This document shows positions 1-64,000 of a stretch of DNA of 64,000 nt, one piece after another. The translations under genes were made by a program, and so were the position numbers. Position 1 is the first letter of the stretch. The number at the start of each line of letters is the position of its first letter. The stretch comes from Geminicoccus roseus DSM 18922 (lineage in GTDB: Bacteria; Pseudomonadota; Alphaproteobacteria; Geminicoccales; Geminicoccaceae): positions 248,001-312,000 of the forward strand of contig NZ_KE386572.1 of assembly GCF_000427665.1 (NCBI RefSeq), read 5' to 3'. The notes under the pieces are model-generated. The model did no database searches and had not been told where the DNA came from. It worked only from the letters and a program-made list of their open reading frames with translations.

Positions 1-1
1 T

Positions 2-145
2 CTGGAGGCAGCCGGGATCAAGCCCGCCATGCGCGACGACGGGGTGGTGCAGATCGGCCCGAACGGCGGTGCCGACCGGTTCGTGGCGGCGGCCAAGAAC
101 CAGCGGATCTGGGCGCGCGAGCCAAAGGTGCGCCTGATCCCCTGA
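2..145 (+). CDS. 3' end of an unidentified protein (partial)
   Basis: Only the last 47 codons are in the window; they read open from the left edge to a TGA at 143-145. The visible tail is basic and ends ...VRLIP, with G/C-ending codons like the neighbouring genes, so it is coding. No motif is complete enough to name the family. It converges on the next gene, whose stop lies 28 bases further on. Confidence 0.6.
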   Translation: MEAAGIKPAMRDDGVVQIGPNGGADRFVAAAKNQRIWAREPKVRLIP

Positions 146-173
146 GCCAAGGCGCCTGGAGGCCGGGGCCGGC

Positions 174-995
174 TCAGCCGGCCTTCGGGCCTGGCACCTG
201 CGGGGCCGGCAGGCCTTTCGGGCGCTCCCAGCGGGCGAAGGCGGCAAGCTTGGCGTCCAGATAGTCTTCCCAATATTGCCGGTCCCGGGCGCTGCGCTCG
301 GCGGCAGACAGGGTGGCCGGGGACAGAGCCGCCGGGGTGGCCGGCTGGGGGTGCCGGCGGTTGCCGGGTTCGTTTGGTCGTCCGGCCGCTGCCGCCGGGC
401 GGGCTTCCGGCTGGTCGCCCTCCCAACCGTCCCCGGCCTGGCCGTCCTCGTCCCAGGCCTCGTCCTCGGGGTCGTCGTCGCCATCCGTCCCGGGTTCGTT
501 TCGCCACGGATCGGCGCCGGGTTCGCTCGCCTGGGGGACCGGCGGGCGGCGGCCGTCCAGGTTCGCCATCAACTCCTTGAACTCGCGCAGGTGCTGGGCG
601 CGGTAGCGGGCCAGATGCACCAGGCGCTGCTGGCCGTCCGGCGCCGGTCCGCCCTCGCCGGCCAGGTGGTCGGCTTCGGCGTCGAGCCTGGCGTGCTGCT
701 CGGTCTCCTGGCGGGACAAACGGAACTGCCGCCAGACATTGTCGACCAGCAATTCAGTCAGGCAGATGCGCAAGGGATCGTCGTCGCCGGCGCAGCGGTC
801 CAGCATCGCCAGGCGCAGGCGCTCATAGGCCTCGGCATCCTCGCCGGCCAGCACCCGGATCTCGCGGGCGCAAAGCCCATGGCGCAGCGCGTTGCGCGCC
901 GAGGCGGCCTTGCCCTCCTCGGTGGCGGGGCCGCGTGAGCGGGCGCCGTTGCGGCGGGCGGCTTCGATCTGGGCGGGCGAGCGGGCGATGGGCAT
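174..995 (-). CDS. Conserved hypothetical protein with N-terminal 'SPAQIEAARRNG...GKAASARNALRHGL' block
   Basis: 273 residues from the ATG at 993-995, which has a GGAG Shine-Dalgarno sequence about eight bases upstream; an in-frame start 19 codons earlier lacks one. The first 45 residues carry the conserved pattern SPAQ-x3-A-x-RNGARS-x-GP followed by EGKAASARNALRHGL, typical of a widespread alphaproteobacterial family of unknown function that I recall near mobile and phage-derived DNA. The middle is helical and charged (RQFRLSRQETEQHARLDAE), and the last 110 residues are low-complexity, rich in Gly, Asp, Pro and Ala. No enzyme motif is visible. Family assignment is from memory of this pattern; function unknown. 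Confidence 0.75.
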   Translation of the reverse strand: MPIARSPAQIEAARRNGARSRGPATEEGKAASARNALRHGLCAREIRVLAGEDAEAYERLRLAMLDRCAGDDDPLRICLTELLVDNVWRQFRLSRQETEQHARLDAEADHLAGEGGPAPDGQQRLVHLARYRAQHLREFKELMANLDGRRPPVPQASEPGADPWRNEPGTDGDDDPEDEAWDEDGQAGDGWEGDQPEARPAAAAGRPNEPGNRRHPQPATPAALSPATLSAAERSARDRQYWEDYLDAKLAAFARWERPKGLPAPQVPGPKAG

Positions 996-1635
996 GGCGG
1001 GGCTCCGGGAGGATGATGGTCCTTCTGGAGATATATATAGGAATATTATCAATTCGCAATCCTGACCTCTGCCTTGGTCCTCAGCCGAGAGCCACGCGAT
1101 ACGCTCAGAATTCTTGTTGAACGAGAGAGCAGGCAGGCAGCCAGGTCATCAATATCCGCCGGGTCGACATCTGTAGGGCAACCGGTACTCCAGCCAAAGA
1201 CCATGATCCGGTTCAGGTTACGACTGATGATCAGGAAATTAGAACCAGATGAGCTTGAACGCCGCGGGAGTAGTGATAGCTCTTTGCAGCGTAAGAGCGC
1301 CGAAGGCGGCACAGATAGCCGCGTCCAGGTCGAGACCCGCGAGGGGCTTCGCGACAGGATGATCTAGGTCAAGTGGCAAGCACGTTGGGTCTGCGAACAT
1401 GCGGAGTGGGCGAGAGCGCGTGCAGAATGCAGAGACAGCGGGCTTCTCCACTCCGTGTCACCAGCCCGTTCGAGGCTTTTTGAGGTCCTAGAGACCGGCG
1501 CCTATGAGGACAACGCAGTCCGATACTCTGCATCCAGTTTTTCACCACGAAAGATGCCTCAGCAGGCAAGCGGGAGTTTGACATGCAGGCTCGGATCGTT
1601 CCGAATAATAGCGCCCATCGGCACTCGCCGGCCCA
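996..1635. other. Gene-free stretch of lower GC
   Basis: About 640 bases with no convincing gene. The left part, 1021-1060, is AT-rich (a run of TA steps) and carries the likely promoter of the gene at 174-995. The remainder is less G/C-biased than the surroundings, and reading frames in it lack biased third positions. It may be degenerate accessory DNA next to the HNH gene. Confidence 0.5.
1031..1059 (-). promoter_or_regulatory. Candidate sigma-70 promoter for the 174-995 gene
   Basis: On the minus strand TTGCGA (1054-1059) is followed after 16-17 bases by TATATA/ATATAT (1031-1037), within an AT-rich island that stands out in this GC-rich window. It lies 36-64 bases upstream of the chosen start at 995. 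The match is by eye, not scored. Confidence 0.35.
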
Positions 1636-2046
1636 ATGAAAGACACTCCTCCGGCCCGAGTCCGCAACCAGGCCGAAGCACGCCGGGTGCTCAACGAGCA
1701 CTATCCCTTCAAGTGCTGCGCGGTATGCGGGCTGCAACTAGCGACGTGCCTGACGGTTGCTCACCTCGACCACGATGCCAGCAACAACGGCCCCGACAAT
1801 CTGGCGCGTCTGTGCCAGACGCACCATTGGATGTACGATGCCGGATTGTACCCGGTGGAGGCCATCAGGCTTCTCCAAGCCCATTGGCAGACCATCGAGG
1901 GCAAGCCCAGCCACAAGGCCAGGATGAAGGACGCCGGCGCCAAAGCAGCCCTTACGCGCAAACGAAGTGCGGCGGCCCGCAAGGCCGTCGAGACGCGAAG
2001 ACTGCGGGCGGAGAGCCTGAAATCCGAAAGCGGACCATTCGAATAG
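1636..2046 (+). CDS. HNH-endonuclease-like protein
   Basis: 136 residues. A zinc-finger/HNH-like core lies at about residues 29-70: CCAVCG, then VAHLDHD and N-x3-NLARLCQTHHWMYDAG, giving the C-x2-C ... H-x-D-H ... N ... L-C-x2-HH arrangement of HNH nucleases. The C-terminal 45 residues are strongly basic and helical (KARMKDAGAKAALTRKRSAA), a plausible nucleic-acid-binding tail. There is no good Shine-Dalgarno sequence before the ATG. Codon use is less G/C-biased than the neighbours, suggesting transfer. No methylase, terminase or toxin partner is adjacent, so this may be a homing-type or phage-derived nuclease; nuclease activity is inferred from the motif only. Confidence 0.7.
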   Translation: MKDTPPARVRNQAEARRVLNEHYPFKCCAVCGLQLATCLTVAHLDHDASNNGPDNLARLCQTHHWMYDAGLYPVEAIRLLQAHWQTIEGKPSHKARMKDAGAKAALTRKRSAAARKAVETRRLRAESLKSESGPFE

Positions 2047-2241
2047 GAAGCCGTCGCGTTCCGGGAGAGGCGGCTGCCCGGTCGGAAGACGGTCATCGGC
2101 GCGGGCCGCCTGGCGACCTGCGCACCGTCCAGGCCAACAGCGGCGAGGATGAGACGGGTGACCATGCATCGCGAAACAGGATGAGGGCGGCTTGGCGGCG
2201 AGCTAGGCTGACCTGGAGGTTCAACCGTCCTGGGGAACGGC

Positions 2242-2589
2242 ATGGCGGGTTGCCTCGTCGCGGCCGACACGCGCCTGGCTACGTATGGCAGCCTGGCGCC
2301 CGACCGGGTCAACCATCATCGGCTGGAGGGGCTGGCGGGGCGTTGGCGGCACGGCACGGTGCGCGGCAGGCTCATCGATGCCGGCTGGGGAGCGGCGCTG
2401 GGCCATCCCGGGCTGGTGCTCGACCCGGGCGGGCCTCTCGTCGAGGTCCAGCTGTTCGAATCGCCGGACCTGCCCGGGCACTGGGCCCGTCTCGACGCGT
2501 TCGAGGGGGATGGCTACCGGCGGGTCGCTACCCTCGTGCGCACGGAAGACGGCGAAGCGGAGGCCTGGATCTATGTGGTCGTCGCCTGA
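2242..2589 (+). CDS. Gamma-glutamylcyclotransferase-like (AIG2/GGCT fold) protein, copy 1
   Basis: 115 residues. The glycine-rich substrate loop of the GGCT fold is at residues 14-20 (TYGSLAP), and the second conserved block (LDAFEGDGYRR) is near residue 85; its Glu is in the position of the acidic residue conserved in the family. A single-domain GGCT-like protein of this size is usual. Family members act on gamma-glutamyl amines or peptides, but many are uncharacterised and the substrate here is unknown. A paralogue of equal length lies at 10566-10913, and the DNA just upstream of both genes is also similar, indicating duplication of a small locus. Confidence 0.8.
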   Translation: MAGCLVAADTRLATYGSLAPDRVNHHRLEGLAGRWRHGTVRGRLIDAGWGAALGHPGLVLDPGGPLVEVQLFESPDLPGHWARLDAFEGDGYRRVATLVRTEDGEAEAWIYVVVA

Positions 2590-2957
2590 GGCCGGGTCGT
2601 GGCCGGCACGCCGAGCATTGCCACCGTCCGGGCGGGTTTCATGCCCACCGCAGCAGGTGGCGGGCCGTCGAGCGGCGGGCTCTGGGACCGTTCGACGGCG
2701 CCGGCATCCGGTCGGCTGCCGGGCTTTTGCCAGCAGACCATGCCAGGGCCGGCGAGTGGGCCTGATACGTCCGTCGGGCTCGGCGCCTCACTCTCTCTGA
2801 CCTCCGCAGCCTCCTTAGGCGGAGGCTGTGCGAACGACACGTTCCCCGGCCGGACAGCGCCGTCGCCCGAAAAGAAAATTGATCATTACCAAATTATGAT
2901 CCATATTTAACATTATTTTCATTTTCATGGTTCAGTTCAGCATCACAGGACACTCCC
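2590..2957. other. Intergenic region with hairpin and promoter-like AT-rich segment
   Basis: 368 bases without a gene. At 2808-2827 AGCCTCC and GGAGGCT form a perfect 7-bp stem around a 6-base loop; an overlapping alternative pairs 2801-2807 with 2819-2825. There is no T-run after it, so a terminator role is unproven. From 2871 to 2940 the sequence becomes AT-rich, the usual look of a promoter before a secreted RTX gene. Confidence 0.5.
2879..2907 (+). promoter_or_regulatory. Candidate promoter of the RTX gene
   Basis: TTGATC (2879-2884), a 17-base spacer and CATATT (2902-2907) resemble -35/-10 elements, about 50 bases before the RTX start codon, in an AT-rich island. Both hexamers match the consensus only partly. 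Confidence 0.35.
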
Positions 2958-4613
2958 ATGGCCAGCATCAACGGTACCAGCGGCGCGGACGTGCTGCGCG
3001 GGACGACGCTTGCCGACGTCATCTGGGCGCGTGGCGGCAACGATGCCGTCAGAGGCCTTGCCGGCAATGACCGCCTGTATGGCGAGGCCGGGAACGACAC
3101 GATCCATGGGGGGGACGGCAACGACCGCATGGGCGGTGGGTTCGGCAACGACCGGTTGTTCGGTGATGGCGGGAACGACACGCTGTTGGGCGATGCCGGC
3201 CGCGACTATCTGTGGGGCGGTGCCGGCAAGGACGACCTGGCCGGCGGGGCCGGCGACGATGTCCTGCGGGGCAACTCCGGCGACGACATCCTGCGGGGGG
3301 ACGGCGGCAACGACCTGCTGGAAGGCGGGGCCGGCAACGACCTGTTCCATGGCGGGACCGGGGCCGACCGGTTCTTCGGTGGCGATGGGATCGACACGGT
3401 CTCGTTCGTCCACGAGACGTATGGCGTCTTCGTGCACATGGTCGGCAACTATGCGGCCAATGGCGATCCCGAGATGGTCGACCCCACGGTGGTGGAGCGG
3501 CTCGAAGGGGTGGAGCGGGTGCGTGGCAGCAACCACGATGACCTGATGTTCGCCCAGATCGAGGACGGCTTCCCCATTACCTGGGACGATCCGCTGGCCT
3601 TCTTCGGCCTGGGCGGCAACGACCGCCTTGTCGGCGGCAGTGCCGGCGACGAGTTGGAAGGCAACGACGGCAACGACTTCATCAGCGGCGATGCTGGTAA
3701 CGACGTTCTGCGGGGCGGCAACGGCGACGATGTGCTGGAAGGAGGTGCCGGCAACGACCTGTTCCATGGTGGGGCAGGCGCCGACACGTTCATCGGTGGT
3801 GATGGGATCGACACGGTCTCCTACGCAGGCGAAGCACGCGGCGTCTTCGTCCACCTGGCCTCGTCCTACGCACCGGGCTCCTGGCCGGACCTCGAAGATA
3901 CCCTGACCTACGAATCGCTGACCGGCGTGGAGCGGGTACGGGGCACTTCCCATGACGATGCCCTGCACGGGGTCATGGTCTCAAGCGAAGAGGAACTGAC
4001 CACGCCCATCGCCCTGTTCGGCCTGGGCGGCGACGATTCCATCAGTGGCGGGTTCTCCGACGACGCGCTGGAAGGCAACGACGGCAACGACTTCATCGAC
4101 GGAAAGATCGGCAACGACCGGATCGACGGCGGTGCCGGCGCCGACCTGCTGAACGGTGGTTTCGGCGAAGGCGACGACCGGCTGACGGGCGGCGGCGGGA
4201 GAGACACCTTCCGCTATTCGATCGACCGGCATGGAGATGATCCGGACGCGCCGCCGAATTTCGATCCGGAGAATACCGGCGCCGACATCATCACCGACCT
4301 CCGCCCAGGCGAGGACAGGCTCGTCTGGAGCGCGCGTGCCGCCGATGACCCGGGCAGTGCCGACGGCGTGTCCTATTCCCATGATGAATTGTTCGACGTG
4401 CTGGACAGCAACGGCGACGGCGCGATCAGCGGGCTGGACCGGTTTGCCGACAGCAGGCTGGTCGAGGGCGTGCGCAGCCTGGTGATCGACGTCTCGGCGC
4501 TTCTCAATGCCAAGCTGCCGGCCGGCGAAGACCTCAAGGGCACGCTGAGCGGCGACCGGCTGACCCTGCTTGGCCTGAACAGCCTGGAGGCGCAGGACAT
4601 CGCGGCCGGCTGA
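2958..4613 (+). CDS. RTX (hemolysin-type Ca2+-binding repeat) secreted protein
   Basis: 551 residues, start supported by an AGGA motif 8-12 bases upstream. Residues 7-145 and 215-415 are packed with nonapeptide repeats of type GGxGxDxL, which bind Ca2+ and fold into parallel beta-rolls. Two longer units, residues about 120-244 and 259-382, are near-copies of each other (both contain [31 protein letters not shown]), so the gene grew by internal duplication. Residues 483-494 ([12 protein letters not shown]) form an EF-hand-type loop, an extra Ca2+ site. There is no N-terminal signal peptide; such proteins leave by type I secretion through an uncleaved C-terminal signal, here the hydrophobic end [16 protein letters not shown]. 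No exporter genes or catalytic domain are in view; adhesin or surface-layer role is possible. Confidence 0.9.
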
Positions 4614-4664
4614 TCGCAGAAGCCCGGCTCACCCACAGCCAAGGGGATGCATCCGACCGACGAC

Positions 4665-5009
4665 CTAGCGCCGCTGCTCCCCCGTCATCGCGACCACCCG
4701 GCCGTCATCGAGGGTGAAGGTCCTGGTAGCGAACCCGCTGCAGAAGCCGGCGGCCTTGCTGGACCGGCGCCCGTCCCTCCAATGGTAGCGCGCCTCGACC
4801 ACCAGATGGTCCGGGGCGTCGTCGAGCACCTTGGCCTGCGTCACCTGCATCGAGGGCTGCACGCACCGGGCACCCTCCTCCCAGGCATGGGCCGCGTAGT
4901 AGTCCTCGATGGCCGCGACGGCGCCCGGGTGGTCCGGCAGGGCCTGCGGGGCGGTGCAGCCGGCCAGTCCGAGCAGGGCCGCCAGCGCCGGGCCGTAGTG
5001 CATGTTCAT
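4665..5009 (-). CDS. Small lipoprotein of unknown function
   Basis: 114 residues. The N-terminus is a short lipoprotein signal ending in the lipobox LAGC, so Cys18 should be lipidated and the protein anchored in the cell envelope. Two ATG codons (5007-5009 and 5001-5003) could serve as start; a GAGG motif upstream favours neither strongly. The mature domain has two further cysteines (CVQPSM and AAGFCSG) that could form a disulfide. It is read divergently from the AraC regulator. I do not recognise a named family. Confidence 0.75.
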   Translation of the reverse strand: MNMHYGPALAALLGLAGCTAPQALPDHPGAVAAIEDYYAAHAWEEGARCVQPSMQVTQAKVLDDAPDHLVVEARYHWRDGRRSSKAAGFCSGFATRTFTLDDGRVVAMTGEQRR

Positions 5010-5325
5010 CGATGTCGTGCCTCGTGATCGTGCCGCCTCAGGGGCCATCATGCTTGTCATGGATAGCCGAGGCTCCAGGGCAGGCAGTTCGTGCCAGCAG
5101 CGCCTTGATACATTGGCTGAGGCTTCCTGGCGCGATGCCTGCGTCATCCATCCCGGTCGCCAGGCTAGCCAGCCGCCCGCCGCACGTCCTGCTGGCCGGG
5201 CTTCCGCCGGCTCGACCTTTCGGCCAACGGGCGCCCCGCGGGCGCAGGCGCGGATCCGGCGTGCTTGCCTTGCGGCCCAGGCGGGACCAGCCTGCGGCCA
5301 GGGCCGGAGCAGCGCAGGCGGGGGG
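5010..5325. other. Divergent intergenic region, lipoprotein / AraC regulator
   Basis: 316 bases between two divergent genes, presumably holding both promoters. No clear palindrome, promoter box or RNA fold was recognised. Confidence 0.4.
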
Positions 5326-6132
5326 ATGGAAGGCCGGTTCGAGATTGCGCGCTGTTGGATGAACGGCGTGGAGGCGGTGTCGGCGGATACCGGGCATGCG
5401 TTCGGCCGGCATATCCATGAGCAGTTCGGGATCGGGGTGATCCTGCGCGGGGCGCAGCGATCCTCGAGCGGGCGGGGCATGGTCGAGGCGCAGGCCGGCG
5501 ACGTGATCACCGTGAACCCGGGCGAGGTGCATGACGGGCTGCCGGTCGGCGAGAGCGGCCGGGCCTGGCGGATGCTGTATCTCGAGCCGGCGGCGCTGGC
5601 GGGGCCGATGGGCGATCTGACTGGGGGCGGCGGCGCCGGTGCGGAGCTGGCGCACCCGGTGAGGCGGGATCCGGCGGCGGCAGCAGCGTTCCGGTCCCTG
5701 TTCCGGGCGGTGACCGACCCGCAGGGCGGAAGCAGCGAGATCGAGGGCCAGCAGAGCCTGATCCTGCTGCTGGCGCGGCTTGTCGAGCGCCGATCGCCCG
5801 GGCGCGCGCCCGGAGCGGTGCTGGGGATCGGGCGGGTGCGGGCGCGCATCGACGACGATCCGTCGGCGCCCCTCTCGCTTGCCGAGCTGGCCCAGATCGG
5901 CGGCGTCAGCCCGTTCCAGCTGATCCGGGGCTTCGCCAGGGCGACCGGCCTGACGCCGCACGCCTATCTGGTCCAGCGCCGGCTGCACAAGGCCCGGCGG
6001 CTGATCGCGGGCGGCGTCGTCCTGGCCGATGCGGCCCAGGCGGCGGGCTTTGCCGACCAGAGCCACATGACCCGGCTGTTCGTGCGCGCCTACGGCATGT
6101 CGCCCGGCCGCTTTGCCGCCGCCAGGCGCTGA
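5326..6132 (+). CDS. AraC-family transcriptional regulator
   Basis: 268 residues. The N-terminal half is a cupin-type sensing domain (HIHEQFGIGVIL, NPGEVHDG). The C-terminal ~100 residues contain the two helix-turn-helix units of AraC proteins, beginning LSLAELAQIGGVSPFQLIRG and ending with the conserved GFADQSHMTRLFVRAYGMSP-type signature. The ATG at 5326 follows a purine-rich GGCGGGGGG stretch; longer readings upstream lack homology. Downstream lie a B3/B4-domain protein and a LysE-type exporter on the same strand, an arrangement seen in many proteobacteria, so it probably activates that pair. The inducer is not evident. Confidence 0.9.
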   Translation: MEGRFEIARCWMNGVEAVSADTGHAFGRHIHEQFGIGVILRGAQRSSSGRGMVEAQAGDVITVNPGEVHDGLPVGESGRAWRMLYLEPAALAGPMGDLTGGGGAGAELAHPVRRDPAAAAAFRSLFRAVTDPQGGSSEIEGQQSLILLLARLVERRSPGRAPGAVLGIGRVRARIDDDPSAPLSLAELAQIGGVSPFQLIRGFARATGLTPHAYLVQRRLHKARRLIAGGVVLADAAQAAGFADQSHMTRLFVRAYGMSPGRFAAARR

Positions 6133-6205
6133 CCTGCAATTCCCGTCAAGACGCAAGGAAGCCTCGTCGCGCAGATGGCCCGGCAAAACCAGCCGGGCCA
6201 CCGCC

Positions 6206-6883
6206 ATGTCCTTCCCGTTTCGCTACGCGGCCGAGATCCGGCCCCGCTTTCCCAAGCTTTGCTCGGGCGCCCTCCTGATCGACGGCGTGGACGGGACGGC
6301 CGGACCGCCCCGGGCCATCGCCCGCTTCACCGGCATGGCCGACTGCCGGCTGGCTGTCGCCAGCGAGGGCGGGTTGCCCGAGATCCGGGCCTGGCGGCGC
6401 GCCTTCGCGGCGATGGGGCTGAAGCCCACGCAGCATCGCTGCGCGTCGGAAGCCCTGCTGCGGCGCTATCGCAAGGAAGGGGCCCTGCCCGCCCGCCATC
6501 CGCTGATCGACCTGTGCAACGCCGCCTCACTGGGCTTCGCCATTCCGGTGGCGGTGTTCGACACGGCCAGGATCGCCGGTGCTCTGACCGTGCGGTCCGC
6601 CGATGGCGGGGAAGCCTACGAGACGCTGGCAGGCGGGATCGAGCGGCCGGAGCCTGGCGAGATCATCTTCGCCGATGAGGGCGGCCGGGCGCATGCGCGG
6701 CGCTGGACCAGCCGGCAGAGCGGCTGGTCGGCGATCCGCGCCAGCACCACCCAGGCCCTGATCGTGGCCGAGGCCCTGCACGAGACGGGCGGCGAGGATG
6801 TGGCCGCGCTGATGGCGACATTGGCCCGGGCGCTGGCCGAGACCTGGCCAGGAGCGGTGGTGACGGAGGTGGCGCCGCGATGA
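6206..6883 (+). CDS. B3/B4 (tRNA-binding-like) domain protein
   Basis: 225 residues. It resembles the B3/B4 domain of phenylalanyl-tRNA synthetase beta chain occurring as a stand-alone protein: conserved segments include HPLIDLCNAASLGFAIPVAV and a later EIIFADEGG block. Stand-alone B3/B4 proteins are suspected of binding or editing misacylated tRNA or amino acids, but this is not settled. The last four bases (ATGA) overlap the exporter gene, so the two are co-translated; the pairing hints at handling of an unusual amino acid. Regulated presumably by the AraC protein upstream. Confidence 0.8.
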   Translation: MSFPFRYAAEIRPRFPKLCSGALLIDGVDGTAGPPRAIARFTGMADCRLAVASEGGLPEIRAWRRAFAAMGLKPTQHRCASEALLRRYRKEGALPARHPLIDLCNAASLGFAIPVAVFDTARIAGALTVRSADGGEAYETLAGGIERPEPGEIIFADEGGRAHARRWTSRQSGWSAIRASTTQALIVAEALHETGGEDVAALMATLARALAETWPGAVVTEVAPR

Positions 6884-7491
6884 CGGCGGAATTCCTGCTC
6901 ACCTCGCTGGTGCTGATTGCCTCCCCCGGCACCGGCGCGCTGTTCACGGTGGCGGCCGGGCTTTCGGGCGGGGCGCGGGCTGGCCTGGTCGCGGCTTGCG
7001 GCTGCACGCTCGGCATCGTCCCGCATTTGCTGGCGGCGGTCAGCGGGCTGGCAGCACTGCTCCAGGCGAGCGCTGCGGCCTTCCAGGCCCTGCGCTATGC
7101 CGGGGTCGCCTACCTGGCCTACATGGCCTGGACGATGCTGCGGGCGCGTGGGGCGCTCCGTCTGGATCCCCAGACCGGCGAGAGGAATGTCCGGCAGGTG
7201 ATCGGGGCCGCGATCCTCGTCAACCTGTTGAACCCCAAGCTTTCGATCTTCTTCCTGGCCTTCCTGCCGCCGTTCGTGCGCGCGGCGGAGGGCTCGCCGG
7301 TCCAGCGCATGGCGGAACTGGGCCTGGTGTTCATGGCGCTGACGCTGCTGGTGTTCGCTGGCTATGGGGTCCTGGCGGCCGGCGTCCGGCGGCATGTGCT
7401 GGCCAGCGCCGCCGTGCAGGCATGGATGCGGCGGGGCTTTGCTGCCGCGTTCGCGGGCCTGGCGGCGCAGCTCGCTTTTGCCCAGCGCTAG
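6880..7491 (+). CDS. LysE/RhtB-family amino-acid exporter
   Basis: 203 residues with about six hydrophobic helices. The N-terminal segment (ASPGTGALFTVAAGLSGG) matches the PGP-x-like first helix and loop of the LysE/RhtB family, and VNLLNPKLSIFFLAFLPPFV is its other hallmark block. These inner-membrane proteins export amino acids such as homoserine, threonine or lysine. Translationally coupled to the B3/B4 gene through ATGA. Specificity cannot be read from the sequence. Confidence 0.9.
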   Translation: MTAEFLLTSLVLIASPGTGALFTVAAGLSGGARAGLVAACGCTLGIVPHLLAAVSGLAALLQASAAAFQALRYAGVAYLAYMAWTMLRARGALRLDPQTGERNVRQVIGAAILVNLLNPKLSIFFLAFLPPFVRAAEGSPVQRMAELGLVFMALTLLVFAGYGVLAAGVRRHVLASAAVQAWMRRGFAAAFAGLAAQLAFAQR

Positions 7492-7540
7492 GCCCGGCCC
7501 TCGCCATGGGGTGGGTAGCGGCGCAGCCGGCGCCCGCCTC

Positions 7541-7945
7541 TCAGCTCTCCGGCGTCTCCGGATCGAGCAGGACCCAGAGGCGGGCGATGCGGGTGCCGTT
7601 CAGTTCGGCGACGTCGGTGCCGGTGACCAGGACCGGACCATCGGCCGGGCCGGCCTGCCAGCGCAGGGCGGCAAGACCATGGTGGCCGACCGCCTCGGCG
7701 CTGGGGGTGAAGCGGAAGGTCGGCGGGAACTGCTTCAGGAGATTGCCGACCACGGCGGAGATCGCGGCGCGGCCGATCACCAGGTTGTCGGGCTCGTAGA
7801 GCACCGGCTCGGCCACGAACAGCTCGTCCAGGGCGGCCATGCGCAGGGCCGGGTCGCGCTGGTTGAACACCCGCTCCAGGTTGTCGCGCAAAAGCCGGGC
7901 GTAATCGGGCTCCTGGCCGGCCTTGATCTCCTGGGTCGCGGACAT
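7541..7945 (-). CDS. SnoaL-like (NTF2 fold) protein
   Basis: 134 residues, the size of single-domain SnoaL/NTF2-fold proteins. The N-terminal helix (LLRDNLERVFNQRDPALRMA), the DELFVAEPVLYEPD segment and the C-terminal strands (GTDVAELNGTRIARLWVLLD) follow that cone-shaped fold. Members include cyclases, isomerases and many orphan proteins. It is last of three same-strand genes (SDR, reductase, this one) with gaps of 48 and 39 bases, probably one transcript controlled by the divergent LysR gene. Confidence 0.8.
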   Translation of the reverse strand: MSATQEIKAGQEPDYARLLRDNLERVFNQRDPALRMAALDELFVAEPVLYEPDNLVIGRAAISAVVGNLLKQFPPTFRFTPSAEAVGHHGLAALRWQAGPADGPVLVTGTDVAELNGTRIARLWVLLDPETPES

Positions 7946-7984
7946 GGGCTTCCTCCTTGCACGGGAGCGGGGCGGCGGCGCCCG

Positions 7985-8587
7985 CTAGCCGATCTTCGCC
8001 AGGTTCAGGGCCGGCAGCGGGCCGCCGGGGAACTGGACCAGGCGGCTGCCGATCGCGAGCGGGCCGAGGTCGATGCCGAAGAAGCCCAGCCGGTCGATCA
8101 GCGCGCCGACCTGCGCCTTCGCACCGGCATCGTCGCCGGAATAGAACAGAACGCGCTTGCCGCCATCGCCGGACGGATCGCCGGCGAGCAGGTGCGGCTG
8201 GAGATGGTTGAACGCCTTCACCAGCCGGGCGCCCGGCACCAGGCCCGCCACCACTTCCGACGAGGAGCGCTCGCCCAGCGGCTCTGGCCGGAACAGCGGC
8301 GCCTCGATCGGGTTGTTGGCGTCGACGACGATGCGCCCGGCGAAGTCGGGCAGGCCGGCCAGCGCTGCCGGCAGCTTCGACCAGTTCACCGCCACCACGA
8401 CGATCGGCCGGGAAGCGGCCTCCTCGCGGCTGGCGGCGGCAACCGGGGAGCCGATCGCGGCCACGGTCTCGGCCAGGCTGGCCGGGCCGCGACTGTTGGA
8501 CAGGAGGACGGGCAGGCCCTGGCGGGCCAGCGCCGTGGCGAGGGCGCGGCCGATCTGGCCGGCGCCGATGATGCCGATGGGGGACAT
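7985..8587 (-). CDS. NADP-binding oxidoreductase of the F420-reductase-like (NpdG/FNO) type
   Basis: 200 residues. The Rossmann motif GIIGAGQIGRALATALA is at residues 4-20, and SNSRG follows the second strand, where the Ser/Arg pair normally holds the NADP 2'-phosphate. VVDANNPIE and the later LVKAFNHLQP block are conserved in the family named after F420-dependent NADP reductase; most bacterial members lack F420 and reduce unknown substrates. Middle gene of the SDR / reductase / SnoaL set. Confidence 0.85.
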   Translation of the reverse strand: MSPIGIIGAGQIGRALATALARQGLPVLLSNSRGPASLAETVAAIGSPVAAASREEAASRPIVVVAVNWSKLPAALAGLPDFAGRIVVDANNPIEAPLFRPEPLGERSSSEVVAGLVPGARLVKAFNHLQPHLLAGDPSGDGGKRVLFYSGDDAGAKAQVGALIDRLGFFGIDLGPLAIGSRLVQFPGGPLPALNLAKIG

Positions 8588-8635
8588 GGCTTCGCTTCTC
8601 TGTGCTGATGGAGCGCACGATGATCGGGCGGGAAA

Positions 8636-9394
8636 TCAGGCGGTCTGGCCGCCGTCGACGTTCAGCGTGGCGCCGGTGATGTAGGCGGCGTCGGGACCGG
8701 CCAGGAAAGCGACCGCCCCGGCGATCTCGTCCGGCCGGCCATAGCGGCCAAGGGCGGCCAGGCCCTTCAGGGTCTGGGCGAACGGGCCGTCCTCGGGGTT
8801 CATGTCGGTGTCGATGGCGCCCGGCTGGACCACGTTGACGGTGATGCCGCGGGGCCCCAGATCGCGCGACCAGCCGCGGGTATAGGCGGCCACCGCCGCC
8901 TTGGTGGCGACATAGTCGGCGGCGCCGGCGAACGGGATGTGCACCGCCCCGGTGGTGCCGATCGAGACGATCCGGCCGTGATCGCTGATCAGCGGCACGG
9001 CGGCGCGCACCGCGGCGGCGACGCCGGTGAGGTTGACGGCAAGCTGGCGCTCGAAGCCGGCCAGATCGGCGTCCGGGTCGCCCACCAGGCCGGTGACGAA
9101 CACGCCGGCCGAGTTCACCAGGATGTCGAGCCGGCCAAGCGCTTCGTGGGCCTGGCGCACCAGGGCGGCGACCTGGGCGGGATCGGCCTGGTCAGCCTGG
9201 ATCGCGACGGCCTGGCGGCCCTGCGCCCGGACCTCCTGGACCAGCCGCTCGGCCTCGGCCTGCGAGCGGGCGTAGCTGAACACGATGTGGGCGCCGTCGC
9301 GGGCCAGGCGGCGCACGATCGCGGCGCCGATGCCGCGCGAGCCGCCGGTGACCAGGGCGGCCTTGCCGGCCAGGGGCTGGGTGGGATGGGACAT
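8636..9394 (-). CDS. Short-chain dehydrogenase/reductase (SDR)
   Basis: 252 residues, classical SDR size. Cofactor motif TGGSRGIG near residue 18, NSAG in the middle, catalytic Ser region SIGTTG, then Y-x3-K (YVATK). GDP-x-like DPDADLAGFERQLAVNL and the C-terminal TGATLNVDGGQTA close the fold. The ATG at 9392-9394 is preferred to an upstream in-frame start because homology begins there. It is the first gene of a three-gene operon and is divergent from a LysR regulator 130 bases away, the usual layout of a regulator and its target. Confidence 0.9.
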   Translation of the reverse strand: MSHPTQPLAGKAALVTGGSRGIGAAIVRRLARDGAHIVFSYARSQAEAERLVQEVRAQGRQAVAIQADQADPAQVAALVRQAHEALGRLDILVNSAGVFVTGLVGDPDADLAGFERQLAVNLTGVAAAVRAAVPLISDHGRIVSIGTTGAVHIPFAGAADYVATKAAVAAYTRGWSRDLGPRGITVNVVQPGAIDTDMNPEDGPFAQTLKGLAALGRYGRPDEIAGAVAFLAGPDAAYITGATLNVDGGQTA

Positions 9395-9495
9395 GAGGCA
9401 GTCTCCGGGAGGATCCGCGCGGGGGGATCCGGTGCGGCCAGACGACCATGGCAGGATCATTCCCACCGGATTAGACAGGAATCGCTCGTTCCGGT

Positions 9496-9512
9496 TTCAA
9501 CGATCCGTTGAA
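9496..9512. promoter_or_regulatory. Candidate LysR operator (TTCAAC-N5-GTTGAA)
   Basis: A perfect 6-bp inverted repeat with a five-base centre lies in the divergent gap between the SDR operon and the LysR gene, 12 bases before the LysR start. LysR proteins typically bind interrupted dyads in such gaps and repress themselves. A similar TTCAA/TTGAA dyad precedes the other LysR gene in this window (30073-30091). Confidence 0.5.
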
Positions 9513-9524
9513 GGAAGCCCGCCG

Positions 9525-10454
9525 ATGCAGACGCTGGCCAAGCTAGAGGCCTTCGTGCAGAGCGCCCGGCACGGCAGCTTTTCCGAGGCGGCGCGGCGGC
9601 TCTCGCTCACGCCCGCCGCGGTCAGCCGCAACGTCGCCCTGCTGGAGCGCGACCTGGGCGTGCGGCTGTTCCACCGCTCGACCCGCCGGCTGACCCTGAC
9701 CGAGGCGGGCGAGCGGTTCCGCCTGGCGGTGGCCGGGCCCCTGGACGGCATCCAGGCGGCGATCGCCGGGGCAGCGGCCGAGGGCGGCGAGCCGGGCGGG
9801 ACGCTGAAGATCAGCCTGCCGCCGACCTTCGGCCTGGACCATGTCCTGCCCCTGCTGCCGGGCTTCCTGGCGCGCCACCCGCGCATCCGGCCGGAATGGC
9901 ATTTCGAGAACCGCCAGGTCGACCTGGCCGCCGAGGGCTATGATGCCGCGATCGGCGGCGGGTTCGACCTGGCACCCGGCATCGTGGCGCGGACCCTGGC
10001 GCCGGCGCACCTGGTCGCGGTGGTGTCCCCCGGCTATCTGCAGGGCCGGGCGCCGCCGGCCGACCCGGCCGGGCTTGGCGCGCTGGACGGGATCGTGATG
10101 CGCTCGCTGCAGACCGGCCGGATCCGCCACTGGACCCTGCGCGACGCCGCCGGCCTGGAGATGCCGGCGCTGCTTCGGGAAACCCTGGTGTTCAACGATC
10201 CGGCCGCCATGCGCGAAGCGGCCCTATTGGGCCTGGGCGTCGCCATGCTGGCGGTGCCGGACGTGCTGGGCGCCCTGGAGAGCGGCCGGCTCGTCCGCTT
10301 GGCGCCGCGCTGGTACGCCGATGCCGGCAGGATCTCGGTCTATTTCGCCTCGCGCAGCCTGCTGCCTGCCAAGACCAGGCTGTTCGTGGACTGGCTGGCA
10401 TCAGCGTTCCGGGCGCAGCGGCTGGCCGAGCGGTTCGCCGGCAGCCTGGGCTAG
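9525..10454 (+). CDS. LysR-family transcriptional regulator
   Basis: 309 residues. The N-terminal winged helix-turn-helix is typical: FVQSARHGSFSEAARRLSLT, then PAAVSRNVALLERDLGVRLF and HRSTRRLTLTEAG. The rest is the periplasmic-binding-protein-like effector domain (from about residue 90). The ATG at 9525 follows AAGGAAG. It faces the SDR / reductase / SnoaL operon and is the likely regulator of it. The effector is unknown. Confidence 0.9.
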   Translation: MQTLAKLEAFVQSARHGSFSEAARRLSLTPAAVSRNVALLERDLGVRLFHRSTRRLTLTEAGERFRLAVAGPLDGIQAAIAGAAAEGGEPGGTLKISLPPTFGLDHVLPLLPGFLARHPRIRPEWHFENRQVDLAAEGYDAAIGGGFDLAPGIVARTLAPAHLVAVVSPGYLQGRAPPADPAGLGALDGIVMRSLQTGRIRHWTLRDAAGLEMPALLRETLVFNDPAAMREAALLGLGVAMLAVPDVLGALESGRLVRLAPRWYADAGRISVYFASRSLLPAKTRLFVDWLASAFRAQRLAERFAGSLG

Positions 10455-10565
10455 CGGAGCCCCGGCGGGGAACGGCGAGCGGCCCGGCGCGAAACAGGGT
10501 GAGGATGGCAGGGCGGGCGGCTAGGCTGGGCTTCGAGAGGGCAAGGGGTTTTGGGGGAACAGAGC

Positions 10566-10913
10566 ATGGAAGGCCAGGCCGGTTCGATCGACACCCGCCT
10601 TGCCACCTATGGCAGCCTGGCGCCCGGCCGGGTCAACCATCATCGGCTGGACGGGCTGCAAGGGCGCTGGCGGCGCGGCACGGTGCGGGGCAGGCTGGTC
10701 GAGGCCGGCTGGGGCGCGAAGCTGGGCTTTCCCGGCCTGGTGCTCGACCCGGCGGGGGGCGAGGTCGAGGTCCACCTGTTCGAATCCGCCGACCTGCCGG
10801 CGCACTGGCCGCGCCTGGACGCGTTCGAGGGCGACGGCTACCGGCGGGTCGTCGCGCGGGTGCGCCTGGCGGACGGCGAGGCGGATGCCTGGATCTATGT
10901 GGTGATTGCCTGA
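10566..10913 (+). CDS. Gamma-glutamylcyclotransferase-like (AIG2/GGCT fold) protein, copy 2
   Basis: 115 residues, the same length as the copy at 2242-2589 and collinear with it: TYGSLAPGRVNHHRLDGL, GLVLDP, VEVHLFES, LDAFEGDGYRR and DAWIYVV are shared almost residue for residue. The ATG at 10566 has a GGGGGAA stretch upstream; a TTG five codons earlier is less likely. The DNA 10490-10565 also resembles the DNA before copy 1, so the whole small locus was duplicated. Substrate unknown. Confidence 0.8.
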   Translation: MEGQAGSIDTRLATYGSLAPGRVNHHRLDGLQGRWRRGTVRGRLVEAGWGAKLGFPGLVLDPAGGEVEVHLFESADLPAHWPRLDAFEGDGYRRVVARVRLADGEADAWIYVVIA

Positions 10914-11304
10914 GGCCCGATCGCCGCCGGCACGGCCGGGCATCCGGCCGGCCAGAAAAAGGCGGCAGCGCAGAGCGGCAATGGCAAAGAGGCTCCGTGC
11001 TGCCGCATCAAACAGCTCGTGATCGGTAATAAATGCATCGATATACGAGACCGTCGACATGCGACGGTGACCATGTATCGCACTTCCCGCGCATCCTTGA
11101 CAAGCAGGTTCAACTATAACCTTGGTTCAAGTCGGCGTTATATCCGAAGCGATACAGTATCCGGAAGCGTTGGCCGGTTCCGGCCGGGCATGACGGGCGA
11201 TCGGGCAGCTCGGCCGGCGCGGGAGAAAGGGGCGACCGGCCATAAGATGCCGACAAAAGGAACACTTTGGGGTATGGTGATTCCAGCGTTCGCTCGACGC
11301 CGGC
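10914..11304. other. Intergenic region before Crp/Fnr gene, with large dyad and direct repeats
   Basis: 391 bases without a gene, more AT-rich than its surroundings. It holds a large dyad (11039-11080, listed separately) and two direct copies of GGTTCAA (11107-11113 and 11124-11130) one and a half helical turns apart. TTGACA at 11097-11102 has no well-spaced -10. The features suggest regulation of the Crp/Fnr gene, but nothing is proven. Confidence 0.45.
11039..11080. promoter_or_regulatory. 42-base dyad: ACCGTCG-N5-CGACGGT flanked by CGATA ... TATCG
   Basis: The inner arms (11050-11056 and 11062-11068) are a perfect 7-bp inverted repeat around ACATG. Outer arms CGATA (11039-11043) and TATCG (11076-11080) are also complementary and almost centred on the same point. 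It could be a protein-binding site or an RNA hairpin with an internal loop. No T-run follows, so it is not a standard terminator. Confidence 0.4.
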
Positions 11305-12072
11305 ATGGAGCGACAGCGAGGTAGCTACTCCCGCCCCATCCCGCGGGACGATCCAGTGTCGCAAGCCACACCTTCCGTCCACCGCAACGGCCTTCTGAGC
11401 GCCCTGTCCGCCGAGGACATCGACTATCTGCAGCCGCGGCTCTGCCGGGTCGACCTGCCCCTGCGCACGGTGCTCCACCTTCCCCAGGAGCCGATCCCGG
11501 CGGTGCACTTCATCGAGAGCGGCTGGATCTCGCTGGTGATCACCCTGGACGACGGCAACGTCTCCGAGGTGGGGCTGGTGGGGTCGGAAGGCATGGCCGG
11601 GCTGCCGCTGTTGTTCGGCACCGATCGCTCCACCGCCGAGGCGATGGTCCAGGCCGAGCACACCAGCGCCCTGCGCATGGACGCCCATGATTTCCGCGAC
11701 GCGCTGGATGCCTGCCCGTCCTTGCGCCGGACGCTGCTGCGCTACGGCCAGGCCTGCTTCACCCAGGTCAGCCAGACCGCCGCCTGCAACAACCACCACC
11801 AGACCGAGCAGCGCCTGGCGCGCTGGCTTCTGACCGCCCATGACCGCGCCAGCGGCGACCAGTTCATGATGACCCACGAGCTCCTCGCCATCATGCTGGG
11901 GGTGCGCCGGGCCAGCGTCAGCCTCGCCGCCGGCATGCTGCAGAAGGCGGACCTGATCCGCTATGGCAGCGGGCAGATCACCATCCTCGACCGCCACGGC
12001 CTGGAGGCGGCGGCCTGCGAGTGCCATGGCGTGGTCTGCCGCGAATTCAGGCGCCTACTCGGACACGCTTAA
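11305..12072 (+). CDS. Crp/Fnr-family transcriptional regulator
   Basis: 255 residues from the ATG at 11305; a GTG at 11356 is an alternative start just before the conserved part. Residues about 30-150 form the cyclic-nucleotide-binding-like beta barrel (IPAVHFIESGWISLVITLDD, VGLVGSEGMAGLPLLFG). The C-terminal winged helix includes MMTHELLAIMLGVRRASVSL. There is no N-terminal cysteine cluster, so it is not an oxygen-sensing FNR; the ligand is unknown. It resembles the many alphaproteobacterial Crp/Fnr paralogues. Cys residues occur only near the C-terminal end (ACECHGVVC). Confidence 0.88.
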   Translation: MERQRGSYSRPIPRDDPVSQATPSVHRNGLLSALSAEDIDYLQPRLCRVDLPLRTVLHLPQEPIPAVHFIESGWISLVITLDDGNVSEVGLVGSEGMAGLPLLFGTDRSTAEAMVQAEHTSALRMDAHDFRDALDACPSLRRTLLRYGQACFTQVSQTAACNNHHQTEQRLARWLLTAHDRASGDQFMMTHELLAIMLGVRRASVSLAAGMLQKADLIRYGSGQITILDRHGLEAAACECHGVVCREFRRLLGHA

Positions 12073-12164
12073 GAAAAGTGAGCGCGCTGCTTCCCGGTTG
12101 TACGCTATCGGACTGATTTCCCGGCCGGGGCTGACCATTCTCCTCCGACGCGTGAGAGGTCGAG

Positions 12165-12455
12165 ATGATGCCACTGCGCCAAGAATGCCCGCAGCCTGCC
12201 GATCGGCAGCAACGCCGCCGAGCCGAGATGCGGCCGGCCGACAGCCGGACGGAGACCGGCGCGCCACGCACCGACGAGCGGGCGCGGCAGATGGCCGAGA
12301 TGGAAGCCCTGATCGTGGAATCGACCGAGATCGTGTCCCGCACGCGGGCGCTCGTGCAGCGCCTGCGCCATGCCGGCGCGTTCTCCCCGCCCGGCACGAC
12401 GGAGCCCCCCCGAGGACCGACCCCATGGGCAAGCTGGACACCGATGAAACCCTAG
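12165..12455 (+). CDS. Small hypothetical protein overlapping the next gene
   Basis: 96 residues. An AGAGG Shine-Dalgarno sequence sits five bases before the ATG-ATG start, and third codon positions are almost all G or C, so it looks coding. Residues 40-70 (ARQMAEMEALIVESTEIVSR) would form an amphipathic helix. The last 10 codons overlap the start of the next gene in another frame, suggesting translational coupling. No family is recognised. Confidence 0.5.
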   Translation: MMPLRQECPQPADRQQRRRAEMRPADSRTETGAPRTDERARQMAEMEALIVESTEIVSRTRALVQRLRHAGAFSPPGTTEPPRGPTPWASWTPMKP

Positions 12456-12625
12456 TTCTCCTGGACCGCACGCCCACGCAGCGGGACCAGGACCTGATCC
12501 GGCGGGTTGCCCTGGCCCTGGAACGCGGCGACGAGCGGGCGAGGCTGCTGCGGCAGACGATCCGGCGCTTTGCCCGCTACAGCAGCTACCGCAACATCGA
12601 GACCGGGCCGCGGGGCCGGAAGTGA
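12425..12625 (+). CDS. Small protein, member A of a four-member local family
   Basis: 66 residues, with a GAGG motif about ten bases before the ATG. The core TQRDQDLIRRVALALERGDE followed by ARLLRQTIRRF aligns with three other small proteins nearby (16015-16254, 16272-16508, 16674-16898), which share D-x-[DE]-L-[IV]-R-R-V-A-x2-L, then D and L-R-x2-I. This copy lacks the N-terminal strand seen in the others. The predicted helix-loop-helix could be a dimerisation or DNA-binding unit. It converges on the TRAP transporter operon. Function unknown. Confidence 0.65.
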   Translation: MGKLDTDETLVLLDRTPTQRDQDLIRRVALALERGDERARLLRQTIRRFARYSSYRNIETGPRGRK

Positions 12626-12647
12626 CCGGCGCCTGGCCGCTTCAAGC

Positions 12648-13919
12648 TCAGTCCATGCGGGACGGCAGCCAGGTGGCGATGCCCGGGAAGAAGATGATCG
12701 CGAGCACGATGGCGATCAGCGCCAGCACGAACGGCATCACCGCGACGGTGCCCTGGACCAGGTTGCAGCGGGCGATGCCGCAGGTGACGAACAGGCTGGC
12801 GCCGACCGGCGGGGTGACCAGGCCCACCGCCAGGCCGACCACGGTGACGATGCCGAACTGGATCGGGTCGATCTGCAGGGACTGGGTGACCGGCCACAGC
12901 ACCGGGACCAGGATGATGATGCTGGCGCCCAGGTCCAGCAGCATGCCGGCGACCAGGTAGACCGCGAAGATCAGCAGGAGAACGAAGGTCGGGTCGCTGG
13001 TCAGCGCCAGGATCAGCCGGGCGGCCTCCTGGGGGATCTGCTCGCGGGTGATGATCAGGCCGTAGAGCGAGGCGGCGGCGATCATCAGCATGACCACGCC
13101 GGTGGTGACGCAGGATTCCAGGACGATCTGCGGCAGGTCGGCCAGGCGGATGGTGCGATACACGAACATGCCGACCAGCAGGCCATAGACCACCGCCACC
13201 ACCGAGGCCTCGGTGGGGGTGGCGATGCCGTAGCGGATCGAGCCGATGATCACGAGCGGCATCATCAGCCCCCAGAAGCTGGCGCGCGCCGCTGCGAGGA
13301 TCTGCCGGGGGGAGGTGCGGGGCCCGCGCGGATAGCCGCGCAGCACCGAGATCGCCCAGGCGGTGAGCATCAGGGCGGCGGCGATCAGCAGACCCGGGAT
13401 GAGGCCGGCCACGAACAGCTTGCTGACCGAGACGCCGGTGACCACGCAGAAGATGATCATCGGGATCGAGGGCGGGATCACCACCGAGATGGTGGAGGCG
13501 GCGGCGGTGACCGCGGCGCAGAAGGCGCCATCATAGCCCTTCTCCTTCATCGGCGGGATCATGATCCCGCCGGCCGAGGACGCCTCGGCCACCGCCGAGC
13601 CGGTCATCCCGCCCATCAGCGTGCCAGCGCCGATCCCGGCCTGGGCCAGGCCGCCGCGCGCCCAGCCGATCGCCGCGTTGGCGAAGTCGATGATGTCCCG
13701 GGCGATGCCGCTCCTGGCCATCAGGTGGCCGGCCAAAAGGAAGAACGGCACCGCCAGCAGGATGAAGGAGTCCATGGCGGCGGTCATCCGCTGGGCGACC
13801 AGGGCCGCCGGGATGCCGCCATAGGTGATCGCCAGGAAGGAGGCGATCGCGAGCGCGAACGAGACCGGCATGTTGATCAGCAAGAGGACGACGAATCCCA
13901 CCAGCAGGGTGGCGGTCAT
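12648..13919 (-). CDS. dctM: TRAP transporter large permease (DctM type)
   Basis: 423 residues, about twelve hydrophobic helices, matching the DctM/TRAP-M family: VPFFLLAGHLMARSGIA, GGMTGSAVAEASSAGGIMIP, and VGLVTPPVGASLFVTCGIA near the end. It forms the transport channel of a Na+-driven periplasmic-binding-protein-dependent importer of organic anions. Its start overlaps the small-permease stop by four bases (ATGA), so the two are coupled. The gene order binding protein, small permease, large permease is standard. Confidence 0.95.
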   Translation of the reverse strand: MTATLLVGFVVLLLINMPVSFALAIASFLAITYGGIPAALVAQRMTAAMDSFILLAVPFFLLAGHLMARSGIARDIIDFANAAIGWARGGLAQAGIGAGTLMGGMTGSAVAEASSAGGIMIPPMKEKGYDGAFCAAVTAAASTISVVIPPSIPMIIFCVVTGVSVSKLFVAGLIPGLLIAAALMLTAWAISVLRGYPRGPRTSPRQILAAARASFWGLMMPLVIIGSIRYGIATPTEASVVAVVYGLLVGMFVYRTIRLADLPQIVLESCVTTGVVMLMIAAASLYGLIITREQIPQEAARLILALTSDPTFVLLLIFAVYLVAGMLLDLGASIIILVPVLWPVTQSLQIDPIQFGIVTVVGLAVGLVTPPVGASLFVTCGIARCNLVQGTVAVMPFVLALIAIVLAIIFFPGIATWLPSRMD

Positions 13920-14413
13920 GACGGCTGCACCTCACGGACGGGGTCTGGGGCGAGCGGGCCTCGGGACAGCCGGCCGACCAGGATGTCGCCGGCGATCAGC
14001 AGGGCCATGGCGCTGTAGCCGGCATAGACCCAGACCATCGGCAGGCCGAGCGTGGCCGAGGGCTGGCCGCTGGTCAGCCGGAGCAGGCCCAGATTGGTGT
14101 AGAAGGTGTAGGCGCAGAACAGGAACACGCCCAGATCGACCAGGGCCGCGGAGATCCGCTCCAGGACCGGGTTGCCCAGGTAGTGGACGATGTCGACCGC
14201 GACATGGGCGCGGTGCTTCCAGGCCAGCCAGGCCGACAGATAGGCCACCCAGACGAACAGGTAGCGGGCGGCCTCCTCCGACCAGACGATCGGGTCGTCC
14301 AGCAGGTAGCGCCAGCCGACCTGGGCCAGGCACATCACGGTCATCGCCAGGATGCAGAGGACCAGGGCCACCTCGGTCGTCCATTCGACCAGGCCCCACA
14401 GGCGTCGGATCAT
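13916..14413 (-). CDS. dctQ: TRAP transporter small permease (DctQ type)
   Basis: 165 residues with four hydrophobic helices, as in DctQ/TRAP-Q. Conserved features are VGWRYLLDDPIVWSEEAARY and WKHRAHVAVD, the latter following the second helix. The ATG at 14411-14413 has GGAGAG nine bases upstream; an in-frame start 18 codons earlier lacks one. It partners the large permease with which it overlaps. A strong hairpin separates it from the binding-protein gene. Confidence 0.93.
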   Translation of the reverse strand: MIRRLWGLVEWTTEVALVLCILAMTVMCLAQVGWRYLLDDPIVWSEEAARYLFVWVAYLSAWLAWKHRAHVAVDIVHYLGNPVLERISAALVDLGVFLFCAYTFYTNLGLLRLTSGQPSATLGLPMVWVYAGYSAMALLIAGDILVGRLSRGPLAPDPVREVQPS

Positions 14414-14445
14414 CGGTCGGGCTCTCCTGCGGGCGGAACGGCCAA

Positions 14446-14490
14446 GGGGGAGCGGCCGAAACGGCACGAAGCCGCCCCGGCCGCTCCCCC
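14446..14490 (-). terminator. Strong intergenic hairpin between TRAP binding-protein and permease genes
   Basis: GGGGGAGCGGCC (14446-14457) is perfectly complementary to 14479-14490, a 12-bp GC-rich stem; inside, CGGC (14462-14465) pairs with GCCG (14471-14474). No T-run follows, so it is more likely an RNA-stabilising or attenuating stem-loop that lets the binding protein be made in excess of the permeases. Confidence 0.6.
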
Positions 14491-14503
14491 GGCTCGCCTG
14501 AGG

Positions 14504-15475
14504 TCAGTCGGCGGAGGCGGCGGCCTTGACCTTCTCGATCATGGCCGGGTCCAGCCCGTCCACCGAGCCGGCGATGTCGGCGGTGGCGTCGCGGAACGGC
14601 GCCAGGTCGACCTCCTCGATCACCATGCCCTTCTCGACCAGCAGGCCGCGATACTCGGCGTCCAGCTTCGCCGAGGTCGCGCGCGCGGTCGCGGTGCACT
14701 CGGTGACCGATTCCTGCACGATGGCCTGCTGCTCGGGCGTGAGCGTCTGCCAGATCGCCTTGGAGAACAGCACGGCATGCGGGCCATAGACATGGCCGGT
14801 CAGCATGACGTGGCTCTGCACCTCCCAGAGCGAGTTGGAATAGATCACCGTGATCGGGTTCTCCTGGGCGTCGATGATCCCCTGGCCCAGGCTGGTGAAC
14901 ACCTCGCCCCAGACCATCGGGATCGGGGCGGCGCCCAGCTTCTCGAAGGCGGCGATGTGCACCGGGTTCTGCATGGTGCGCAGCTTGACGCCCTGCAGGT
15001 CGGCCGGGGCCTCCACCGCCTTCTTGGCGGTCAGGTGACGCCAGCCGTTCTCCCACCAGGCCAGGCCGACAATGCCCTGGGCGTCGAACTTCTCCAGCAG
15101 CTCCTGGCCGACCTCGCCGTCCAGGACCCGGTAGACATGGTCGGAGTCCTCGAAGATGAACGGCAGGTCGAGCACGCCGACCTCGGGCACGAAGGCGCCG
15201 AGCGGGCCGGTGGAGACCACGGTCATGTCGACCGAGCCGATCTGCAGCCCCTCGACGGTCTCGCGCTCCTCGCCGAGCTGGCGGTCGGGATAGAGCTCCA
15301 CCGCGAGCTCGCCGCCGCTGCGCTCCTCGGCCAGCTTCTCGAAGCATTCCAGGGCGACATAGCTTGGATGGACCGGCTGCGAGCCGAACGCGGCGCGGAT
15401 GGTGGTCTGCGCCTGGGCCTGCAGCGGCGCCAGGAGTGCAGCCAGCGCCAGGGTGCTGGTCAGGGCGTGCTTCAT
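14504..15475 (-). CDS. dctP: TRAP transporter periplasmic solute-binding protein (DctP type)
   Basis: 323 residues from the ATG at 15473-15475. A Sec signal peptide (LALAALLAPLQAQAQ) covers the first ~23 residues. The mature protein has the DctP pattern: VELYPDRQLGEERE, LDLPFIFEDSDHVYRVLDG, and GVKLRTMQNPVHIAAFEKLG, whose Arg usually binds the ligand carboxylate. SLGQGIIDAQENP is also conserved. It delivers a carboxylic acid, or related anion, to the adjacent permeases. The substrate cannot be deduced. First gene of its operon. Confidence 0.93.
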   Translation of the reverse strand: MKHALTSTLALAALLAPLQAQAQTTIRAAFGSQPVHPSYVALECFEKLAEERSGGELAVELYPDRQLGEERETVEGLQIGSVDMTVVSTGPLGAFVPEVGVLDLPFIFEDSDHVYRVLDGEVGQELLEKFDAQGIVGLAWWENGWRHLTAKKAVEAPADLQGVKLRTMQNPVHIAAFEKLGAAPIPMVWGEVFTSLGQGIIDAQENPITVIYSNSLWEVQSHVMLTGHVYGPHAVLFSKAIWQTLTPEQQAIVQESVTECTATARATSAKLDAEYRGLLVEKGMVIEEVDLAPFRDATADIAGSVDGLDPAMIEKVKAAASAD

Positions 15476-16014
15476 CGTCTTGTTCCTCCCGATCCGATCA
15501 TGGCGACCTCGCCGGCCGGCCTTGTCAAGGGCGCCGGCGGCGGTGCCTGCCGGAGCCGCCACCGGGCCGGGCGCTCCCCCCCGAGGGCGCCCGACCGCCT
15601 GCGCGGGCCAACCGGCCCCGATGGCATGACAGGTCTATAGGATGATGGTCGCACGGGTCAATCGAGCGGCGCGGGCGGGCCGGCGGGCCGCCGCACCGGT
15701 CCGCGCCGGCTTCCGATTCGCGACACGATCCGGTCCGAAAGAAATCAAGTCGCTGGTGACCTGTTTTGTGTCATTTCCAGCAATCGACTCGTATATATCC
15801 GATGCTTCCCTGATAGACCTTTCTGGATTCGCTTGAGACATCCACAGGTCGATTTTGCCGGTCACAGAAATGGCGTCTCGATGAACCGGGATTTTTGTTT
15901 AAGAAAAATTGAGAATGTTCCGTCTCGACTTTTACGTCTTGGCGCGGTAGGCCGGTTCTATAATGAACTTGATCGATATCCTTGATGCCCTGGCGATAAG
16001 CGGGAGCGGCCATA
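15476..16014. other. Intergenic region, TRAP operon / small protein B
   Basis: 539 bases without a gene; GC falls markedly from about 15720 to 15990. A perfect -10-like TATAAT at 15959-15964 is 50 bases before the small-protein start; the best -35 (TCTTGG, 16-base spacing) is poor. ATTTTT/AAAAAT (around 15890-15910) could form a weak AT hairpin. The TRAP operon promoter should also be here but was not recognised. Confidence 0.4.
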
Positions 16015-16254
16015 ATGAAAGAGGCATTGCGCGCGCATCGGCAGATGCTGCGGGAGAACGGGCTGAAGCGGGTTGAGGTGCTGGTGCCGCATCCGGACGC
16101 CGAGCTGGTGCGCCGGGTCGCCAAGGCGCTGACCACCAAGGACCCGACCTCGGACGTGCTGCGGGCGACCATCGAGAAGGCGGTGCCGGTGCGCAACCGC
16201 CTGAGCTTCAAGGAATGGCTGGCGACGCCGGAAGAGGACGACGCCAACGCGTGA
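16015..16254 (+). CDS. Small protein, member B of the local family (ribbon-helix-helix-like)
   Basis: 79 residues, with GGGAG ahead of the ATG. Order: helical AHRQMLRENG, a strand KRVEVLVP, helix DAELVRRVAKAL, helix VLRATIEKAV, then SFKEWLA and an acidic tail. Strand-helix-helix suits a ribbon-helix-helix DNA-binding fold such as those of CopG/MazE-like antitoxins, but this is inference. It is collinear with the convergent gene at 16272-16508 over its full length; only 17 bases separate their stops. No toxin gene is adjacent. Confidence 0.75.
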   Translation: MKEALRAHRQMLRENGLKRVEVLVPHPDAELVRRVAKALTTKDPTSDVLRATIEKAVPVRNRLSFKEWLATPEEDDANA

Positions 16255-16271
16255 GGACGGCGCCGCAGGGG

Positions 16272-16508
16272 CTACTCGTCCGGGCGCTCGGCCTCCTCGG
16301 CCAGCCATTCACGAAACGTTGCGGGGCGGGTTTCCGGCGTCGCCTTGGCCAGGACATCGCGCAGACGGGCCGCCGCCTCGTCGTTCTTGTCCAGGATCCG
16401 CGCCACCCGGCGCAGCAACTCGGCATCCGACGGCGAGGCGATCACCTCGACGCGCTTGCAGCCCCGCTCCGCCATGCGCCGCCGGTGGTCCTGGACAGCT
16501 CCTGGCAT
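16272..16508 (-). CDS. Small protein, member C of the local family (ribbon-helix-helix-like)
   Basis: 78 residues. KRVEVIASPSDAELLRRVAR and ARLRDVLAKA match KRVEVLVPHPDAELVRRVAK and VLRATIEKA of the convergent neighbour, and TFREWLAEE matches SFKEWLATP, so B and C are full-length paralogues placed tail to tail. GAGGATC precedes the ATG. A small dyad, TGCCT-gcg-AGGCA (16528-16540), lies 20 bases upstream and could be an operator. Function unknown; an orphan antitoxin-like DNA-binding protein is one possibility. Confidence 0.75.
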   Translation of the reverse strand: MPGAVQDHRRRMAERGCKRVEVIASPSDAELLRRVARILDKNDEAAARLRDVLAKATPETRPATFREWLAEEAERPDE

Positions 16509-16638
16509 GGACGATCCTCACATTCCTTGCCTGCGAGGCATCCCAAATAAGCCGGGCGCGCCTCCGGGTCCAGAACAGGATTGTCGCGAACGGCCACCGG
16601 CACCTGCGTGCAGCCGGTGGGGCAACCCGAAAAGGATG

Positions 16639-16664
16639 CCTCCGGACGGTGCGTCGTCCGGAGG
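16639..16664 (-). terminator. Rho-independent terminator of small-protein gene D
   Basis: CCTCCGGACG (16639-16648) and CGTCCGGAGG (16655-16664) form a perfect 10-bp stem with a 6-base loop. On the minus strand it starts 10 bases beyond the gene D stop and is followed by CATCCTTTTC, a short T-run. Confidence 0.75.
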
Positions 16665-16673
16665 GGGCCCTAT

Positions 16674-16898
16674 TCAGTGGCGGGTGGTCTGGGACGGCAG
16701 TTCGTCGGCCGGCTCGGCCTGGCGCGCCAGGATGTCCTCGATCTCAGCCCGCAGCCGGCCCGCAGCCGCGTCGTTGGTCAACAGCATCTGGGCGAGCAAC
16801 TGGATGTGCTCGTAGTCCTCGTCCCGGACCCAGACTTCGGTCCGCTCCAGCTCCGCCGCGGCGGGCGGAATCTGGAGGTACAGGCGGTCGTTCTGCAT
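16674..16898 (-). CDS. Small protein, member D of the local family
   Basis: 74 residues from the ATG at 16896-16898 (a start 16 codons earlier would run through the operator-like repeat). ERTEVWVRDEDYEHIQLLAQ followed by RLRAEIEDIL aligns with KRVEVLVPHPDAELVRRVAK and VLRATIEKA of member B: the strand-helix-helix layout is kept although the RR pair is lost. It is a one-gene unit with its own terminator downstream and a large palindromic site upstream, which fits an autoregulated small DNA-binding protein. Confidence 0.7.
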   Translation of the reverse strand: MQNDRLYLQIPPAAAELERTEVWVRDEDYEHIQLLAQMLLTNDAAAGRLRAEIEDILARQAEPADELPSQTTRH

Positions 16899-16923
16899 GG
16901 CCCTAACACTCCGGTGATGCACG

Positions 16924-16956
16924 CACGTGTTCATGGGATGAACCAATCATCACGTG
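16924..16956 (-). promoter_or_regulatory. Operator-like palindrome before small-protein gene D
   Basis: A perfect dyad, GTTCAT-GGG-ATGAAC (16929-16943), is flanked by two copies of the palindrome CACGTG (16924-16929 and 16951-16956). It lies 26-58 bases upstream of the gene D start, where a repressor would block transcription. Such nested symmetry is unlikely by chance and is what ribbon-helix-helix autoregulators bind. Confidence 0.6.
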
Positions 16957-17557
16957 GTGAAAACGGTCCTTGGTGCCGCAGGTCCAGGATCAGACGCAAG
17001 ATTGCGCGGGGCACCCCGCAACCCGTCCCGATACTGTCTGGATATTATCTACATCTTTCCCAGTGGTCCTGGGTAACGCGAGGCGGCTACACCAATCACA
17101 GGAGGCAGCACTTGTACCAGCCGGCTTGGTCTACCGTCTTTTCTCCGGATATAGGAACGTAAAGCCCTGTATAAAATTATGGCAATATTTAATGCGCAGG
17201 TACATTTCGGCAAAATGTCTAAAGTTTCAGGAATACCCTCGCAGCCTTAGCACAGGAGTCCTGTCCTTCATTCAAGGACCATTCACCAAGCCCATTCGCC
17301 ACAAGTCGCGCTTTCCGCTTGACCTCGCCAGATCCTGTGTCGCCAGCCGGGCGCCCTCCCCCCCGGACCGCCCTAATCGGCCATCCGGCAGGCCGGATCG
17401 TCCGGGAAATCGCGCCTTCGGGAAATTGTCGCCTGGGAAGTGCCACGCGTCGGGAAAGTTCTCCATAGAAGCGAAGCAGTCCGGCCGGCACCATGGCGGC
17501 GGTCGCGCAGAGAAGTTCGAGAAGAAGGCCAGGCGACCGACGGGCGACGGGCGCTCC
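16957..17557. other. Gene-free, AT-richer stretch
   Basis: 600 bases with no credible gene. From about 17030 to 17290 it is clearly richer in A and T than the rest of the window. One perfect dyad, ACATTT-N5-AAATGT, lies at 17202-17218. It may be the scar of accessory DNA next to the small-protein cluster; nothing else was recognised. Confidence 0.45.
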
Positions 17558-19543
17558 TCATCCGGCCAGGTGCCGCTCGGCCGCGGCGCGCTCCAGCGGG
17601 CGCGAGAACACGAAGCCCTGGGCGAACCCGCAGCCGAGCGCCCGCAGCCGCCGCACCTGCCCCTCGGTCTCCGCCCCTTCCGCCACCACCTCCATCCGCA
17701 GATTGCGCGCCAGGTCCAGGATGGTCTGGACGATCTGGCCGCCCTCGGTCCGGTCCTGCAGGCCGCGCACGAAGGAGCGGTCGATCTTGAGCGTGTCGAA
17801 CGGCAGACGGTGCAGGGAGCTGAGCGAGGAATAGCCGGTCCCGAAATCGTCGATGCTGAACCGGATGCCGAACCCCCGCAGGCGCTGCAGGATCGCGATG
17901 GTGCGCGCGGCGTCCTGGATGGTGGCGCTCTCGGTGATCTCCAGCCGCACCGTTTCCGGGCGCACCCCGCTCTCCTGGACCGCCAGGATCACCTGGTCGG
18001 CGAAATCCGCCTGGAGGAACTGGCGCGGCGAGACGTTGACGCTCATGGTCAGGGCCGCCGGGCAGCCGTCGCCCTGCTGCCAGACGGCCAGGGTGGCGAA
18101 CGCCTCGCGCATCACCCACTGCCCGATCGGCAGGATCAGCCCGGTATCCTCGGCCAGGCCGATGAACTCGGCGGGCGGCACCAGCCGGCCGTCGCCCTGC
18201 TGCCAGCGCACCAGCGCCTCGAAGCCGACCGCCCGGCCGGTCTCCAGCGCCACGATCGGCTGGTAGTGCAGGCGGAACTCGCCGCGGCGCACCGCCCGGC
18301 GCAATTCGCTCTCCAGCGACAGCCTGGCCATCGCGGTCTCGTGCAGGCTGCGGTCGAACACCTCGACCCGCGCCCCGCCCATGGACTTGGCCCGGTACAT
18401 GGCGAGGTCGGCGTCGCGCATCACGTCGGCGGCGCGCTCGTAGCCGGTGTCGCTGCTGGCAAGGCCGATGCTGGCGGAGCGGTGGATCTCCTTTCCCTCG
18501 ATGGTCAGCGGCAGCCGCAGCGCGTCCTGCAGGCGCTCGGCCACCTCCAGCGCCACCCCGCCATGCTCCAGCTCCTCCAGGAGCACGGTGAACTCGTCGC
18601 CGCCCAGCCGCGCCAGGCTGGGTGCGGCACCGAGCAGGCCCTGCGCCTCCGCATGGGCCAGCACCCCGCTCAGGCGCCGGCGGATCTCCAGCAGGAGCGC
18701 GTCGCCGGCGGCATGGCCCAGGCTGTCGTTGACCAGCTTGAAGCGGTCCAGGTCGACGAACAGCACCGCGAAGCCCATCTCCGGCCGGCGCCGGTGGGCC
18801 GCCACCGCCCGGTCGAGCCGGTCGGTGAACAAGAGCCGGTTGGGCAGGCCGGTGAGCGCGTCGTGGGAGGCGTCATGGACCAGCCGGGCGGCGGCGCCCT
18901 GGCGCTCGACCACCCGGCCAAGCTGGGTGCCGAGCTGCGCCACCACCGCGAGCAGGCCAAAGTCCGGCTCCCGCGGCTCGCCGAAGAAGAACTCCATCAC
19001 CGCCTGGACGGTGCTGCCGGCCAGCACCGGGACGGCGAAGCCCGAGCGCAGCCCGGCCTCGGCCGCCTCGGTGCGCCGAAAGCCCGGGTCCAGGGCCAGG
19101 TCGGGGATCCAGACGGCGGTCCCGCTCTCCAGGACCCGGCCGGGCAGGCCGTCGCCGCTGGCGAACTCGCTGCGCCGGGTGGCCTCCCGAAAGACCGCGA
19201 GCGCCTCCTGGTCCTGGGCATGCCAGACCGGCCCCGGCCGCAGGACCGGCGCGCCGTCGATGGCGCGCAGGTACACGTTGCCCAGCAGGCAGCCGGTATG
19301 GCGGCTGATCGCGCCCACCGCGAACTGGAGCGCCTCCTCGACCGAGGCCGCCTGGTTGGCCTTGGCGGTCACCGCCTCCAGCAGCAGGAGCCGGCGGCGC
19401 ATCTCGTGGAGGTCGCGCCGGACCTGGTCGGCGCTTCCCTCGGCCAGCAGCCGCGCCGCCCGCTCGCCCTGCAGCCGGCGCTCCAGCCAGGCGATCCGCT
19501 GCACGGAAGGATCCGACAGCCCGACGCCGCCCGCGTCCTCCAT
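17558..19543 (-). CDS. GAF-GGDEF-EAL cyclic-di-GMP protein
   Basis: 661 residues, cytoplasmic. Residues 10-57 are a charged coiled coil, 58-215 a GAF sensor domain, 220-395 a GGDEF diguanylate cyclase domain with an intact RLGGDEF motif (GGDEF at 314-318), and 405-661 an EAL phosphodiesterase domain with EALVRWQ (EAL at 442-444) and DDFGTGYSSLSSLHRLPFDT. Both active sites look intact, so it may make or break c-di-GMP depending on the GAF ligand. No adjacent partner suggests the signal. Confidence 0.93.
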   Translation of the reverse strand: MEDAGGVGLSDPSVQRIAWLERRLQGERAARLLAEGSADQVRRDLHEMRRRLLLLEAVTAKANQAASVEEALQFAVGAISRHTGCLLGNVYLRAIDGAPVLRPGPVWHAQDQEALAVFREATRRSEFASGDGLPGRVLESGTAVWIPDLALDPGFRRTEAAEAGLRSGFAVPVLAGSTVQAVMEFFFGEPREPDFGLLAVVAQLGTQLGRVVERQGAAARLVHDASHDALTGLPNRLLFTDRLDRAVAAHRRRPEMGFAVLFVDLDRFKLVNDSLGHAAGDALLLEIRRRLSGVLAHAEAQGLLGAAPSLARLGGDEFTVLLEELEHGGVALEVAERLQDALRLPLTIEGKEIHRSASIGLASSDTGYERAADVMRDADLAMYRAKSMGGARVEVFDRSLHETAMARLSLESELRRAVRRGEFRLHYQPIVALETGRAVGFEALVRWQQGDGRLVPPAEFIGLAEDTGLILPIGQWVMREAFATLAVWQQGDGCPAALTMSVNVSPRQFLQADFADQVILAVQESGVRPETVRLEITESATIQDAARTIAILQRLRGFGIRFSIDDFGTGYSSLSSLHRLPFDTLKIDRSFVRGLQDRTEGGQIVQTILDLARNLRMEVVAEGAETEGQVRRLRALGCGFAQGFVFSRPLERAAAERHLAG

Positions 19544-19791
19544 CAGGACGCCATCGGCCGGGTGCGGGCGGAGCGGTGGATGCGGGACGGACGGATGGCC
19601 TCAGCACTCCCAGCCATGGGCCGCCGGGGCATCCTGGACGCCACCGGGAGCCAGCCTGCAGGCCGGCCGAAGCTGACCTGATGTCCCAGATGATTGGACT
19701 TCAGCGTTCCGGATGTAAGTGAAATAAATCACTATTGATGGAGGTGTAGTTCTTTTTGGTTTCCGGAGGAGGATTACACTTGGCCGGCGGG

Positions 19792-20604
19792 TCAGGTCGT
19801 CCCGCCGCCGGGCTGCGCTGGCGACCGCCCGGCGGGCGGCTCGGCCGTGGGCGCCAGGCCGGACAGCACGCCGCGCAGCGTGTCGATCGGCACCGGGAAC
19901 ACGATGGTCGAGTTCTTGTCGGCGGCGATGTCGTAAAGGGTCGAGAGATAGCGCAGCTGCATGGCCTCGGGCCTGGCCGCCAGCATGTCGGCGGCCTGGA
20001 CCAGGCGCTCGGCGGCCTGCTGCTCGCCCTCGGCATTGATGATCCGCGCGCGCCGGTTGCGCTCGGCCTCGGCCTGCCTTGCGATGGCGCGCACCATGCT
20101 CTCGTCGATGTCGACGTGCTTGATCTCGACATTGGCAACCTTGATGCCCCAGGCGTCGGTCTGCGCGTCCAGGATCTCCTGCAGGTCGGCGTTGAGCTTG
20201 TCGCGCTCGGCCAGCATCTCGTCCAGCTCGTGCTTGCCCAGCACCGAGCGCAGCGTGGTCTGCGCCAGCTGGCTGGTGGCCATCATGAAGTCCTCGACCT
20301 GGATCACCGCCTTGTCCGGGTCGACCACCCGGAAGTAGAGCACCGCGTTGACCTTCACCGAGACATTGTCGTGGGAGATCACGTCCTGGCTCGGCACGTC
20401 CAGCACGATGGTGCGAAGATCCACCCGGACCAGCTGCTGGACCAGCGGGATCAGGATGATCAGGCCGGGGCCCTTCACCCCGGAGAAGCGCCCGAGGGTG
20501 AACACCACCCCGCGCTCGTACTCGCGCAGGATCCGGAGCGCCGAGACAACGATGCCCACCACCAGAACGGCGATCAGGGCGTAGGCGATCAGGTCGGTGG
20601 GCAT
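19792..20604 (-). CDS. Slipin (SPFH/stomatin-band 7 protein)
   Basis: 270 residues. One N-terminal membrane helix (residues 5-25) is followed by the SPFH domain: [29 protein letters not shown], then [20 protein letters not shown] and a long helical stalk [20 protein letters not shown]. Slipins scaffold membrane microdomains and are nearly always encoded next to an NfeD protease, as here. The two genes overlap by 16 bases and form a unit for membrane-protein quality control or microdomain organisation. Confidence 0.95.
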
Positions 20605-22025
20605 GGCGGTGCTGGCTCCTGGGGATCGGGGGACGGGTCGGGCTCGACCAGCAGGACGAGGCCGTCGCGGCCGGTGACGCGGATGCGGTCGGCGGGCGCG
20701 AGCGGGCTCGCCGAGCGGGCCTGCCAGTCCTCGCCGTGGAGATGGACCCGGCCCCGGCCGCCGGACCAGGACAGGACCCGGCCGCTGGCGCCGACCCTGG
20801 CCGGTCCACCGGTCACTACGGAGCGGCGGTGCGCGCGGATCGCCGCGGCCAGCACCACCACGATCAGGACCGCGCTCAGGCCCGTGGCGACCAGCACCAC
20901 CGGCACGGACAGCTGGAAGCCCGGCACGTCCTCGAACAGGAACAGGGAGCCCAGCCCGAACGCCACCGCCCCGCCGATCCCCAGCACCCCGAAGGACGGC
21001 GCGAACGCCTCGGCCACCAGCAGGGCGATGCCGAGCAGCATCAGGCCGGCCCCGGCATGGTCGATCGGCAGGAGGTTCAGGGCGAACAGCGCCACGATCA
21101 GCGCGATGGCGCCGACCGTGCCGGGAACGATGGCGCCGGGCGAGAAGAACTCGAAGATGATGCCGTAGATGCCGACCAGCATCAGGATGTAGGCGATGTT
21201 GGGATCGGTGATCACCGCCAGGGCCTGCAGCCGCCAGCCGGGCTCGATCGGCACCACGGCCAGGCCTTGCGTGGCGAGGGTGACGTCCTCCCCGCCCAGA
21301 TGCACGGTCCGGCCGTCCGCCTGGCGCAGCAGATCGTCCAGGTCGCCAGCGACGATCTCGATCACCTGCTGGTCCAGGGCAGCGCTGGCGGTGAGCGTCG
21401 CGGCTTCGCGCACCGCCTCTTCGGCCCAGTCGGCGTTGCGGCCGTGCAGCTCGGCCAGGCCGCGGATCTGCGCCACCGCGTCGTTGACCGCCTTGGCGGT
21501 GGCGGCATCCGCGGGGGCTTCGTCCTCGCCCTCCTCCTCGCCTCCGCTCCCGGCGGGCGCGCCCAGCTGGATCGGCGTCGCGGCCCCCAGATGGGTCCCG
21601 GGCGCCATGGCGGCAAGCTGGGCGGCGTAGAGCATGTAGGTGCCGGCACTGGCGGCCCTGGCCCCGGCCGGGGCGACGAACACCGCGATCGGCACCGGCG
21701 AGGCCAGCATCGCCAGGATGATCTCGCGGGTGGAGGAGGACAGGCCGCCGGGCGTGTCCAGGCGCAGCACGACCAGGTCGGCCTCGCGCCGGGCGGCGGT
21801 CTCAAGGCCGTTGGCGAGATAGCCGGCGGTGGCCGGGCCGATGGCACCCTGCACGTCGAGCACCACCACCCCGCCGCGCCCGGGGTCCTGGACAGCGTCC
21901 TGGCCGGCACCGGCCAGCGGCAGAACCAGCAGGAGGCAGAACAGCAGGGCGCGGCAGGCGGCTGCCGCCCGGGAAAGCCGGCCGGGCGCTCGCCTGCAAG
22001 AACCCGCGCGCCTGTTCTCCTGCAC
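20589..22025 (-). CDS. nfeD: NfeD-family membrane-bound serine protease
   Basis: 478 residues from a GTG preceded by AGGA. Signal/anchor at 22-42; a ClpP-class protease domain with the nucleophile region [12 protein letters not shown] (Ser126) and a likely general base Lys178 ([10 protein letters not shown]); four to five membrane helices from about 265 to 420 ([20 protein letters not shown]); and a C-terminal OB-fold NfeD domain ([20 protein letters not shown]). This is the long form of NfeD, which cleaves the hydrophobic tail of partner slipins in the archaeal example. Overlaps the slipin gene. Confidence 0.93.
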
Positions 22026-22091
22026 CGTTCCTGACCCCAGGGATGAGCAAAACAGTCTAGCAGCGACGAGCAGTTCCGTGCAGGCGCGCGT

Positions 22092-23126
22092 TCATTGCCC
22101 GTCCAGGAAGAACAGGACCACCAGACCCACCACAAAGAAGACGATCGCCGCCAGCGCGTCGTAGCCCATGCGCATGACGGTCTTGTCCTTGCGCTCCAGC
22201 AGGCCCAGCACGAACAGGCCGGTCAGGATCAGGGCCAAGAGGGCCGCCACCGCCTCGAACCGGCCGGCCATGCCCAGCACCGGCTCGCCCTGGTAGACCA
22301 GGTCGGCCAGGAAGATCAGGGCGATGTTGAACAGGTTGGTGCCGAAGATGTCGCCCACCGCCATCTCGTAGCGGCGGATGCGCAACGCGGCGATGATCGA
22401 GCTGAGCTCGGGCAGCGAGGTGGCGAAGCCCACCAGGACCAGGCCGACCAGCCCGGCGCCCAGGCCGCTCTGCACCGCGATGGCGTCGCCGGTCTGCGCC
22501 AGGAAGAACCCGGCCACCAGGATCACCAGGGCGGCGAGCGCGGTGCGCCAGACCAGGCCCTGCAGGGAGGTGTCCGGCCGGCCGGGGCTTTTCGCCGGCG
22601 GCGGCTCCTGGTCGCCCACCACCTCCCAGACATGGCGCCGCTCGTAGCCGGACGACAGCCAGAGCGAGGCCACGCACAGGAACAGCAGCGCCCAGGCGCC
22701 GATCCCGATGCCGAACACCGGCCAGTCGCCGCTGACCACCACCATCGCCACCCCGGCCAGCAGCAGGATGCCGAGGGTGCCCTGGAGCAGGGTGGAGGGC
22801 TTGGCGACCACCGAGGTCAGCGCGTCGCGACCGAGCACCGCGTCGGCCACCGCCAGCAGCAGGATGTTGGAGGACGCGCTGCCCAGGAGGTTGTTGACCG
22901 CGAGCGGCGCGTTGCCGGTCCAGGACGCGGTGGTGACGGTGGCGATCTCCGGCAGCGAGGTGATCCCGCCCAGCAGCAGCATGCCGATGAAGGCCTGGCC
23001 GACCCCGGTCTTCTCGGCGATGCCGTCCACATAGACCGCGAGCCTGGTGCCGGCCGCCCAGACAAAGGCGCCGCTGGCGGCGAAGATCAGCAGGTTCAGC
23101 CAGATCGCGAAATTCTCAAACCCCAT
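22092..23126 (-). CDS. Na+/Ca2+-type cation antiporter (CaCA family)
   Basis: 344 residues, about ten hydrophobic helices. The two inverted alpha-repeats of the family are visible: GGITSLPEIATV with GSASSNILLLAVAD in the first half, FATSLPELSSII with FGTNLFNIALIFLAD in the second. A hydrophilic loop (about 165-185) separates them. Members exchange Ca2+ (or other cations) for Na+ or H+ across the inner membrane. The ATG has GGAACG upstream. It shares the strand of NfeD and slipin but is 66 bases away. Confidence 0.92.
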   Translation of the reverse strand: MGFENFAIWLNLLIFAASGAFVWAAGTRLAVYVDGIAEKTGVGQAFIGMLLLGGITSLPEIATVTTASWTGNAPLAVNNLLGSASSNILLLAVADAVLGRDALTSVVAKPSTLLQGTLGILLLAGVAMVVVSGDWPVFGIGIGAWALLFLCVASLWLSSGYERRHVWEVVGDQEPPPAKSPGRPDTSLQGLVWRTALAALVILVAGFFLAQTGDAIAVQSGLGAGLVGLVLVGFATSLPELSSIIAALRIRRYEMAVGDIFGTNLFNIALIFLADLVYQGEPVLGMAGRFEAVAALLALILTGLFVLGLLERKDKTVMRMGYDALAAIVFFVVGLVVLFFLDGQ

Positions 23127-23439
23127 CGGTCGTTCCGGTCAGGTCGGTGGGGCGTCGTTCCCGGAGCGGGTCGGCTTCGTGCAAGGGATCGGCCTCCGGT
23201 CGGCAGGTGCGGCAGGTGGCGCGGCGGGACGGCAGGCGCATCCCGGCGCCGCGATGTTGGTAACGGGCGACGACGCAGGTCGATCCCGCAGCACCCGGCA
23301 TTCCCTTGGGCGCCCGCCCTGCATCAAGACCCTGGCCGCGCTGGCGAGAAACCGACAAAAAGCTCCGTTCCCAGGCCGGACGAACGCCGTGCGGTCGGCC
23401 AGAGCGGAGGCGGGGCAGCGGCGCGAGGACGCCTGGACC
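23127..23439. other. Divergent intergenic region, antiporter / GMC operon
   Basis: 313 GC-rich bases that must contain promoters for two divergent units. I see no convincing promoter boxes, dyad or RNA element. Confidence 0.4.
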
Positions 23440-25059
23440 ATGACGAGCTTCGACTATGTGGTTGTCGGCGCCGGCTCGGCCGGCTGCGTGCTGGCGGACC
23501 GGTTGTCCGAGAGCGGGAGGTTCAGCGTGCTGGTGCTGGAGGCCGGCGGCCATGACCGGCGCCCCTGGATCAAGCTGCCGGTCGGCTACGGGCGCTGCTT
23601 CCACGACGAGCGGATCAACTGGCGCTACACCGCCGAGCCCGATCCCGGCCTGGACAACCGGGCCGGCTACTGGCCGCGCGGCCGGGTGGTCGGCGGCTCC
23701 AGCTCGATCAACGCCCTGGTCTGGTGCCGCGGCCTGCCCCACGATTTCGACGACTGGCAAGACGCCGGCAATCCCGGCTGGGGCTGGGCGGAGGTGGAGC
23801 CGGTGTTCCAGCGGCTGGAGCGGCGCATCGACCGCCACGGCGTGGCGTCCGGCGAGGGGCCGATGTGCATCGCCGATGTCAGCGACGAGGCCCATCCGGT
23901 CAAGGAGCGCTTCTTCGCCGCCGCCCGCGAGCTGGGCCTGCCGCGCAGCGAGGACTTCAACGGCCCAAGCCCGGAAGGGGTCGGGATCTATGCGATCACC
24001 CGGCGCAAGGGCCTGCGCTGCTCGGCGGCCGACGCGTTCCTGCGCCCGGCGCTGCGGCGCAAGAACGTCGAGCTGCGCACCGGCGCGGTGGTCACCCGGA
24101 TCGTCCTGGACCAGGGCCGCGCCGTGGCGGTGCAGTTCGAGCGGGATGGCGCGGCCTGGACGGTGCAGGCGCGGGTCAGCGTGATCCTGAGCGCCGGGGC
24201 GGTGGCCTCGCCGCAGCTTTTGCAGCTGTCCGGGATCGGGCCGGGGGCGCTGTTGCAGGAGCACGGCATCGAGGTGGCGCTCGACCGCCAGGCGGTGGGC
24301 TCCCACCTGCAGGACCATCTGGCGCTGACCTATGGCTACCGCTCCCGGGTCGCCACCCTGAACGCCGAGCTGGTGCCCTGGCGGGGCAAGATCCGCGCCG
24401 CCCTGCGCTACGGGCTCGGCCGGGGCGGGCCGCTGTCGCTCAGCGTCAACCAGTGCGGCGGCTTCGTGCGCGCGGCCCCCGACCGGCCGCATCCCGACAT
24501 CCAGCTTTATTTCAACCCGCTCACCTACACCATGGTGAGCGGGCGGCGGCGGCCGCTCAACGTGCCGGACCGGGCGTCCGGCTTCTTCCTGTGCTTCCAG
24601 CCGACCCGGCCGACCAGCCGGGGGCGGATCGAGATCCGCTCGCCGGACTGGCGGCTGCCGCCCCGGATCCAGCCGAACTCGCTGTCCACCGACAAGGACC
24701 GGGACGATGCGGTCGCCGGCGGCCGGCTCCTGCGGGCGATGGTGCAGACCGAGGCGATGCGGGCTTTGATCGAGCGGCCGATCGGCCCGGACATCGGCGT
24801 GATGGACGACCAGGCGATCCTGGACGACTTCCGGGCGCGCGCCAGCACGGTGTTCCACCCGGTCAGCACCTGCAGGATGGGCCCGGATCCGAAAGACGCG
24901 GTGGTCGACCCGTCGCTGCGGGTGCATGGGATCGAGGGCTTGCGGGTGGTGGACGCCTCGGTGTTTCCCTCGATCACCTCGGGCAACACCAACGCGCCGA
25001 CCATCATGCTGGCGCACAAGGCCGCCGAAGTGATCCTGCGCGACGCCGCCGGCGGCTGA
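23440..25059 (+). CDS. GMC-family FAD oxidoreductase (choline/alcohol dehydrogenase-like)
   Basis: 539 residues. The FAD-binding beta-alpha-beta motif VVVGAGSAGCVLADRLS is at residues 7-23, RGRVVGGSSSINALVWCRG is the first GMC signature, and SAGAVASPQLLQLSGIG the second. The C-terminal part has VFHPVSTCRMGPDP, with the usual active-site His, and TSGNTNAPTIMLAHKAAE. Such enzymes oxidise alcohols, sugars or choline to aldehydes, passing electrons to quinone or O2. It opens a four-gene run with an enolase-superfamily enzyme, so the substrate is probably a polyol or sugar derivative. The ATG at 23440 is where homology begins. Confidence 0.93.
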   Translation: MTSFDYVVVGAGSAGCVLADRLSESGRFSVLVLEAGGHDRRPWIKLPVGYGRCFHDERINWRYTAEPDPGLDNRAGYWPRGRVVGGSSSINALVWCRGLPHDFDDWQDAGNPGWGWAEVEPVFQRLERRIDRHGVASGEGPMCIADVSDEAHPVKERFFAAARELGLPRSEDFNGPSPEGVGIYAITRRKGLRCSAADAFLRPALRRKNVELRTGAVVTRIVLDQGRAVAVQFERDGAAWTVQARVSVILSAGAVASPQLLQLSGIGPGALLQEHGIEVALDRQAVGSHLQDHLALTYGYRSRVATLNAELVPWRGKIRAALRYGLGRGGPLSLSVNQCGGFVRAAPDRPHPDIQLYFNPLTYTMVSGRRRPLNVPDRASGFFLCFQPTRPTSRGRIEIRSPDWRLPPRIQPNSLSTDKDRDDAVAGGRLLRAMVQTEAMRALIERPIGPDIGVMDDQAILDDFRARASTVFHPVSTCRMGPDPKDAVVDPSLRVHGIEGLRVVDASVFPSITSGNTNAPTIMLAHKAAEVILRDAAGG

Positions 25060-25092
25060 ACCTCTCCCCTCCTGCTCCAAGGACCTGCCCGC

Positions 25093-26283
25093 ATGAAGCT
25101 CCAGGACGTGCGCGTCTTCGTGGTCGGCAACCCGCCGCCCGGCCATGGCGGACGCTATTTCGTGTTCCTCAAGCTATCCACCGCCTGCGGGATCGAGGGC
25201 GTGGGCGAGGTCTATGCCGCGAGCTTCGGGCCGCACGTGGTGGCGCGGATGGTGGAGGACGTGTTCGCAAGGCGCTTTGCCGGGGCCGATCCGACCCGGA
25301 TCGAGACCCTGTGGCGGCAGGTGCACGGCTCCGGCTTCAGCCAGCGCCCCGACCCCAGCCTGATGGGGGTGATGAGCGCGCTGGAGATGGCCTGCTGGGA
25401 CATCGCCGGCAAGGCGCTGGACCGCCCGGTCTACGACCTTTTGGGCGGCCGGGTGCGCGAGCGGCTGCGCTCCTACACCTATCTCTACCCCGACATCGAC
25501 GGCGACGACGGGTTCTACCACGACGCCGAGCGCTCCGCTGTCCGCGCGCTGCACTATGTGGAGCAGGGCTTCACCGCGGTGAAGTTCGACCCGGCCGGGG
25601 CCTATTCGGCGTTCGACCCGCGCCAGCCGGACCTGGAGGCGCTCTCGCGCTCCGAGCGGTTCGTGCGGCTGATCCGCGACGCGGTGGGCGACCGCGCCGA
25701 CCTCCTGTTCGGGACCCATGGCCAGTTCACCGCGTCGGGGGCGATCCGCATGGCCAGGCGGCTGGAGCCCTACGACCCGCTCTGGTTCGAGGAGCCGGTG
25801 CCGCCGGAAATGCCGGAAGAAATGGCGAAAGTGGCGCGCGCCACCAGCATCCCCGTGGCGACGGGCGAGCGGCTGACCACCAAGTACGAGTTCGCCCGGG
25901 TGCTCTCCACCGGGGCCGCCAGCATCCTGCAGATGAACCTTGGCCGGGTCGGTGGCCTGCTGGAAGCGAAGAAGATCGCCGGGATGGCCGAGGCGCACTA
26001 CGCCCAGGTGGCGCCGCATCTTTATTGCGGGCCGGTGGTGGCGGCGGCGAACATCCAGCTGGCCGCCTCGATCCCGAACTTTCTGATCCTGGAGAGCATC
26101 GAGCGCTTCGGCGGCTTCCACGCAAAGCTCCTGAAAGCGCCGATCACCTGGGAGGACGGTTACGTGATCCCGTCCGCCGCGCCGGGGCTCGGGGTCGAGC
26201 TCGACGAGGAGGTGGCGCTGGCCCACCCCTATCCGGCCGATGGCCCGCTGCATCTGGAAATGGCCGACCGGCCGCTCGGCTGA
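25093..26283 (+). CDS. Enolase-superfamily enzyme (mandelate racemase / muconate lactonizing type)
   Basis: 396 residues. An N-terminal capping domain is followed by the TIM barrel from about residue 125. Visible active-site elements: Lys164 (AVKFDP), Glu233/Glu234 (WFEEP), Glu259 (ATGER) and His309 (APHLYCGP). The strand that usually supplies the first Mg2+ ligand as Asp reads FGTHGQF here, so the ligand set is unusual. The closest types are sugar-acid dehydratases, which remove water from aldonates to give 2-keto-3-deoxy acids. Lies 33 bases after the GMC gene and 23 before the dehydrogenase, clearly one operon. Substrate unknown. Confidence 0.88.
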   Translation: MKLQDVRVFVVGNPPPGHGGRYFVFLKLSTACGIEGVGEVYAASFGPHVVARMVEDVFARRFAGADPTRIETLWRQVHGSGFSQRPDPSLMGVMSALEMACWDIAGKALDRPVYDLLGGRVRERLRSYTYLYPDIDGDDGFYHDAERSAVRALHYVEQGFTAVKFDPAGAYSAFDPRQPDLEALSRSERFVRLIRDAVGDRADLLFGTHGQFTASGAIRMARRLEPYDPLWFEEPVPPEMPEEMAKVARATSIPVATGERLTTKYEFARVLSTGAASILQMNLGRVGGLLEAKKIAGMAEAHYAQVAPHLYCGPVVAAANIQLAASIPNFLILESIERFGGFHAKLLKAPITWEDGYVIPSAAPGLGVELDEEVALAHPYPADGPLHLEMADRPLG

Positions 26284-26306
26284 GCAAAAGGGGGGAGGAA
26301 CCCGAC

Positions 26307-27215
26307 ATGCATTACGCCTTCATCGGCCTTGGCCATCTGGGCGGGCACCTGGCGATGAACCTGGTGAAGGGCGGCTTTGCCGTCACCGTCCACGACCTGG
26401 ACCGGGACGCCGCTGCCGGCCTGGTCCAGGCGGGGGCCCGCTTTGCCGCCAGCGCCGCCCTGGCCGTCGCCGAGGCCGACGCGCTGATCACCTGCCTGCC
26501 CTCGCCCAAGGCGTCGACCGCGGTGCTGGAGGCGGTGCTGCCGCATCTGCGCCCGGGCACCACCTGGATCGAGATGAGCACGGTGGACTTCCCGGTGCTG
26601 GCGGACCTGGCCAGGCGCGCGGAGGAGGCGGGCGTGGTGACGCTGGCCTGCCCGGTCACCGGCGGGGTGCACAAGGCGAAGAGCGGCGAGATCACCATCC
26701 TGGTGGGCGGGGCGAAAGGCACGTACGAGCGCCACGCCCCGGCGCTCAAGGCCATGGGCGGCGCGGTGATCCATCTGGGCGGGCTGGAGCAGGCGGCGAC
26801 CGTCAAGGTGATGACCAACATGCTGGCCTTCATCCACCTGATCGCGGCCGGCGAGGCGCTGATGGTGTGCAAGCAGGCGGGCGTCGACCTGAAGGACGCC
26901 TTCGAGGCGATCCGGGCCAGCTCCGGCAACAGCTTCGTCCACGAGACCGAGAGCCAGGTGATCCTGAACGGCAGCTACGACATCGGCTTCACCATGGACC
27001 TGGCGGTCAAGGATGCCGGGTTCGCCCTGGAGATCGGCCGCCGCCTGGGTGTGCCGCTCAAGCTCGCCTCGATGATGGAGCAGACCTTTCTGGAAGGCCG
27101 CGCCCGCTATGGCGGCAACGCCTGGTCGTCGATGATCGTGAAGCTCCTGGAGGACACGACCGGGTCGGCGTTGCGGGCACCGGGCTTCCCGGCCAGACTT
27201 GGCGAGGCGGACTGA
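26307..27215 (+). CDS. 3-hydroxyisobutyrate dehydrogenase-like NAD-binding enzyme
   Basis: 302 residues, with an excellent GGGGGAGGAA Shine-Dalgarno sequence. Rossmann motif FIGLGHLGGHLAMNLVKGG at 5-23; substrate-binding block CPVTGGVHKAKSGEITILVG at 115-134; catalytic Lys167 in ATVKVMTN with Asn171. The family oxidises beta-hydroxyacids (3-hydroxyisobutyrate, tartronate semialdehyde, 6-phosphogluconate relatives). Within this operon it probably handles a hydroxyacid produced by the preceding enzymes. Exact substrate open. Confidence 0.92.
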   Translation: MHYAFIGLGHLGGHLAMNLVKGGFAVTVHDLDRDAAAGLVQAGARFAASAALAVAEADALITCLPSPKASTAVLEAVLPHLRPGTTWIEMSTVDFPVLADLARRAEEAGVVTLACPVTGGVHKAKSGEITILVGGAKGTYERHAPALKAMGGAVIHLGGLEQAATVKVMTNMLAFIHLIAAGEALMVCKQAGVDLKDAFEAIRASSGNSFVHETESQVILNGSYDIGFTMDLAVKDAGFALEIGRRLGVPLKLASMMEQTFLEGRARYGGNAWSSMIVKLLEDTTGSALRAPGFPARLGEAD

Positions 27216-27254
27216 GGACCGCCGCTTCCGGTTCGACGGCAAAGGGATCATCGA

Positions 27255-27662
27255 ATGTTCGACAAGGCGGCCGCCTGGGCTCCGCAGATGCTCAGCACCC
27301 TGCGCATCGTCACGGCGCTGATCTTCCTGGAGCACGGCACCCAGAAGCTGCTGGGCTTTCCCGCGGGCGGGCGCGCGGCCGAAGCGTTCACGCTCTCGTG
27401 GTTCTCCGGCGTCATCGAGCTTATCTGCGGCCTGGCGCTCGTGGTCGGGTTCCAGAGCCGCCTGGCGGCCTTCGTGGCGTCCGGGACGATGGCGTTCGCC
27501 TACTGGATCGCGCACGCGCCGCAGAATTTCTTTCCGGTCAACAACAGCGGCGACGCGGCGATCCTCTACTGCTTCGTGTTCCTCTATCTGGTCTTCGCCG
27601 GGCCGGGGCCCTGGAGCGTCGACGCCGCGATGCGCGAAAAAGAGGCGCCGAGGCGGGCTTGA
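27255..27662 (+). CDS. DoxX-family membrane protein
   Basis: 135 residues with four hydrophobic helices and the DoxX-like opening RIVTALIFLEHGTQKLLGFP, then SWFSGVIELICGLALVVGFQ. Members are small inner-membrane proteins, some linked to quinone or thiosulfate oxidation and redox stress; most have no known function. Forty bases after the dehydrogenase, so probably the last gene of that operon, where it could couple an oxidoreductase to quinone (inference). Confidence 0.88.
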   Translation: MFDKAAAWAPQMLSTLRIVTALIFLEHGTQKLLGFPAGGRAAEAFTLSWFSGVIELICGLALVVGFQSRLAAFVASGTMAFAYWIAHAPQNFFPVNNSGDAAILYCFVFLYLVFAGPGPWSVDAAMREKEAPRRA

Positions 27663-27687
27663 CTGGCCGGCGCGGCGCCCGGGCTGG

Positions 27688-28773
27688 TCACGGGCGGGCG
27701 ACGAACCAGACGTTCATCGGGTCGTGCGGCAGGACGTGGCGCTCGACCTGGGTGAAGCCAGCGTCGGCCAGCATGCGCTGGGCGGTTTCCCAGCCCCACA
27801 TGGTGCCGAGGCCGGGGCCGCCCTGGCCGATCGAGACGGGGGTGCAGTGGGCGCAGGAGATGGCGTAGAGGAACGCCGCCATCGGGAAGTCCCGGTTGTT
27901 CTCCAGATGCGCCGAGCCGCCGATGTCCTGCATCAGGTAGGTGCCGCCGGGTTTCAGCGAGGCGCGCAGGCCGCGGATCAGGCCTTCCGGGTCCTTCTGG
28001 TCGTGCACCGCGTCGAAGCTGGTCACCAGGTCCCAGGCATTGGGTTCCCGGTAGCCGGTGAGGTCGCGCTTCGCGAAGCGGAGGTTGCCGAGGCCGGCCT
28101 GGCGCGCCGCCTCGCTGGCGAACGCGATGGCGTCCTCCCCCAGGTCGTAGCCGACGAAGCGGCTGTCCGGGTAGCGCTCGGCCATGGCCAGCAGGGCGGC
28201 GCCCCGGCCGCAGCCGGCGTCCAGCACGTCGATGCCCTGCTCCAGCCGGGCGCAGAGCCCGTCCGCCAGCGGCAGGATGTGGTCGAACAGCATGGCGGTC
28301 ACCGTCTGCACGCTGTCCTGCGCCATCAGCTCGTGGAAGCAGGGATAGTCGCCATAGGCCATCCCCTGACCGGTCTCGAAGCAGCGGATCACCTGGTCCT
28401 CGACCTTGCCCAGCAGCGCCACGTGCTGGGCGTACACGGCCAGGTTGTTGGGTACGGCCTGGCGGGTCAGGCAGGCGGCGTGCTCGGGCGGCAGATGGTA
28501 GCGGCGGGTGGCCGGGTCGAAGCGGACCACGCCCGCCATCACCATCACCGCCAGCCATTCGCGCACATAGCGCTCGGCAAGGCCGGCCGTGTCGGCGATC
28601 GCGGTGCTGGTGGAGGGCGGCAGGCCGGCCATGCGGTCGAACAGGCCGAGCCGGTGCCCGATCGACATCATCGCGGCGGCGGCCCCCTGGTCCAGCATCT
28701 GGGCGACCTGGCCGGCAAAGCGTTCCGCCAGCGCCGCGTCGAAGCCAGGCGTTGCTCGACTGACAGCATCCAT
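27688..28773 (-). CDS. Class I SAM-dependent methyltransferase with N-terminal winged helix
   Basis: 361 residues from the ATG at 28771-28773, preceded by GGGGAACC; longer readings upstream are not conserved. The N-terminal ~95 residues form a winged-helix dimerisation/recognition domain like that of O-methyltransferases (AMMSIGHRLGLFDRMAGLPP). The Rossmann-like catalytic domain has motif I at VLDAGCGRGAALLAMAERYP and the motif DLVTSFDAVHDQKDP. The acceptor molecule is unknown. Convergent with the DoxX gene. Confidence 0.88.
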   Translation of the reverse strand: MDAVSRATPGFDAALAERFAGQVAQMLDQGAAAAMMSIGHRLGLFDRMAGLPPSTSTAIADTAGLAERYVREWLAVMVMAGVVRFDPATRRYHLPPEHAACLTRQAVPNNLAVYAQHVALLGKVEDQVIRCFETGQGMAYGDYPCFHELMAQDSVQTVTAMLFDHILPLADGLCARLEQGIDVLDAGCGRGAALLAMAERYPDSRFVGYDLGEDAIAFASEAARQAGLGNLRFAKRDLTGYREPNAWDLVTSFDAVHDQKDPEGLIRGLRASLKPGGTYLMQDIGGSAHLENNRDFPMAAFLYAISCAHCTPVSIGQGGPGLGTMWGWETAQRMLADAGFTQVERHVLPHDPMNVWFVARP

Positions 28774-29140
28774 CGTCGGTTCCCCGGGTGCAGTTGCAGG
28801 TGGGAGTTCGATCATGGGCCATGTCGGCCGTCCGCGAGAGCGGGAACGTACAAGACCGGGGCTCTTCGGCCAGATTATCCAGGGTGGCCACCGCATCCGC
28901 GCTGGTTTCAGGGGATCCGGTTCTTGAAGATCCGTTGCCGGCAGAGGTGCTGGGCACGTTCGGGACGGGCTGGAGCCAGGCCACCGGCAAGCCGGAAGGC
29001 GCCCGGCGCCGGTTCCGGCCGGTGATCGCCTCCTCAAGTCGCCGGAATAGCGGAAGGTTGTCGCGGCACGGGCAGCACGGGCGAGAAAGCGGTTGGAATT
29101 CTTGAATGCTTGCCGCAGGGGCGGCTCCGCAGCGGGGTCA
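28774..29140. other. Intergenic region, nothing recognised
   Basis: 367 bases between the methyltransferase start and the end of the LysR gene. Reading frames here are not conserved in character, and no hairpin or promoter stands out. Confidence 0.4.
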
Positions 29141-30064
29141 TCAACGGCTCCCCAGGAATTCGTCCAGGCCTCTATCCCAATAGGGTTGTCGCCCGAACCG
29201 CTCGGCCAGCCAGTCGATGAAGACCCTCACCTTCGGCGCCAGCTCGCGCGAGCTCGGGTAGAGGGCCCAAAGGGTCTGGGTCGAAACGAGGGGGTACTCG
29301 GGAAGAACTGGCACGAGGGCGCCGGATCGAAGCTCGTCCGCCGCGCACCAGGTCGCCATCAGGGCAATCCCCAGCCCTGCGCAGGCCGTGTCGCGCACGG
29401 CCACTCCGTCGTTGATCCGAAGCTGCGGCGCGACACGCCGCTCGATCAGCTCCCCGTTCTTTCCCCGAAACGTCCAAAGATCGAGCGTGCCGACGACGAG
29501 GCAGGCATGGTCGGCGAGGTCGTCCGGCGTGCCCGGACGCCCGCGCCGCTCAAGATACTCGGGCGAGGCGACCAGCACCCGCTGATCGGGGGCGAGCCGG
29601 CGCGCGACGAAGGTCGAATCGCCGAGCTCGACATAGCGGACCGCCACGTCGAAGGCGCCCTCGACGAGATCGACGACGCTGTCGGAGATGCGCAGGTCCA
29701 GGGCCAGACCGGGATACTGGCCGCAGAACTCGGGCAGGCCCGGCACGATGTGCATGCGCGCAAACGAAGCCGGAGCCGCTACCCGCAGGGTGCCGCGCGG
29801 CGCTACCTGCCCCCGCCCGAGCGCCGCCCGGGCGCCTTCCGCTGCAAGCACGACCTGCTCCGCATGCGGCAGGAAGGCCAGGCCGTCCTCGGTCAGGGTC
29901 GCCTGCCGCGTCGTCCGGTGCAGAAGCCTGGCCCCGAGGCTTTTCTCCAGCGCCGCCAGCCTGGCGCTGGCGCCCGCCGGGGTGAGGCCCAGGTCGCGGG
30001 CAGCCGAGCTGATGCTCCGAAGCCGGGCGATGCGCGCGAACAGATGCAAGTCGTCGATGTTCAT
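29141..30064 (-). CDS. LysR-family transcriptional regulator
   Basis: 307 residues. Winged helix: LFARIARLRSISSAARDLGL, TPAGASARLAALEKSLGARL, LHRTTRQATLTEDG. The effector domain follows (GTLRVAAPASFARMHIVPGL). The regulated target is very likely the quinone oxidoreductase read divergently 189 bases away, a common pair in proteobacteria. Codon use is a little less G/C-biased than the neighbours, so the pair may be mobile as a cassette. Confidence 0.9.
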   Translation of the reverse strand: MNIDDLHLFARIARLRSISSAARDLGLTPAGASARLAALEKSLGARLLHRTTRQATLTEDGLAFLPHAEQVVLAAEGARAALGRGQVAPRGTLRVAAPASFARMHIVPGLPEFCGQYPGLALDLRISDSVVDLVEGAFDVAVRYVELGDSTFVARRLAPDQRVLVASPEYLERRGRPGTPDDLADHACLVVGTLDLWTFRGKNGELIERRVAPQLRINDGVAVRDTACAGLGIALMATWCAADELRSGALVPVLPEYPLVSTQTLWALYPSSRELAPKVRVFIDWLAERFGRQPYWDRGLDEFLGSR

Positions 30065-30072
30065 CGCATCGC

Positions 30073-30091
30073 TTTCAACAATTCTTTGAAA
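30073..30091. promoter_or_regulatory. Candidate LysR operator (TTTCAA-N7-TTGAAA)
   Basis: Perfect 6-bp inverted repeat around CAATTCT, centred 18 bases before the LysR start in the LysR/oxidoreductase gap. It is AT-rich and interrupted, as expected of a LysR box, and shares TTCAA/TTGAA half-sites with the dyad at 9496-9512. Confidence 0.5.
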
Positions 30092-30253
30092 CTGATCCTA
30101 GAACGCGCCCGCTACCACCGGCAATCGCGAGAAGTTAGCTAGATGCAGAGACGGGCAGCAGGCCGGTCTGTCCATCAGCCGGCCCTGGCTTAGGGCAAGT
30201 CACCACGGGTCATCGAGCCGGCCCATGCCGCTGGGACCCGAAAGGAGATCTTT

Positions 30254-31267
30254 GTGACCAAGACCATGAAGGCGATCGTCCTCACCCGCTTCGGCGGACC
30301 GGATGCGTTCGAGCTGCGCGAGGTGCCGGTGCCAAAGGTCGGTTCACGCCAGGTGCGGGTGCGGGTGCACGCCACGGCCGTCAATCCGCTCGACTACCAG
30401 ATCCGCCGCGGCGACTACACGAACTACGTGCCGCTGCCCGCCATTATCGGCCATGACATCTCGGGCGTCGTCGAGGAGGTGGGATCCGAGGTCGGCGAGT
30501 TCGCCGTGGGCGACGAGGTCTACTACACGCCAAAGATCTTCGGCGGCGCCGGCTCGTATGCCGAGCAGCATGTCGCCGATGTCGAGCTTGTCGGCTGCAA
30601 GCCCAAGAACCTCACCCACCTCGAGGCCGCGAGCCTGACGCTTGTCGGCGGCACGGTCTACGAGGCGTTCGTCCAGCGCGCGCAGCTGAGCGTCGGCGAG
30701 ACGATCCTCATCCATGGCGGGGCCGGCGGCGTGGGCACGATCGCGATCCAGGTCGCCAAGGCGATCGGCGCGCGGGTGATCACGACGGCGCGCGCCGGCG
30801 ACCACGACTTCGTGCGCTCGCTCGGGGCCGACGACGCGATCGACTTCACCGCCGAGGACTATGTGGACGGTGTCGCCCGGCTGACCGGGGGAGCGGGCGT
30901 CAACGTCGTCTTCGACACCATCGGCGGCGACACGCTCACCAGGAGTCCCCTGGCGCTTGCCGACCTGGGGCGCGTCGTCAGCCTGGTCGACATCGCCCGG
31001 CCGCAGAACCTGGTCGAGGCATGGGGGAAGAACGCGGCGTACCACTTCGTGTTCACCCGCCAGAACCGCGGCAAGCTGGATGGGCTCACCCGTCTGGTCG
31101 AGCGCGGGCTGGTGAAGCCCGTGGTCGGGGCGACGCTGCCGCTGGCGCGGATGGGAGAGGCGCACGACCTCCTGGAGAACGGCACCGCACGGGGCCTGCG
31201 CGGCAAGGTCGCGATCGATGTGACGGGCGAGGCGCTCGTCCTGCCCTCCGTTCCGCAGGCCGCCTGA
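30254..31267 (+). CDS. NADPH-dependent quinone oxidoreductase / zinc-type alcohol dehydrogenase-like (MDR)
   Basis: 337 residues. AAAGGAG at 30240-30246 sits eight bases before the GTG at 30254, which decides that start over the ATG at 30266. MDR features: N-terminal GroES-like domain ([30 protein letters not shown]), then the nucleotide-binding motif [20 protein letters not shown]. No catalytic zinc ligands are present, placing it with quinone oxidoreductases that reduce quinones or enones with NADPH. Divergent from its probable LysR regulator. Confidence 0.92.
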
Positions 31268-31283
31268 CGCCGGGCGGGGGAGC

Positions 31284-31314
31284 GGGCCGGGCAGCGAAGG
31301 CCGCTGCCTGGCCC
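31284..31314. terminator. Stem-loop between convergent genes
   Basis: 13-base arms (31284-31296 and 31302-31314) pair with a single G-T wobble around the loop AAGGC. It lies between the convergent oxidoreductase and methanethiol-oxidase genes and could stop transcription from both sides, but neither side has a T-run. Confidence 0.55.
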
Positions 31315-31327
31315 AGGAAAGAACGGC

Positions 31328-32701
31328 TCAGACCCAGATGTCGGAGGTGCAGTCGCCGCCGGGATAGCGCATCTCGTGGGCGCGGGCGGGACCCTTGGGC
31401 TCTTGGCCGAAATCGACGAACACGTCCTTGTTGATCGACAGCCCGCCCTTGTCGGTGTCGCAGTCGATCTGGAGCAGGCAGGAGCCCTGCTGGTCCATCG
31501 AGGGGTAGAACTGGTTGTCCCAGGAGGAGAGCAGGCTGGTGGTGCAGTAGAGCCGCTTGCCGTCCAGGGACAGCTGCAGCATCTGCGGGCCGCCGGCGAC
31601 CTTGTGGCCGTTCACTTCCGGCGCCTTGCCGAGCAGGCCGCCGATCCAGACCTGGCCGGTGAGCTTGGGCTTCGCCGGGTCGCTGATGTCGTACTGGCGC
31701 AGGTCGCCGTGCAGCCAGTTCGAGAAATACATGAACCGGTCGTCCATCGACAAAAGGATGTCGGTGATCAGCGGCGGCAGCGGCACCGGGAAGTTCTCGA
31801 TCTCGACCGGGTCCTCCTGGATCACCTTCTCCAGCTGCCAGCCCTGCCCGTTCTTGTGCCAGTGCCAGACGTTGGAGGAGAGCGCCACGCCGACATAGCC
31901 ATGGGTGCTGTCCGGGTCATGGTGGAAGCGGACCTCCAGCGGGATCATGCCGTCCTGGCCGAGGTCGTGGCTTTTCTCGACCCGGCGCTCCTCGAAGTTC
32001 CAGAAATGCAGCTGGCGACCGTAGCGGCCCCCGGCCACGTCCTCCAGCTTGAAGCCGTCGAAGAAGGCGTTGGGCGCGCCGAATTCGGAGGAGACCATCA
32101 CGTTGTGGCGCGGCTGGTACCAGAAGTCGTAGCCATACTTCATGGCGCCGAGATCCTTCTCCCAGCGGCCGGTGACGTTGAAGTCCTGGTCCATGGTGAG
32201 GAAGCCGCCCGGCCCCTCGCCCTCGGCATTGCCCAGCATCGAGATGATGATCTGCTTGCCCAGGCAGTGCACGGTGTGCGGGCCGGTCAGCCCGGTCTTG
32301 CCGATCACCTCCTCGGGCTCGATCACCTTGTGCATCTTCGGCGCGCGGGCATCCGCCACGTCGATGATGTGGATGCGGCTGGACTTGAAGCCCGGCACGA
32401 CGAGGAAGCGGCGCTCGGCCGAGGCGTCGCCGTGGCAGGACGAGCAGGCGTTCCAGCCGAAATGATGCAGCTCGTCGCCCTTGTTCGGCATCTCCAGCCG
32501 GTGGACGACCTGGCCGTGGGTCGGGCTGGAAGGATCCACGTCGACGGTGGCCAGATAGTCCGGCGCGTCCACGCCGGTGCCGGTGTAGAGGCCGATCACG
32601 TAGAGCAGCTTCTCGCGCGGCGCCGCCATCGCCGCCTTGGGCGAGGCATAGCCCGGCCCGCAGCAGGTCGAGGTCTCGTGCTGGCCGTTTCCGCTTGCCA
32701 T
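31328..32701 (-). CDS. Selenium-binding protein family (SBP56), probable methanethiol oxidase
   Basis: 457 residues from the ATG at 32699-32701 with GGAGG upstream. It matches SBP56 throughout: LYVIGLYTGTGVDAPDYLAT, then HHFGWNACSSCHGD with the C-x2-C pair Cys86/Cys89 and flanking histidines, DMRFHHDP-like VRFHHDPDSTHGY, and the C-terminal AHEMRYPGGDCTSDIW. In bacteria this family is a copper-dependent methanethiol oxidase giving formaldehyde, H2S and H2O2. No signal peptide is visible, although characterised bacterial forms are periplasmic. The family's usual SCO1-like partner is not adjacent. Confidence 0.93.
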   Translation of the reverse strand: MASGNGQHETSTCCGPGYASPKAAMAAPREKLLYVIGLYTGTGVDAPDYLATVDVDPSSPTHGQVVHRLEMPNKGDELHHFGWNACSSCHGDASAERRFLVVPGFKSSRIHIIDVADARAPKMHKVIEPEEVIGKTGLTGPHTVHCLGKQIIISMLGNAEGEGPGGFLTMDQDFNVTGRWEKDLGAMKYGYDFWYQPRHNVMVSSEFGAPNAFFDGFKLEDVAGGRYGRQLHFWNFEERRVEKSHDLGQDGMIPLEVRFHHDPDSTHGYVGVALSSNVWHWHKNGQGWQLEKVIQEDPVEIENFPVPLPPLITDILLSMDDRFMYFSNWLHGDLRQYDISDPAKPKLTGQVWIGGLLGKAPEVNGHKVAGGPQMLQLSLDGKRLYCTTSLLSSWDNQFYPSMDQQGSCLLQIDCDTDKGGLSINKDVFVDFGQEPKGPARAHEMRYPGGDCTSDIWV

Positions 32702-34049
<1,348 letters not shown>

Positions 34050-34091
34050 GCCGGGCGCCAGCCGCCCGTCTCCTTCCCGCAAGGCTGACGC

Positions 34092-34116
34092 GGGTCCGTT
34101 CCCCAAGAACGGGCCC
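34092..34116 (+). terminator. Intergenic hairpin between dctP and dctQ of TRAP operon 2
   Basis: GGGTCCGTT (34092-34100) pairs with AACGGGCCC (34108-34116), nine pairs with one G-T wobble and a 7-base loop. As in the first TRAP operon, it separates the binding-protein gene from the permeases and may adjust their relative amounts. No T-run. Confidence 0.45.
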
Positions 34117-34162
34117 CTGCCCCGCTTGACCCAAACCATGGCCGACCGGCCGGGGGGCGCCC

Positions 34163-34717
34163 ATGCTTCGTCGAGTGATCGAGCGGCTGGAGGAGGCGAT
34201 CATGGCGCTCCTCCTGGCGGCGATGACCCTGCTGACCTTCTGGCAGGTGGTGCTGCGCTACGTGTTCAATTCCGGCCTGCTCTGGGCCCTGGAAGCCACC
34301 ACCTACATGTTCGGCTGGCTCCTGCTGCTGGGCATCTCCTATGGCGTGCGCACCCACGCCCATATCGGCATCGACGCGGCGGTGAAGCTGCTGCCGCTCT
34401 CCGCCCAGCGGGTGGTCGGGCTGGTGGTGCTGGGCCTGTGCCTGCTGTTCGCCGTGCTGATGCTCTACGGCTCCTATGGCTACGAGTACCGGATGTACCG
34501 GCTGGGGGTGGACGCGCAGGACATCCCGGTGCAGCGCTGGATCCTGGGCCTGTGCCTGCCGATCGGCTTCCTCTTGCTGATCGTGCGGCTGGCCGAGCAG
34601 GCCTGGCTGGTGGCGAGCGGCAGGGCGGCCGGGTTCCAGCTGGCCGACGAGGCCGCCGACACGATCGGGATGCTGGGCGGCGACGACGTCCACCAGCGTA
34701 AGGGGACGCACCGATGA
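34163..34717 (+). CDS. dctQ: TRAP transporter small permease (DctQ type)
   Basis: 184 residues with four hydrophobic helices. Family landmarks: FWQVVLRYVFNSGLLWALEA and GVRTHAHIGIDAAVKLLP. The hydrophilic C-terminus (from about 155) is longer than usual and acidic. Its last four bases overlap the large-permease start (ATGA), so both membrane subunits are translated together. Confidence 0.93.
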   Translation: MLRRVIERLEEAIMALLLAAMTLLTFWQVVLRYVFNSGLLWALEATTYMFGWLLLLGISYGVRTHAHIGIDAAVKLLPLSAQRVVGLVVLGLCLLFAVLMLYGSYGYEYRMYRLGVDAQDIPVQRWILGLCLPIGFLLLIVRLAEQAWLVASGRAAGFQLADEAADTIGMLGGDDVHQRKGTHR

Positions 34718-36006
34718 CCACCGCGTTCCTGTTCGTCACCCTGTTCGGCTTCATGATCCTGGGCATGCCGATCGCGATCGCACTCGGCCTGTCCTCGGTT
34801 CTGACCATCCTGTTCTTCGCCAACGATTCGCTGGCGTCGATGTCCCTGAAGTTCCTGGACGCCTCGCAGACCGCGACCCTGCTGGCGATCCCGTTCTTCA
34901 TCCTGGCCGGCAATTTCCTGACCACCGGCGGCGTGGCGCGGCGGATGATCGACTTCGCCTCGGCCTGCGTCGGCCACCTGCCGGGCGGGCTCGCCATCGC
35001 CTCGGTGATGGCCTGCATCCTGTTCGCGGCAGTGTCCGGCTCCTCGCCCGCCACCGTGGTGGCGATCGGCTCGATCGTGATCGCGGGCATGGTGCGCAGC
35101 GGCTACACGCAAAGCTACGCCACCGGGGTGATCGTCAATGCCGGCACGCTCGGCATCCTGATCCCGCCCTCCATCGTGATGGTGGTCTATGCCGCCGCCA
35201 CCGAGAGCTCGGTCGGCCGGCTGTTCATGGCCGGCGTCGTCCCGGGCATCCTGCTGGGCCTGCTGCTGATGGCGGCGATCTATGTCTCGGCCAGGGTCAA
35301 GGGCCTGGCCCGCCAGCCAAAGGTCTCCTGGCGCGAGCGCTTCCGGCTGTTCGGCCGGGCGGTCTGGGGCCTGCTGCTGATCGTGCTGGTGCTGGGCGGC
35401 ATCTATGGCGGGGTGTTCACCCCCACCGAGGCGGCGGCGGTCTCCGCGGTCTATGCCTTCATCGTGGCGCTGTTCATCTATCGCGACCTGAAGCCCACCG
35501 ATGTCGGTCGGGTCCTGGTGGATTCGGCCAAGGTCACGGTGATGCTGATGTTCATCATCGCCAACGCCTTTCTGTTCGCCCACGTGCTGACCACCGAGCA
35601 GATCCCGCAGACCATCGCCACGGCGCTCCTGGAATCCGGGCTGCAGCCCTGGCAGTTCCTGATCGTGGTCAACATCATGCTGCTGGTCGCCGGCAACTTC
35701 ATGGAGCCCTCGGCGATCATCCTGATCTTCGTGCCGGTGATCTTCCCGATCGCGACCCAGCTCGGCATCGACCCGATCCATCTGGGTGTGCTGATGGTGG
35801 TCAACATGGAGATCGGCATGGTGACGCCGCCGGTGGGGCTCAATTTGTTCGTGGCCTCGGGCATCACCGGGATGCCGCTGCTCTCGGTGGTGCGCGCGGC
35901 GCTGCCCTGGCTGATGATCCTGGTGGCGTTCCTGATCCTGATCACCTACGTGCCGGCGATCTCCCTGTTCCTGCCGAACCTGCTCTACGGGGTGAGCGGC
36001 GGCTAG
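34714..36006 (+). CDS. dctM: TRAP transporter large permease (DctM type)
   Basis: 430 residues, about twelve membrane helices. Conserved blocks: IPFFILAGNFLTTGGVARRM, FAAVSGSSPATVVAIGSIVI, NAGTLGILIPPSIVMVVYAA and MVTPPVGLNLFVASGI. The protein forms the Na+-coupled translocation pathway of this second TRAP importer. Convergent with the HAD gene 19 bases beyond its stop. Confidence 0.95.
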   Translation: MTTAFLFVTLFGFMILGMPIAIALGLSSVLTILFFANDSLASMSLKFLDASQTATLLAIPFFILAGNFLTTGGVARRMIDFASACVGHLPGGLAIASVMACILFAAVSGSSPATVVAIGSIVIAGMVRSGYTQSYATGVIVNAGTLGILIPPSIVMVVYAAATESSVGRLFMAGVVPGILLGLLLMAAIYVSARVKGLARQPKVSWRERFRLFGRAVWGLLLIVLVLGGIYGGVFTPTEAAAVSAVYAFIVALFIYRDLKPTDVGRVLVDSAKVTVMLMFIIANAFLFAHVLTTEQIPQTIATALLESGLQPWQFLIVVNIMLLVAGNFMEPSAIILIFVPVIFPIATQLGIDPIHLGVLMVVNMEIGMVTPPVGLNLFVASGITGMPLLSVVRAALPWLMILVAFLILITYVPAISLFLPNLLYGVSGG

Positions 36007-36025
36007 ACGCCAGCTGGACGGGGGC

Positions 36026-36700
36026 TCACGCCCGGGCGGCCAGCGCCCGGGCGATCCCGATCAGGCTGTGGGCCTCGGCGTCCGGGGCCAGCAGGAAGGG
36101 CGGGTAGGCCGGGCCGCGCTCGACATAGGCGCCGCCCAGCCCGGCGGCACGGGCGCCATGGACGTCCCAGGGATGCGCCGCCACCAGGGTCATGGCGGCC
36201 GGCTCCACCCCGGCCAGCCTGGCGGCGTGCTGGTAGACCTCGCGCCTGGGCTTGGCGAGACCCACCTCGTCGACCGAGACCACCCGCTCCACCAGGTGGC
36301 GCAGGCCGCCCCGTTCCAGAAGCGCCTCGGTCGCCGACGCGGCGCCGTTGGACAGCGCCAGGATGCGGATCCCGGCCTGGTGCAGGTGGCTGAACGCCTC
36401 CAGGGCGTCGGGATGCGGGTCGAGCTCGGTGAAGCCGTGCAGGACCCGATCCAGCGCGTCTGCGCCCGCCACCACGCCCCGCTCCTGCAGCGTGTCGGCG
36501 AGCGACGCCTTCAGCACCTCGCGGAACGGCGCGAACTTGCCGGTGGCGGCCATCGCGAAGGCGTCGCGCAGGCTGCGGGCGAACCACAGCTCCAGGACGT
36601 CGCCGGAAGCCCCCTCGGCCTCCAGCCGCCCGCGCAGGCTCTCCAGCGAGAACACGGTCTCGATGATGTCGAACGCGACCACCACAGGGCGGCTGGACAT
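36026..36700 (-). CDS. HAD-superfamily hydrolase, haloacid dehalogenase type II-like
   Basis: 224 residues. Motif I reads VAFDIIETVFS, with the nucleophile Asp10; classical type II dehalogenases have D-x-Y-G-T-L here, so this one departs at the third to fifth positions. Motif II is LALSNGAASATEALL, motif III Lys in VGLAKPRREVYQHAA, and motif IV is VAAHPWDVHGARAAG, which matches the AAHxWD signature of L-2-haloacid dehalogenases. Dehalogenase or phosphatase action is possible; the substrate is not shown. Confidence 0.85.
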   Translation of the reverse strand: MSSRPVVVAFDIIETVFSLESLRGRLEAEGASGDVLELWFARSLRDAFAMAATGKFAPFREVLKASLADTLQERGVVAGADALDRVLHGFTELDPHPDALEAFSHLHQAGIRILALSNGAASATEALLERGGLRHLVERVVSVDEVGLAKPRREVYQHAARLAGVEPAAMTLVAAHPWDVHGARAAGLGGAYVERGPAYPPFLLAPDAEAHSLIGIARALAARA

Positions 36701-36721
36701 GGGCGTCTCCGGTTGAGCGGG

Positions 36722-37201
36722 TTACCTGGCGGCGGCGGCCTCGGCGGCGATGGTCATGAACACGTCGTCCAGCTCCACCGCCAGCTGGCGCAGATCGTCG
36801 GCCCCTTCGGCGTAATAGGGCTCGAACACCAGGGTCGGCCGCTTGAACGCCAGGGTGGCAGTGCCGTCCTCGTCCTCCACCAGGTAGAAGCGGATCGGCG
36901 CCTCGATCCCGGCGGCGATGCTGGCGTCCAGCATCCGCCTTGCATAGTCGTTGCGGAATACGCCGACCACGCGGTTGCCGGGGATGGTGATGTCCTGGGC
37001 CTTGGCGCCGGCCGAGGCGCTGGCGGAGGTCACCAGCCCCATCCCGGCCTGCTCGATCGCGGTCTCCAGGCTCTGGTTGAGCTCCTCGAAGGTCTGGTCG
37101 GTCTCGATCACCTCCCAGCCCTCCCGCGCCTCCATGGGCGCGGCCTGCGCCAGCGCCGGCAGGGCAAGGATCATGGCCGCCGTGGCGAGCATCCGGGTCA
37201 T
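36722..37201 (-). CDS. DUF302-domain secreted protein
   Basis: 159 residues. A Sec signal peptide (MTRMLATAAMILALPALAQA) directs it to the periplasm. The domain has the DUF302 pattern: TFEELNQSLETAIEQAGMGL, then VVGVFRNDYARRMLDASIAA and PIRFYLVEDEDGTATLAFKR. The fold is a small alpha/beta unit of unknown function, often in heavy-metal or redox contexts. Lies 21 bases upstream of the HAD gene on the same strand. Confidence 0.85.
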   Translation of the reverse strand: MTRMLATAAMILALPALAQAAPMEAREGWEVIETDQTFEELNQSLETAIEQAGMGLVTSASASAGAKAQDITIPGNRVVGVFRNDYARRMLDASIAAGIEAPIRFYLVEDEDGTATLAFKRPTLVFEPYYAEGADDLRQLAVELDDVFMTIAAEAAAAR

Positions 37202-37304
37202 GTTCGTGGTCTCCTCCCATGAGCGTCGGCCGCCATGGTAGCAGATCCGGGCGGCCCTGGAGGGCGAAACGCCTCCCCTTTTTCGGCGTTCCGTCCCTTT
37301 GGGC

Positions 37305-38054
37305 TCAGTGCAGGATCTGCTGGAGGAAGGCTTTCGCGCGGGGGGAGCGCGGGGCGGAGAAGAAGGTTTCGGGCGGTGCTTCCTCGACGATCCTGCCCTG
37401 GTCCATGAAGATCACCCGGTCGGCGACCTGGCGGGCGAAGCCCATTTCGTGGGTGACGACGGCCATGGTCATGCCCTCGCCGGCCAGACCCACCATGGTG
37501 TCCAGGACCTCCTTGACCATCTCGGGGTCGAGCGAGGAGGTCGGCTCGTCGAACAGCATGATGTCCGGCTCCATCGCCAGGGCCCGGGCGATGGCGACGC
37601 GCTGCTGCTGGCCGCCGGAGAGCTGCGCTGCGAACTTCGCCGCCTGGTCGGGGATGTGGACCTTGCGCAGGTAGTGCATCGAGCGCTCCTCCGCCTCCTT
37701 GGCCGGCATGCCCTGGACCAGACGCAGGGCCAGCGCGCAGTTCTCCAGCACGGTCAGATGCGGGAACAGGTTGAACTGCTGGAACACCATGCCGACCCGG
37801 CGGCGGATCGCCTCCACCGTCTCGGGCTTACGGGTGAGCCGGATGCCGTCCACGTGGATCTCGCCCTCCTGGATGCTTTCCAGGCCGTTGACGGTGCGGA
37901 TCAGGGTCGACTTGCCGGAGCCCGACGGGCCGCAGATCACCAGCTTCTCGCCCTTCGCCACGGTCAGGTCGATGCCGTCCAGGACCTTGAACGCGCCGAA
38001 CCACTTGCCGAGACCCTGGATCCGGATGGCGGGGGCGGCCTTGTCGTTGCTCAT
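37305..38054 (-). CDS. Polar amino-acid ABC transporter ATP-binding protein
   Basis: 249 residues from the ATG at 38052-38054, which overlaps the permease stop (ATGA). Walker [11 protein letters not shown]-loop [17 protein letters not shown], signature [16 protein letters not shown], Walker [13 protein letters not shown] and the switch His in [10 protein letters not shown] are all intact. The sequence belongs to the GlnQ/HisP-like subfamily powering amino-acid uptake. Last gene of a four-gene operon: binding protein, FAD oxidoreductase, permease, ATPase. Confidence 0.95.
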
Positions 38055-39019
38055 CGGTGGCTGGCCCGGTTGTAGCGGCGCTCGATCCGGGCCTGGACCA
38101 GCTCCAGGACGATCGAGAGGATCCAGTAGATCATCGAGGCGGTGATCATCATCTCGACATGGCGGAACTCGGTCTGTCCCTGGGTGCGCGCCAGGTACAT
38201 CAGCTCCCACACGCCCACCACCGAGACCAGGGAACTGTCCTTCAGCATGGCGATGAACTGGTTGCCGGTGGGCGGGATGATGATGCGCATCGCCTGGGGC
38301 AGGATGATCCGGCCCATGGTGCTGCGGGGCTTCAGCCCCAGCGCCCGGGACGCCTCCCACTGGCCCTTGGGGATGCTCTCGATCCCGGCGCGGAAGATCT
38401 CGGTCATGTAGGCGCCGTAGCACAAGGACAGCGCCGCGATGCCGGCCGGGACCGCGTCGACCACGTAGCCCAGCTGCGGCAGGCCCAGATAGATCATGTA
38501 GATCTGCATGAGCAGCGGCAGGCCGCGGAACAAGGAGGTGTAGAAATTGGCGATGCCGATGGCGATGCCGTTCGACGACAGCTTGGCGATGGCGCCAAGC
38601 ATCGCCAGCACCGAGGCGATCGCGATCGAGATCGCCGAGATGTAGATCGTGGTGAGCAGGCCCTGGCTCAAAAGAAAGGGCAGCTTGCGCCAGATGAAGG
38701 CGAAGCTGAGGTCGAAGGAATAAAAGAACAGCAGCACCAGGGCCGCCAGTTCCAGCCAGACCACGTAGACCTGCCAGCGCAGGTCCAGGCGCATCACCAC
38801 CAGGATGTTGAGGGCGGCTATCGCGGTGATCACCGCCGCCACCACCAGATCGGCCCGGTCGCTGCCGGCAGCGCCCAGCATCTCCAGGATGCCGGCCCCG
38901 ATCGCGGTGCCGCCGACATGCCAGAAGTAAAGAAGCGCGAAGAGCACCGCGAGACCCGGCAGGAACACGGCAGGCCGGGTCAGAAGCGGCGGGTAGTCGA
39001 TGTTGTCGGCATACTGCAT
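38051..39019 (-). CDS. Polar amino-acid ABC transporter permease
   Basis: 322 residues, longer than the usual ~220 because of three extra N-terminal helices (residues about 15-125). The HisM-type core begins at [20 protein letters not shown], and the EAA loop that contacts the ATPase is [21 protein letters not shown] single permease gene implies a homodimer. Coupled to the ATPase gene by a four-base overlap. Confidence 0.94.
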
Positions 39020-39041
39020 CGGTCGGGGTTCCGGCAGGCGG

Positions 39042-40325
39042 TCAGGCGGAGCGGCGTTCGCGGAAGAAATCGGCGGCCTGGTAGCTCCAGTAGGTGAGCT
39101 GGGCGGCGAGCCGGCCGGCGATGCCGCCGTTCCAGACCAGGCCGAACGGGGCGAACTGCCGGTAGCGGTCGCTCTCGCCGGCGATCGCCTCGGCGATCAC
39201 CAGGCCGCCGATCGCGGTGGTGTTCAGGCCGTGGCCGCCGAACGCGGTGCAGTGCCAGACGCCGTCCTTCAGCCGGCCGACCTGCGGCATCAGGTGGCGG
39301 GCGTACGACATCAGCCCGGACCAGGCGATGTCGACCGGCAGGTCCTTCAGCTGCGGGTAGGTCGCCACCATGGTCTTGCGCAGGAGCTCCGCCAGCCGGC
39401 GCGGCTCGCTGGTGCGGGTGGTGATCTTGCCGCCCCACAGGATGCGCTGCCCGCCGTCGACCAGGCGGTAGTAGTCGCCGGCCCGGCGGTCGTCGGCGAT
39501 GCCGGCACGTGTGCGGATCGCCGTCGCGATCAGCTCCGGGGCGGGTCTGGTCAGCATCACGTAGGTGGCGATGGGCAGGAAGCTGCGGGCAAGGGCCGGG
39601 ACCAGGCCGCCGGTATAGCCGCCGGACGCCAGCACGACATGGCGGGCATGGATTTCGCCGCCTTGCGTGCGGACCAGCTTGTCCGGGCGGTCGGTTTCCA
39701 GGGCCACCACCGGCGAGCCCTCGAAGATCCGCCCGCCCAAGCGCTCGATCTCGCGGGCAAGCGCCCGGGCATAGTTCAGCGGGTGGAAGTGGAAGCCGTT
39801 CGAGTTGTAGAGGGCCTGGTGGTAGCAGGGCGAGCTCACCAGCTCCGCCAGCTCCTCGCGGGTCTTGAACTCGGTGCGGTAGTTGAACTCGCGCTCCAGC
39901 CAGTCGCGCTGCTTCTTCAGTTCTTGGGTGGCCTCATAGCGCACGGCGCTGAGGATGCCGGGCACCGGGTCGGCGTCGGGGACGGCCAGGGCCTGCAGAT
40001 TGCCGGCGACGATCCGCACCCCTTCCATGGACAGGCGGTGCAGCTCCTTGGCGGCCGCCTCGCCCACCGCCCGGCGGATCGTGCCATAGCCGCAGGCCCA
40101 GCCCGGGCTGACGAAGCCGCCGTTGCGGCCAGAGGCGCCCCAGGCGACCCGCTGCGCTTCCAGCACGGCGACGCTGCGGCCGCGCCTGGCCAGCTCCAGC
40201 GCGGTGGTCAGGCCGGACAGGCCGCCGCCGACCACGGCGACCTCGACCTCCAGCCGTCCGGCCAGGGCCGGGCGCGGCCGGTCGGCGGCCGCACCCGGCC
40301 GGTAAAAGGTTTCGACATAGGACAT
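39042..40325 (-). CDS. FAD-dependent amine oxidase (DAO family, PuuB/OrdL-like)
   Basis: 427 residues. FAD-binding motif VAVVGGGLSGLTTALELARR near residue 28, followed by RVAWGASGRNGGFVSPG, the hallmark of the gamma-glutamylputrescine oxidase / OrdL branch of the D-amino-acid-oxidase family. The C-terminal block HCTAFGGHGLNTTAIGG closes the FAD site. It lies within an ABC importer operon, between binding protein and permease, so it probably oxidises the imported amine or amino acid, giving aldehyde, ammonia and H2O2. Confidence 0.92.
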   Translation of the reverse strand: MSYVETFYRPGAAADRPRPALAGRLEVEVAVVGGGLSGLTTALELARRGRSVAVLEAQRVAWGASGRNGGFVSPGWACGYGTIRRAVGEAAAKELHRLSMEGVRIVAGNLQALAVPDADPVPGILSAVRYEATQELKKQRDWLEREFNYRTEFKTREELAELVSSPCYHQALYNSNGFHFHPLNYARALAREIERLGGRIFEGSPVVALETDRPDKLVRTQGGEIHARHVVLASGGYTGGLVPALARSFLPIATYVMLTRPAPELIATAIRTRAGIADDRRAGDYYRLVDGGQRILWGGKITTRTSEPRRLAELLRKTMVATYPQLKDLPVDIAWSGLMSYARHLMPQVGRLKDGVWHCTAFGGHGLNTTAIGGLVIAEAIAGESDRYRQFAPFGLVWNGGIAGRLAAQLTYWSYQAADFFRERRSA

Positions 40326-40401
40326 GGAGAGGAGCGTTCCGGCGCGGAGGCGGCCAAGGCAGAAGGCGGGAGCGGTGCGCGAGCACCGCTCCCGGGGTCG
40401 A

Positions 40402-41247
40402 TCAGCTGCTGTAGTCCTTGCCGTACCACTTGGTGGTCAGCTCGGAGAGGGTGCCGTCGGCCTTCATCTCCTGGAGGATCTCGCCGAGCTTCGCGGTCCA
40501 TTCCGGGTCGCCCTTGTCGGCGACCACCACGAGCGGCTCCTTGAAGGCGTAGTCGCCCTCGATCGCCTTGATCGGGTAGCCGTTCTCGATGGCGCCCATC
40601 ACGGTCTGCTCGGGCGCTATCACCGCGTCGAGCCTAGCGCCGTCGCCTAGGCGCAGGTCGTCGAACGGCAGCATGGAATCGGCGTATGTTTTGATCTCGC
40701 CCGGCTCCAGCGTGTACTCGACCGGCGGCGTGTCCGGCGCGTCGATCTCCAGGCGGCGGTTGATGTAGTCCTCCGAGGTGGTGCCGGTCTCCACCCCGAT
40801 CACCTTGCCGTTCAGGTCGGCGCGCGAGGTCGCCTGGCTGTCCTGGTGCACGGCGAACACGTAGGGGCTGTAGTAGTAGATCGCGGCAAAATCGAGGGCG
40901 TGGGCGCGCGCCTTGGTGGGGGTGATCGAGCCCACCGCCAGGTCCCAGCGGCCATGCCAGCGCCCGCCGGTCATCACGTTCCATTCCGGGGTCTCGAAGC
41001 TCGCCTCGACGCCCAGCCGCTCGGCGATCTCCTTGGCGACGTCGATGTCGAAGCCGACCATCTCGTTGTTGTCGTCGAGGAAGCTCTGCGGCGGCCAGCC
41101 GCTGTTGGTCGCGACCTTGAGCTCCTTGCTGGACATCACCCGGTCCAGCGTTTCCCCGGCGCTGGCCAGGCCCGTTCCCGCCAGAAGGGCGAGCGCCGCC
41201 AGGCCGGCCACCATCGTCCGCCGGCTCACCAAGCTGTGCTGCATCAT
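40402..41247 (-). CDS. Polar amino-acid ABC transporter substrate-binding protein
   Basis: 281 residues. The N-terminus SLVSRRTMVAGLAALALLAG has a twin Arg before the hydrophobic core, so Tat export is possible although the +2 position is not the usual Phe/Leu. The mature domain is SBP family 3: ELKVATNSGWPPQSFLDDNN, MVGFDIDVAKEIAERLGV, then WDLAVGSITPTKAR and GKVIGVETGTTSEDYI. It brings an amino acid or related amine to the adjacent permease. First gene of the operon. Confidence 0.94.
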   Translation of the reverse strand: MMQHSLVSRRTMVAGLAALALLAGTGLASAGETLDRVMSSKELKVATNSGWPPQSFLDDNNEMVGFDIDVAKEIAERLGVEASFETPEWNVMTGGRWHGRWDLAVGSITPTKARAHALDFAAIYYYSPYVFAVHQDSQATSRADLNGKVIGVETGTTSEDYINRRLEIDAPDTPPVEYTLEPGEIKTYADSMLPFDDLRLGDGARLDAVIAPEQTVMGAIENGYPIKAIEGDYAFKEPLVVVADKGDPEWTAKLGEILQEMKADGTLSELTTKWYGKDYSS

Positions 41248-41355
41248 GCCATCCCTGCCCGATGTTCGTTTTCGTTCGCTCCCGGGACCGTCGCCCGGAG
41301 CATTTTCCGGATCGAGTCATAGGAGCGGGAACGGCTTAAGGAAAATGAAATAAAA

Positions 41356-41372
41356 CACCAGTAATAGTGGTG
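41356..41372. promoter_or_regulatory. Dyad CACCA-N7-TGGTG in divergent promoter gap
   Basis: A perfect 5-bp inverted repeat lies in the AT-rich 41335-41385 part of the gap between the ABC operon and the TPP enzyme. It could be an operator for either unit. Short arms make chance occurrence possible. Confidence 0.3.
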
Positions 41373-41477
41373 GTTCTTTCCTGTTCGTTTTGGCGCCGGG
41401 CGCGGTCCGGCCCGGGCGGAACTGGGCCGCGCGGCCGCCCGTTCGTTGGAACAGGCATCCGACACGGGAGAGCGGGC

Positions 41478-43274
41478 ATGAGCGGGACGGTCGGCGACTT
41501 CTTCTGGGAGCGGCTGCACCAGTGGGGCGTGCGCCACGTGTTCGGCTATCCGGGCGACGGCATCAACGGCCTGCTGGGCGCCCTGCAGCGCCGGGGCGGC
41601 GACATCCAGTTCATCCAGGCCCGCCACGAGGAGATGGCGGCGTTCATGGCCTCGGCCTATGCCAAGTTCACCGGCGAACTGGGGGTGTGCCTCGCCACCT
41701 CGGGCCCGGGCGCCAGCCACCTGATCACCGGGCTGTACGACGCGCGCATGGACCATGTGCCGGTGCTGGCGATCGCCGGCCAGCAGGCGCGCAGCGCCCT
41801 GGGCTCGCACTACCAGCAGGAACTCGACCTGGTCTCGATGTTCAAGGACGTGGCCGGGACCTATGTCCAGCAGGCCTCGGTGCCCGCGCAGGTGCGCCAC
41901 CTGACCGACCGCGCGGTGCGGATGGCGGTGGGCGAGCGGCGGGTCACGGCTCTCGTGTTCCCCAACGACCTGCAGGAGGAGCCCTACCAGGAGCCGCCCC
42001 GCCAGCACGGCTCGGTGTTCAGCGGGGTCGGCTACAGCAGGCCTCTGGTGGTGCCGTTCGAGGAGGACCTGCGCCGCGCCGCCGAGGTGCTGAACGCCGG
42101 CTCCAAGGTCGCGATCCTGGTGGGGGCCGGGGCGCTGCATGCCGGGCGGGAGGTGCAGCAGGTCGCCGAGACGCTGGGGGCCGGGGTCGCCAAGGCGCTG
42201 CTCGGCAAGGCCGTGCTGCCCGACGACCTGCCTTACGTCACCGGCTCGATCGGCCTGCTCGGCACGCCGGCCAGCTGGGACCTGATGAGCGGCTGCGACA
42301 CGCTGCTGATGGTGGGCTCGGGCTTTCCGTATTCGGAGTTCCTGCCCAAGGAGGGCCAGGCGCGCGGGGTGCAGATCGACCTGGAGCCGGGCATGCTGTC
42401 GGCGCGCTACCCGATGGAGGTCAACCTGGTGGGCGACAGCGCCCAGACCCTGCGCCTGCTCCTGCCGATGCTGCAGAACAAGGCCGACCGGTCGTGGCGG
42501 CGAAACGTGGAGGCAAGCGTCGCCAAGAGCTGGGAAACGCTGGAGGCGCGGGCGATGCAGCCGGCCGAGCCGGTCAACCCGCAGCGTGTGTTCTGGGAGA
42601 TGTCGCCGCGGATCCCCGACCGGGCGATCCTGACCTCGGATTCCGGCTCCTGCGCCAACTGGTATGCCCGCGACATCAAGATCCGCGAGGGCATGATGGG
42701 CTCGCTGTCGGGCGGGCTGGCCTCGATGGGCGCGGCGGTGCCCTATGCGATCGCCGCCAAGTTCGGCCATCCCGACCGGCCGGTGATTGCCATGGTCGGC
42801 GACGGCGCCATGCAGATGAGCAACATGGCCGAGCTGATCACGGTGGCGAAATACTGGCGGGAATGGGCCAACCCGACCTGGGTGTGCGTGGTGCTGAACA
42901 ACCAGGACCTGAACCAGGTGACCTGGGAGCAGCGGGTGATGGAGGGCAACCCGAAGTTCGAGGCCAGCCAGAACATCCCGGACGTGCCCTACCACCGCTT
43001 CGCCGAGATGGTCGGGCTGCGCGGCCTGTTCGTCGACCATCCCGACCGGCTGGCGGCGGCCTGGGACACGGCGCTGAGCGCCGGGATGCCGGTGGTGCTG
43101 GAGGTGAAGACCGATCCGAACGTGCCGCCCTTGCCGCCGCACATCACGCTGGCCCAGGCGAAGAACTTCATGCTGTCCCTGCCGGGCGACCCGGACCGGG
43201 GCGGGGTGATCCGCAACGCCGCGCGGGAGGTGCTGGGCTCGGTGCTGCCGGGCGGGGGCGACCGGCGCTCGTGA
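41478..43274 (+). CDS. Thiamine-pyrophosphate-dependent enzyme, pyruvate oxidase / acetolactate synthase-like
   Basis: 598 residues from the ATG at 41478. N-terminal Pyr domain with HVFGYPGDGINGLLGAL and the catalytic Glu of FIQARHEEMAAFMASAYA; central domain (about 190-340); C-terminal PP domain with the TPP motif GDGAMQMSNMAELITVAKYW ending at VVLNN. The family decarboxylates 2-keto acids; the sequence is nearest to pyruvate oxidase-type and 'thiamine pyrophosphate-requiring' proteins of unknown substrate. No small regulatory ALS subunit is near, so branched-chain synthesis is unlikely. A strong hairpin follows the stop. Confidence 0.9.
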   Translation: MSGTVGDFFWERLHQWGVRHVFGYPGDGINGLLGALQRRGGDIQFIQARHEEMAAFMASAYAKFTGELGVCLATSGPGASHLITGLYDARMDHVPVLAIAGQQARSALGSHYQQELDLVSMFKDVAGTYVQQASVPAQVRHLTDRAVRMAVGERRVTALVFPNDLQEEPYQEPPRQHGSVFSGVGYSRPLVVPFEEDLRRAAEVLNAGSKVAILVGAGALHAGREVQQVAETLGAGVAKALLGKAVLPDDLPYVTGSIGLLGTPASWDLMSGCDTLLMVGSGFPYSEFLPKEGQARGVQIDLEPGMLSARYPMEVNLVGDSAQTLRLLLPMLQNKADRSWRRNVEASVAKSWETLEARAMQPAEPVNPQRVFWEMSPRIPDRAILTSDSGSCANWYARDIKIREGMMGSLSGGLASMGAAVPYAIAAKFGHPDRPVIAMVGDGAMQMSNMAELITVAKYWREWANPTWVCVVLNNQDLNQVTWEQRVMEGNPKFEASQNIPDVPYHRFAEMVGLRGLFVDHPDRLAAAWDTALSAGMPVVLEVKTDPNVPPLPPHITLAQAKNFMLSLPGDPDRGGVIRNAAREVLGSVLPGGGDRRS

Positions 43275-43279
43275 GCGAA

Positions 43280-43311
43280 GAGGAGCCGGGCCGCCTTCAG
43301 CCCGGCTCCTC
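43280..43311. terminator. Perfect 12-bp hairpin at convergent gene ends
   Basis: GAGGAGCCGGGC (43280-43291) pairs perfectly with 43300-43311 around an 8-base loop. It starts six bases after the TPP-enzyme stop and covers the last codons of the convergent MFS gene. No T-run on either side. Confidence 0.55.
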
Positions 43312-44760
43312 CTCCAGGCTGCGCCCGGCGGTCTCGATCCGGAACGCCCAGGTGACCAGCGCGCCCAGCAGCGAGGTGCCGACCAGGATCAAGAGCAGCG
43401 GCCGGGTGCCGAGGTCGGCCAGTAGGATCGGGAACAGAAAGGCGGTGGCGACCGCGCCGATCTTGCCGAACGCCGCGGCGAACCCGGCGCCGCGGCCGCG
43501 GATCGCGGTGGGGAACACCTCGCCGGCGATCAGGTAGGTCTGCGCGTTCGGGCCGAGATTGGTCATGAAGTTGAACAGCATGAAACCTGCGAACAGCAGG
43601 ATGGTCTGGGTGGGGCCGGACTGGTCCAGGGACAGGGCCGCCAGGAGCAGGCCCAGCGCGCAGCCGAGAAAGCCCGCCACCTGCAAAGGAATGCGGCCGA
43701 CCCGGTCGGCCAGCAGCACCGCGGCGGCAATGCCCACGATCAGCAGGAGGTCGATCAGCGCGGCCCCTTCCACCGCGAACAGGTCGCGGGCGATCACGTC
43801 GGACAGGTCGTGGGCGCGGGTCGCGGCGTGGCCGAGGGCGGTTGCCAGGATCGTGGGGGTGAAGATCCCGATCCCGTAGGTGCCGAGATCCTGCAGGAAC
43901 CAGGGCAGCGACGCCAGGATGGTGGCGCGGCGGTTGCCGCCCTGGAACAGGGCCTTGATGCCGGGGCGCCCACCGTTCCCGTTGCCGTTCGCCTGCGGGC
44001 CGGGCAGCAGCCGGATCGTGCCGGGATAGGGCGGCGTGCGCCGGAGCAGCTTCGCCATCTCCGCTTCCGCCTCGTCGACCCGGCCATGGCTCATCAGCCA
44101 GTGCGGGCTGCGGGTGACGAAGAAGCGCCCGGCCGCGACCAGGACCGCCGGCGGCAGCACGGCTGCGTACATCCAGCGCCAGGCCTCGACTTCCGGCAGG
44201 TTGGACAGCACCAGGTAGCCCAGCGCCGTGCCGGACAAAGCGCCCAAGGCCTGGAAGCCGAACGCGCCCAGCACCAGCCGGCCGCGCGCCGCACTGGGGA
44301 TGCTCTCGGAGATCACCATGTGCGCGGTGGGATAGTCGCAGCCAAGCGCCACCCCCAGCCCGAACAGGCACAGCACCAGCCAGGTGAAGCTGGGGCTCAG
44401 CGGCAGCAGCGCCAGGAACAGCACGAAGATCAGCATCTCGACGATGAACATGCGCTTGCGGCCGAACCGGTCGGCCAGGTGGCCAAGCGCCAGGGCGCCC
44501 ACCAGGATCCCGAACAGGCTGGCCGCCCCCACCAGCCCGTGCTGGACGTCGTTCATCTGGAACTCGACCGCGATCAGCGGCATCGCGACCCCGGTCATGA
44601 ACACCACCAGGCCCTCGAAGAACTTGCCGGCCGCCGCCAGCCACCAGATCCGCTGCTGCATGCCGGTGAGCGGGGCGATCCCGGCGGCGGTGCCGTCGCG
44701 CCACAAAGGCGTTTCGTCGAGATAGGCCTGGACCGTCTGCCCGGCCGGCATGTGCTGCAC
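43297..44760 (-). CDS. MFS transporter, sugar/aromatic-acid porter type
   Basis: 487 residues, twelve predicted membrane helices. The loop 2-3 signature is GHLADRFGRKRMF, and DYPTAHMVISESIPSAARGR and LIAGEVFPTAIRGRGAGFAA match the sugar-porter-like subfamily. An unusually long central loop (about 215-285) contains the Gly/Asn-rich NGNGNGGRPG. Proton-driven import of a sugar, organic acid or phosphate-type compound is likely. Convergent with the TPP-enzyme gene. Confidence 0.9.
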   Translation of the reverse strand: MQHMPAGQTVQAYLDETPLWRDGTAAGIAPLTGMQQRIWWLAAAGKFFEGLVVFMTGVAMPLIAVEFQMNDVQHGLVGAASLFGILVGALALGHLADRFGRKRMFIVEMLIFVLFLALLPLSPSFTWLVLCLFGLGVALGCDYPTAHMVISESIPSAARGRLVLGAFGFQALGALSGTALGYLVLSNLPEVEAWRWMYAAVLPPAVLVAAGRFFVTRSPHWLMSHGRVDEAEAEMAKLLRRTPPYPGTIRLLPGPQANGNGNGGRPGIKALFQGGNRRATILASLPWFLQDLGTYGIGIFTPTILATALGHAATRAHDLSDVIARDLFAVEGAALIDLLLIVGIAAAVLLADRVGRIPLQVAGFLGCALGLLLAALSLDQSGPTQTILLFAGFMLFNFMTNLGPNAQTYLIAGEVFPTAIRGRGAGFAAAFGKIGAVATAFLFPILLADLGTRPLLLILVGTSLLGALVTWAFRIETAGRSLEEEPG

Positions 44761-44850
44761 GAGGCTAGTCCCTTTTGCGTTCCGCCGCTGGGGAACTTGT
44801 CGGGGCCGATCGTGGCAGCTTGACGAAAGCCGGGGCCGAAACCGGCAGGG

Positions 44851-46272
44851 TCAGCGACCGGGTGTCGCCTCGGCCACGATCCGGCCCAGGCGGCTTGCGC
44901 TTTTGCGGACCTGGTCCAGGGGGAAGCCGGAGAAGCCCAGCACCAGGCCCTGGCGGGGCGGGGCTGCGAGGTAGAGCGGCGAGAGCGGGCGGCAGCCGAT
45001 CCCGGCGGCCTGGGCGGCGGCGGCCAGCGCCACGTCGGACAGGCCGTCTTGCAGCCAGGCGACCAGGTGCAGGCCCTGGGCCGGGGCGGCGACCTGCAGC
45101 CTGTCTCCTGCCGCCTGGCGCAGGGTCTCGACCAGCAGGTCGCGGGCGGCCTGGGCGTGGCGACGGGCGCGGCGCAGATGGGCGGCGAAATGGTTCTGCG
45201 CCAGCAGGCCGGCGACCGCCCCCTCCGCCAGGGTCGGCGGCTGCCGGTCGGTGCGGGCGCGCAGGTCCAACACCGCGTCGAGCAGCGGCGGCGGGAGGAC
45301 CGCGTAGCCCATGCGCAGGCCGGGAAAGAGCACTTTCGAGAAGGTGCCGAGATAGGCCACGCGCTGGGCGCGGTCCATGCCCTGCAAGGCGGTCAGCGGC
45401 GGGCCGGCGAAGCGGAACTCGCTGTCATAGTCGTCCTCGATGATCCAGGCATCCTCGCGGGCGGCCCAGTCCAGGAGCTCCAGGCGGCGCGGCATCGACA
45501 TGGCCACCCCCAGCGGGAACTGGTGGGAGGGGGTGACGTAGACGGCGCGAACAGGGCCAGGGACCTTGGCTCCGGCGGCGGGGTCCAGCCCCTCGGCGTC
45601 GACCGGCACGCCGATCGCCCGGGCGCCCGTGCCGGCCAAAGCCTGCCTCGCCATCGGGTAGCAGGGATCCTCCAGCCAGACCGCGTCGCCCGGCCCGGCG
45701 ATACAGCGCAGCAGGAGGTCCAGGCCCTGCTGGGTCCCGGAAGTGAGCACGATCTGGCGGGCGTCGCAGCGGACCCCGCGCGCGGTGCGCAGATAGGCGG
45801 CGATCGCCTCGCGCAGCACCAGGCCGCCGCGCGGGTCGCCGTAGTGAAAATGCTCCGGGCCGGGATCGGCAAGCTGCCGAACCAGCAGGCGCCGGAAGAT
45901 GTCCATGGTGCGCCGGTCCGCCAGGGCCACGCCCGGATCGAAGGCTTTCGGCGGGGCTGGCGGCGGCTCCGGCGGGCGGGGCTGGTCCTGGCCCGGCGGC
46001 ATGGCCGGGACCTGCGGGGCCACGAAGGTGCCGGCCCCGACTTTCGCCTGGGCGTAGCCGTCGGCCACCAGCATCTCGAAGGCGGCGACCGCGGCCGGGC
46101 GGGACAGGCCCAGGCGCCGAGCGAGTTCCCGGGTCGGCGGCAGCTTGGACCCGGGCGGGGCCATGCCGGTCTCGATCAGCCGGCGCAGCGCCAGGTAGAG
46201 CGCGCGCGCCTTCGGCCCCTCCCCAGGGAGGACCGGCATCAGGCTCGACCAGTCCGGCGCATTGGTCGTCAT
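44851..46272 (-). CDS. MocR/GabR-family regulator (GntR winged helix + PLP aminotransferase fold)
   Basis: 473 residues from the ATG at 46270-46272. The GntR winged helix is at about 15-75 (ALYLALRRLIETGMAPPGSK, LPPTRELARRLGLSRPAAVA). A class I aminotransferase-like domain follows, with the PLP lysine expected in YLGTFSKVLFPGLRMGY and upstream elements VLTSGTQQGLDLLLRC and WIIEDDYDSEFRF. MocR proteins sense PLP or amino acids and usually control a neighbouring gene; the divergent flavin-barrel gene, 79 bases away, is the obvious target. Confidence 0.92.
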   Translation of the reverse strand: MTTNAPDWSSLMPVLPGEGPKARALYLALRRLIETGMAPPGSKLPPTRELARRLGLSRPAAVAAFEMLVADGYAQAKVGAGTFVAPQVPAMPPGQDQPRPPEPPPAPPKAFDPGVALADRRTMDIFRRLLVRQLADPGPEHFHYGDPRGGLVLREAIAAYLRTARGVRCDARQIVLTSGTQQGLDLLLRCIAGPGDAVWLEDPCYPMARQALAGTGARAIGVPVDAEGLDPAAGAKVPGPVRAVYVTPSHQFPLGVAMSMPRRLELLDWAAREDAWIIEDDYDSEFRFAGPPLTALQGMDRAQRVAYLGTFSKVLFPGLRMGYAVLPPPLLDAVLDLRARTDRQPPTLAEGAVAGLLAQNHFAAHLRRARRHAQAARDLLVETLRQAAGDRLQVAAPAQGLHLVAWLQDGLSDVALAAAAQAAGIGCRPLSPLYLAAPPRQGLVLGFSGFPLDQVRKSASRLGRIVAEATPGR

Positions 46273-46284
46273 TCTTGCTCGATC

Positions 46285-46306
46285 ATTGGAACTATGGCGG
46301 ACCAAT
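46285..46306. promoter_or_regulatory. Candidate MocR operator (ATTGG-N12-CCAAT)
   Basis: ATTGG at 46285-46289 and CCAAT at 46302-46306 form an inverted repeat in the 79-base gap between the MocR gene and its divergent neighbour; another ATTGG starts at 46261. MocR regulators often bind spaced short repeats in such gaps. Short arms, so tentative. Confidence 0.35.
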
Positions 46307-46351
46307 CCCGCGCTGCACAGTGGCGGCCTCCACCAGCCGGAAGCAAGCGAC

Positions 46352-47107
46352 GTGAGCCAGGACCCCGCCCCCGCCTTTCCCGTGACCGACCGCAACCGGG
46401 TGCGGCGCGCCCATGAGCGGGGGCGCTACGACCATGAGGCGGTGTTCGCGATCCTGGACGCCGGCCTGCTCTGCCATGTCGCCTACGTGCTGGACGGCCA
46501 GCCCTACGGCACGCCGACCATCCACTGGCGCGAAGGGGACATGCTGTACTGGCACGGCTCCTCGGCCAGCCGGATGCTGCGCCACCTGCAGCAAGGGGCG
46601 CCGGCCTGCCTGACCGTCGCCCATCTGGACGGGCTGGTGCTGGCCCGCTCGGGCTTCAACCATTCCGCCAACTACCGCTCGGCCATGTGCTTCGGCACCG
46701 CGCGGATCGTCGGCGACCCGGCCGACAAGGAACGGGCGCTGGAGGCGATCGTGGAGCGCTATTTTCCCGGCCGGCAGGCGGCCCTGCGCCCGACCACCGC
46801 GCAGGAGGTCAAGGCCACCACGGTGGTCGCCATGCGGATCGAGGACGCGGCGGCCAAGGTGCGCGCCAAGAACGTGGGCGACGACGACGAGGACGGCAGC
46901 CACCCGGTCTGGGCCGGGGTGGTGCCGGTGCGCACCGTGATCGGCGAGGCCGAGCCGTCGCCGCGCCTGATGGCCGGCATCGAGGCGGGGGCCGAATTGG
47001 ACGCGTACCGGCCGGGGCGGGAGCTGGGCGCGGCGCTGGCCGGGCTGCAGCGGGGCTACGAGGAGGCGGCTGGCCGGCAGGAAAGGCCCGCCGGCATCGC
47101 GAGGTGA
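46352..47107 (+). CDS. Pyridoxamine-5'-phosphate-oxidase-like FMN split-barrel protein
   Basis: 251 residues from a GTG at 46352; readings starting further left run back over the MocR start. The split-barrel core is clear: EAVFAILDAGLLCHVAYVLD, GQPYGTPTIHWREGDMLYWH, GSSASRMLRHL and ACLTVAHLDGLVLARSGFNH. Family members bind FMN or related cofactors; this branch is distinct from true PdxH and its reaction is unknown. Divergence from a MocR regulator supports a link to vitamin B6 or amine metabolism (inference). Confidence 0.88.
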   Translation: MSQDPAPAFPVTDRNRVRRAHERGRYDHEAVFAILDAGLLCHVAYVLDGQPYGTPTIHWREGDMLYWHGSSASRMLRHLQQGAPACLTVAHLDGLVLARSGFNHSANYRSAMCFGTARIVGDPADKERALEAIVERYFPGRQAALRPTTAQEVKATTVVAMRIEDAAAKVRAKNVGDDDEDGSHPVWAGVVPVRTVIGEAEPSPRLMAGIEAGAELDAYRPGRELGAALAGLQRGYEEAAGRQERPAGIAR

Positions 47108-47412
47108 GGACCGACCCGGCCTCGGCTGGCTCCTGGCCCGGCCGGTGAAGTTCGCGCTGCGCCGACGCTGGCGGCGGTCCCAGCCGTTGCCGCGAAAGCC
47201 CCGGTAGAGGAGCATCCCGCCGTCTGCCTGGAGCGTGATGCCGGTCCGCCATGCCGTCGCAAGGCGGCTGCGGATCGGCCGGTCCAGCGTCGGACACATG
47301 CCGGGAATGGCAGCCAGTCAGAAGACGTCACCAGTTCCGATGACAATGGGACCCGTCGGCTAGTTCAACCATGAGTAACGAGCCCCCTTGCTTTCGCAGG
47401 GCCATCTGCGGA
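47108..47412. other. Intergenic region with a fragment of an SDR gene
   Basis: 305 bases without an intact gene. It holds the SDR remnant at 47183-47245. The part from 47300 on is less GC-rich and leads into the structured leader of the next gene. Confidence 0.5.
47183..47245 (-). pseudogene. Remnant of the 3' end of a glucose-1-dehydrogenase-like SDR gene
   Basis: Read on the minus strand this encodes TGITLQADGGMLLYRGFRGN, matching the C-terminal TTIYVDGGMLLYPGFRGNG of the SDR at 48773-49579. About 38 of the first 40 bases (from 47180) equal the start of that gene's complement (48776 on). The stop codon position reads TGG instead of TAG. No upstream part of the gene is present, so it is a detached tail in the same orientation as the intact gene. 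Confidence 0.7.
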
Positions 47413-47499
47413 GAGATATGGAATCGAGCGGTCTGGAGATGTCCAGGTTGCTGATTTCACCCTTTTCTGGGTGAGACTATGCATATCTCCGGAGGCATA
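47413..47499 (+). promoter_or_regulatory. Riboswitch-like three-way-junction leader before the Bug gene
   Basis: Closing helix: GAGATATG (47413-47420) with CATATCTC (47482-47489), perfect 8 bp, whose 3' strand abuts the GGAGG ribosome-binding site (47491-47495). Inside are CTGGA-GATG-TCCAG (47433-47446) and TTTCACCC-TTTTCT-GGGTGAGA (47455-47476, one G-T wobble). Three helices around a junction next to the ribosome-binding site resemble a translational control element. No known class was recognised. Confidence 0.45.
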
Positions 47500-48498
47500 A
47501 TGTCCGCGTCAGGTTCTTCTGATCGCCGCCGAGCGATGTTGGGGTTCGGCACGCTGATGGTGCTGGCTGGCTCGATGCCAAGATCGGCCAAGGCTCAGGA
47601 TCCATATCCAGAACGGCCCATCACGCTCGTCGTGCCCTTCCCGGCCGGCGGATCGACCGATCTCCTGGCGCGCCTCGTCGCCAAGGCGATGAGCAGGCAT
47701 CTGGATCAGCAGATCGTGGTGGAGAACCGCGGAGGGGCCGGTGGCACCATCGGCTCCGCCGCGGTGGCCACGGCTGCGCCCGATGGCTACACGATCCTGA
47801 TGGCGACGGTCGCAACGCACGCGCTCAATCCGGCACTTTACCAGAAGCTCGCCTACGACCCCATCGAGGACTTTGCGCCGATCTCGCTGCTCGCCATTTT
47901 CCCCAACGTGCTGGTCACCCATCCGGAGCTTCCGGCCGGGAACGTCCAGGAACTGATCGACCTGCTCAAGGCCAGCCCCGGCAAGTACAGCTATGCCTCC
48001 GCAGGAAATGGTACCCCCTCCCATCTCTCCGCCGAGCTGTTCAAGAGCATGGCCGGGGTCGACATGACCCATGTGCCCTACCAGGGAGCCGGACCAGCGC
48101 TGATCGACGTCCTGAGCGGCGATGTGCCGATCATGTTCGACAACCTGCCGCCTGCCCTGGAGCATGTCCGAGCTGGCACGCTGCACGGCCTTGGGGTCAC
48201 CACCAAGCAGCGCGCGTCCGCGATCATGGAACTGCCGACTGTTGCGGAGACCCTGCCCGGCTTCGAGACCTACTCCTGGAACGCCTTGTTCGCCCCGGCT
48301 GGCACGCCGGAGCCGATCATCCGGCGGTTGCACGACGCCGCCCTGGCTGCAGTCGAGGATCCCGAGACCACCGCCAGGCTGGAGGAGTTGAGCATCACCC
48401 CGGTCGGTTCGACGCCTGAGGAGCTGGCCGCCCATGTCGAGGCCGAACTCGCCAAGTGGGCGCCGGTCATCAAGGCCTCCGGCGCCCAGCTCGACTGA
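47500..48498 (+). CDS. TctC/Bug-family substrate-binding protein (tripartite tricarboxylate transporter type)
   Basis: 332 residues. GGAGG four bases before the ATG at 47500 decides the start over the ATG at 47479. SSDRRRAMLGFGTLMVLAGS carries a twin-Arg-type signal peptide. Mature domain: YPERPITLVVPFPAGGSTDL, ENRGGAGGTIGSAAVATAAP, DGYTILMAT, ASAGNGTPSHLSAELF and VPYQGAGPALIDVLSGDV, all standard for Bug receptors of carboxylates. The cognate TctA/TctB membrane genes are absent, as is common for orphan Bug proteins. Codons are visibly less G/C-biased than the neighbours, suggesting recent transfer. Confidence 0.93.
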   Translation: MSASGSSDRRRAMLGFGTLMVLAGSMPRSAKAQDPYPERPITLVVPFPAGGSTDLLARLVAKAMSRHLDQQIVVENRGGAGGTIGSAAVATAAPDGYTILMATVATHALNPALYQKLAYDPIEDFAPISLLAIFPNVLVTHPELPAGNVQELIDLLKASPGKYSYASAGNGTPSHLSAELFKSMAGVDMTHVPYQGAGPALIDVLSGDVPIMFDNLPPALEHVRAGTLHGLGVTTKQRASAIMELPTVAETLPGFETYSWNALFAPAGTPEPIIRRLHDAALAAVEDPETTARLEELSITPVGSTPEELAAHVEAELAKWAPVIKASGAQLD

Positions 48499-48508
48499 GT
48501 TCCAACGG

Positions 48509-48574
48509 CTTGAGCCCGTTGACGGGCCGCTCGATCTGGTTGCGTAGCCGGGACAGCTTGCGGATGAGCGTGAC
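48509..48574 (-). mobile_element. Possible IS5-type transposase scrap
   Basis: On the minus strand this encodes IRKLSRLRNQIERPVNGLK, resembling the C-terminal RN-x-IER-x2-x-x-LK motif of IS5-family DDE transposases. The usual continuation (RRIATRY) and the upstream catalytic residues are missing, and no terminal inverted repeats were seen. It lies between the Bug gene and the SDR gene. Confidence 0.3.
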
Positions 48575-48772
48575 CGGCTCGGAGTGGCAAGGATCGGAAG
48601 GGAATGGTCGGCAGGACGCCGTGCAGCAGGGGCTCCAGCCGTGCCAAACAACGTCCTGGTCCACGTGCCATCTTACGCGGATGCTGCCCGCCAGCGTGCG
48701 CCATGGTCACCGGCGGGAGAGCCGGCTGGCGCTGCCCCAGCTTCACTCGTCCACCTGGACTGATCATCCAGG

Positions 48773-49579
48773 CTAGCCGTTGCCGCGAAAGCCCGGGTAG
48801 AGGAGCATGCCGCCATCCACGTAGATCGTGGTGCCGACCACGTAGTCGGACTGGTCGGAGGCCAGCCAGATGGCGGCTTTCGCCACGTCCTCGGGTTCGC
48901 CGATCCGGCCATAGGGGATCAGCTTCAGGAGTTCCCGGCGGGCCTCCTCGGTCTCCCAGGCATCCTGGTTGATCGGGGTCTTGATGGCGCCCGGCGCGAT
49001 GCCGTTGACCCGGATGCCGCGGCTGGAGACTTCCTGGGCCAGGCTCTGCATCATCAGCATGATCCCGCCCTTGGACGCGGCATAGTTCACCCTTCCGGCC
49101 CAGGGGATCACCTGGTGGACCGAGCTCATGCAGATGATCTTGCCCTTGGCCCGCGAGCGGTCGGAAGGCGGCTGCGCCTCGAACTGGCGGATCGCCGCCC
49201 GGGCGCACAGGAACTGGCCGGTCAGGTTGACGTCGATGACCTTGTGCCACTCGTCCAGGGTCATCTCGCCGATCGGCGCGTCCTTCTGCAGCCCGGCATT
49301 GGCGACCAGGATGTCGAGCCGCCCGAATGCCTCGACCAGCCGGGCCAGCATCGCCTGGACCTGGTCCTCCCTGGACACGTCGGCCTGCAGCGCCAGCGCC
49401 CGGCCGCCGTCCTCTTCGATCGCGCGGACGATCTGCTGGGCGTCCTCTGGCTTGGAGAGGTAGTTCACGCCGACCATCGCCCCTTCCGCGGCCAGCGCCA
49501 TCGCCACGCCCTTGCCGATCCCGGAGCTGGCCCCGGTCACCAGGGCGACCTGCCCGGCCAGCTGTTTCTCCGCACCCAT
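48773..49579 (-). CDS. SDR, glucose-1-dehydrogenase-like
   Basis: 268 residues. TGASSGIGKGVAMALAAEGA cofactor motif, NAG at ILVANAG, catalytic Ser in CMSSVHQVIPW, Y-x3-K in NYAASKG, and IRVNGIAPGAIKTPIN. The tail YVDGGMLLYPGFRGNG follows Bacillus-type glucose 1-dehydrogenases, whose long C-terminus reaches the neighbouring subunit. It probably oxidises an aldose at C1 to the lactone. The keto-deoxy-sugar-acid kinase and aldolase genes 2-4 kb away make a role in an oxidative sugar pathway plausible. Confidence 0.9.
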   Translation of the reverse strand: MGAEKQLAGQVALVTGASSGIGKGVAMALAAEGAMVGVNYLSKPEDAQQIVRAIEEDGGRALALQADVSREDQVQAMLARLVEAFGRLDILVANAGLQKDAPIGEMTLDEWHKVIDVNLTGQFLCARAAIRQFEAQPPSDRSRAKGKIICMSSVHQVIPWAGRVNYAASKGGIMLMMQSLAQEVSSRGIRVNGIAPGAIKTPINQDAWETEEARRELLKLIPYGRIGEPEDVAKAAIWLASDQSDYVVGTTIYVDGGMLLYPGFRGNG

Positions 49580-49687
49580 GGTCGCCTCCCCTGCTCATGC
49601 CGTGCGCATCGCCGCCGGCATCACCGGAACGTTTCGGGCGGCCGCCGCGTTCCGGAAGTCCCCACCCCCATTCAAGGCGGACCTGGC

Positions 49688-50833
49688 ATGAGCCGGCGCG
49701 TGGTCCTGCTCGGCACCGGGCACGCCCATCTGTTCACGCTGAAGCGGGCGCGCGCCTTCGCGCAGGCCGGCCACGAGCTGGTGGCGGTGGCGCCGGAGCC
49801 GTTCTGGTATTCGGGCCTGGCGACCGGGATGCTGGGCGGGACCTATCCGCCCGAGCTCGACCGGATCGACATCGCCGGGCTGATGGGAGACCACGGCCGG
49901 TTCGTCCGGGACCGGGCGACCGGGATCGACCGGGCGAACCGCTTGGTCCATCTCCAGGACGGGCCGCCGCTTCGCTACGACCTGCTTTCGGTGAACCTGG
50001 GCAGCGTGGCGCCCACGATCCCGGGCGCTGGCGCCTGTCATGCGGTGAAGCCGATCCCGCGCCTGCTCGACCTGCGCCTGGAGCTGGAGGCGCGCCTTGG
50101 CCGGGGCGAGCAGGTCCGGGTCGCGGTGGCGGGCGGCGGCACCACCGGCGTGGAGCTTGCCGGCAACATCGAGGGCCTGGCGCGGCGCCACAACAGCCGG
50201 GTCGCGGTGACGCTCCTGGCCAGCGGCGGGCGGATCCTGGAGCGGCTGCCGGCCGGCATGGCTGAAGGCGTCGCCGCCAGCCTGGAGCGCCGCGGCATCA
50301 AGATCCGGACGCACAGCCGGGTGAAAAGGGTCGAGAATGGGACGGCGCTGCTGGAGGGTGGCGGGCGGGAGCCGTTCGACCTGTTCGTCAATGCCGGCGG
50401 CCTGCTGCCCGCCCCGGAGATCCGCCGTCTCGGCCTGCCGGTGGACGGGTCGGGCGCGCTGCGGGTCGACCGGCATCTGCGCTCGCTGGCCGATCCGGCC
50501 ATGTTCGGCGGCGGCGACGCCGTGTGCGTGGACGGCCACGACCTGCCGAAAGTGGGGGTGTATGCGATCCGCCAGGCGCCGGTCCTGTTCCACAACCTGC
50601 TGGCGACGCTGGCGGGAGAAAGCCTGCGCGCCTTCATCCCGCAGCGGCGATACTTGTGGATCATGAACCTTGGCGACGGCACCGGGCTTGCCGCCTGGAA
50701 CGGTTTCTGGTGGCAGGGGCGGGCCGCCTTCTGGCTGAAGGACCGGATCGACCGGTCCTTCCTGGACAGCTACCGGGCGGGCAGTCCGGCCAGCTCGCGC
50801 ACCCGCGCCACCGATTCCTCGGCGACATCGTAG
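49688..50833 (+). CDS. NDH-2-like FAD/NAD(P) oxidoreductase (pyridine nucleotide-disulfide family)
   Basis: 381 residues from the ATG at 49688. FAD motif VVLLGTGHAHLFTLKRA (GxGxxx with an unusual His pair), NAD motif VAVAGGGTTGVELAGNIEGL, and the late FAD block PAMFGGGDAVCVD. The layout is that of the NDH-2-like proteins also fused to SelD in some bacteria. It probably transfers electrons from NAD(P)H to quinone or another acceptor. The last 64 bases overlap the convergent isomerase gene antisense; residues after about 360 are probably not structural. Confidence 0.88.
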   Translation: MSRRVVLLGTGHAHLFTLKRARAFAQAGHELVAVAPEPFWYSGLATGMLGGTYPPELDRIDIAGLMGDHGRFVRDRATGIDRANRLVHLQDGPPLRYDLLSVNLGSVAPTIPGAGACHAVKPIPRLLDLRLELEARLGRGEQVRVAVAGGGTTGVELAGNIEGLARRHNSRVAVTLLASGGRILERLPAGMAEGVAASLERRGIKIRTHSRVKRVENGTALLEGGGREPFDLFVNAGGLLPAPEIRRLGLPVDGSGALRVDRHLRSLADPAMFGGGDAVCVDGHDLPKVGVYAIRQAPVLFHNLLATLAGESLRAFIPQRRYLWIMNLGDGTGLAAWNGFWWQGRAAFWLKDRIDRSFLDSYRAGSPASSRTRATDSSATS

Positions 50834-51660
50834 TAGCGCGCCGGCAGCTCGATGTTGGCGACGGTGCCGGGCAGCACTTCCAGCTCGTCGAACAGCATCC
50901 GCCAGGGAATGTCGCCCCAGCCGGGCGGCAGGTGCAGGTCGCCCATGCCGAACGCCACGGTTTCCGAGCGGGTATGCCCGATCAGGGTCTGCGGCCGGCC
51001 GAAACTGTCATGGACGTGCAGGTGCGCGGTGAGCGGCGCCGCCTGGCGGCAGGACGCCCAGGGATCGACCCCGCGGCGGGTGGCTTCCAGGAAGGCGTGG
51101 CTGAAGTCGATCAGCACCGCGACCTGCGGATGGGCCACGCGCTCGACCTGCTCGGCGACCTCGTGGGGGAGCTGGGTGATGGCGCCGGGCTTCTCGCCGA
51201 ACAGGTTCTCCACCACCAGCTTGACGCCGAGCCTGCCGGCGAGGTCGCCCATCCGGGCCAGGTAGTCGCGCTCGTGCGCCCGAAGCGTGGCCAGTTCCGG
51301 CCCGGTGACGTGGGTGGTGCGGCCGGAATGCTGGACATAGGCGGTGGCACCCAGCCTCCCCGCCATCTCCAGATGCGCGCGGGCGGCCGCCTCGTGGATC
51401 TCGGCGTGGCGCAGGTCCCAGGGATTGGCGGAGATCGGGCCGTGCACGGTGTAGCGGAGCGGAAAGCTCTTTGCGATCTCCAGGACCTGGGCGAAGCGCC
51501 GCTCCAAAGGCCGGCCGCCGGCGACCACGTCCAGGTCGTAGAGCGCGATCTCGGCGAAGTCGGCGCCGGCCGCGGCGATCGCCTCCAGCTTGGGCCGCAG
51601 GCTTTCCGGCATGCCGTCCCTGCCCTGGGTCGTGAGCCCCACCGCCACCACGTTGTTCAT
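50770..51660 (-). CDS. Sugar phosphate isomerase/epimerase-type TIM-barrel protein
   Basis: 296 residues of the AP-endonuclease-2-like TIM barrel: FAEIALYDLDVV, YTVHGPISANPWDLR, LVVENLFGEK (metal-binding Glu), VAVLIDFSHAFLEA, AHLHVHDSFGRP (His ligands), ANIELPARYY. Such enzymes isomerise or epimerise sugars or inosose compounds using a divalent metal. Divergent from the keto-deoxygalactonate kinase gene by 148 bases, so it may feed that pathway. Its 3' end overlaps the convergent oxidoreductase gene. Confidence 0.88.
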   Translation of the reverse strand: MNNVVAVGLTTQGRDGMPESLRPKLEAIAAAGADFAEIALYDLDVVAGGRPLERRFAQVLEIAKSFPLRYTVHGPISANPWDLRHAEIHEAAARAHLEMAGRLGATAYVQHSGRTTHVTGPELATLRAHERDYLARMGDLAGRLGVKLVVENLFGEKPGAITQLPHEVAEQVERVAHPQVAVLIDFSHAFLEATRRGVDPWASCRQAAPLTAHLHVHDSFGRPQTLIGHTRSETVAFGMGDLHLPPGWGDIPWRMLFDELEVLPGTVANIELPARYYDVAEESVARVRELAGLPAR

Positions 51661-51808
51661 CCCGGCTCCTTCCTGCTGGATCGCGCCACCGCTTGACCGG
51701 CTCCATCTGCCGGTGCTGCGTGACGGTTGCGTTGCCGCATCGGCGCTTTCGCCGCTGGCGGCAAGGGGCTAGCGTCCGCGCCGCACCGACAGAAGACGGA
51801 GGAACGAG

Positions 51809-52741
51809 GTGGCGGCGCTGATCGGCCTGGACTGGGGCACGAGCTCCCTGCGGGCGGCCCTGATCGACCATGACGGCACGATCCTGGACCGCCATGCCTC
51901 CCCGCACGGCATCACCAACCTGCCCGACGGCGGGTTCGAGGCGGCGTTCGCCAAGGCGGTGGGCGGCTGGCGCGCGCCTGGCCTGCCGGTGGTGGCCTCG
52001 GGCATGGTCGGCGCCCGCACCGGCTGGAAGGAGGCCGCCTACGTGGCCTGCCCGGGCGGCGCTGGCGAGATCGCCCAGGCGCTGCTGGCGGTGCCCACCG
52101 GGGATGGCTCGGAGATGCGGATCCTGCCCGGCATGTCGTTCCGCAACGAGGCGGGCGTGCCGGACGTGATGCGCGGCGAGGAGACCCAGATCCTGGGCTG
52201 CCTGTCGCCGGACCGACAGGACGGCCTGTTCGTGCTGCCCGGCACCCATTCCAAATGGGTCCGGGTCGAGGCCGGCCGGATCACCGGCTTTGCCAGCTAC
52301 ATGACCGGCGAACTGTTCGCGGCGCTGCGCGGCCACACCATCCTGCGCCACACCATGACTCCGCCGGGCGAGGCCGAGGAGTTCGACGCCGACGCGTTCG
52401 CGAGCGGCGTGCGCCGGGCGGCCGACTTGACCGGCGGCGGGCTGCTGCGCCGTTTGTTCGGCGCCCGTGCCCTGGCCCTGTTCGGCGAGCTGCCCACGCC
52501 TGCCGGGGCGTCCTGGCTGTCCGGCCTGCTGATCGGCACCGAGTTCGTGGAGGCCGCGGACGAGTTCGGCCAGGTGCCGGGCAGCCTGGTCCTGGTCGGC
52601 GGCGCCACGCTGGCCGACCGCTATGCCCGCGCCGCCCGGATCCTGGAGATCGCCACCGACGCCGCCGATCCCGACGCCGCCTTTGCCGGCCAGCTCCATG
52701 TCGCAAGGCTGGCCGGCCTCATCCCGGAGACCCGCCGATGA
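51809..52741 (+). CDS. dgoK: 2-dehydro-3-deoxygalactonokinase
   Basis: 310 residues from a GTG start set by GGAGGAACGAG. It matches DgoK: LIGLDWGTSSLRAALIDHDG (phosphate-1 motif of the actin-like ATPase fold), GMVGARTGWKEAAYVACPGG, and LPGTHSKWVRVEAGRITGFA with YMTGELFAALR. It phosphorylates 2-keto-3-deoxy-galactonate at C6. The stop overlaps the aldolase start (ATGA), so kinase and aldolase are made together: the last two steps of the De Ley-Doudoroff galactose pathway. Confidence 0.94.
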   Translation: MAALIGLDWGTSSLRAALIDHDGTILDRHASPHGITNLPDGGFEAAFAKAVGGWRAPGLPVVASGMVGARTGWKEAAYVACPGGAGEIAQALLAVPTGDGSEMRILPGMSFRNEAGVPDVMRGEETQILGCLSPDRQDGLFVLPGTHSKWVRVEAGRITGFASYMTGELFAALRGHTILRHTMTPPGEAEEFDADAFASGVRRAADLTGGGLLRRLFGARALALFGELPTPAGASWLSGLLIGTEFVEAADEFGQVPGSLVLVGGATLADRYARAARILEIATDAADPDAAFAGQLHVARLAGLIPETRR

Positions 52742-53367
52742 CCACCCTCGCCTCCTTCACCGACCGCCTGCCGCTGGTGGCGATCCTGCGCGGGGTGACG
52801 CCTGCCGAGATCCTGCCGATCGGCAAAGCGCTGGTCGATGCCGGGTTCGCGATCCTGGAGGTGCCGCTGAACTCGCCGGAGCCGTTCGAGAGCATCGGCC
52901 GGCTGGTGCAGCGCTTCGGCGACCAGGTGCTGATCGGGGCCGGCACCATGCGGACCGAGGCGGACCTGGACGCGCTGGTGAAGGCCGGCGGGCGGCTGAT
53001 GGTGACCCCGCACGGCGACCCTGCCCTGATCCGGGCCGCCAAGGCACGCGGCCTGTTCACCCTGCCGGGCATCGCCACCCCCACCGAGGCGTTCGCCGCG
53101 ATCGACGCCGGCACCGACGGGCTGAAGCTGTTTCCGGCCGAGGCGATCCCGCCGGCGGTGGTCAAGGCGATGCGCGCGGTGCTGCCGAGATCGATGCCCT
53201 TGTTCCCGGTGGGCGGGATCGAGCCCGCGACCATGGCGGCCTACCGTGCCGCCGGCGCCGACGGCTTCGGCCTGGGCTCGGCGCTCTACAAGCCCGGCCT
53301 GGACGCTGCCCAGGTGGGAGAGCGGGCGCGCGCCTTCGTCGCCGCCTGGCGGAACGACGCGGCCTGA
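52738..53367 (+). CDS. dgoA: 2-dehydro-3-deoxy-6-phosphogalactonate aldolase
   Basis: 209 residues, the usual size of KDPG/KDPGal aldolases. VAILRGVTPAEILPIGKALV and EVPLNSPEPFESI (catalytic Glu region) mark the N-terminus; LIGAGTMRTEADLDALVKAG, VTPHGDPAL and the Schiff-base Lys in DGLKLFPAEAIPP follow; PVGGIEP is the phosphate-binding loop. PLNS rather than T in strand 2 favours the galactonate type. Splits the phosphorylated keto acid into pyruvate and glyceraldehyde 3-phosphate. Coupled to dgoK. Confidence 0.94.
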   Translation: MTTLASFTDRLPLVAILRGVTPAEILPIGKALVDAGFAILEVPLNSPEPFESIGRLVQRFGDQVLIGAGTMRTEADLDALVKAGGRLMVTPHGDPALIRAAKARGLFTLPGIATPTEAFAAIDAGTDGLKLFPAEAIPPAVVKAMRAVLPRSMPLFPVGGIEPATMAAYRAAGADGFGLGSALYKPGLDAAQVGERARAFVAAWRNDAA

Positions 53368-53406
53368 CCGATCCCGGCCAACCGCCGTGCGGGCGGGCCT
53401 CGAGCC

Positions 53407-55434
53407 TCACGCCACCCGGGCGCGGCTGGCGGGCTCCCGGGAGGCGGTCGCCAGCAGGGCGGCGGTCTGCACCTCGTCCAAAGGCTTGCCGAAGAAGAAG
53501 CCCTGGCCCTGGTGGCAGGACCAGGCGTCCAGCAGCGCGGCCTGTTCCGCCGTCTCGATCCCTTCGGCGGTGACCGCCAGATCGAGGGATTCGGCCAGCG
53601 ACAGGATCGCCCGGACGATGGCGGTGTCCTCCTGGTCGCGGCCGATGCCGTTGACGAAGGAGCGGTCGATCTTGAGCACGTCCAGGGGCAGGCGCTTGAG
53701 GTAGGACAGGGAGGAGTAGCCGGTCCCGAAATCGTCGACCGCCAGCTGCAGGCCGAGCCGCTTGAGCCGCCACAGCGTCTCGATGGTCGCCTCGGCATCC
53801 CGCATGATCATGCCCTCGGTGATCTCCAGCTTCAGGCACTCGGCCGCCAGGCCCGATTCGGCGAGCGCCTGCTCGACCTGCTCCACCAGGTCGGGCTGCT
53901 GGAACTGGCGCGGCGACAGGTTGACGCTGACCCGCAGCGGCGGCTGGCCGGGGCAGTGCTCCTGCCAGAGGGCCACCTGCCGGCAGGCCTCGCGCAGCAC
54001 CCAGCCGCCCAGCGGCACGATCAGGCCGGTCTCCTCGGCCAGGGGGATGAAGTCCAACGGCGGCATCAGGCCACGGGTCGGGTGCTGCCAGCGGACCAGG
54101 GCCTCGACCTCGGCGACCCGGCCGGAATCCAGCAGGACGATCGGCTGGTAGTGGACCCGCAGCTCACCCTGATCCAGGGCCCGGCGCAGATCCGCCTCCA
54201 GTTCCAGCCGGTTCAGGTTGTCGATGCGCATGCTGGGGTCGAACAGCACGTGGCTGCCGTTCCCTTCGGCCTTGGCGCGGTACATGGCGATGTCGGCATT
54301 GCGCATCAGGCTGTCGACATCCTCGCTGCCGGCCGCGCCCAGGGCGAGCCCGACGCTAATGGTGACGACGATGTCCCGGCCCTCCAGGGGAAACGGCTGG
54401 TGGAAGTGCCCGGCGATCTCCCGGGCCACCGCCAGGGCGTCGGCCTCGCCGGACAGGCATTCCAGGAGAACCACGAACTCGTCGCCGCCCAGGCGGGCCA
54501 CGGTGTCCTCGGCACGGACGCCGGCCTTCAGGCGCAAGGCCGCACTCTTCAGCAACTCGTCGCCGACCTGATGGCCCAGGCTGTCGTTGACGATCTTGAA
54601 GTTGTCGAGGTCCAGGAACATCAGCCCGACCATGGTGCCCCGCCGGCCGGCGCGGACCAGGGCCTGGGTGACCCGGTCGCGCAGCAGGGCGCGGTTCGGC
54701 AGGCCGGTCAGGGAGTCGTAGAAGGCTCGGCGGGCCAGTTCCTGCTCGAACAGCTTGCGCTCGTTGATGTCCCGGATGTTCACCACCACGCCTTCCACCG
54801 CCGGCTCCTGGACCAGGTTGGTCAGGACGAGGTCGGCGAAGTGCCAGGCGCCGTTCGCGTCGGCGATCCGCAGCTCGACCTCCGCGGTGGCGCCAGGCGC
54901 GGCCTGCAGCTGGGCCCAGAGATCGCGGGCGGTGGGCTGGTCGTCCGGATGAACCAGGTCGAACAGCTGCCGGTCGAGCAGGCGCTGGTCCACCCAGCCC
55001 CAGCCGGCCTGGGCGGTGGGGCCGACATAGGCGACGCCCCCCGACGGCCGGCAGATCAGGATCATGTCGGAAGCGTTCTGGATCAGCGCGCGAAAGCGCC
55101 GCTCGTTCTGGCGCAGCACCAGGATCTCGCGGGAAGCGGCATCCCGGGCCGGGCACCGGCGGCCCAGCCCCATGCGCCACAACACGCCCGCCAGGACCAG
55201 CACGGCCGGGATCGCCACCAGCCAGCCGGCCTCCGGCGCCATGCCCGGCCCGGCAGGGGTCGCGGCGCGATCACGCGCGGCAGCCTCCCACAGACCGAGG
55301 CCGGTCACGACCAGCAGCAGGGCGAGCAGCCCGAACGACACCAGCCGGCTGCCGCCCGGCAACCCGCCCGGCGCAAGCCGCTTCGCGCGTGGCGACCGGG
55401 ACGGGGCCGCGGCGGACCGGAAGGAGTTCGTCAT
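53407..55434 (-). CDS. Membrane PAS-GGDEF-EAL cyclic-di-GMP protein
   Basis: 675 residues. Two membrane helices (about 32-48 and 70-88) bracket a very short periplasmic loop; PAS domain at 110-225 (RFRALIQNASDMILICRPSG); GGDEF domain with RLGGDEF at 316-320; EAL domain with EALVRWQ (EAL at 444-446) and VDDFGTGYSSLSYLKRLP. Both catalytic motifs are intact. It is a paralogue in architecture of the GAF-GGDEF-EAL protein at 17558-19543 but with a PAS sensor and a membrane anchor. Confidence 0.93.
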   Translation of the reverse strand: MTNSFRSAAAPSRSPRAKRLAPGGLPGGSRLVSFGLLALLLVVTGLGLWEAAARDRAATPAGPGMAPEAGWLVAIPAVLVLAGVLWRMGLGRRCPARDAASREILVLRQNERRFRALIQNASDMILICRPSGGVAYVGPTAQAGWGWVDQRLLDRQLFDLVHPDDQPTARDLWAQLQAAPGATAEVELRIADANGAWHFADLVLTNLVQEPAVEGVVVNIRDINERKLFEQELARRAFYDSLTGLPNRALLRDRVTQALVRAGRRGTMVGLMFLDLDNFKIVNDSLGHQVGDELLKSAALRLKAGVRAEDTVARLGGDEFVVLLECLSGEADALAVAREIAGHFHQPFPLEGRDIVVTISVGLALGAAGSEDVDSLMRNADIAMYRAKAEGNGSHVLFDPSMRIDNLNRLELEADLRRALDQGELRVHYQPIVLLDSGRVAEVEALVRWQHPTRGLMPPLDFIPLAEETGLIVPLGGWVLREACRQVALWQEHCPGQPPLRVSVNLSPRQFQQPDLVEQVEQALAESGLAAECLKLEITEGMIMRDAEATIETLWRLKRLGLQLAVDDFGTGYSSLSYLKRLPLDVLKIDRSFVNGIGRDQEDTAIVRAILSLAESLDLAVTAEGIETAEQAALLDAWSCHQGQGFFFGKPLDEVQTAALLATASREPASRARVA

Positions 55435-55562
55435 GGCAGCAGCGTCCTCGGCAAGTCTCGGCTGCCATGATCGCCGCCCCGTCCTAACGCACCGTTACCT
55501 CGACCGGGCCGTCTTCCTTTATCTCACCCCCGGGTACAGCAACCGTCCGGACCTGCCCCGGC

Positions 55563-56468
55563 TCAGGGTGGAACGGTCGACGAGGCGGCGACGACCGGCC
55601 GGCGGCTGCCGCTCAACGTCGCCATCATCACCGCCGCCACGATCGCGATCCCGCCAAGGGCGGTGGTGCCGCGCGGCACCTCGCCGACCGCCAGCCACAC
55701 CCAGGCGGGGCTGACCAGCACGTCCAGGAGCGACACCAGCACCAGCTGGATGGCGGGGACATGCTTGAGGCCCTGCATGATCAGCACGAACGGGATCGCC
55801 AGGCCGACCGTGCCCATCAGGCCGATGATCCCGGCATCGTGCAGGCTGAGCGAGATCCCGCCGGCCAGCGCCAGGCTGACCGCGACCGCGGCGAAGTTGG
55901 ACAGGACGGCGGCGGGCAGCATCTCCAGATGGTGCCAGCGGCGCAGCGCCACCAGCTCGCCGGAAAAGGTGATCGCCACGCCCAGCGCCGCCAGGTCGCC
56001 GACGTTGAAGCTGCCCGAGCGGCGCAGGTCGTCCAGGAACAGGGCGGCCACCCCGCCCAGCGCCAGGAGCGCCGCCAGCCAGACGCCCGGGCTGGCGCGC
56101 TCGCCGGTGAGGATCCGGGCGAAGATCGCGGCGAAGATCGGCGAGGTGGCGCTGATCACCGCGACCTTGGCGACCGAGGTCTCCGAAAGCGCGAAGATGT
56201 AGACCGGCGTGCCCAGGACGAAGAAGCCCACCACCAGGAGATGGGCCTGCCAGGGGATCGCGCGGAACGCCGCCTTCCAGCGCGGCCCGTGCCGCCAGCC
56301 GAGATAGGCGGCGAGCAGAATGCCGGAGACCAGGCAGCGCCCGGCATTGATCTCGAACGGGCCGGCATCCTCGACCAGCCGGACGAACAGGCCGGACGTG
56401 CTCCACATCAGGACCACCAGCAGCATGCGCCCGATACCGCCCCAATAGGCACCATCGACCTGATTCAC
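55563..56468 (-). CDS. EamA/DMT-family transporter
   Basis: 301 residues, ten hydrophobic helices in two EamA repeats (MLLVVLMWSTSGLFVRLVED in the first, GDLAALGVAITFSGELVALR in the second). The GTG at 56466-56468 has GGAG eight bases upstream and is preferred to longer readings full of Arg and Pro. Members export metabolites such as amino acids or act as nucleotide-sugar-type carriers. The substrate is not indicated by neighbours. Confidence 0.88.
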   Translation of the reverse strand: MNQVDGAYWGGIGRMLLVVLMWSTSGLFVRLVEDAGPFEINAGRCLVSGILLAAYLGWRHGPRWKAAFRAIPWQAHLLVVGFFVLGTPVYIFALSETSVAKVAVISATSPIFAAIFARILTGERASPGVWLAALLALGGVAALFLDDLRRSGSFNVGDLAALGVAITFSGELVALRRWHHLEMLPAAVLSNFAAVAVSLALAGGISLSLHDAGIIGLMGTVGLAIPFVLIMQGLKHVPAIQLVLVSLLDVLVSPAWVWLAVGEVPRGTTALGGIAIVAAVMMATLSGSRRPVVAASSTVPP

Positions 56469-56629
56469 TGCCGTCGCTCCGGGAGGCGGACGATCCCGCC
56501 GGGGCGATCCTAGCGGTGCTGCGGCCGCGACGCGACGTCCATCATGAGCCGGCCCGCCGATCCGGGCTTCCCTATGCGGCGGGGAACACACATCCTAGAG
56601 GGGACGTGGATGTCCTCTTGGGGGGGTAG

Positions 56630-57937
56630 GTGTTCGAGCTTCTGGTCGTGGTGGCGTTGGTCGCCCTGAACGGCTTCTTCGCCATGGCGGAGATGGCCCT
56701 GGTCCGGGCCAGGCGGGCCCGCCTGCAGGCAGATGCCGAGGACGGCCGCAAGGGGGCGGCCCTGGCGCTGAAGCTGCAGGAGAACCCCTCCCGCCTGCTC
56801 TCCACCGTGCAGATCGGGATCACGCTCGTGGGCATCGTGGCCGGCGCCTATGGCGGCGCCACCCTGTCCCGCTATGTCGAGGCCTGGCTCGTGCCGCTGG
56901 TCGGCGAGTACGCCAACGTCCTGTCCTACGGCATCGTCATCGCCGGGATCACCTGGCTCTCGCTGGTGGCGGGCGAGCTGGTGCCCAAGCGGCTGGCGCT
57001 GCAGTTCGCCGAGCGGATCGCCGCGTTCGTGGCCGGGCCGATGCAGCTGCTGGGCAAGGTCGCGGCCCCGGTGGTCTGGCTGCTGGAATACTCGACCAAC
57101 ACCGTGCTGCGCCTGATGCGCCTGCCGCCCGACGTGCGCGAGGCGCCGACCGAGGAGGAGGTGGCGCTGCTGATCGCGGAGAGCCGGGCAGCCGGGGTGA
57201 TCGAGGACGAGGCCGGCTCGATGATGCAGGGCCTGCTGCGGATCGCCGACCTGCCGGTGCGCGCGATCATGACGCCCAGGGTCGAGGTGGTGAGCTTCCG
57301 GGCGAGCATGCCGCTGCGCGAGGCGATGGCGGTGATGGCCAATGCCGAGCGCTCGCGCTTCCCGGTGCTGGGCGAGGATGAGGAGGTGATCGGCATCGTG
57401 CAGACCAAGGACCTGGTCGGCACCGTGCCGAACGACCGGCCGATCGGCACCGGGATCCGCCTGTTCCAGCCGCCGGTGGTGCCCGACACGATCGACGCCG
57501 CCCGGCTGGTCCGCCTGTTCAAGGACGCGCCGGTCCACCTGGCGGTGGTGGTGGACGAGTATGGCGCGTTCGAGGGGATCGTCACGCCGTCCGACCTGCT
57601 GGAGGCGATCGCCGGCGACATCGCCGAGGCGGGTGCGGAGGACGCCTACGAGGCGCATCGCCGCGAGGACGGCTCCTGGCTGGTGGACGGGCTGATGCCG
57701 ATCCACGACGTCGAGCACCGGATCGGGGTCGAGGGCCTGCTCAAGCACAACGAGACCTACCAGCGCCTGGCCGGCTTCGTGCTGTCGCAGCTGGGCCGGA
57801 TCCCCAATGCCGGCGACTGGTTCACCTGGCAGGACTGGCGCTTCGAGGTGATCGACATGGACGGCCGTCGGATCGACAAGGTCCTGATCACCCCGCCGCT
57901 GCACCCGGTGGGCGGGGAGATGGCGGAATTGGGCTAG
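56630..57937 (+). CDS. Hemolysin/CorC-like membrane protein (CNNM + CBS pair + CorC_HlyC)
   Basis: 435 residues from a GTG. Residues 1-180 are the DUF21/CNNM membrane domain (VALVALNGFFAMAEMALVRA, SRLLSTVQIGITLVGIVAGA, LSLVAGELVPKRLALQFAER); 205-335 a CBS pair (RAIMTPRVEVVSFRA); the end is a CorC_HlyC transporter-associated domain (WLVDGLMPIHDVEHRIG). Such proteins are implicated in Mg2+/Co2+ export and resistance; 'hemolysin' is a historical label. The start follows GGGGGGGTAG. Confidence 0.93.
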   Translation: MFELLVVVALVALNGFFAMAEMALVRARRARLQADAEDGRKGAALALKLQENPSRLLSTVQIGITLVGIVAGAYGGATLSRYVEAWLVPLVGEYANVLSYGIVIAGITWLSLVAGELVPKRLALQFAERIAAFVAGPMQLLGKVAAPVVWLLEYSTNTVLRLMRLPPDVREAPTEEEVALLIAESRAAGVIEDEAGSMMQGLLRIADLPVRAIMTPRVEVVSFRASMPLREAMAVMANAERSRFPVLGEDEEVIGIVQTKDLVGTVPNDRPIGTGIRLFQPPVVPDTIDAARLVRLFKDAPVHLAVVVDEYGAFEGIVTPSDLLEAIAGDIAEAGAEDAYEAHRREDGSWLVDGLMPIHDVEHRIGVEGLLKHNETYQRLAGFVLSQLGRIPNAGDWFTWQDWRFEVIDMDGRRIDKVLITPPLHPVGGEMAELG

Positions 57938-57971
57938 GCGGCACCGGGGCGGCCCGCCCGGGCGGAGCCGG

Positions 57972-58346
57972 TCAGGCCGGCATCCGGTCGCCTTCGGCCG
58001 GCCCGGTCGGGCCGGATGCCTGCTTGCGGAACTCCTCGCCCCAGCTGCGCATCTGGAGGAGCAGCGGCTCCAGCGAGCGGCCGCGCTCGGTCAGCTCGTA
58101 CTCCACCCGCGGCGGGACCTCGGCATAGACGCGGCGGGTGATCACGCCGTCCTCCTCCAGCTCGCGCAGCTGCAGCGTGATCATCCGCTGGGTGGCGTTG
58201 GGAGTCAGCCGGCACAGGGCGTTGAACCGCTGCTTGCCGCCCAGCAGGTGGAACAGCAGCACCGGCTTCCAGCGCCCGCCGATCACGCAGAGCGTCGCCT
58301 CGACGTCGCAGCCGGTCTTCCAGTCATAGTCCCGCGCCACCCTCAC
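57972..58346 (-). CDS. HxlR-family transcriptional regulator
   Basis: About 124 residues. HxlR winged helix: CDVEATLCVIGGRWKPVLLF, GGKQRFNALCRLTPNATQRM, then LRELEEDGVITRRVYAEVPP and EYELTERGRSL. The conserved Cys near the N-terminus (TGCDVEATL) is the redox- or electrophile-sensing position in several members. GTG at 58346 is chosen because a TTG ten codons earlier would lie within the presumed operator. It is divergent from a quinone oxidoreductase gene, the usual target of such regulators. Confidence 0.9.
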   Translation of the reverse strand: MRVARDYDWKTGCDVEATLCVIGGRWKPVLLFHLLGGKQRFNALCRLTPNATQRMITLQLRELEEDGVITRRVYAEVPPRVEYELTERGRSLEPLLLQMRSWGEEFRKQASGPTGPAEGDRMPA

Positions 58347-58365
58347 CCCACGATCATCGGTGGTT

Positions 58366-58385
58366 CCTACCCACAAAAATGTAGG
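58366..58385. promoter_or_regulatory. Candidate HxlR operator (CCTAC-N10-GTAGG)
   Basis: CCTAC (58366-58370) and GTAGG (58381-58385) form a perfect inverted repeat in an AT-rich patch of the HxlR/oxidoreductase gap; overlapping TACC/GGTA half-sites also occur. HxlR proteins bind short dyads containing TAC/GTA in such positions. Confidence 0.4.
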
Positions 58386-58448
58386 TACTTGCGATCGGCG
58401 ATGTCGAGTCGGAAAAGGTCGTCTGGCCGATGCCAGGGGGAGATGCCG

Positions 58449-59462
58449 ATGCGCGCCTATGAGATCGTCGCGGGGAGCGGGGTGGATTCGATCGCGCTGC
58501 GGGAGCGGCCGGAGCCGGTCGCCGGGCCGGGCGAGGTCGTGATCGAGGTCAAGGCCTGCTCACTGAACTACCGCGATACCCTGGTGATCGGCGGGACCTA
58601 TGCCGGCGCCGGGAAGAAGACGGGCCAGGTGCCCCTTTCCGATGGGGCGGGAACCGTCGCCTCGGTCGGCGCCGGCGTGACCCGCCTGGCCGTGGGCGAC
58701 CGGGTGGCCGGAGCGTTCATGCCGGGCTGGGTCGACGGCCCGCTCACCGCGGAGAAGCAGAAGGGCTCGCTCGGCGGCGACGTGGACGGCATGCTGGCGG
58801 AGCGGGTGGTGCTGCCGGCGACCGGCGTGGTGCGGGTGCCGGAGCACCTGTCCTTCGCCGAGGCGGCGACGCTGCCCTGCGCCGGCGTGACCGCCTGGTA
58901 CGCCCAGTTCGTCGGCGGCCAGCTGCGCCCCGGCCAGACGGTGCTCCTGCTCGGCACCGGCGGCGTCTCGATCTTCGCCCTGCAGTTCGCCAAGCTGGCC
59001 GGCGCCAGGGTCATCATCACCAGTTCCGACGAGGCCAAGCTGGAGCGCGCCCGCCAGCTGGGCGCCGACCACCTGATCAACTACCGCGCCTCGCCCGACT
59101 GGCAGCACGAGGTCCTGGCGCTGACCGACGGCACCGGCGCCGACCATGCCGTCGAGGTCGGCGGCCCGGGCACCCTGAACCGGACGCTGGAGGCGGTCCG
59201 GTTCGGTGGCTCGATCTCGCTGATGGGCACCCTCACCGGCCTGACGGACAGCGTCGCGACGTCGCTCATCCTGATGAAGAACATCCGGGTTCAGGGAACC
59301 TATGTCGGCTCGGTGGCGATGTTCGAGGACATGAACCGGGCGATCGCCCTGCACCGCTCGCGCCCGGTGATCGACCGTCGCTTCGGCTTCGACGAAGCGG
59401 CCATGGCCCTGCGCCATCTCGGGAGCGGGCAGCATTTCGGCAAGGTGGTGATCGAGGCGTAG
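58449..59462 (+). CDS. NAD(P)-dependent MDR oxidoreductase (quinone oxidoreductase-like)
   Basis: 337 residues. GGGGGAG lies six bases before the ATG at 58449, favouring it over the ATG at 58443, which would touch the ribosome-binding site. GroES-like N-domain (ACSLNYRDTLVIGGTYAG, PLSDGAGTVASVGAGV) and nucleotide-binding motif LLGTGGVSIFALQFAKLAGA. No structural or catalytic zinc cysteines. A second, clearly different member of the MDR superfamily in this window (compare 30254-31267). Probably controlled by the divergent HxlR regulator in response to electrophiles or quinones. Confidence 0.92.
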   Translation: MRAYEIVAGSGVDSIALRERPEPVAGPGEVVIEVKACSLNYRDTLVIGGTYAGAGKKTGQVPLSDGAGTVASVGAGVTRLAVGDRVAGAFMPGWVDGPLTAEKQKGSLGGDVDGMLAERVVLPATGVVRVPEHLSFAEAATLPCAGVTAWYAQFVGGQLRPGQTVLLLGTGGVSIFALQFAKLAGARVIITSSDEAKLERARQLGADHLINYRASPDWQHEVLALTDGTGADHAVEVGGPGTLNRTLEAVRFGGSISLMGTLTGLTDSVATSLILMKNIRVQGTYVGSVAMFEDMNRAIALHRSRPVIDRRFGFDEAAMALRHLGSGQHFGKVVIEA

Positions 59463-59511
59463 CGGCCTGAAGGGCGGAGGCGGCGCCGCAGCCTGCCGGC
59501 CGCCCCTCCCC

Positions 59512-61671
59512 TCAGGCGGCGCGGACGCTCACGGTGACGCGGCGGCCGGGCTGGTCGTCCTGGTGCTCGATGCCGCCGTGCCACTGGGCGCTGAGGGCGC
59601 GGATCATCTTGACGCCGAAGCCGGTGCCGGTGGAGGTGGCCTCGCCGATGCCCTGGTCGGCGACCACCAGGGCCAGGGTGCGGCCGGCGCCCTCCTTCAG
59701 CTCGATGTCGATCGGGCCGGGCGCGCCGCCATAGGCGTACTTGGCGGCGTTGACGACCAGCTCGGTCAGGATCAGGCCCAGGCTAACCGCCTGGTCGGTC
59801 GGCACCGAGATCGTGTCGGCGCGGACCCGGATGTGCCGCTCCCAGTCCGAGCCCAGCGATTCCACCAGCTCGCCGCGCAGCTCCTCCAGGTAGCGGCCCA
59901 TCTCCACCGACTGCACCTGGTCTGAGCGGTACAGCCGCCGGTGCACCAGGGCCACCGCCATCAGCCGGCGCCTTGCCTCCTCCAGCTGGGTCAGCACCCT
60001 CTCGTCGGTGATGCCGCGCATTTGCAGGGACAAAAAGCTGCTCACCAGCTGCAAACTGTTCTGGACCCGGTGGTTCACCTCGCCCAGCAGCACGTCCTTT
60101 TGCTGGAGCAGGCTGTCCTGCTGCCCCAGCAGCGTGTCCTTCTCCTGGACGGTCACCCGCAGCTGGGCATTCAGCACGGCCAGCTGCTTGCTCTGGCGCA
60201 GCTCCACCAGGCGGGTGCGCAGCCGGGCGGCGGTCTCGGTCTCCACCAGCGTCCAGGACCTGGCGTTGCCGCGCACCGTCTCCTGCCACAGATCGAACGA
60301 GGCCCGGGGGGTGAGCTGCGCCGCGCCGCCGGGCTCGGCCGCCTTGTGCGGGTTGCCGGCCCAGCTCAGCACTTCCGGCTCCTCGGCCCTAAACCACAGG
60401 ATCGCGAACGGCTCCTGCCGGTTCAGCACCACCGCCAGCAGGCCGGCGCCGGTCTGGGCGAAGGCCTGGGCCGGGGGGAACTGCCTGCCCAGGGAGTCGC
60501 TGGCGAACGGCCCGGCGGACTCCTGGGACAGCACCCAGTCGCGTACCAGGCCGACCTCGCCCTGGTCCGGGCAGTGGCCATGGCGGACGATCATGCGCCC
60601 ATGGCAGATCGCGACGCCATCGGCGGAGACCAGGTTCATCAGGCGCGCCGGCTCCTGCGCCAGGCCGTCCTCGACCCGCTGGGCGGCATGCAGGCCGGAC
60701 AGGAAGTCGTCCTCCATCGCGCGCAGGCGCAGGCGCTGGCGGCTGCGCTCGGCCTCCTCCTGCGCGGCGATCTGCCGGGCCAGCATCCGCGCCAGCACCC
60801 GGGCGGCGGCGCGCGCGCCATAGGGCAGGAAGCGCGGCTGCATGTGGTGGCAGGCAACCAGCCCCCACAGGGTCCCGTCGATCACGATCGAGACCGAGGC
60901 GGAGGCGGCGACCCCCATGTTGCGGAGATATTGGAGGTGGACCGGCGAGACGCTGCGCAGCGCGCAGCAGGTCATGTCCAGAGGCCCGGTCGATCCCTCC
61001 ATGCCCAGCAGCGGCGCCGGCACGTAGCCGGCGTCGGGGATCACCCGGATCAGGTTGCGCGCATAGAGGGCGCGGGCCTGCTTCGGGATGTCGGAAGCGG
61101 GAAAGCGGTGGTTCAGGAAGGAGTGCAGCCCGTCTGCCTGGTCCTCGGCGACCACGGCGCCGGCGCCATCGTCCAGGAAACGGTAGAGCATCACCCGGTC
61201 GAAGCCGGTGAGCTGGCGGAACACGATGGCCGCCTGGCGGTAGAGCTCGTGGCGGTCGCGGGCCCGCTCGAAGCAGCGGGCGGCCTCCTCGACATTGGCG
61301 AGGCTGGCCGGCCCGGACAGTTCCACCTCCGGCCCCGGCTCGAACTCCAGGATCAGCCGGCCGTCCGCCCGGTGCACGGCCACGTCCAGGGGGCCGCTGC
61401 CGGCGATGGCCCAGGAGCCCAGATAGCCTGCGGCCGAGCCGGCATCGCGAAAGGCCTGGGCGCACCCGGCCAGCCTGGCGCAAAGGCCGGCAAGCGGCCG
61501 GCCCAGGAGGTCCGCTGGCTCGCGGTCGAACCGCGACGCGACGTCGCCGGCCAGCTGCACCACGACCAGGTCGGCCGGATCGAGCACCAGCAGGATCCCG
61601 TGCGGCTGGATCGCGCCAGGAACATGGATCGGCTCGCGATCACAGCTGGAAAAATCCAGGGATTGATCCAT
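59512..61671 (-). CDS. bphP: Bacteriophytochrome histidine kinase
   Basis: 719 residues from the ATG at 61669-61671. PAS domain with the biliverdin-attachment Cys10 (SSCDREPIHVPGAIQPHG); GAF domain with PASDIP at 191-196 and LQYLRNMGVAASASVSIVI; PHY domain with tongue elements WFRAEEPEVLSWAGNPHK and PRASFDLWQETVRGNARSW; a heptad-like linker (LLGQQDSLLQQKDVLL); then a HisKA_2/HWE-type kinase with His534 (EVNHRVQNSLQLVSSFLSLQ) and ATPase N-box ELVVNAAKYAYGG. A red/far-red light sensor using biliverdin, made by the heme oxygenase divergent from it. No response regulator is adjacent. Confidence 0.95.
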   Translation of the reverse strand: MDQSLDFSSCDREPIHVPGAIQPHGILLVLDPADLVVVQLAGDVASRFDREPADLLGRPLAGLCARLAGCAQAFRDAGSAAGYLGSWAIAGSGPLDVAVHRADGRLILEFEPGPEVELSGPASLANVEEAARCFERARDRHELYRQAAIVFRQLTGFDRVMLYRFLDDGAGAVVAEDQADGLHSFLNHRFPASDIPKQARALYARNLIRVIPDAGYVPAPLLGMEGSTGPLDMTCCALRSVSPVHLQYLRNMGVAASASVSIVIDGTLWGLVACHHMQPRFLPYGARAAARVLARMLARQIAAQEEAERSRQRLRLRAMEDDFLSGLHAAQRVEDGLAQEPARLMNLVSADGVAICHGRMIVRHGHCPDQGEVGLVRDWVLSQESAGPFASDSLGRQFPPAQAFAQTGAGLLAVVLNRQEPFAILWFRAEEPEVLSWAGNPHKAAEPGGAAQLTPRASFDLWQETVRGNARSWTLVETETAARLRTRLVELRQSKQLAVLNAQLRVTVQEKDTLLGQQDSLLQQKDVLLGEVNHRVQNSLQLVSSFLSLQMRGITDERVLTQLEEARRRLMAVALVHRRLYRSDQVQSVEMGRYLEELRGELVESLGSDWERHIRVRADTISVPTDQAVSLGLILTELVVNAAKYAYGGAPGPIDIELKEGAGRTLALVVADQGIGEATSTGTGFGVKMIRALSAQWHGGIEHQDDQPGRRVTVSVRAA

Positions 61672-61805
61672 CAAGCGGCACCCGTCGAACAATACGCCCC
61701 GTTCCAGAAAATACGGAGCAACAACCGGACCGGACGTGGTGTACCGGTTCTGTTCCTGAAAATCATCCCCGGGCTGGCCGGACCGGGCCGATTCTGCCAA
61801 GCAGC

Positions 61806-62417
61806 ATGACGTCCGCCGTCTTCCGGAGCCCGATCATTCCCCCGGCCGCCCCGTCCCCTGCCCCGCCCGCATTCCTGGAGCGCCTGCGCCGCGCGACCGC
61901 ACCGGCGCATGAGAAGCTGGAGCAGCGCCTCGACCTGCTGCACCGCCCGCCCGGCCACGACGATCTCCTGGCGCTGCTGCGCGGCTTCCACGGCTTCCAC
62001 GCCGTCTGGGAGCCGCAGGTGGAGGCGGAGCTGGGCGCCGCCTATTTCCTGCCGAGGCGGCGGCTGCCGCTCCTGCAGGCGGACCTGGAGGCGCTGGGCG
62101 ATCCGGGCGGCCCGCCGCCCCGTCCGGTGCTCGACCTGTTCGACAGCGCGCCCGGCGCCTGGGGCTCGGCCTATGTGTTGGAGGGCTCCACCCTGGGCGG
62201 CGCCCTGATCGCCCGCGCGCTGGCGGGGCGGGAGGGGCTGCCGGCCCGGCTGCGCTATTTCAGCCCCCATGGCCGGCGCACCGCCGCCATGTGGGCGGCG
62301 TTTCGCGCCGACATGCTGCGCTCGGTCCCGCCCGAGGCCGAGGCGCTGGCGATTGCGTCGGCGCAGGCGACCTTCCAGGCCCTGGCCGGCTGGCTGCCCG
62401 AGAACCGCCGGACCTGA
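61806..62417 (+). CDS. bphO: Biliverdin-producing heme oxygenase (BphO type)
   Basis: 203 residues. The proximal heme ligand is His35 (RRATAPAHEKLEQRL). SAYVLEGSTLGGALIARALA is the distal-helix glycine-rich motif typical of BphO proteins. It opens heme to biliverdin, CO and iron, supplying chromophore to the bacteriophytochrome whose gene starts 134 bases away on the other strand. The N-terminal 20 residues are Pro/Ala-rich and probably disordered. Confidence 0.93.
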   Translation: MTSAVFRSPIIPPAAPSPAPPAFLERLRRATAPAHEKLEQRLDLLHRPPGHDDLLALLRGFHGFHAVWEPQVEAELGAAYFLPRRRLPLLQADLEALGDPGGPPPRPVLDLFDSAPGAWGSAYVLEGSTLGGALIARALAGREGLPARLRYFSPHGRRTAAMWAAFRADMLRSVPPEAEALAIASAQATFQALAGWLPENRRT

Positions 62418-62431
62418 ACGGCTCTGCTTGC

Positions 62432-62719
62432 TCAGCGGAACAGGCGGTCGCCCTGCTCGTCGATCAGCTGGCGGGCCTTCTGCACCGAATGGCCGATCGC
62501 GTCGTCGCGCGAGCCATGGGTGTCGGCGCGGATGAAGCGGTGCTCCTTGGGCCCGTCGGGAAAGCTCTTGCGGATGGTGCCGGCGACGTTGAACTGGCCG
62601 CCGCTGGCGATGGGATCGGCCAGGATCTCGTAGCCGTTATACTCGACCGGGTCCGCGGCCACCGCCGCCTTGCCGCCGGAACCGCCTCCGAACAGCTTGC
62701 CCATGAGCTTGCCCAACAT
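62432..62719 (-). CDS. HlyU-family protein
   Basis: 95 residues from the ATG at 62717-62719, where the conserved part begins (MLGKLMGKLFGGG). The core EYNGYEILADPIASGGQFNV, AGTIRKSF, HRFIRADTHGSRDDAI and QKARQLIDEQGDRLF follows alphaproteobacterial HlyU-like proteins. In Vibrio, HlyU is a winged-helix activator, but this family bears the name for a different, beta-rich fold, and its function is unclear. Ends 15 bases from the convergent heme oxygenase stop. Confidence 0.85.
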   Translation of the reverse strand: MLGKLMGKLFGGGSGGKAAVAADPVEYNGYEILADPIASGGQFNVAGTIRKSFPDGPKEHRFIRADTHGSRDDAIGHSVQKARQLIDEQGDRLFR

Positions 62720-62800
62720 CGACGTCTTCTCCCCCAAGGGCCACCCGTTCCTCCGGCATGTGAGGCACCGCGGCCGGATCGGCAAGGGCCCGGGCGGGGA

Positions 62801-63778
62801 TCAGGCGCGCGCGGGCAGGCTGCGCATCGCTTCCAGCGTGGCGTCGAAGCCGGTGATCCCGGCATCGGAGCCAAGCCCGGTCGCCACCAGCGCCGAGGCG
62901 GCGGTGGCCAAGCGCGCCGCCTCCTCCAGCGCCATGCCCCGGCTCAAGCCGGCGATCATCCCGGCGACATAGGCATCGCCGCAGCCGGTGGTGTCCACGA
63001 CCGGCACCTGGAAGGCCGGCACGCGCAGCACCTGGCCGTCGCGGGTCACCAGCACCGAGCCGTCGCCGCCGAGCGTCACCGCGGCCGCGCCTGCCCCGGC
63101 CTCCACGAAGAACCGGGCGGCCTCCACCGGGTCGGTGCGGCCGGACAGGGCGCTGGCCTCCTCGATCGAGGGCATGAACCAGTCGACGAACGGCAGGAGC
63201 GGCAGGACCAGGGCCTGCGCGCCGTTCTCGGGGGCGATCAGGTCCAGGCTGGTGGTGCATCCCCGTTCCCGGGCAGCGCGGAGCAGGCGCAGGGAGGGCG
63301 GGCCGTCCAGCCGGCGCAGAAAGCCGGTGCCGCCCAGATGGACGAAGCGGGCCTGCAGGACCCGGGCGAGCCCGGCCTCGTCCAGGGTGAAGTGGTCGGA
63401 GGCGCCGCGGACATGCAAAGCGGGGCGCTCGCCGTTGCGGCGCACGTTCATGATGGTGGTGGAGGTCGGCACGCCCGGGATCTGCTGCATCCCGGCGATG
63501 TCCAGGCCGTGCCGCTCCAGCTTGGAAAGCACCAGCGCGCCCTGCTCGTCGTCGCCGACCGCACCGGCCGCCAGGGTGCGCAGGCCGAGCCTGGCGAGGT
63601 CGACCGCGGTGGCGCCGGCGGTGCCGGAGACCACCAGGCGGATCTCGTCGATGAAGGCGACCCCGCCGCCCGGCGGGATCGCGTCCACCGGGCGGCCGAG
63701 GATGTCGAGCGTGTAGAAGCCGACCGCCGCCGCGTCGTAGCGCGTGCCGCCGGCCGTTCCGGGGCCGGAAAGGGCTAT
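62801..63778 (-). CDS. PfkB-family carbohydrate kinase, start codon apparently AUA
   Basis: About 325 residues. Core: VGFYTLDILGRPVDAIPPGG, GTAGATAVDLARLGL, and the C-terminal PfkB signature with anion hole and catalytic Asp, VVDTTGCGDAYVAGMIAGLS. Ribokinase-fold kinases phosphorylate sugars or nucleosides. No ATG, GTG or TTG exists between the conserved first strand and a GTG 150 bases upstream (63928) within the preceding gene. An ATA at 63776-63778 overlaps the upstream TAG and has GGGAGG seven bases before it, so initiation there is proposed; sequencing error is the alternative. Confidence 0.85.
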   Translation of the reverse strand: MALSGPGTAGGTRYDAAAVGFYTLDILGRPVDAIPPGGGVAFIDEIRLVVSGTAGATAVDLARLGLRTLAAGAVGDDEQGALVLSKLERHGLDIAGMQQIPGVPTSTTIMNVRRNGERPALHVRGASDHFTLDEAGLARVLQARFVHLGGTGFLRRLDGPPSLRLLRAARERGCTTSLDLIAPENGAQALVLPLLPFVDWFMPSIEEASALSGRTDPVEAARFFVEAGAGAAAVTLGGDGSVLVTRDGQVLRVPAFQVPVVDTTGCGDAYVAGMIAGLSRGMALEEAARLATAASALVATGLGSDAGITGFDATLEAMRSLPARA

Positions 63779-64000
63779 TGCTGCGCCTCCCGGGCGGCGC
63801 TGGCCGCTTCCAGGCGGTAGACGTAGAGCTCGGCCGAGCCGATGCCGAGCATCGCCACGATCACCAGGATCAGCAGGATGATCCCGCCGGCCTTGAACAG
63901 GGAGCGCGGCTGCACGCCCGGCCGGCACAGCGGCACCAGGTTGAAGGCCAGCCCGCCCACCACCACCAGGATGCAGCCGACCGTGAACAGGTCGATGGTG
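63775..64000 (-). CDS. Membrane protein, C-terminal part (partial)
   Basis: Open from the right edge of the window to a TAG at 63775-63777; 74 residues are visible. Two hydrophobic segments (VGCILVVVGGLAFNLVPLC and AGGIILLILVIVAMLGIGSA) predict membrane helices, and the tail is polar and Ala/Glu-rich. The true start lies outside unless one of several in-frame GTGs near the edge is used. Its stop overlaps the proposed kinase start, suggesting one operon. Family not recognised. Confidence 0.65.
   Translation of the reverse strand, partial: TIDLFTVGCILVVVGGLAFNLVPLCRPGVQPRSLFKAGGIILLILVIVAMLGIGSAELYVYRLEAASAAREAQQ

Follow-up and report, generated by a model that had tools for sequence, protein, structure and literature searches.

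The window, a 64-kb stretch of Geminicoccus roseus DSM 18922 DNA, carries four small genes, P1 to P4, in the company of a TRAP transporter operon and a Crp/Fnr-type regulator gene (Table 1). Within the TRAP operon, DctQ is the middle ORF and was assigned by position and length only. The four small ORFs had been singled out as related in a preliminary description of this DNA, and shuffle-controlled alignment scores and profile matches confirm both their positions and their relationship. P2 and P3 converge, their stop codons lying 17 bases apart, and their local alignment score of 146 stands against a maximum of 60 for shuffled sequences; they are, as first described, full-length paralogues placed tail to tail. 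The other scores are 61 for P2-P4 (shuffle maximum, 46), 59 for P1-P3 (shuffle maximum, 49), 63 for P3-P4, and 57 for P1-P2, the last two each equaled in 1 of 1,000 shuffles. P1-P4 is the sole pair among the four genes with no significant similarity compared with shuffled sequences. Profile A1, which was built from the six long copies in the Geminicoccus genome and contains neither P1 nor P4, retrieved both in a search of the whole genome, and the similarity among the four is significant at this level. P4 and P1 have the central strand-helix-helix block in common with P2 and P3. P1 has neither the FxEWL motif nor a terminal histidine.

Table 1. Genes at the locus (positions in the 64-kb window)
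Feature	Position	Strand	Remarks
Crp/Fnr-type regulator	11305..12072	+	cNMP_binding and HTH_Crp_2; context of P1
P1, 66 aa, weakest relative	12425..12625	+	E 6e-4 with profile A1, which excludes P1
TRAP transporter operon (DctM, DctQ, DctP)	12648..15475	-	DctM 2e-115, DctP 4e-88
P2, long orphan antitoxin-like protein, 79 aa	16015..16254	+	Family profile E 7e-36; from N to C terminus: N-terminal helix, strand KRVEVLV, helix DAELVRRVAKAL, helix VLRATIEKA, C-terminal FKEWL motif
P3, long orphan paralogue of P2, 78 aa	16272..16508	-	C-terminal FREWL motif
P4, short-class relative, 74 aa	16674..16898	-	Ends in TRH; E 2e-5 with profile A1, which excludes P4

The GC content at the third codon position is 0.86 to 0.92 in P1 to P4, and their codon-position GC signature is normal for genes in this region. 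The locus had been called an AT-richer island. This holds for two intergenic stretches, 15751-16000 (46% GC) and 17001-17250 (50% GC), but not for the small genes themselves, which have 68 to 71% GC in a window of 70%.

Toxin-linked relatives

In other genomes, profile A1 matched almost exclusively proteins with a PIN gene next to them, and the match covered model positions 2 to 60 only. The PIN/VapC gene lies directly downstream in 32 of 33 whole-genome loci, the exception (L085) being a marginal match, and in 79 of the 80 loci of named genomes. The stop and start codons of antitoxin and PIN gene overlap by 4 nt in 74 of these 80 loci. The PIN identity of four downstream genes was confirmed with Pfam (E values of 3e-11 to 9e-16). 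When the profile of the six long orphans was compared with that of 15 toxin-linked proteins, the E value was 1.6e-14 over 61 columns, and a profile made from the short class only reached, independently, the long class and the same VapC-linked set. The family of the four genes is homologous to the VapC-linked antitoxins, which justifies the earlier term antitoxin-like. What it shares with VapB of VapBC is the N-terminal part of about 60 residues (helix, strand, helix, and helix); it differs from VapB in its C-terminal part and in the lack of a PIN gene beside it.

The toxin-linked proteins have 99 aa and carry the C-terminal motifs ALRRSPLVGA and GRKVDL. An R-x-V-D-L-like C-terminal end is present in 29 of 31 toxin-linked proteins versus none of 20 orphans, and all 10 long orphans have F-[KRG]-[ED]-W close to the C terminus, versus none of the 31 toxin-linked proteins. 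Few parts of the long class are as conserved as F-x-E-W-L, in which F65, E67, W68, and L69 are invariant. In the short class, histidine is the last residue in 9 of 10 orphans and in no toxin-linked protein. The codons around this histidine vary among the short orphans, and the ending is therefore not one inherited DNA stretch.

Orphan antitoxins have been proposed to work as anti-addiction systems, for which demonstrations are rare (PMC7354431). The preliminary description also raised anti-addiction. In Geminicoccus, the orphans would then be working antitoxins against VapC toxins of this family that arrive on plasmids or other mobile DNA, and such elements could not addict the genus. Plasmids of rhizobia and agrobacteria do often carry the VapC-linked relatives (54 plasmid records, of which 25 are predicted to be conjugative), and Geminicoccus flavidas has a complete antitoxin-VapC pair (L050/L114). 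The suggestion is weakened, however, because the orphans are without the C-terminal segment and the R-x-V-D-L-like end, with which an antitoxin would be expected to hold its toxin, and nine divergent copies, with profile-level similarity between the classes, exceed what immunity needs. We consider it unlikely.

The new tails allow a second reading, in which FxEWL and the terminal RH would dock a partner while the helical core only dimerizes, making the orphans protein-binding adaptors and not DNA binders. The conservation of F-x-E-W-L, and of the terminal histidine despite differing surrounding codons, would fit such a role. However, it is the core that the orphans share with antitoxins, which usually contact their own operator through the N-terminal domain, and a partner-binding tail is also compatible with a regulator, which makes the adaptor reading rather improbable.

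Copies in the genus and their neighborhoods

The Geminicoccus genome (5.7 Mb) has nine copies of the family. Five of them lie away from the window, elsewhere on the chromosome: four long copies at 1.605, 2.844, 4.098, and 4.414 Mb and a short one at 4.314 Mb. The expansion, at first thought to be local, is thus a dispersed one. In G. flavidas CPCC 101082, the one congeneric genome compared, there are 11 orphans (four long and seven short) and one toxin-linked member. Profile searches of about 400 other alphaproteobacterial genomes recognized no orphan form of either class; the searches hit toxin-linked proteins there and, marginally, one or two segments within long frames. A scan of genome contigs with the long-class tail returned no relatives. 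Among the genomes searched, the spread of the orphan family is limited to the genus.

Beside the copies examined in the Geminicoccus genome we found genes for TRAP, GGDEF/EAL, ABC transporter, cupin, lumazine synthase, RTX, SIS domain, response regulator, DUF1622, FMN reductase, and histidine kinase proteins, and no toxin-family gene. No PIN domain was matched even at E values up to 10, either in the 64-kb window or in the 5- to 11-kb flanks of the other orphans, which upholds the initial observation that no toxin is adjacent. The orphans might still be functional antitoxins for an unlinked or unrecognized toxin elsewhere in the genome, that is, parts of a split toxin-antitoxin system, since unlinked partners are invisible to neighborhood analysis and the genome has eight PIN-domain matches elsewhere. 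However, none of these eight PIN loci lies beside a family member in the profile search, and the copies, in unrelated contexts, have no neighbor in common. Together with the missing toxin-family neighbors, this leaves a split system decidedly improbable.

That the small genes surround the TRAP operon is true of the window, but the arrangement is not conserved in G. flavidas on the side that can be compared. The orthologous TRAP genes there (85% DNA identity) have a GST gene and a GntR/FCD regulator gene on the DctM side, with no small gene, and the DctP side lies beyond the contig end. A fixed link to TRAP was accordingly rejected for the visible side; the operon appears to be an incidental bystander, and we place it outside the system.

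P1 is located 353 bp downstream of the Crp/Fnr-type regulator gene. Similarly, a short orphan lies about 0.3 kb downstream of a Crp gene on contig C164 of G. flavidas, and on contig C777 of that genome another Crp-like gene has a short orphan upstream of it.

The segment 16924-16956 had been proposed for a DNA-binding assay, as a possible special operator. It contains the inverted repeat GTTCAT-N3-ATGAAC at 16929, which resembles GTTC-N6-GAAC at 15955, upstream of P2. Both were rejected as operators: they are not beyond chance, the repeat in the proposed segment being no better than shuffled sequence, and they are absent from the other copies. A search for an operator common to the family copies found none.

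Selection on the orphans

Two orthologue pairs were compared between G. roseus and G. flavidas, both syntenic with conserved gene order and both located elsewhere in the genome; P1 to P4 have no recognized orthologue. The dN/dS ratios of the two pairs by the Nei-Gojobori method are 0.16 and 0.15, values that are approximate because the genes are short. These two pairs are under purifying selection. The absent toxins and the divergence of the paralogues (dN of 0.6 for P2-P3) could also be expected of decaying remnants of toxin-antitoxin operons. The ORFs, however, are intact, with normal codon-position GC and conserved motifs, and dN/dS ratios near 0.15 in two syntenic pairs show that the orphans of these pairs are not wreckage. 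Decay is largely refuted for these two pairs, and we give it very little credence.

Predicted fold

An AlphaFold model of P2, computed with 59 sequences, has a helix at residues 2 to 14, an extended segment at 15 to 25, and helices at 26 to 40 and 44 to 56, with a pLDDT of about 80 to 91 in the core. The tail is disordered except for a short helix at the FxEWL motif. The strand has no DSSP assignment, as expected for a monomer missing its partner strand. The predicted order is that of a ribbon-helix-helix (RHH) monomer plus an additional first helix, with the strand-helix-helix order and matching lengths of the RHH superfamily, and the model agrees with the earlier reading of the layout as an RHH-type domain.

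RHH regulators (Pfam RHH_1/CopG and FitA-type antitoxins) have the same secondary-structure order and spacing as the orphans, but no significant sequence or Foldseek match was obtained, and the orphans have the extra N-terminal helix before the strand. RHH_1 proteins gave a weak in-register profile match (P = 0.002; P = 0.32 with the larger profile A6). Foldseek matched the P2 model to no solved RHH structure, although one 79-residue chain of a dimeric fold makes a poor query, and Foldseek searches against the PDB (two models) and against viral models yielded nothing usable. Searching the sequences of solved structures with profiles A1 and A5 returned nothing but unrelated proteins, designed helical repeats among them, and scans of NCBIfam, PADLOC, and PHROG gave zero matches above cutoff.

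The Pfam family PF11455, MazE-like antitoxin (DUF3018), matched five of six members below threshold (best E value, 0.0022), with a score of 18.3 bits under the curated cutoff of 22. The orphans have the N-terminal helix/strand pattern R-x-x-L-R-x-x-G-L-x-x-V-x-x-V-P of this family, and a profile comparison with three MazE-like proteins gave a P value of 2.7e-5 over the N-terminal helix and strand, but no match beyond the strand. KORA/TrfB (Pfam E values of 0.0009 to 0.004) was set aside, the match being below threshold and confined to the N-terminal helix and strand. Given an RHH-like P2 model and weak homology support, we regard RHH-type DNA binding by the orphan family as likely.

Origin and possible function

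In type II antitoxins, the N-terminal domain usually binds the antitoxin's own operator. Since the part kept in the orphans corresponds to the usual operator binder and the lost part to the expected toxin binder, stand-alone regulation is the best explanation. P1 to P4 are probably Geminicoccus-specific orphan small proteins derived from an antitoxin and most likely serve as stand-alone regulators without a toxin.

The ancestor would have been a VapB-type antitoxin, in which the N-terminal part of about 60 residues probably formed an RHH-like dimerization and DNA-binding domain and the C-terminal part gripped the PIN/VapC toxin. Released from its toxin, this antitoxin would have had its toxin-binding tail swapped for a new, short one, which carries F-x-E-W-L in the long class and ends in histidine in the short class. 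The toxin-free gene would also have been duplicated around the chromosome. Each copy would most likely be a small dimeric transcription factor that represses itself and/or a neighboring gene, with no toxin involved. A tree from about 60 informative columns could not nest the orphans within the toxin-linked proteins, so the antitoxin-first direction of evolution is likelier but not proven. We tentatively suggest that an antitoxin DNA-binding domain may have given rise to a multicopy, toxin-free transcription factor family with two new C-terminal docking tails.

It is frequently suggested that chromosomal antitoxins turn into ordinary regulators after the loss of their toxin. An expanded family in one genus, with toxin-linked relatives that are still recognizable, provides material to test this idea and, if the proposal is true, would allow the path from a toxin-antitoxin module to a gene-regulatory family to be traced. 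Klebsiella, Mycobacterium, and Bartonella have orphan (solitary) antitoxins, as reviewed elsewhere (PMC7354431). Like these, the Geminicoccus genes are antitoxin-like genes without a toxin; they are intact, have no cognate toxin nearby, and are under selection in the two pairs outside P1 to P4. The known orphan antitoxins are single survivors of a broken pair, whereas in Geminicoccus the tail has been replaced and the gene has multiplied within one genus.

The analysis also brought to light the toxin-linked set itself, the relatives often present on plasmids of rhizobia and agrobacteria. These proteins matched none of the models in Pfam, NCBIfam, PADLOC, or PHROG, and the plasmid-borne members are mostly annotated as "hypothetical protein"; the set is thus an uncurated VapB-type antitoxin family.

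Termini of the orphans and of their toxin-linked relatives

Histidine is the C-terminal residue in 9 of the 10 short-class orphans, often as R-H, and the codons around it vary among them. The VapB-type antitoxin family, which has a VapC partner gene in 79 of its 80 loci (L114 to L193), carries in its C-terminal part ALRRSPLVGA...GRKVDL at the end. The family is uncurated, its members are mostly annotated as "hypothetical protein", and rhizobial and agrobacterial plasmids are frequent carriers (54 plasmid records).

Features discussed, with window or locus coordinates
Feature	Location	Strand
Short orphans in the terminal-histidine observation	window 16674-16898 (P4); L013, L043, L052, L055, L057, L058, L059, L087	
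VapC-paired VapB-type antitoxin (example)	L114:1501-1797	
Crp/Fnr-type regulator gene with P1	window 11305-12625	
96-aa ORF between Crp gene and P1	window 12165-12455	+
Tandem orphans, G. flavidas	L043:1127-1351 and 1504-1719 (C1142); L052/L059 (C1094)	
Repeat-protein neighbor (example)	L009:6500-7960	

Gene neighborhoods and a candidate operator

A Crp/Fnr-type regulator gene adjoins the short orphan P1 in G. roseus, and one lies beside a short orphan twice in G. flavidas (contigs C164 and C777; L206 and L207). The 96-aa ORF, which contains the helical segment LIVESTEIVSRTRALVQRLR, overlaps P1 by 31 bp; a family search with it gave no match.

In G. flavidas, a short orphan also stands in tandem with a long orphan or another short one; the G. 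roseus site syntenic to C1142 lacks the short orphan. On C1142, a perfect inverted repeat, CTCCTATA-T-TATAGGAG, lies upstream of L043 position 1719; the start codon follows it at a distance of about 85 bp. It was equaled by 1 of 100 shuffles, yet 19 regions were tested; it is a possible operator. RTX-type calcium-binding or Gly-Asn repeat proteins adjoin several orphans (L009, L204, and L208).
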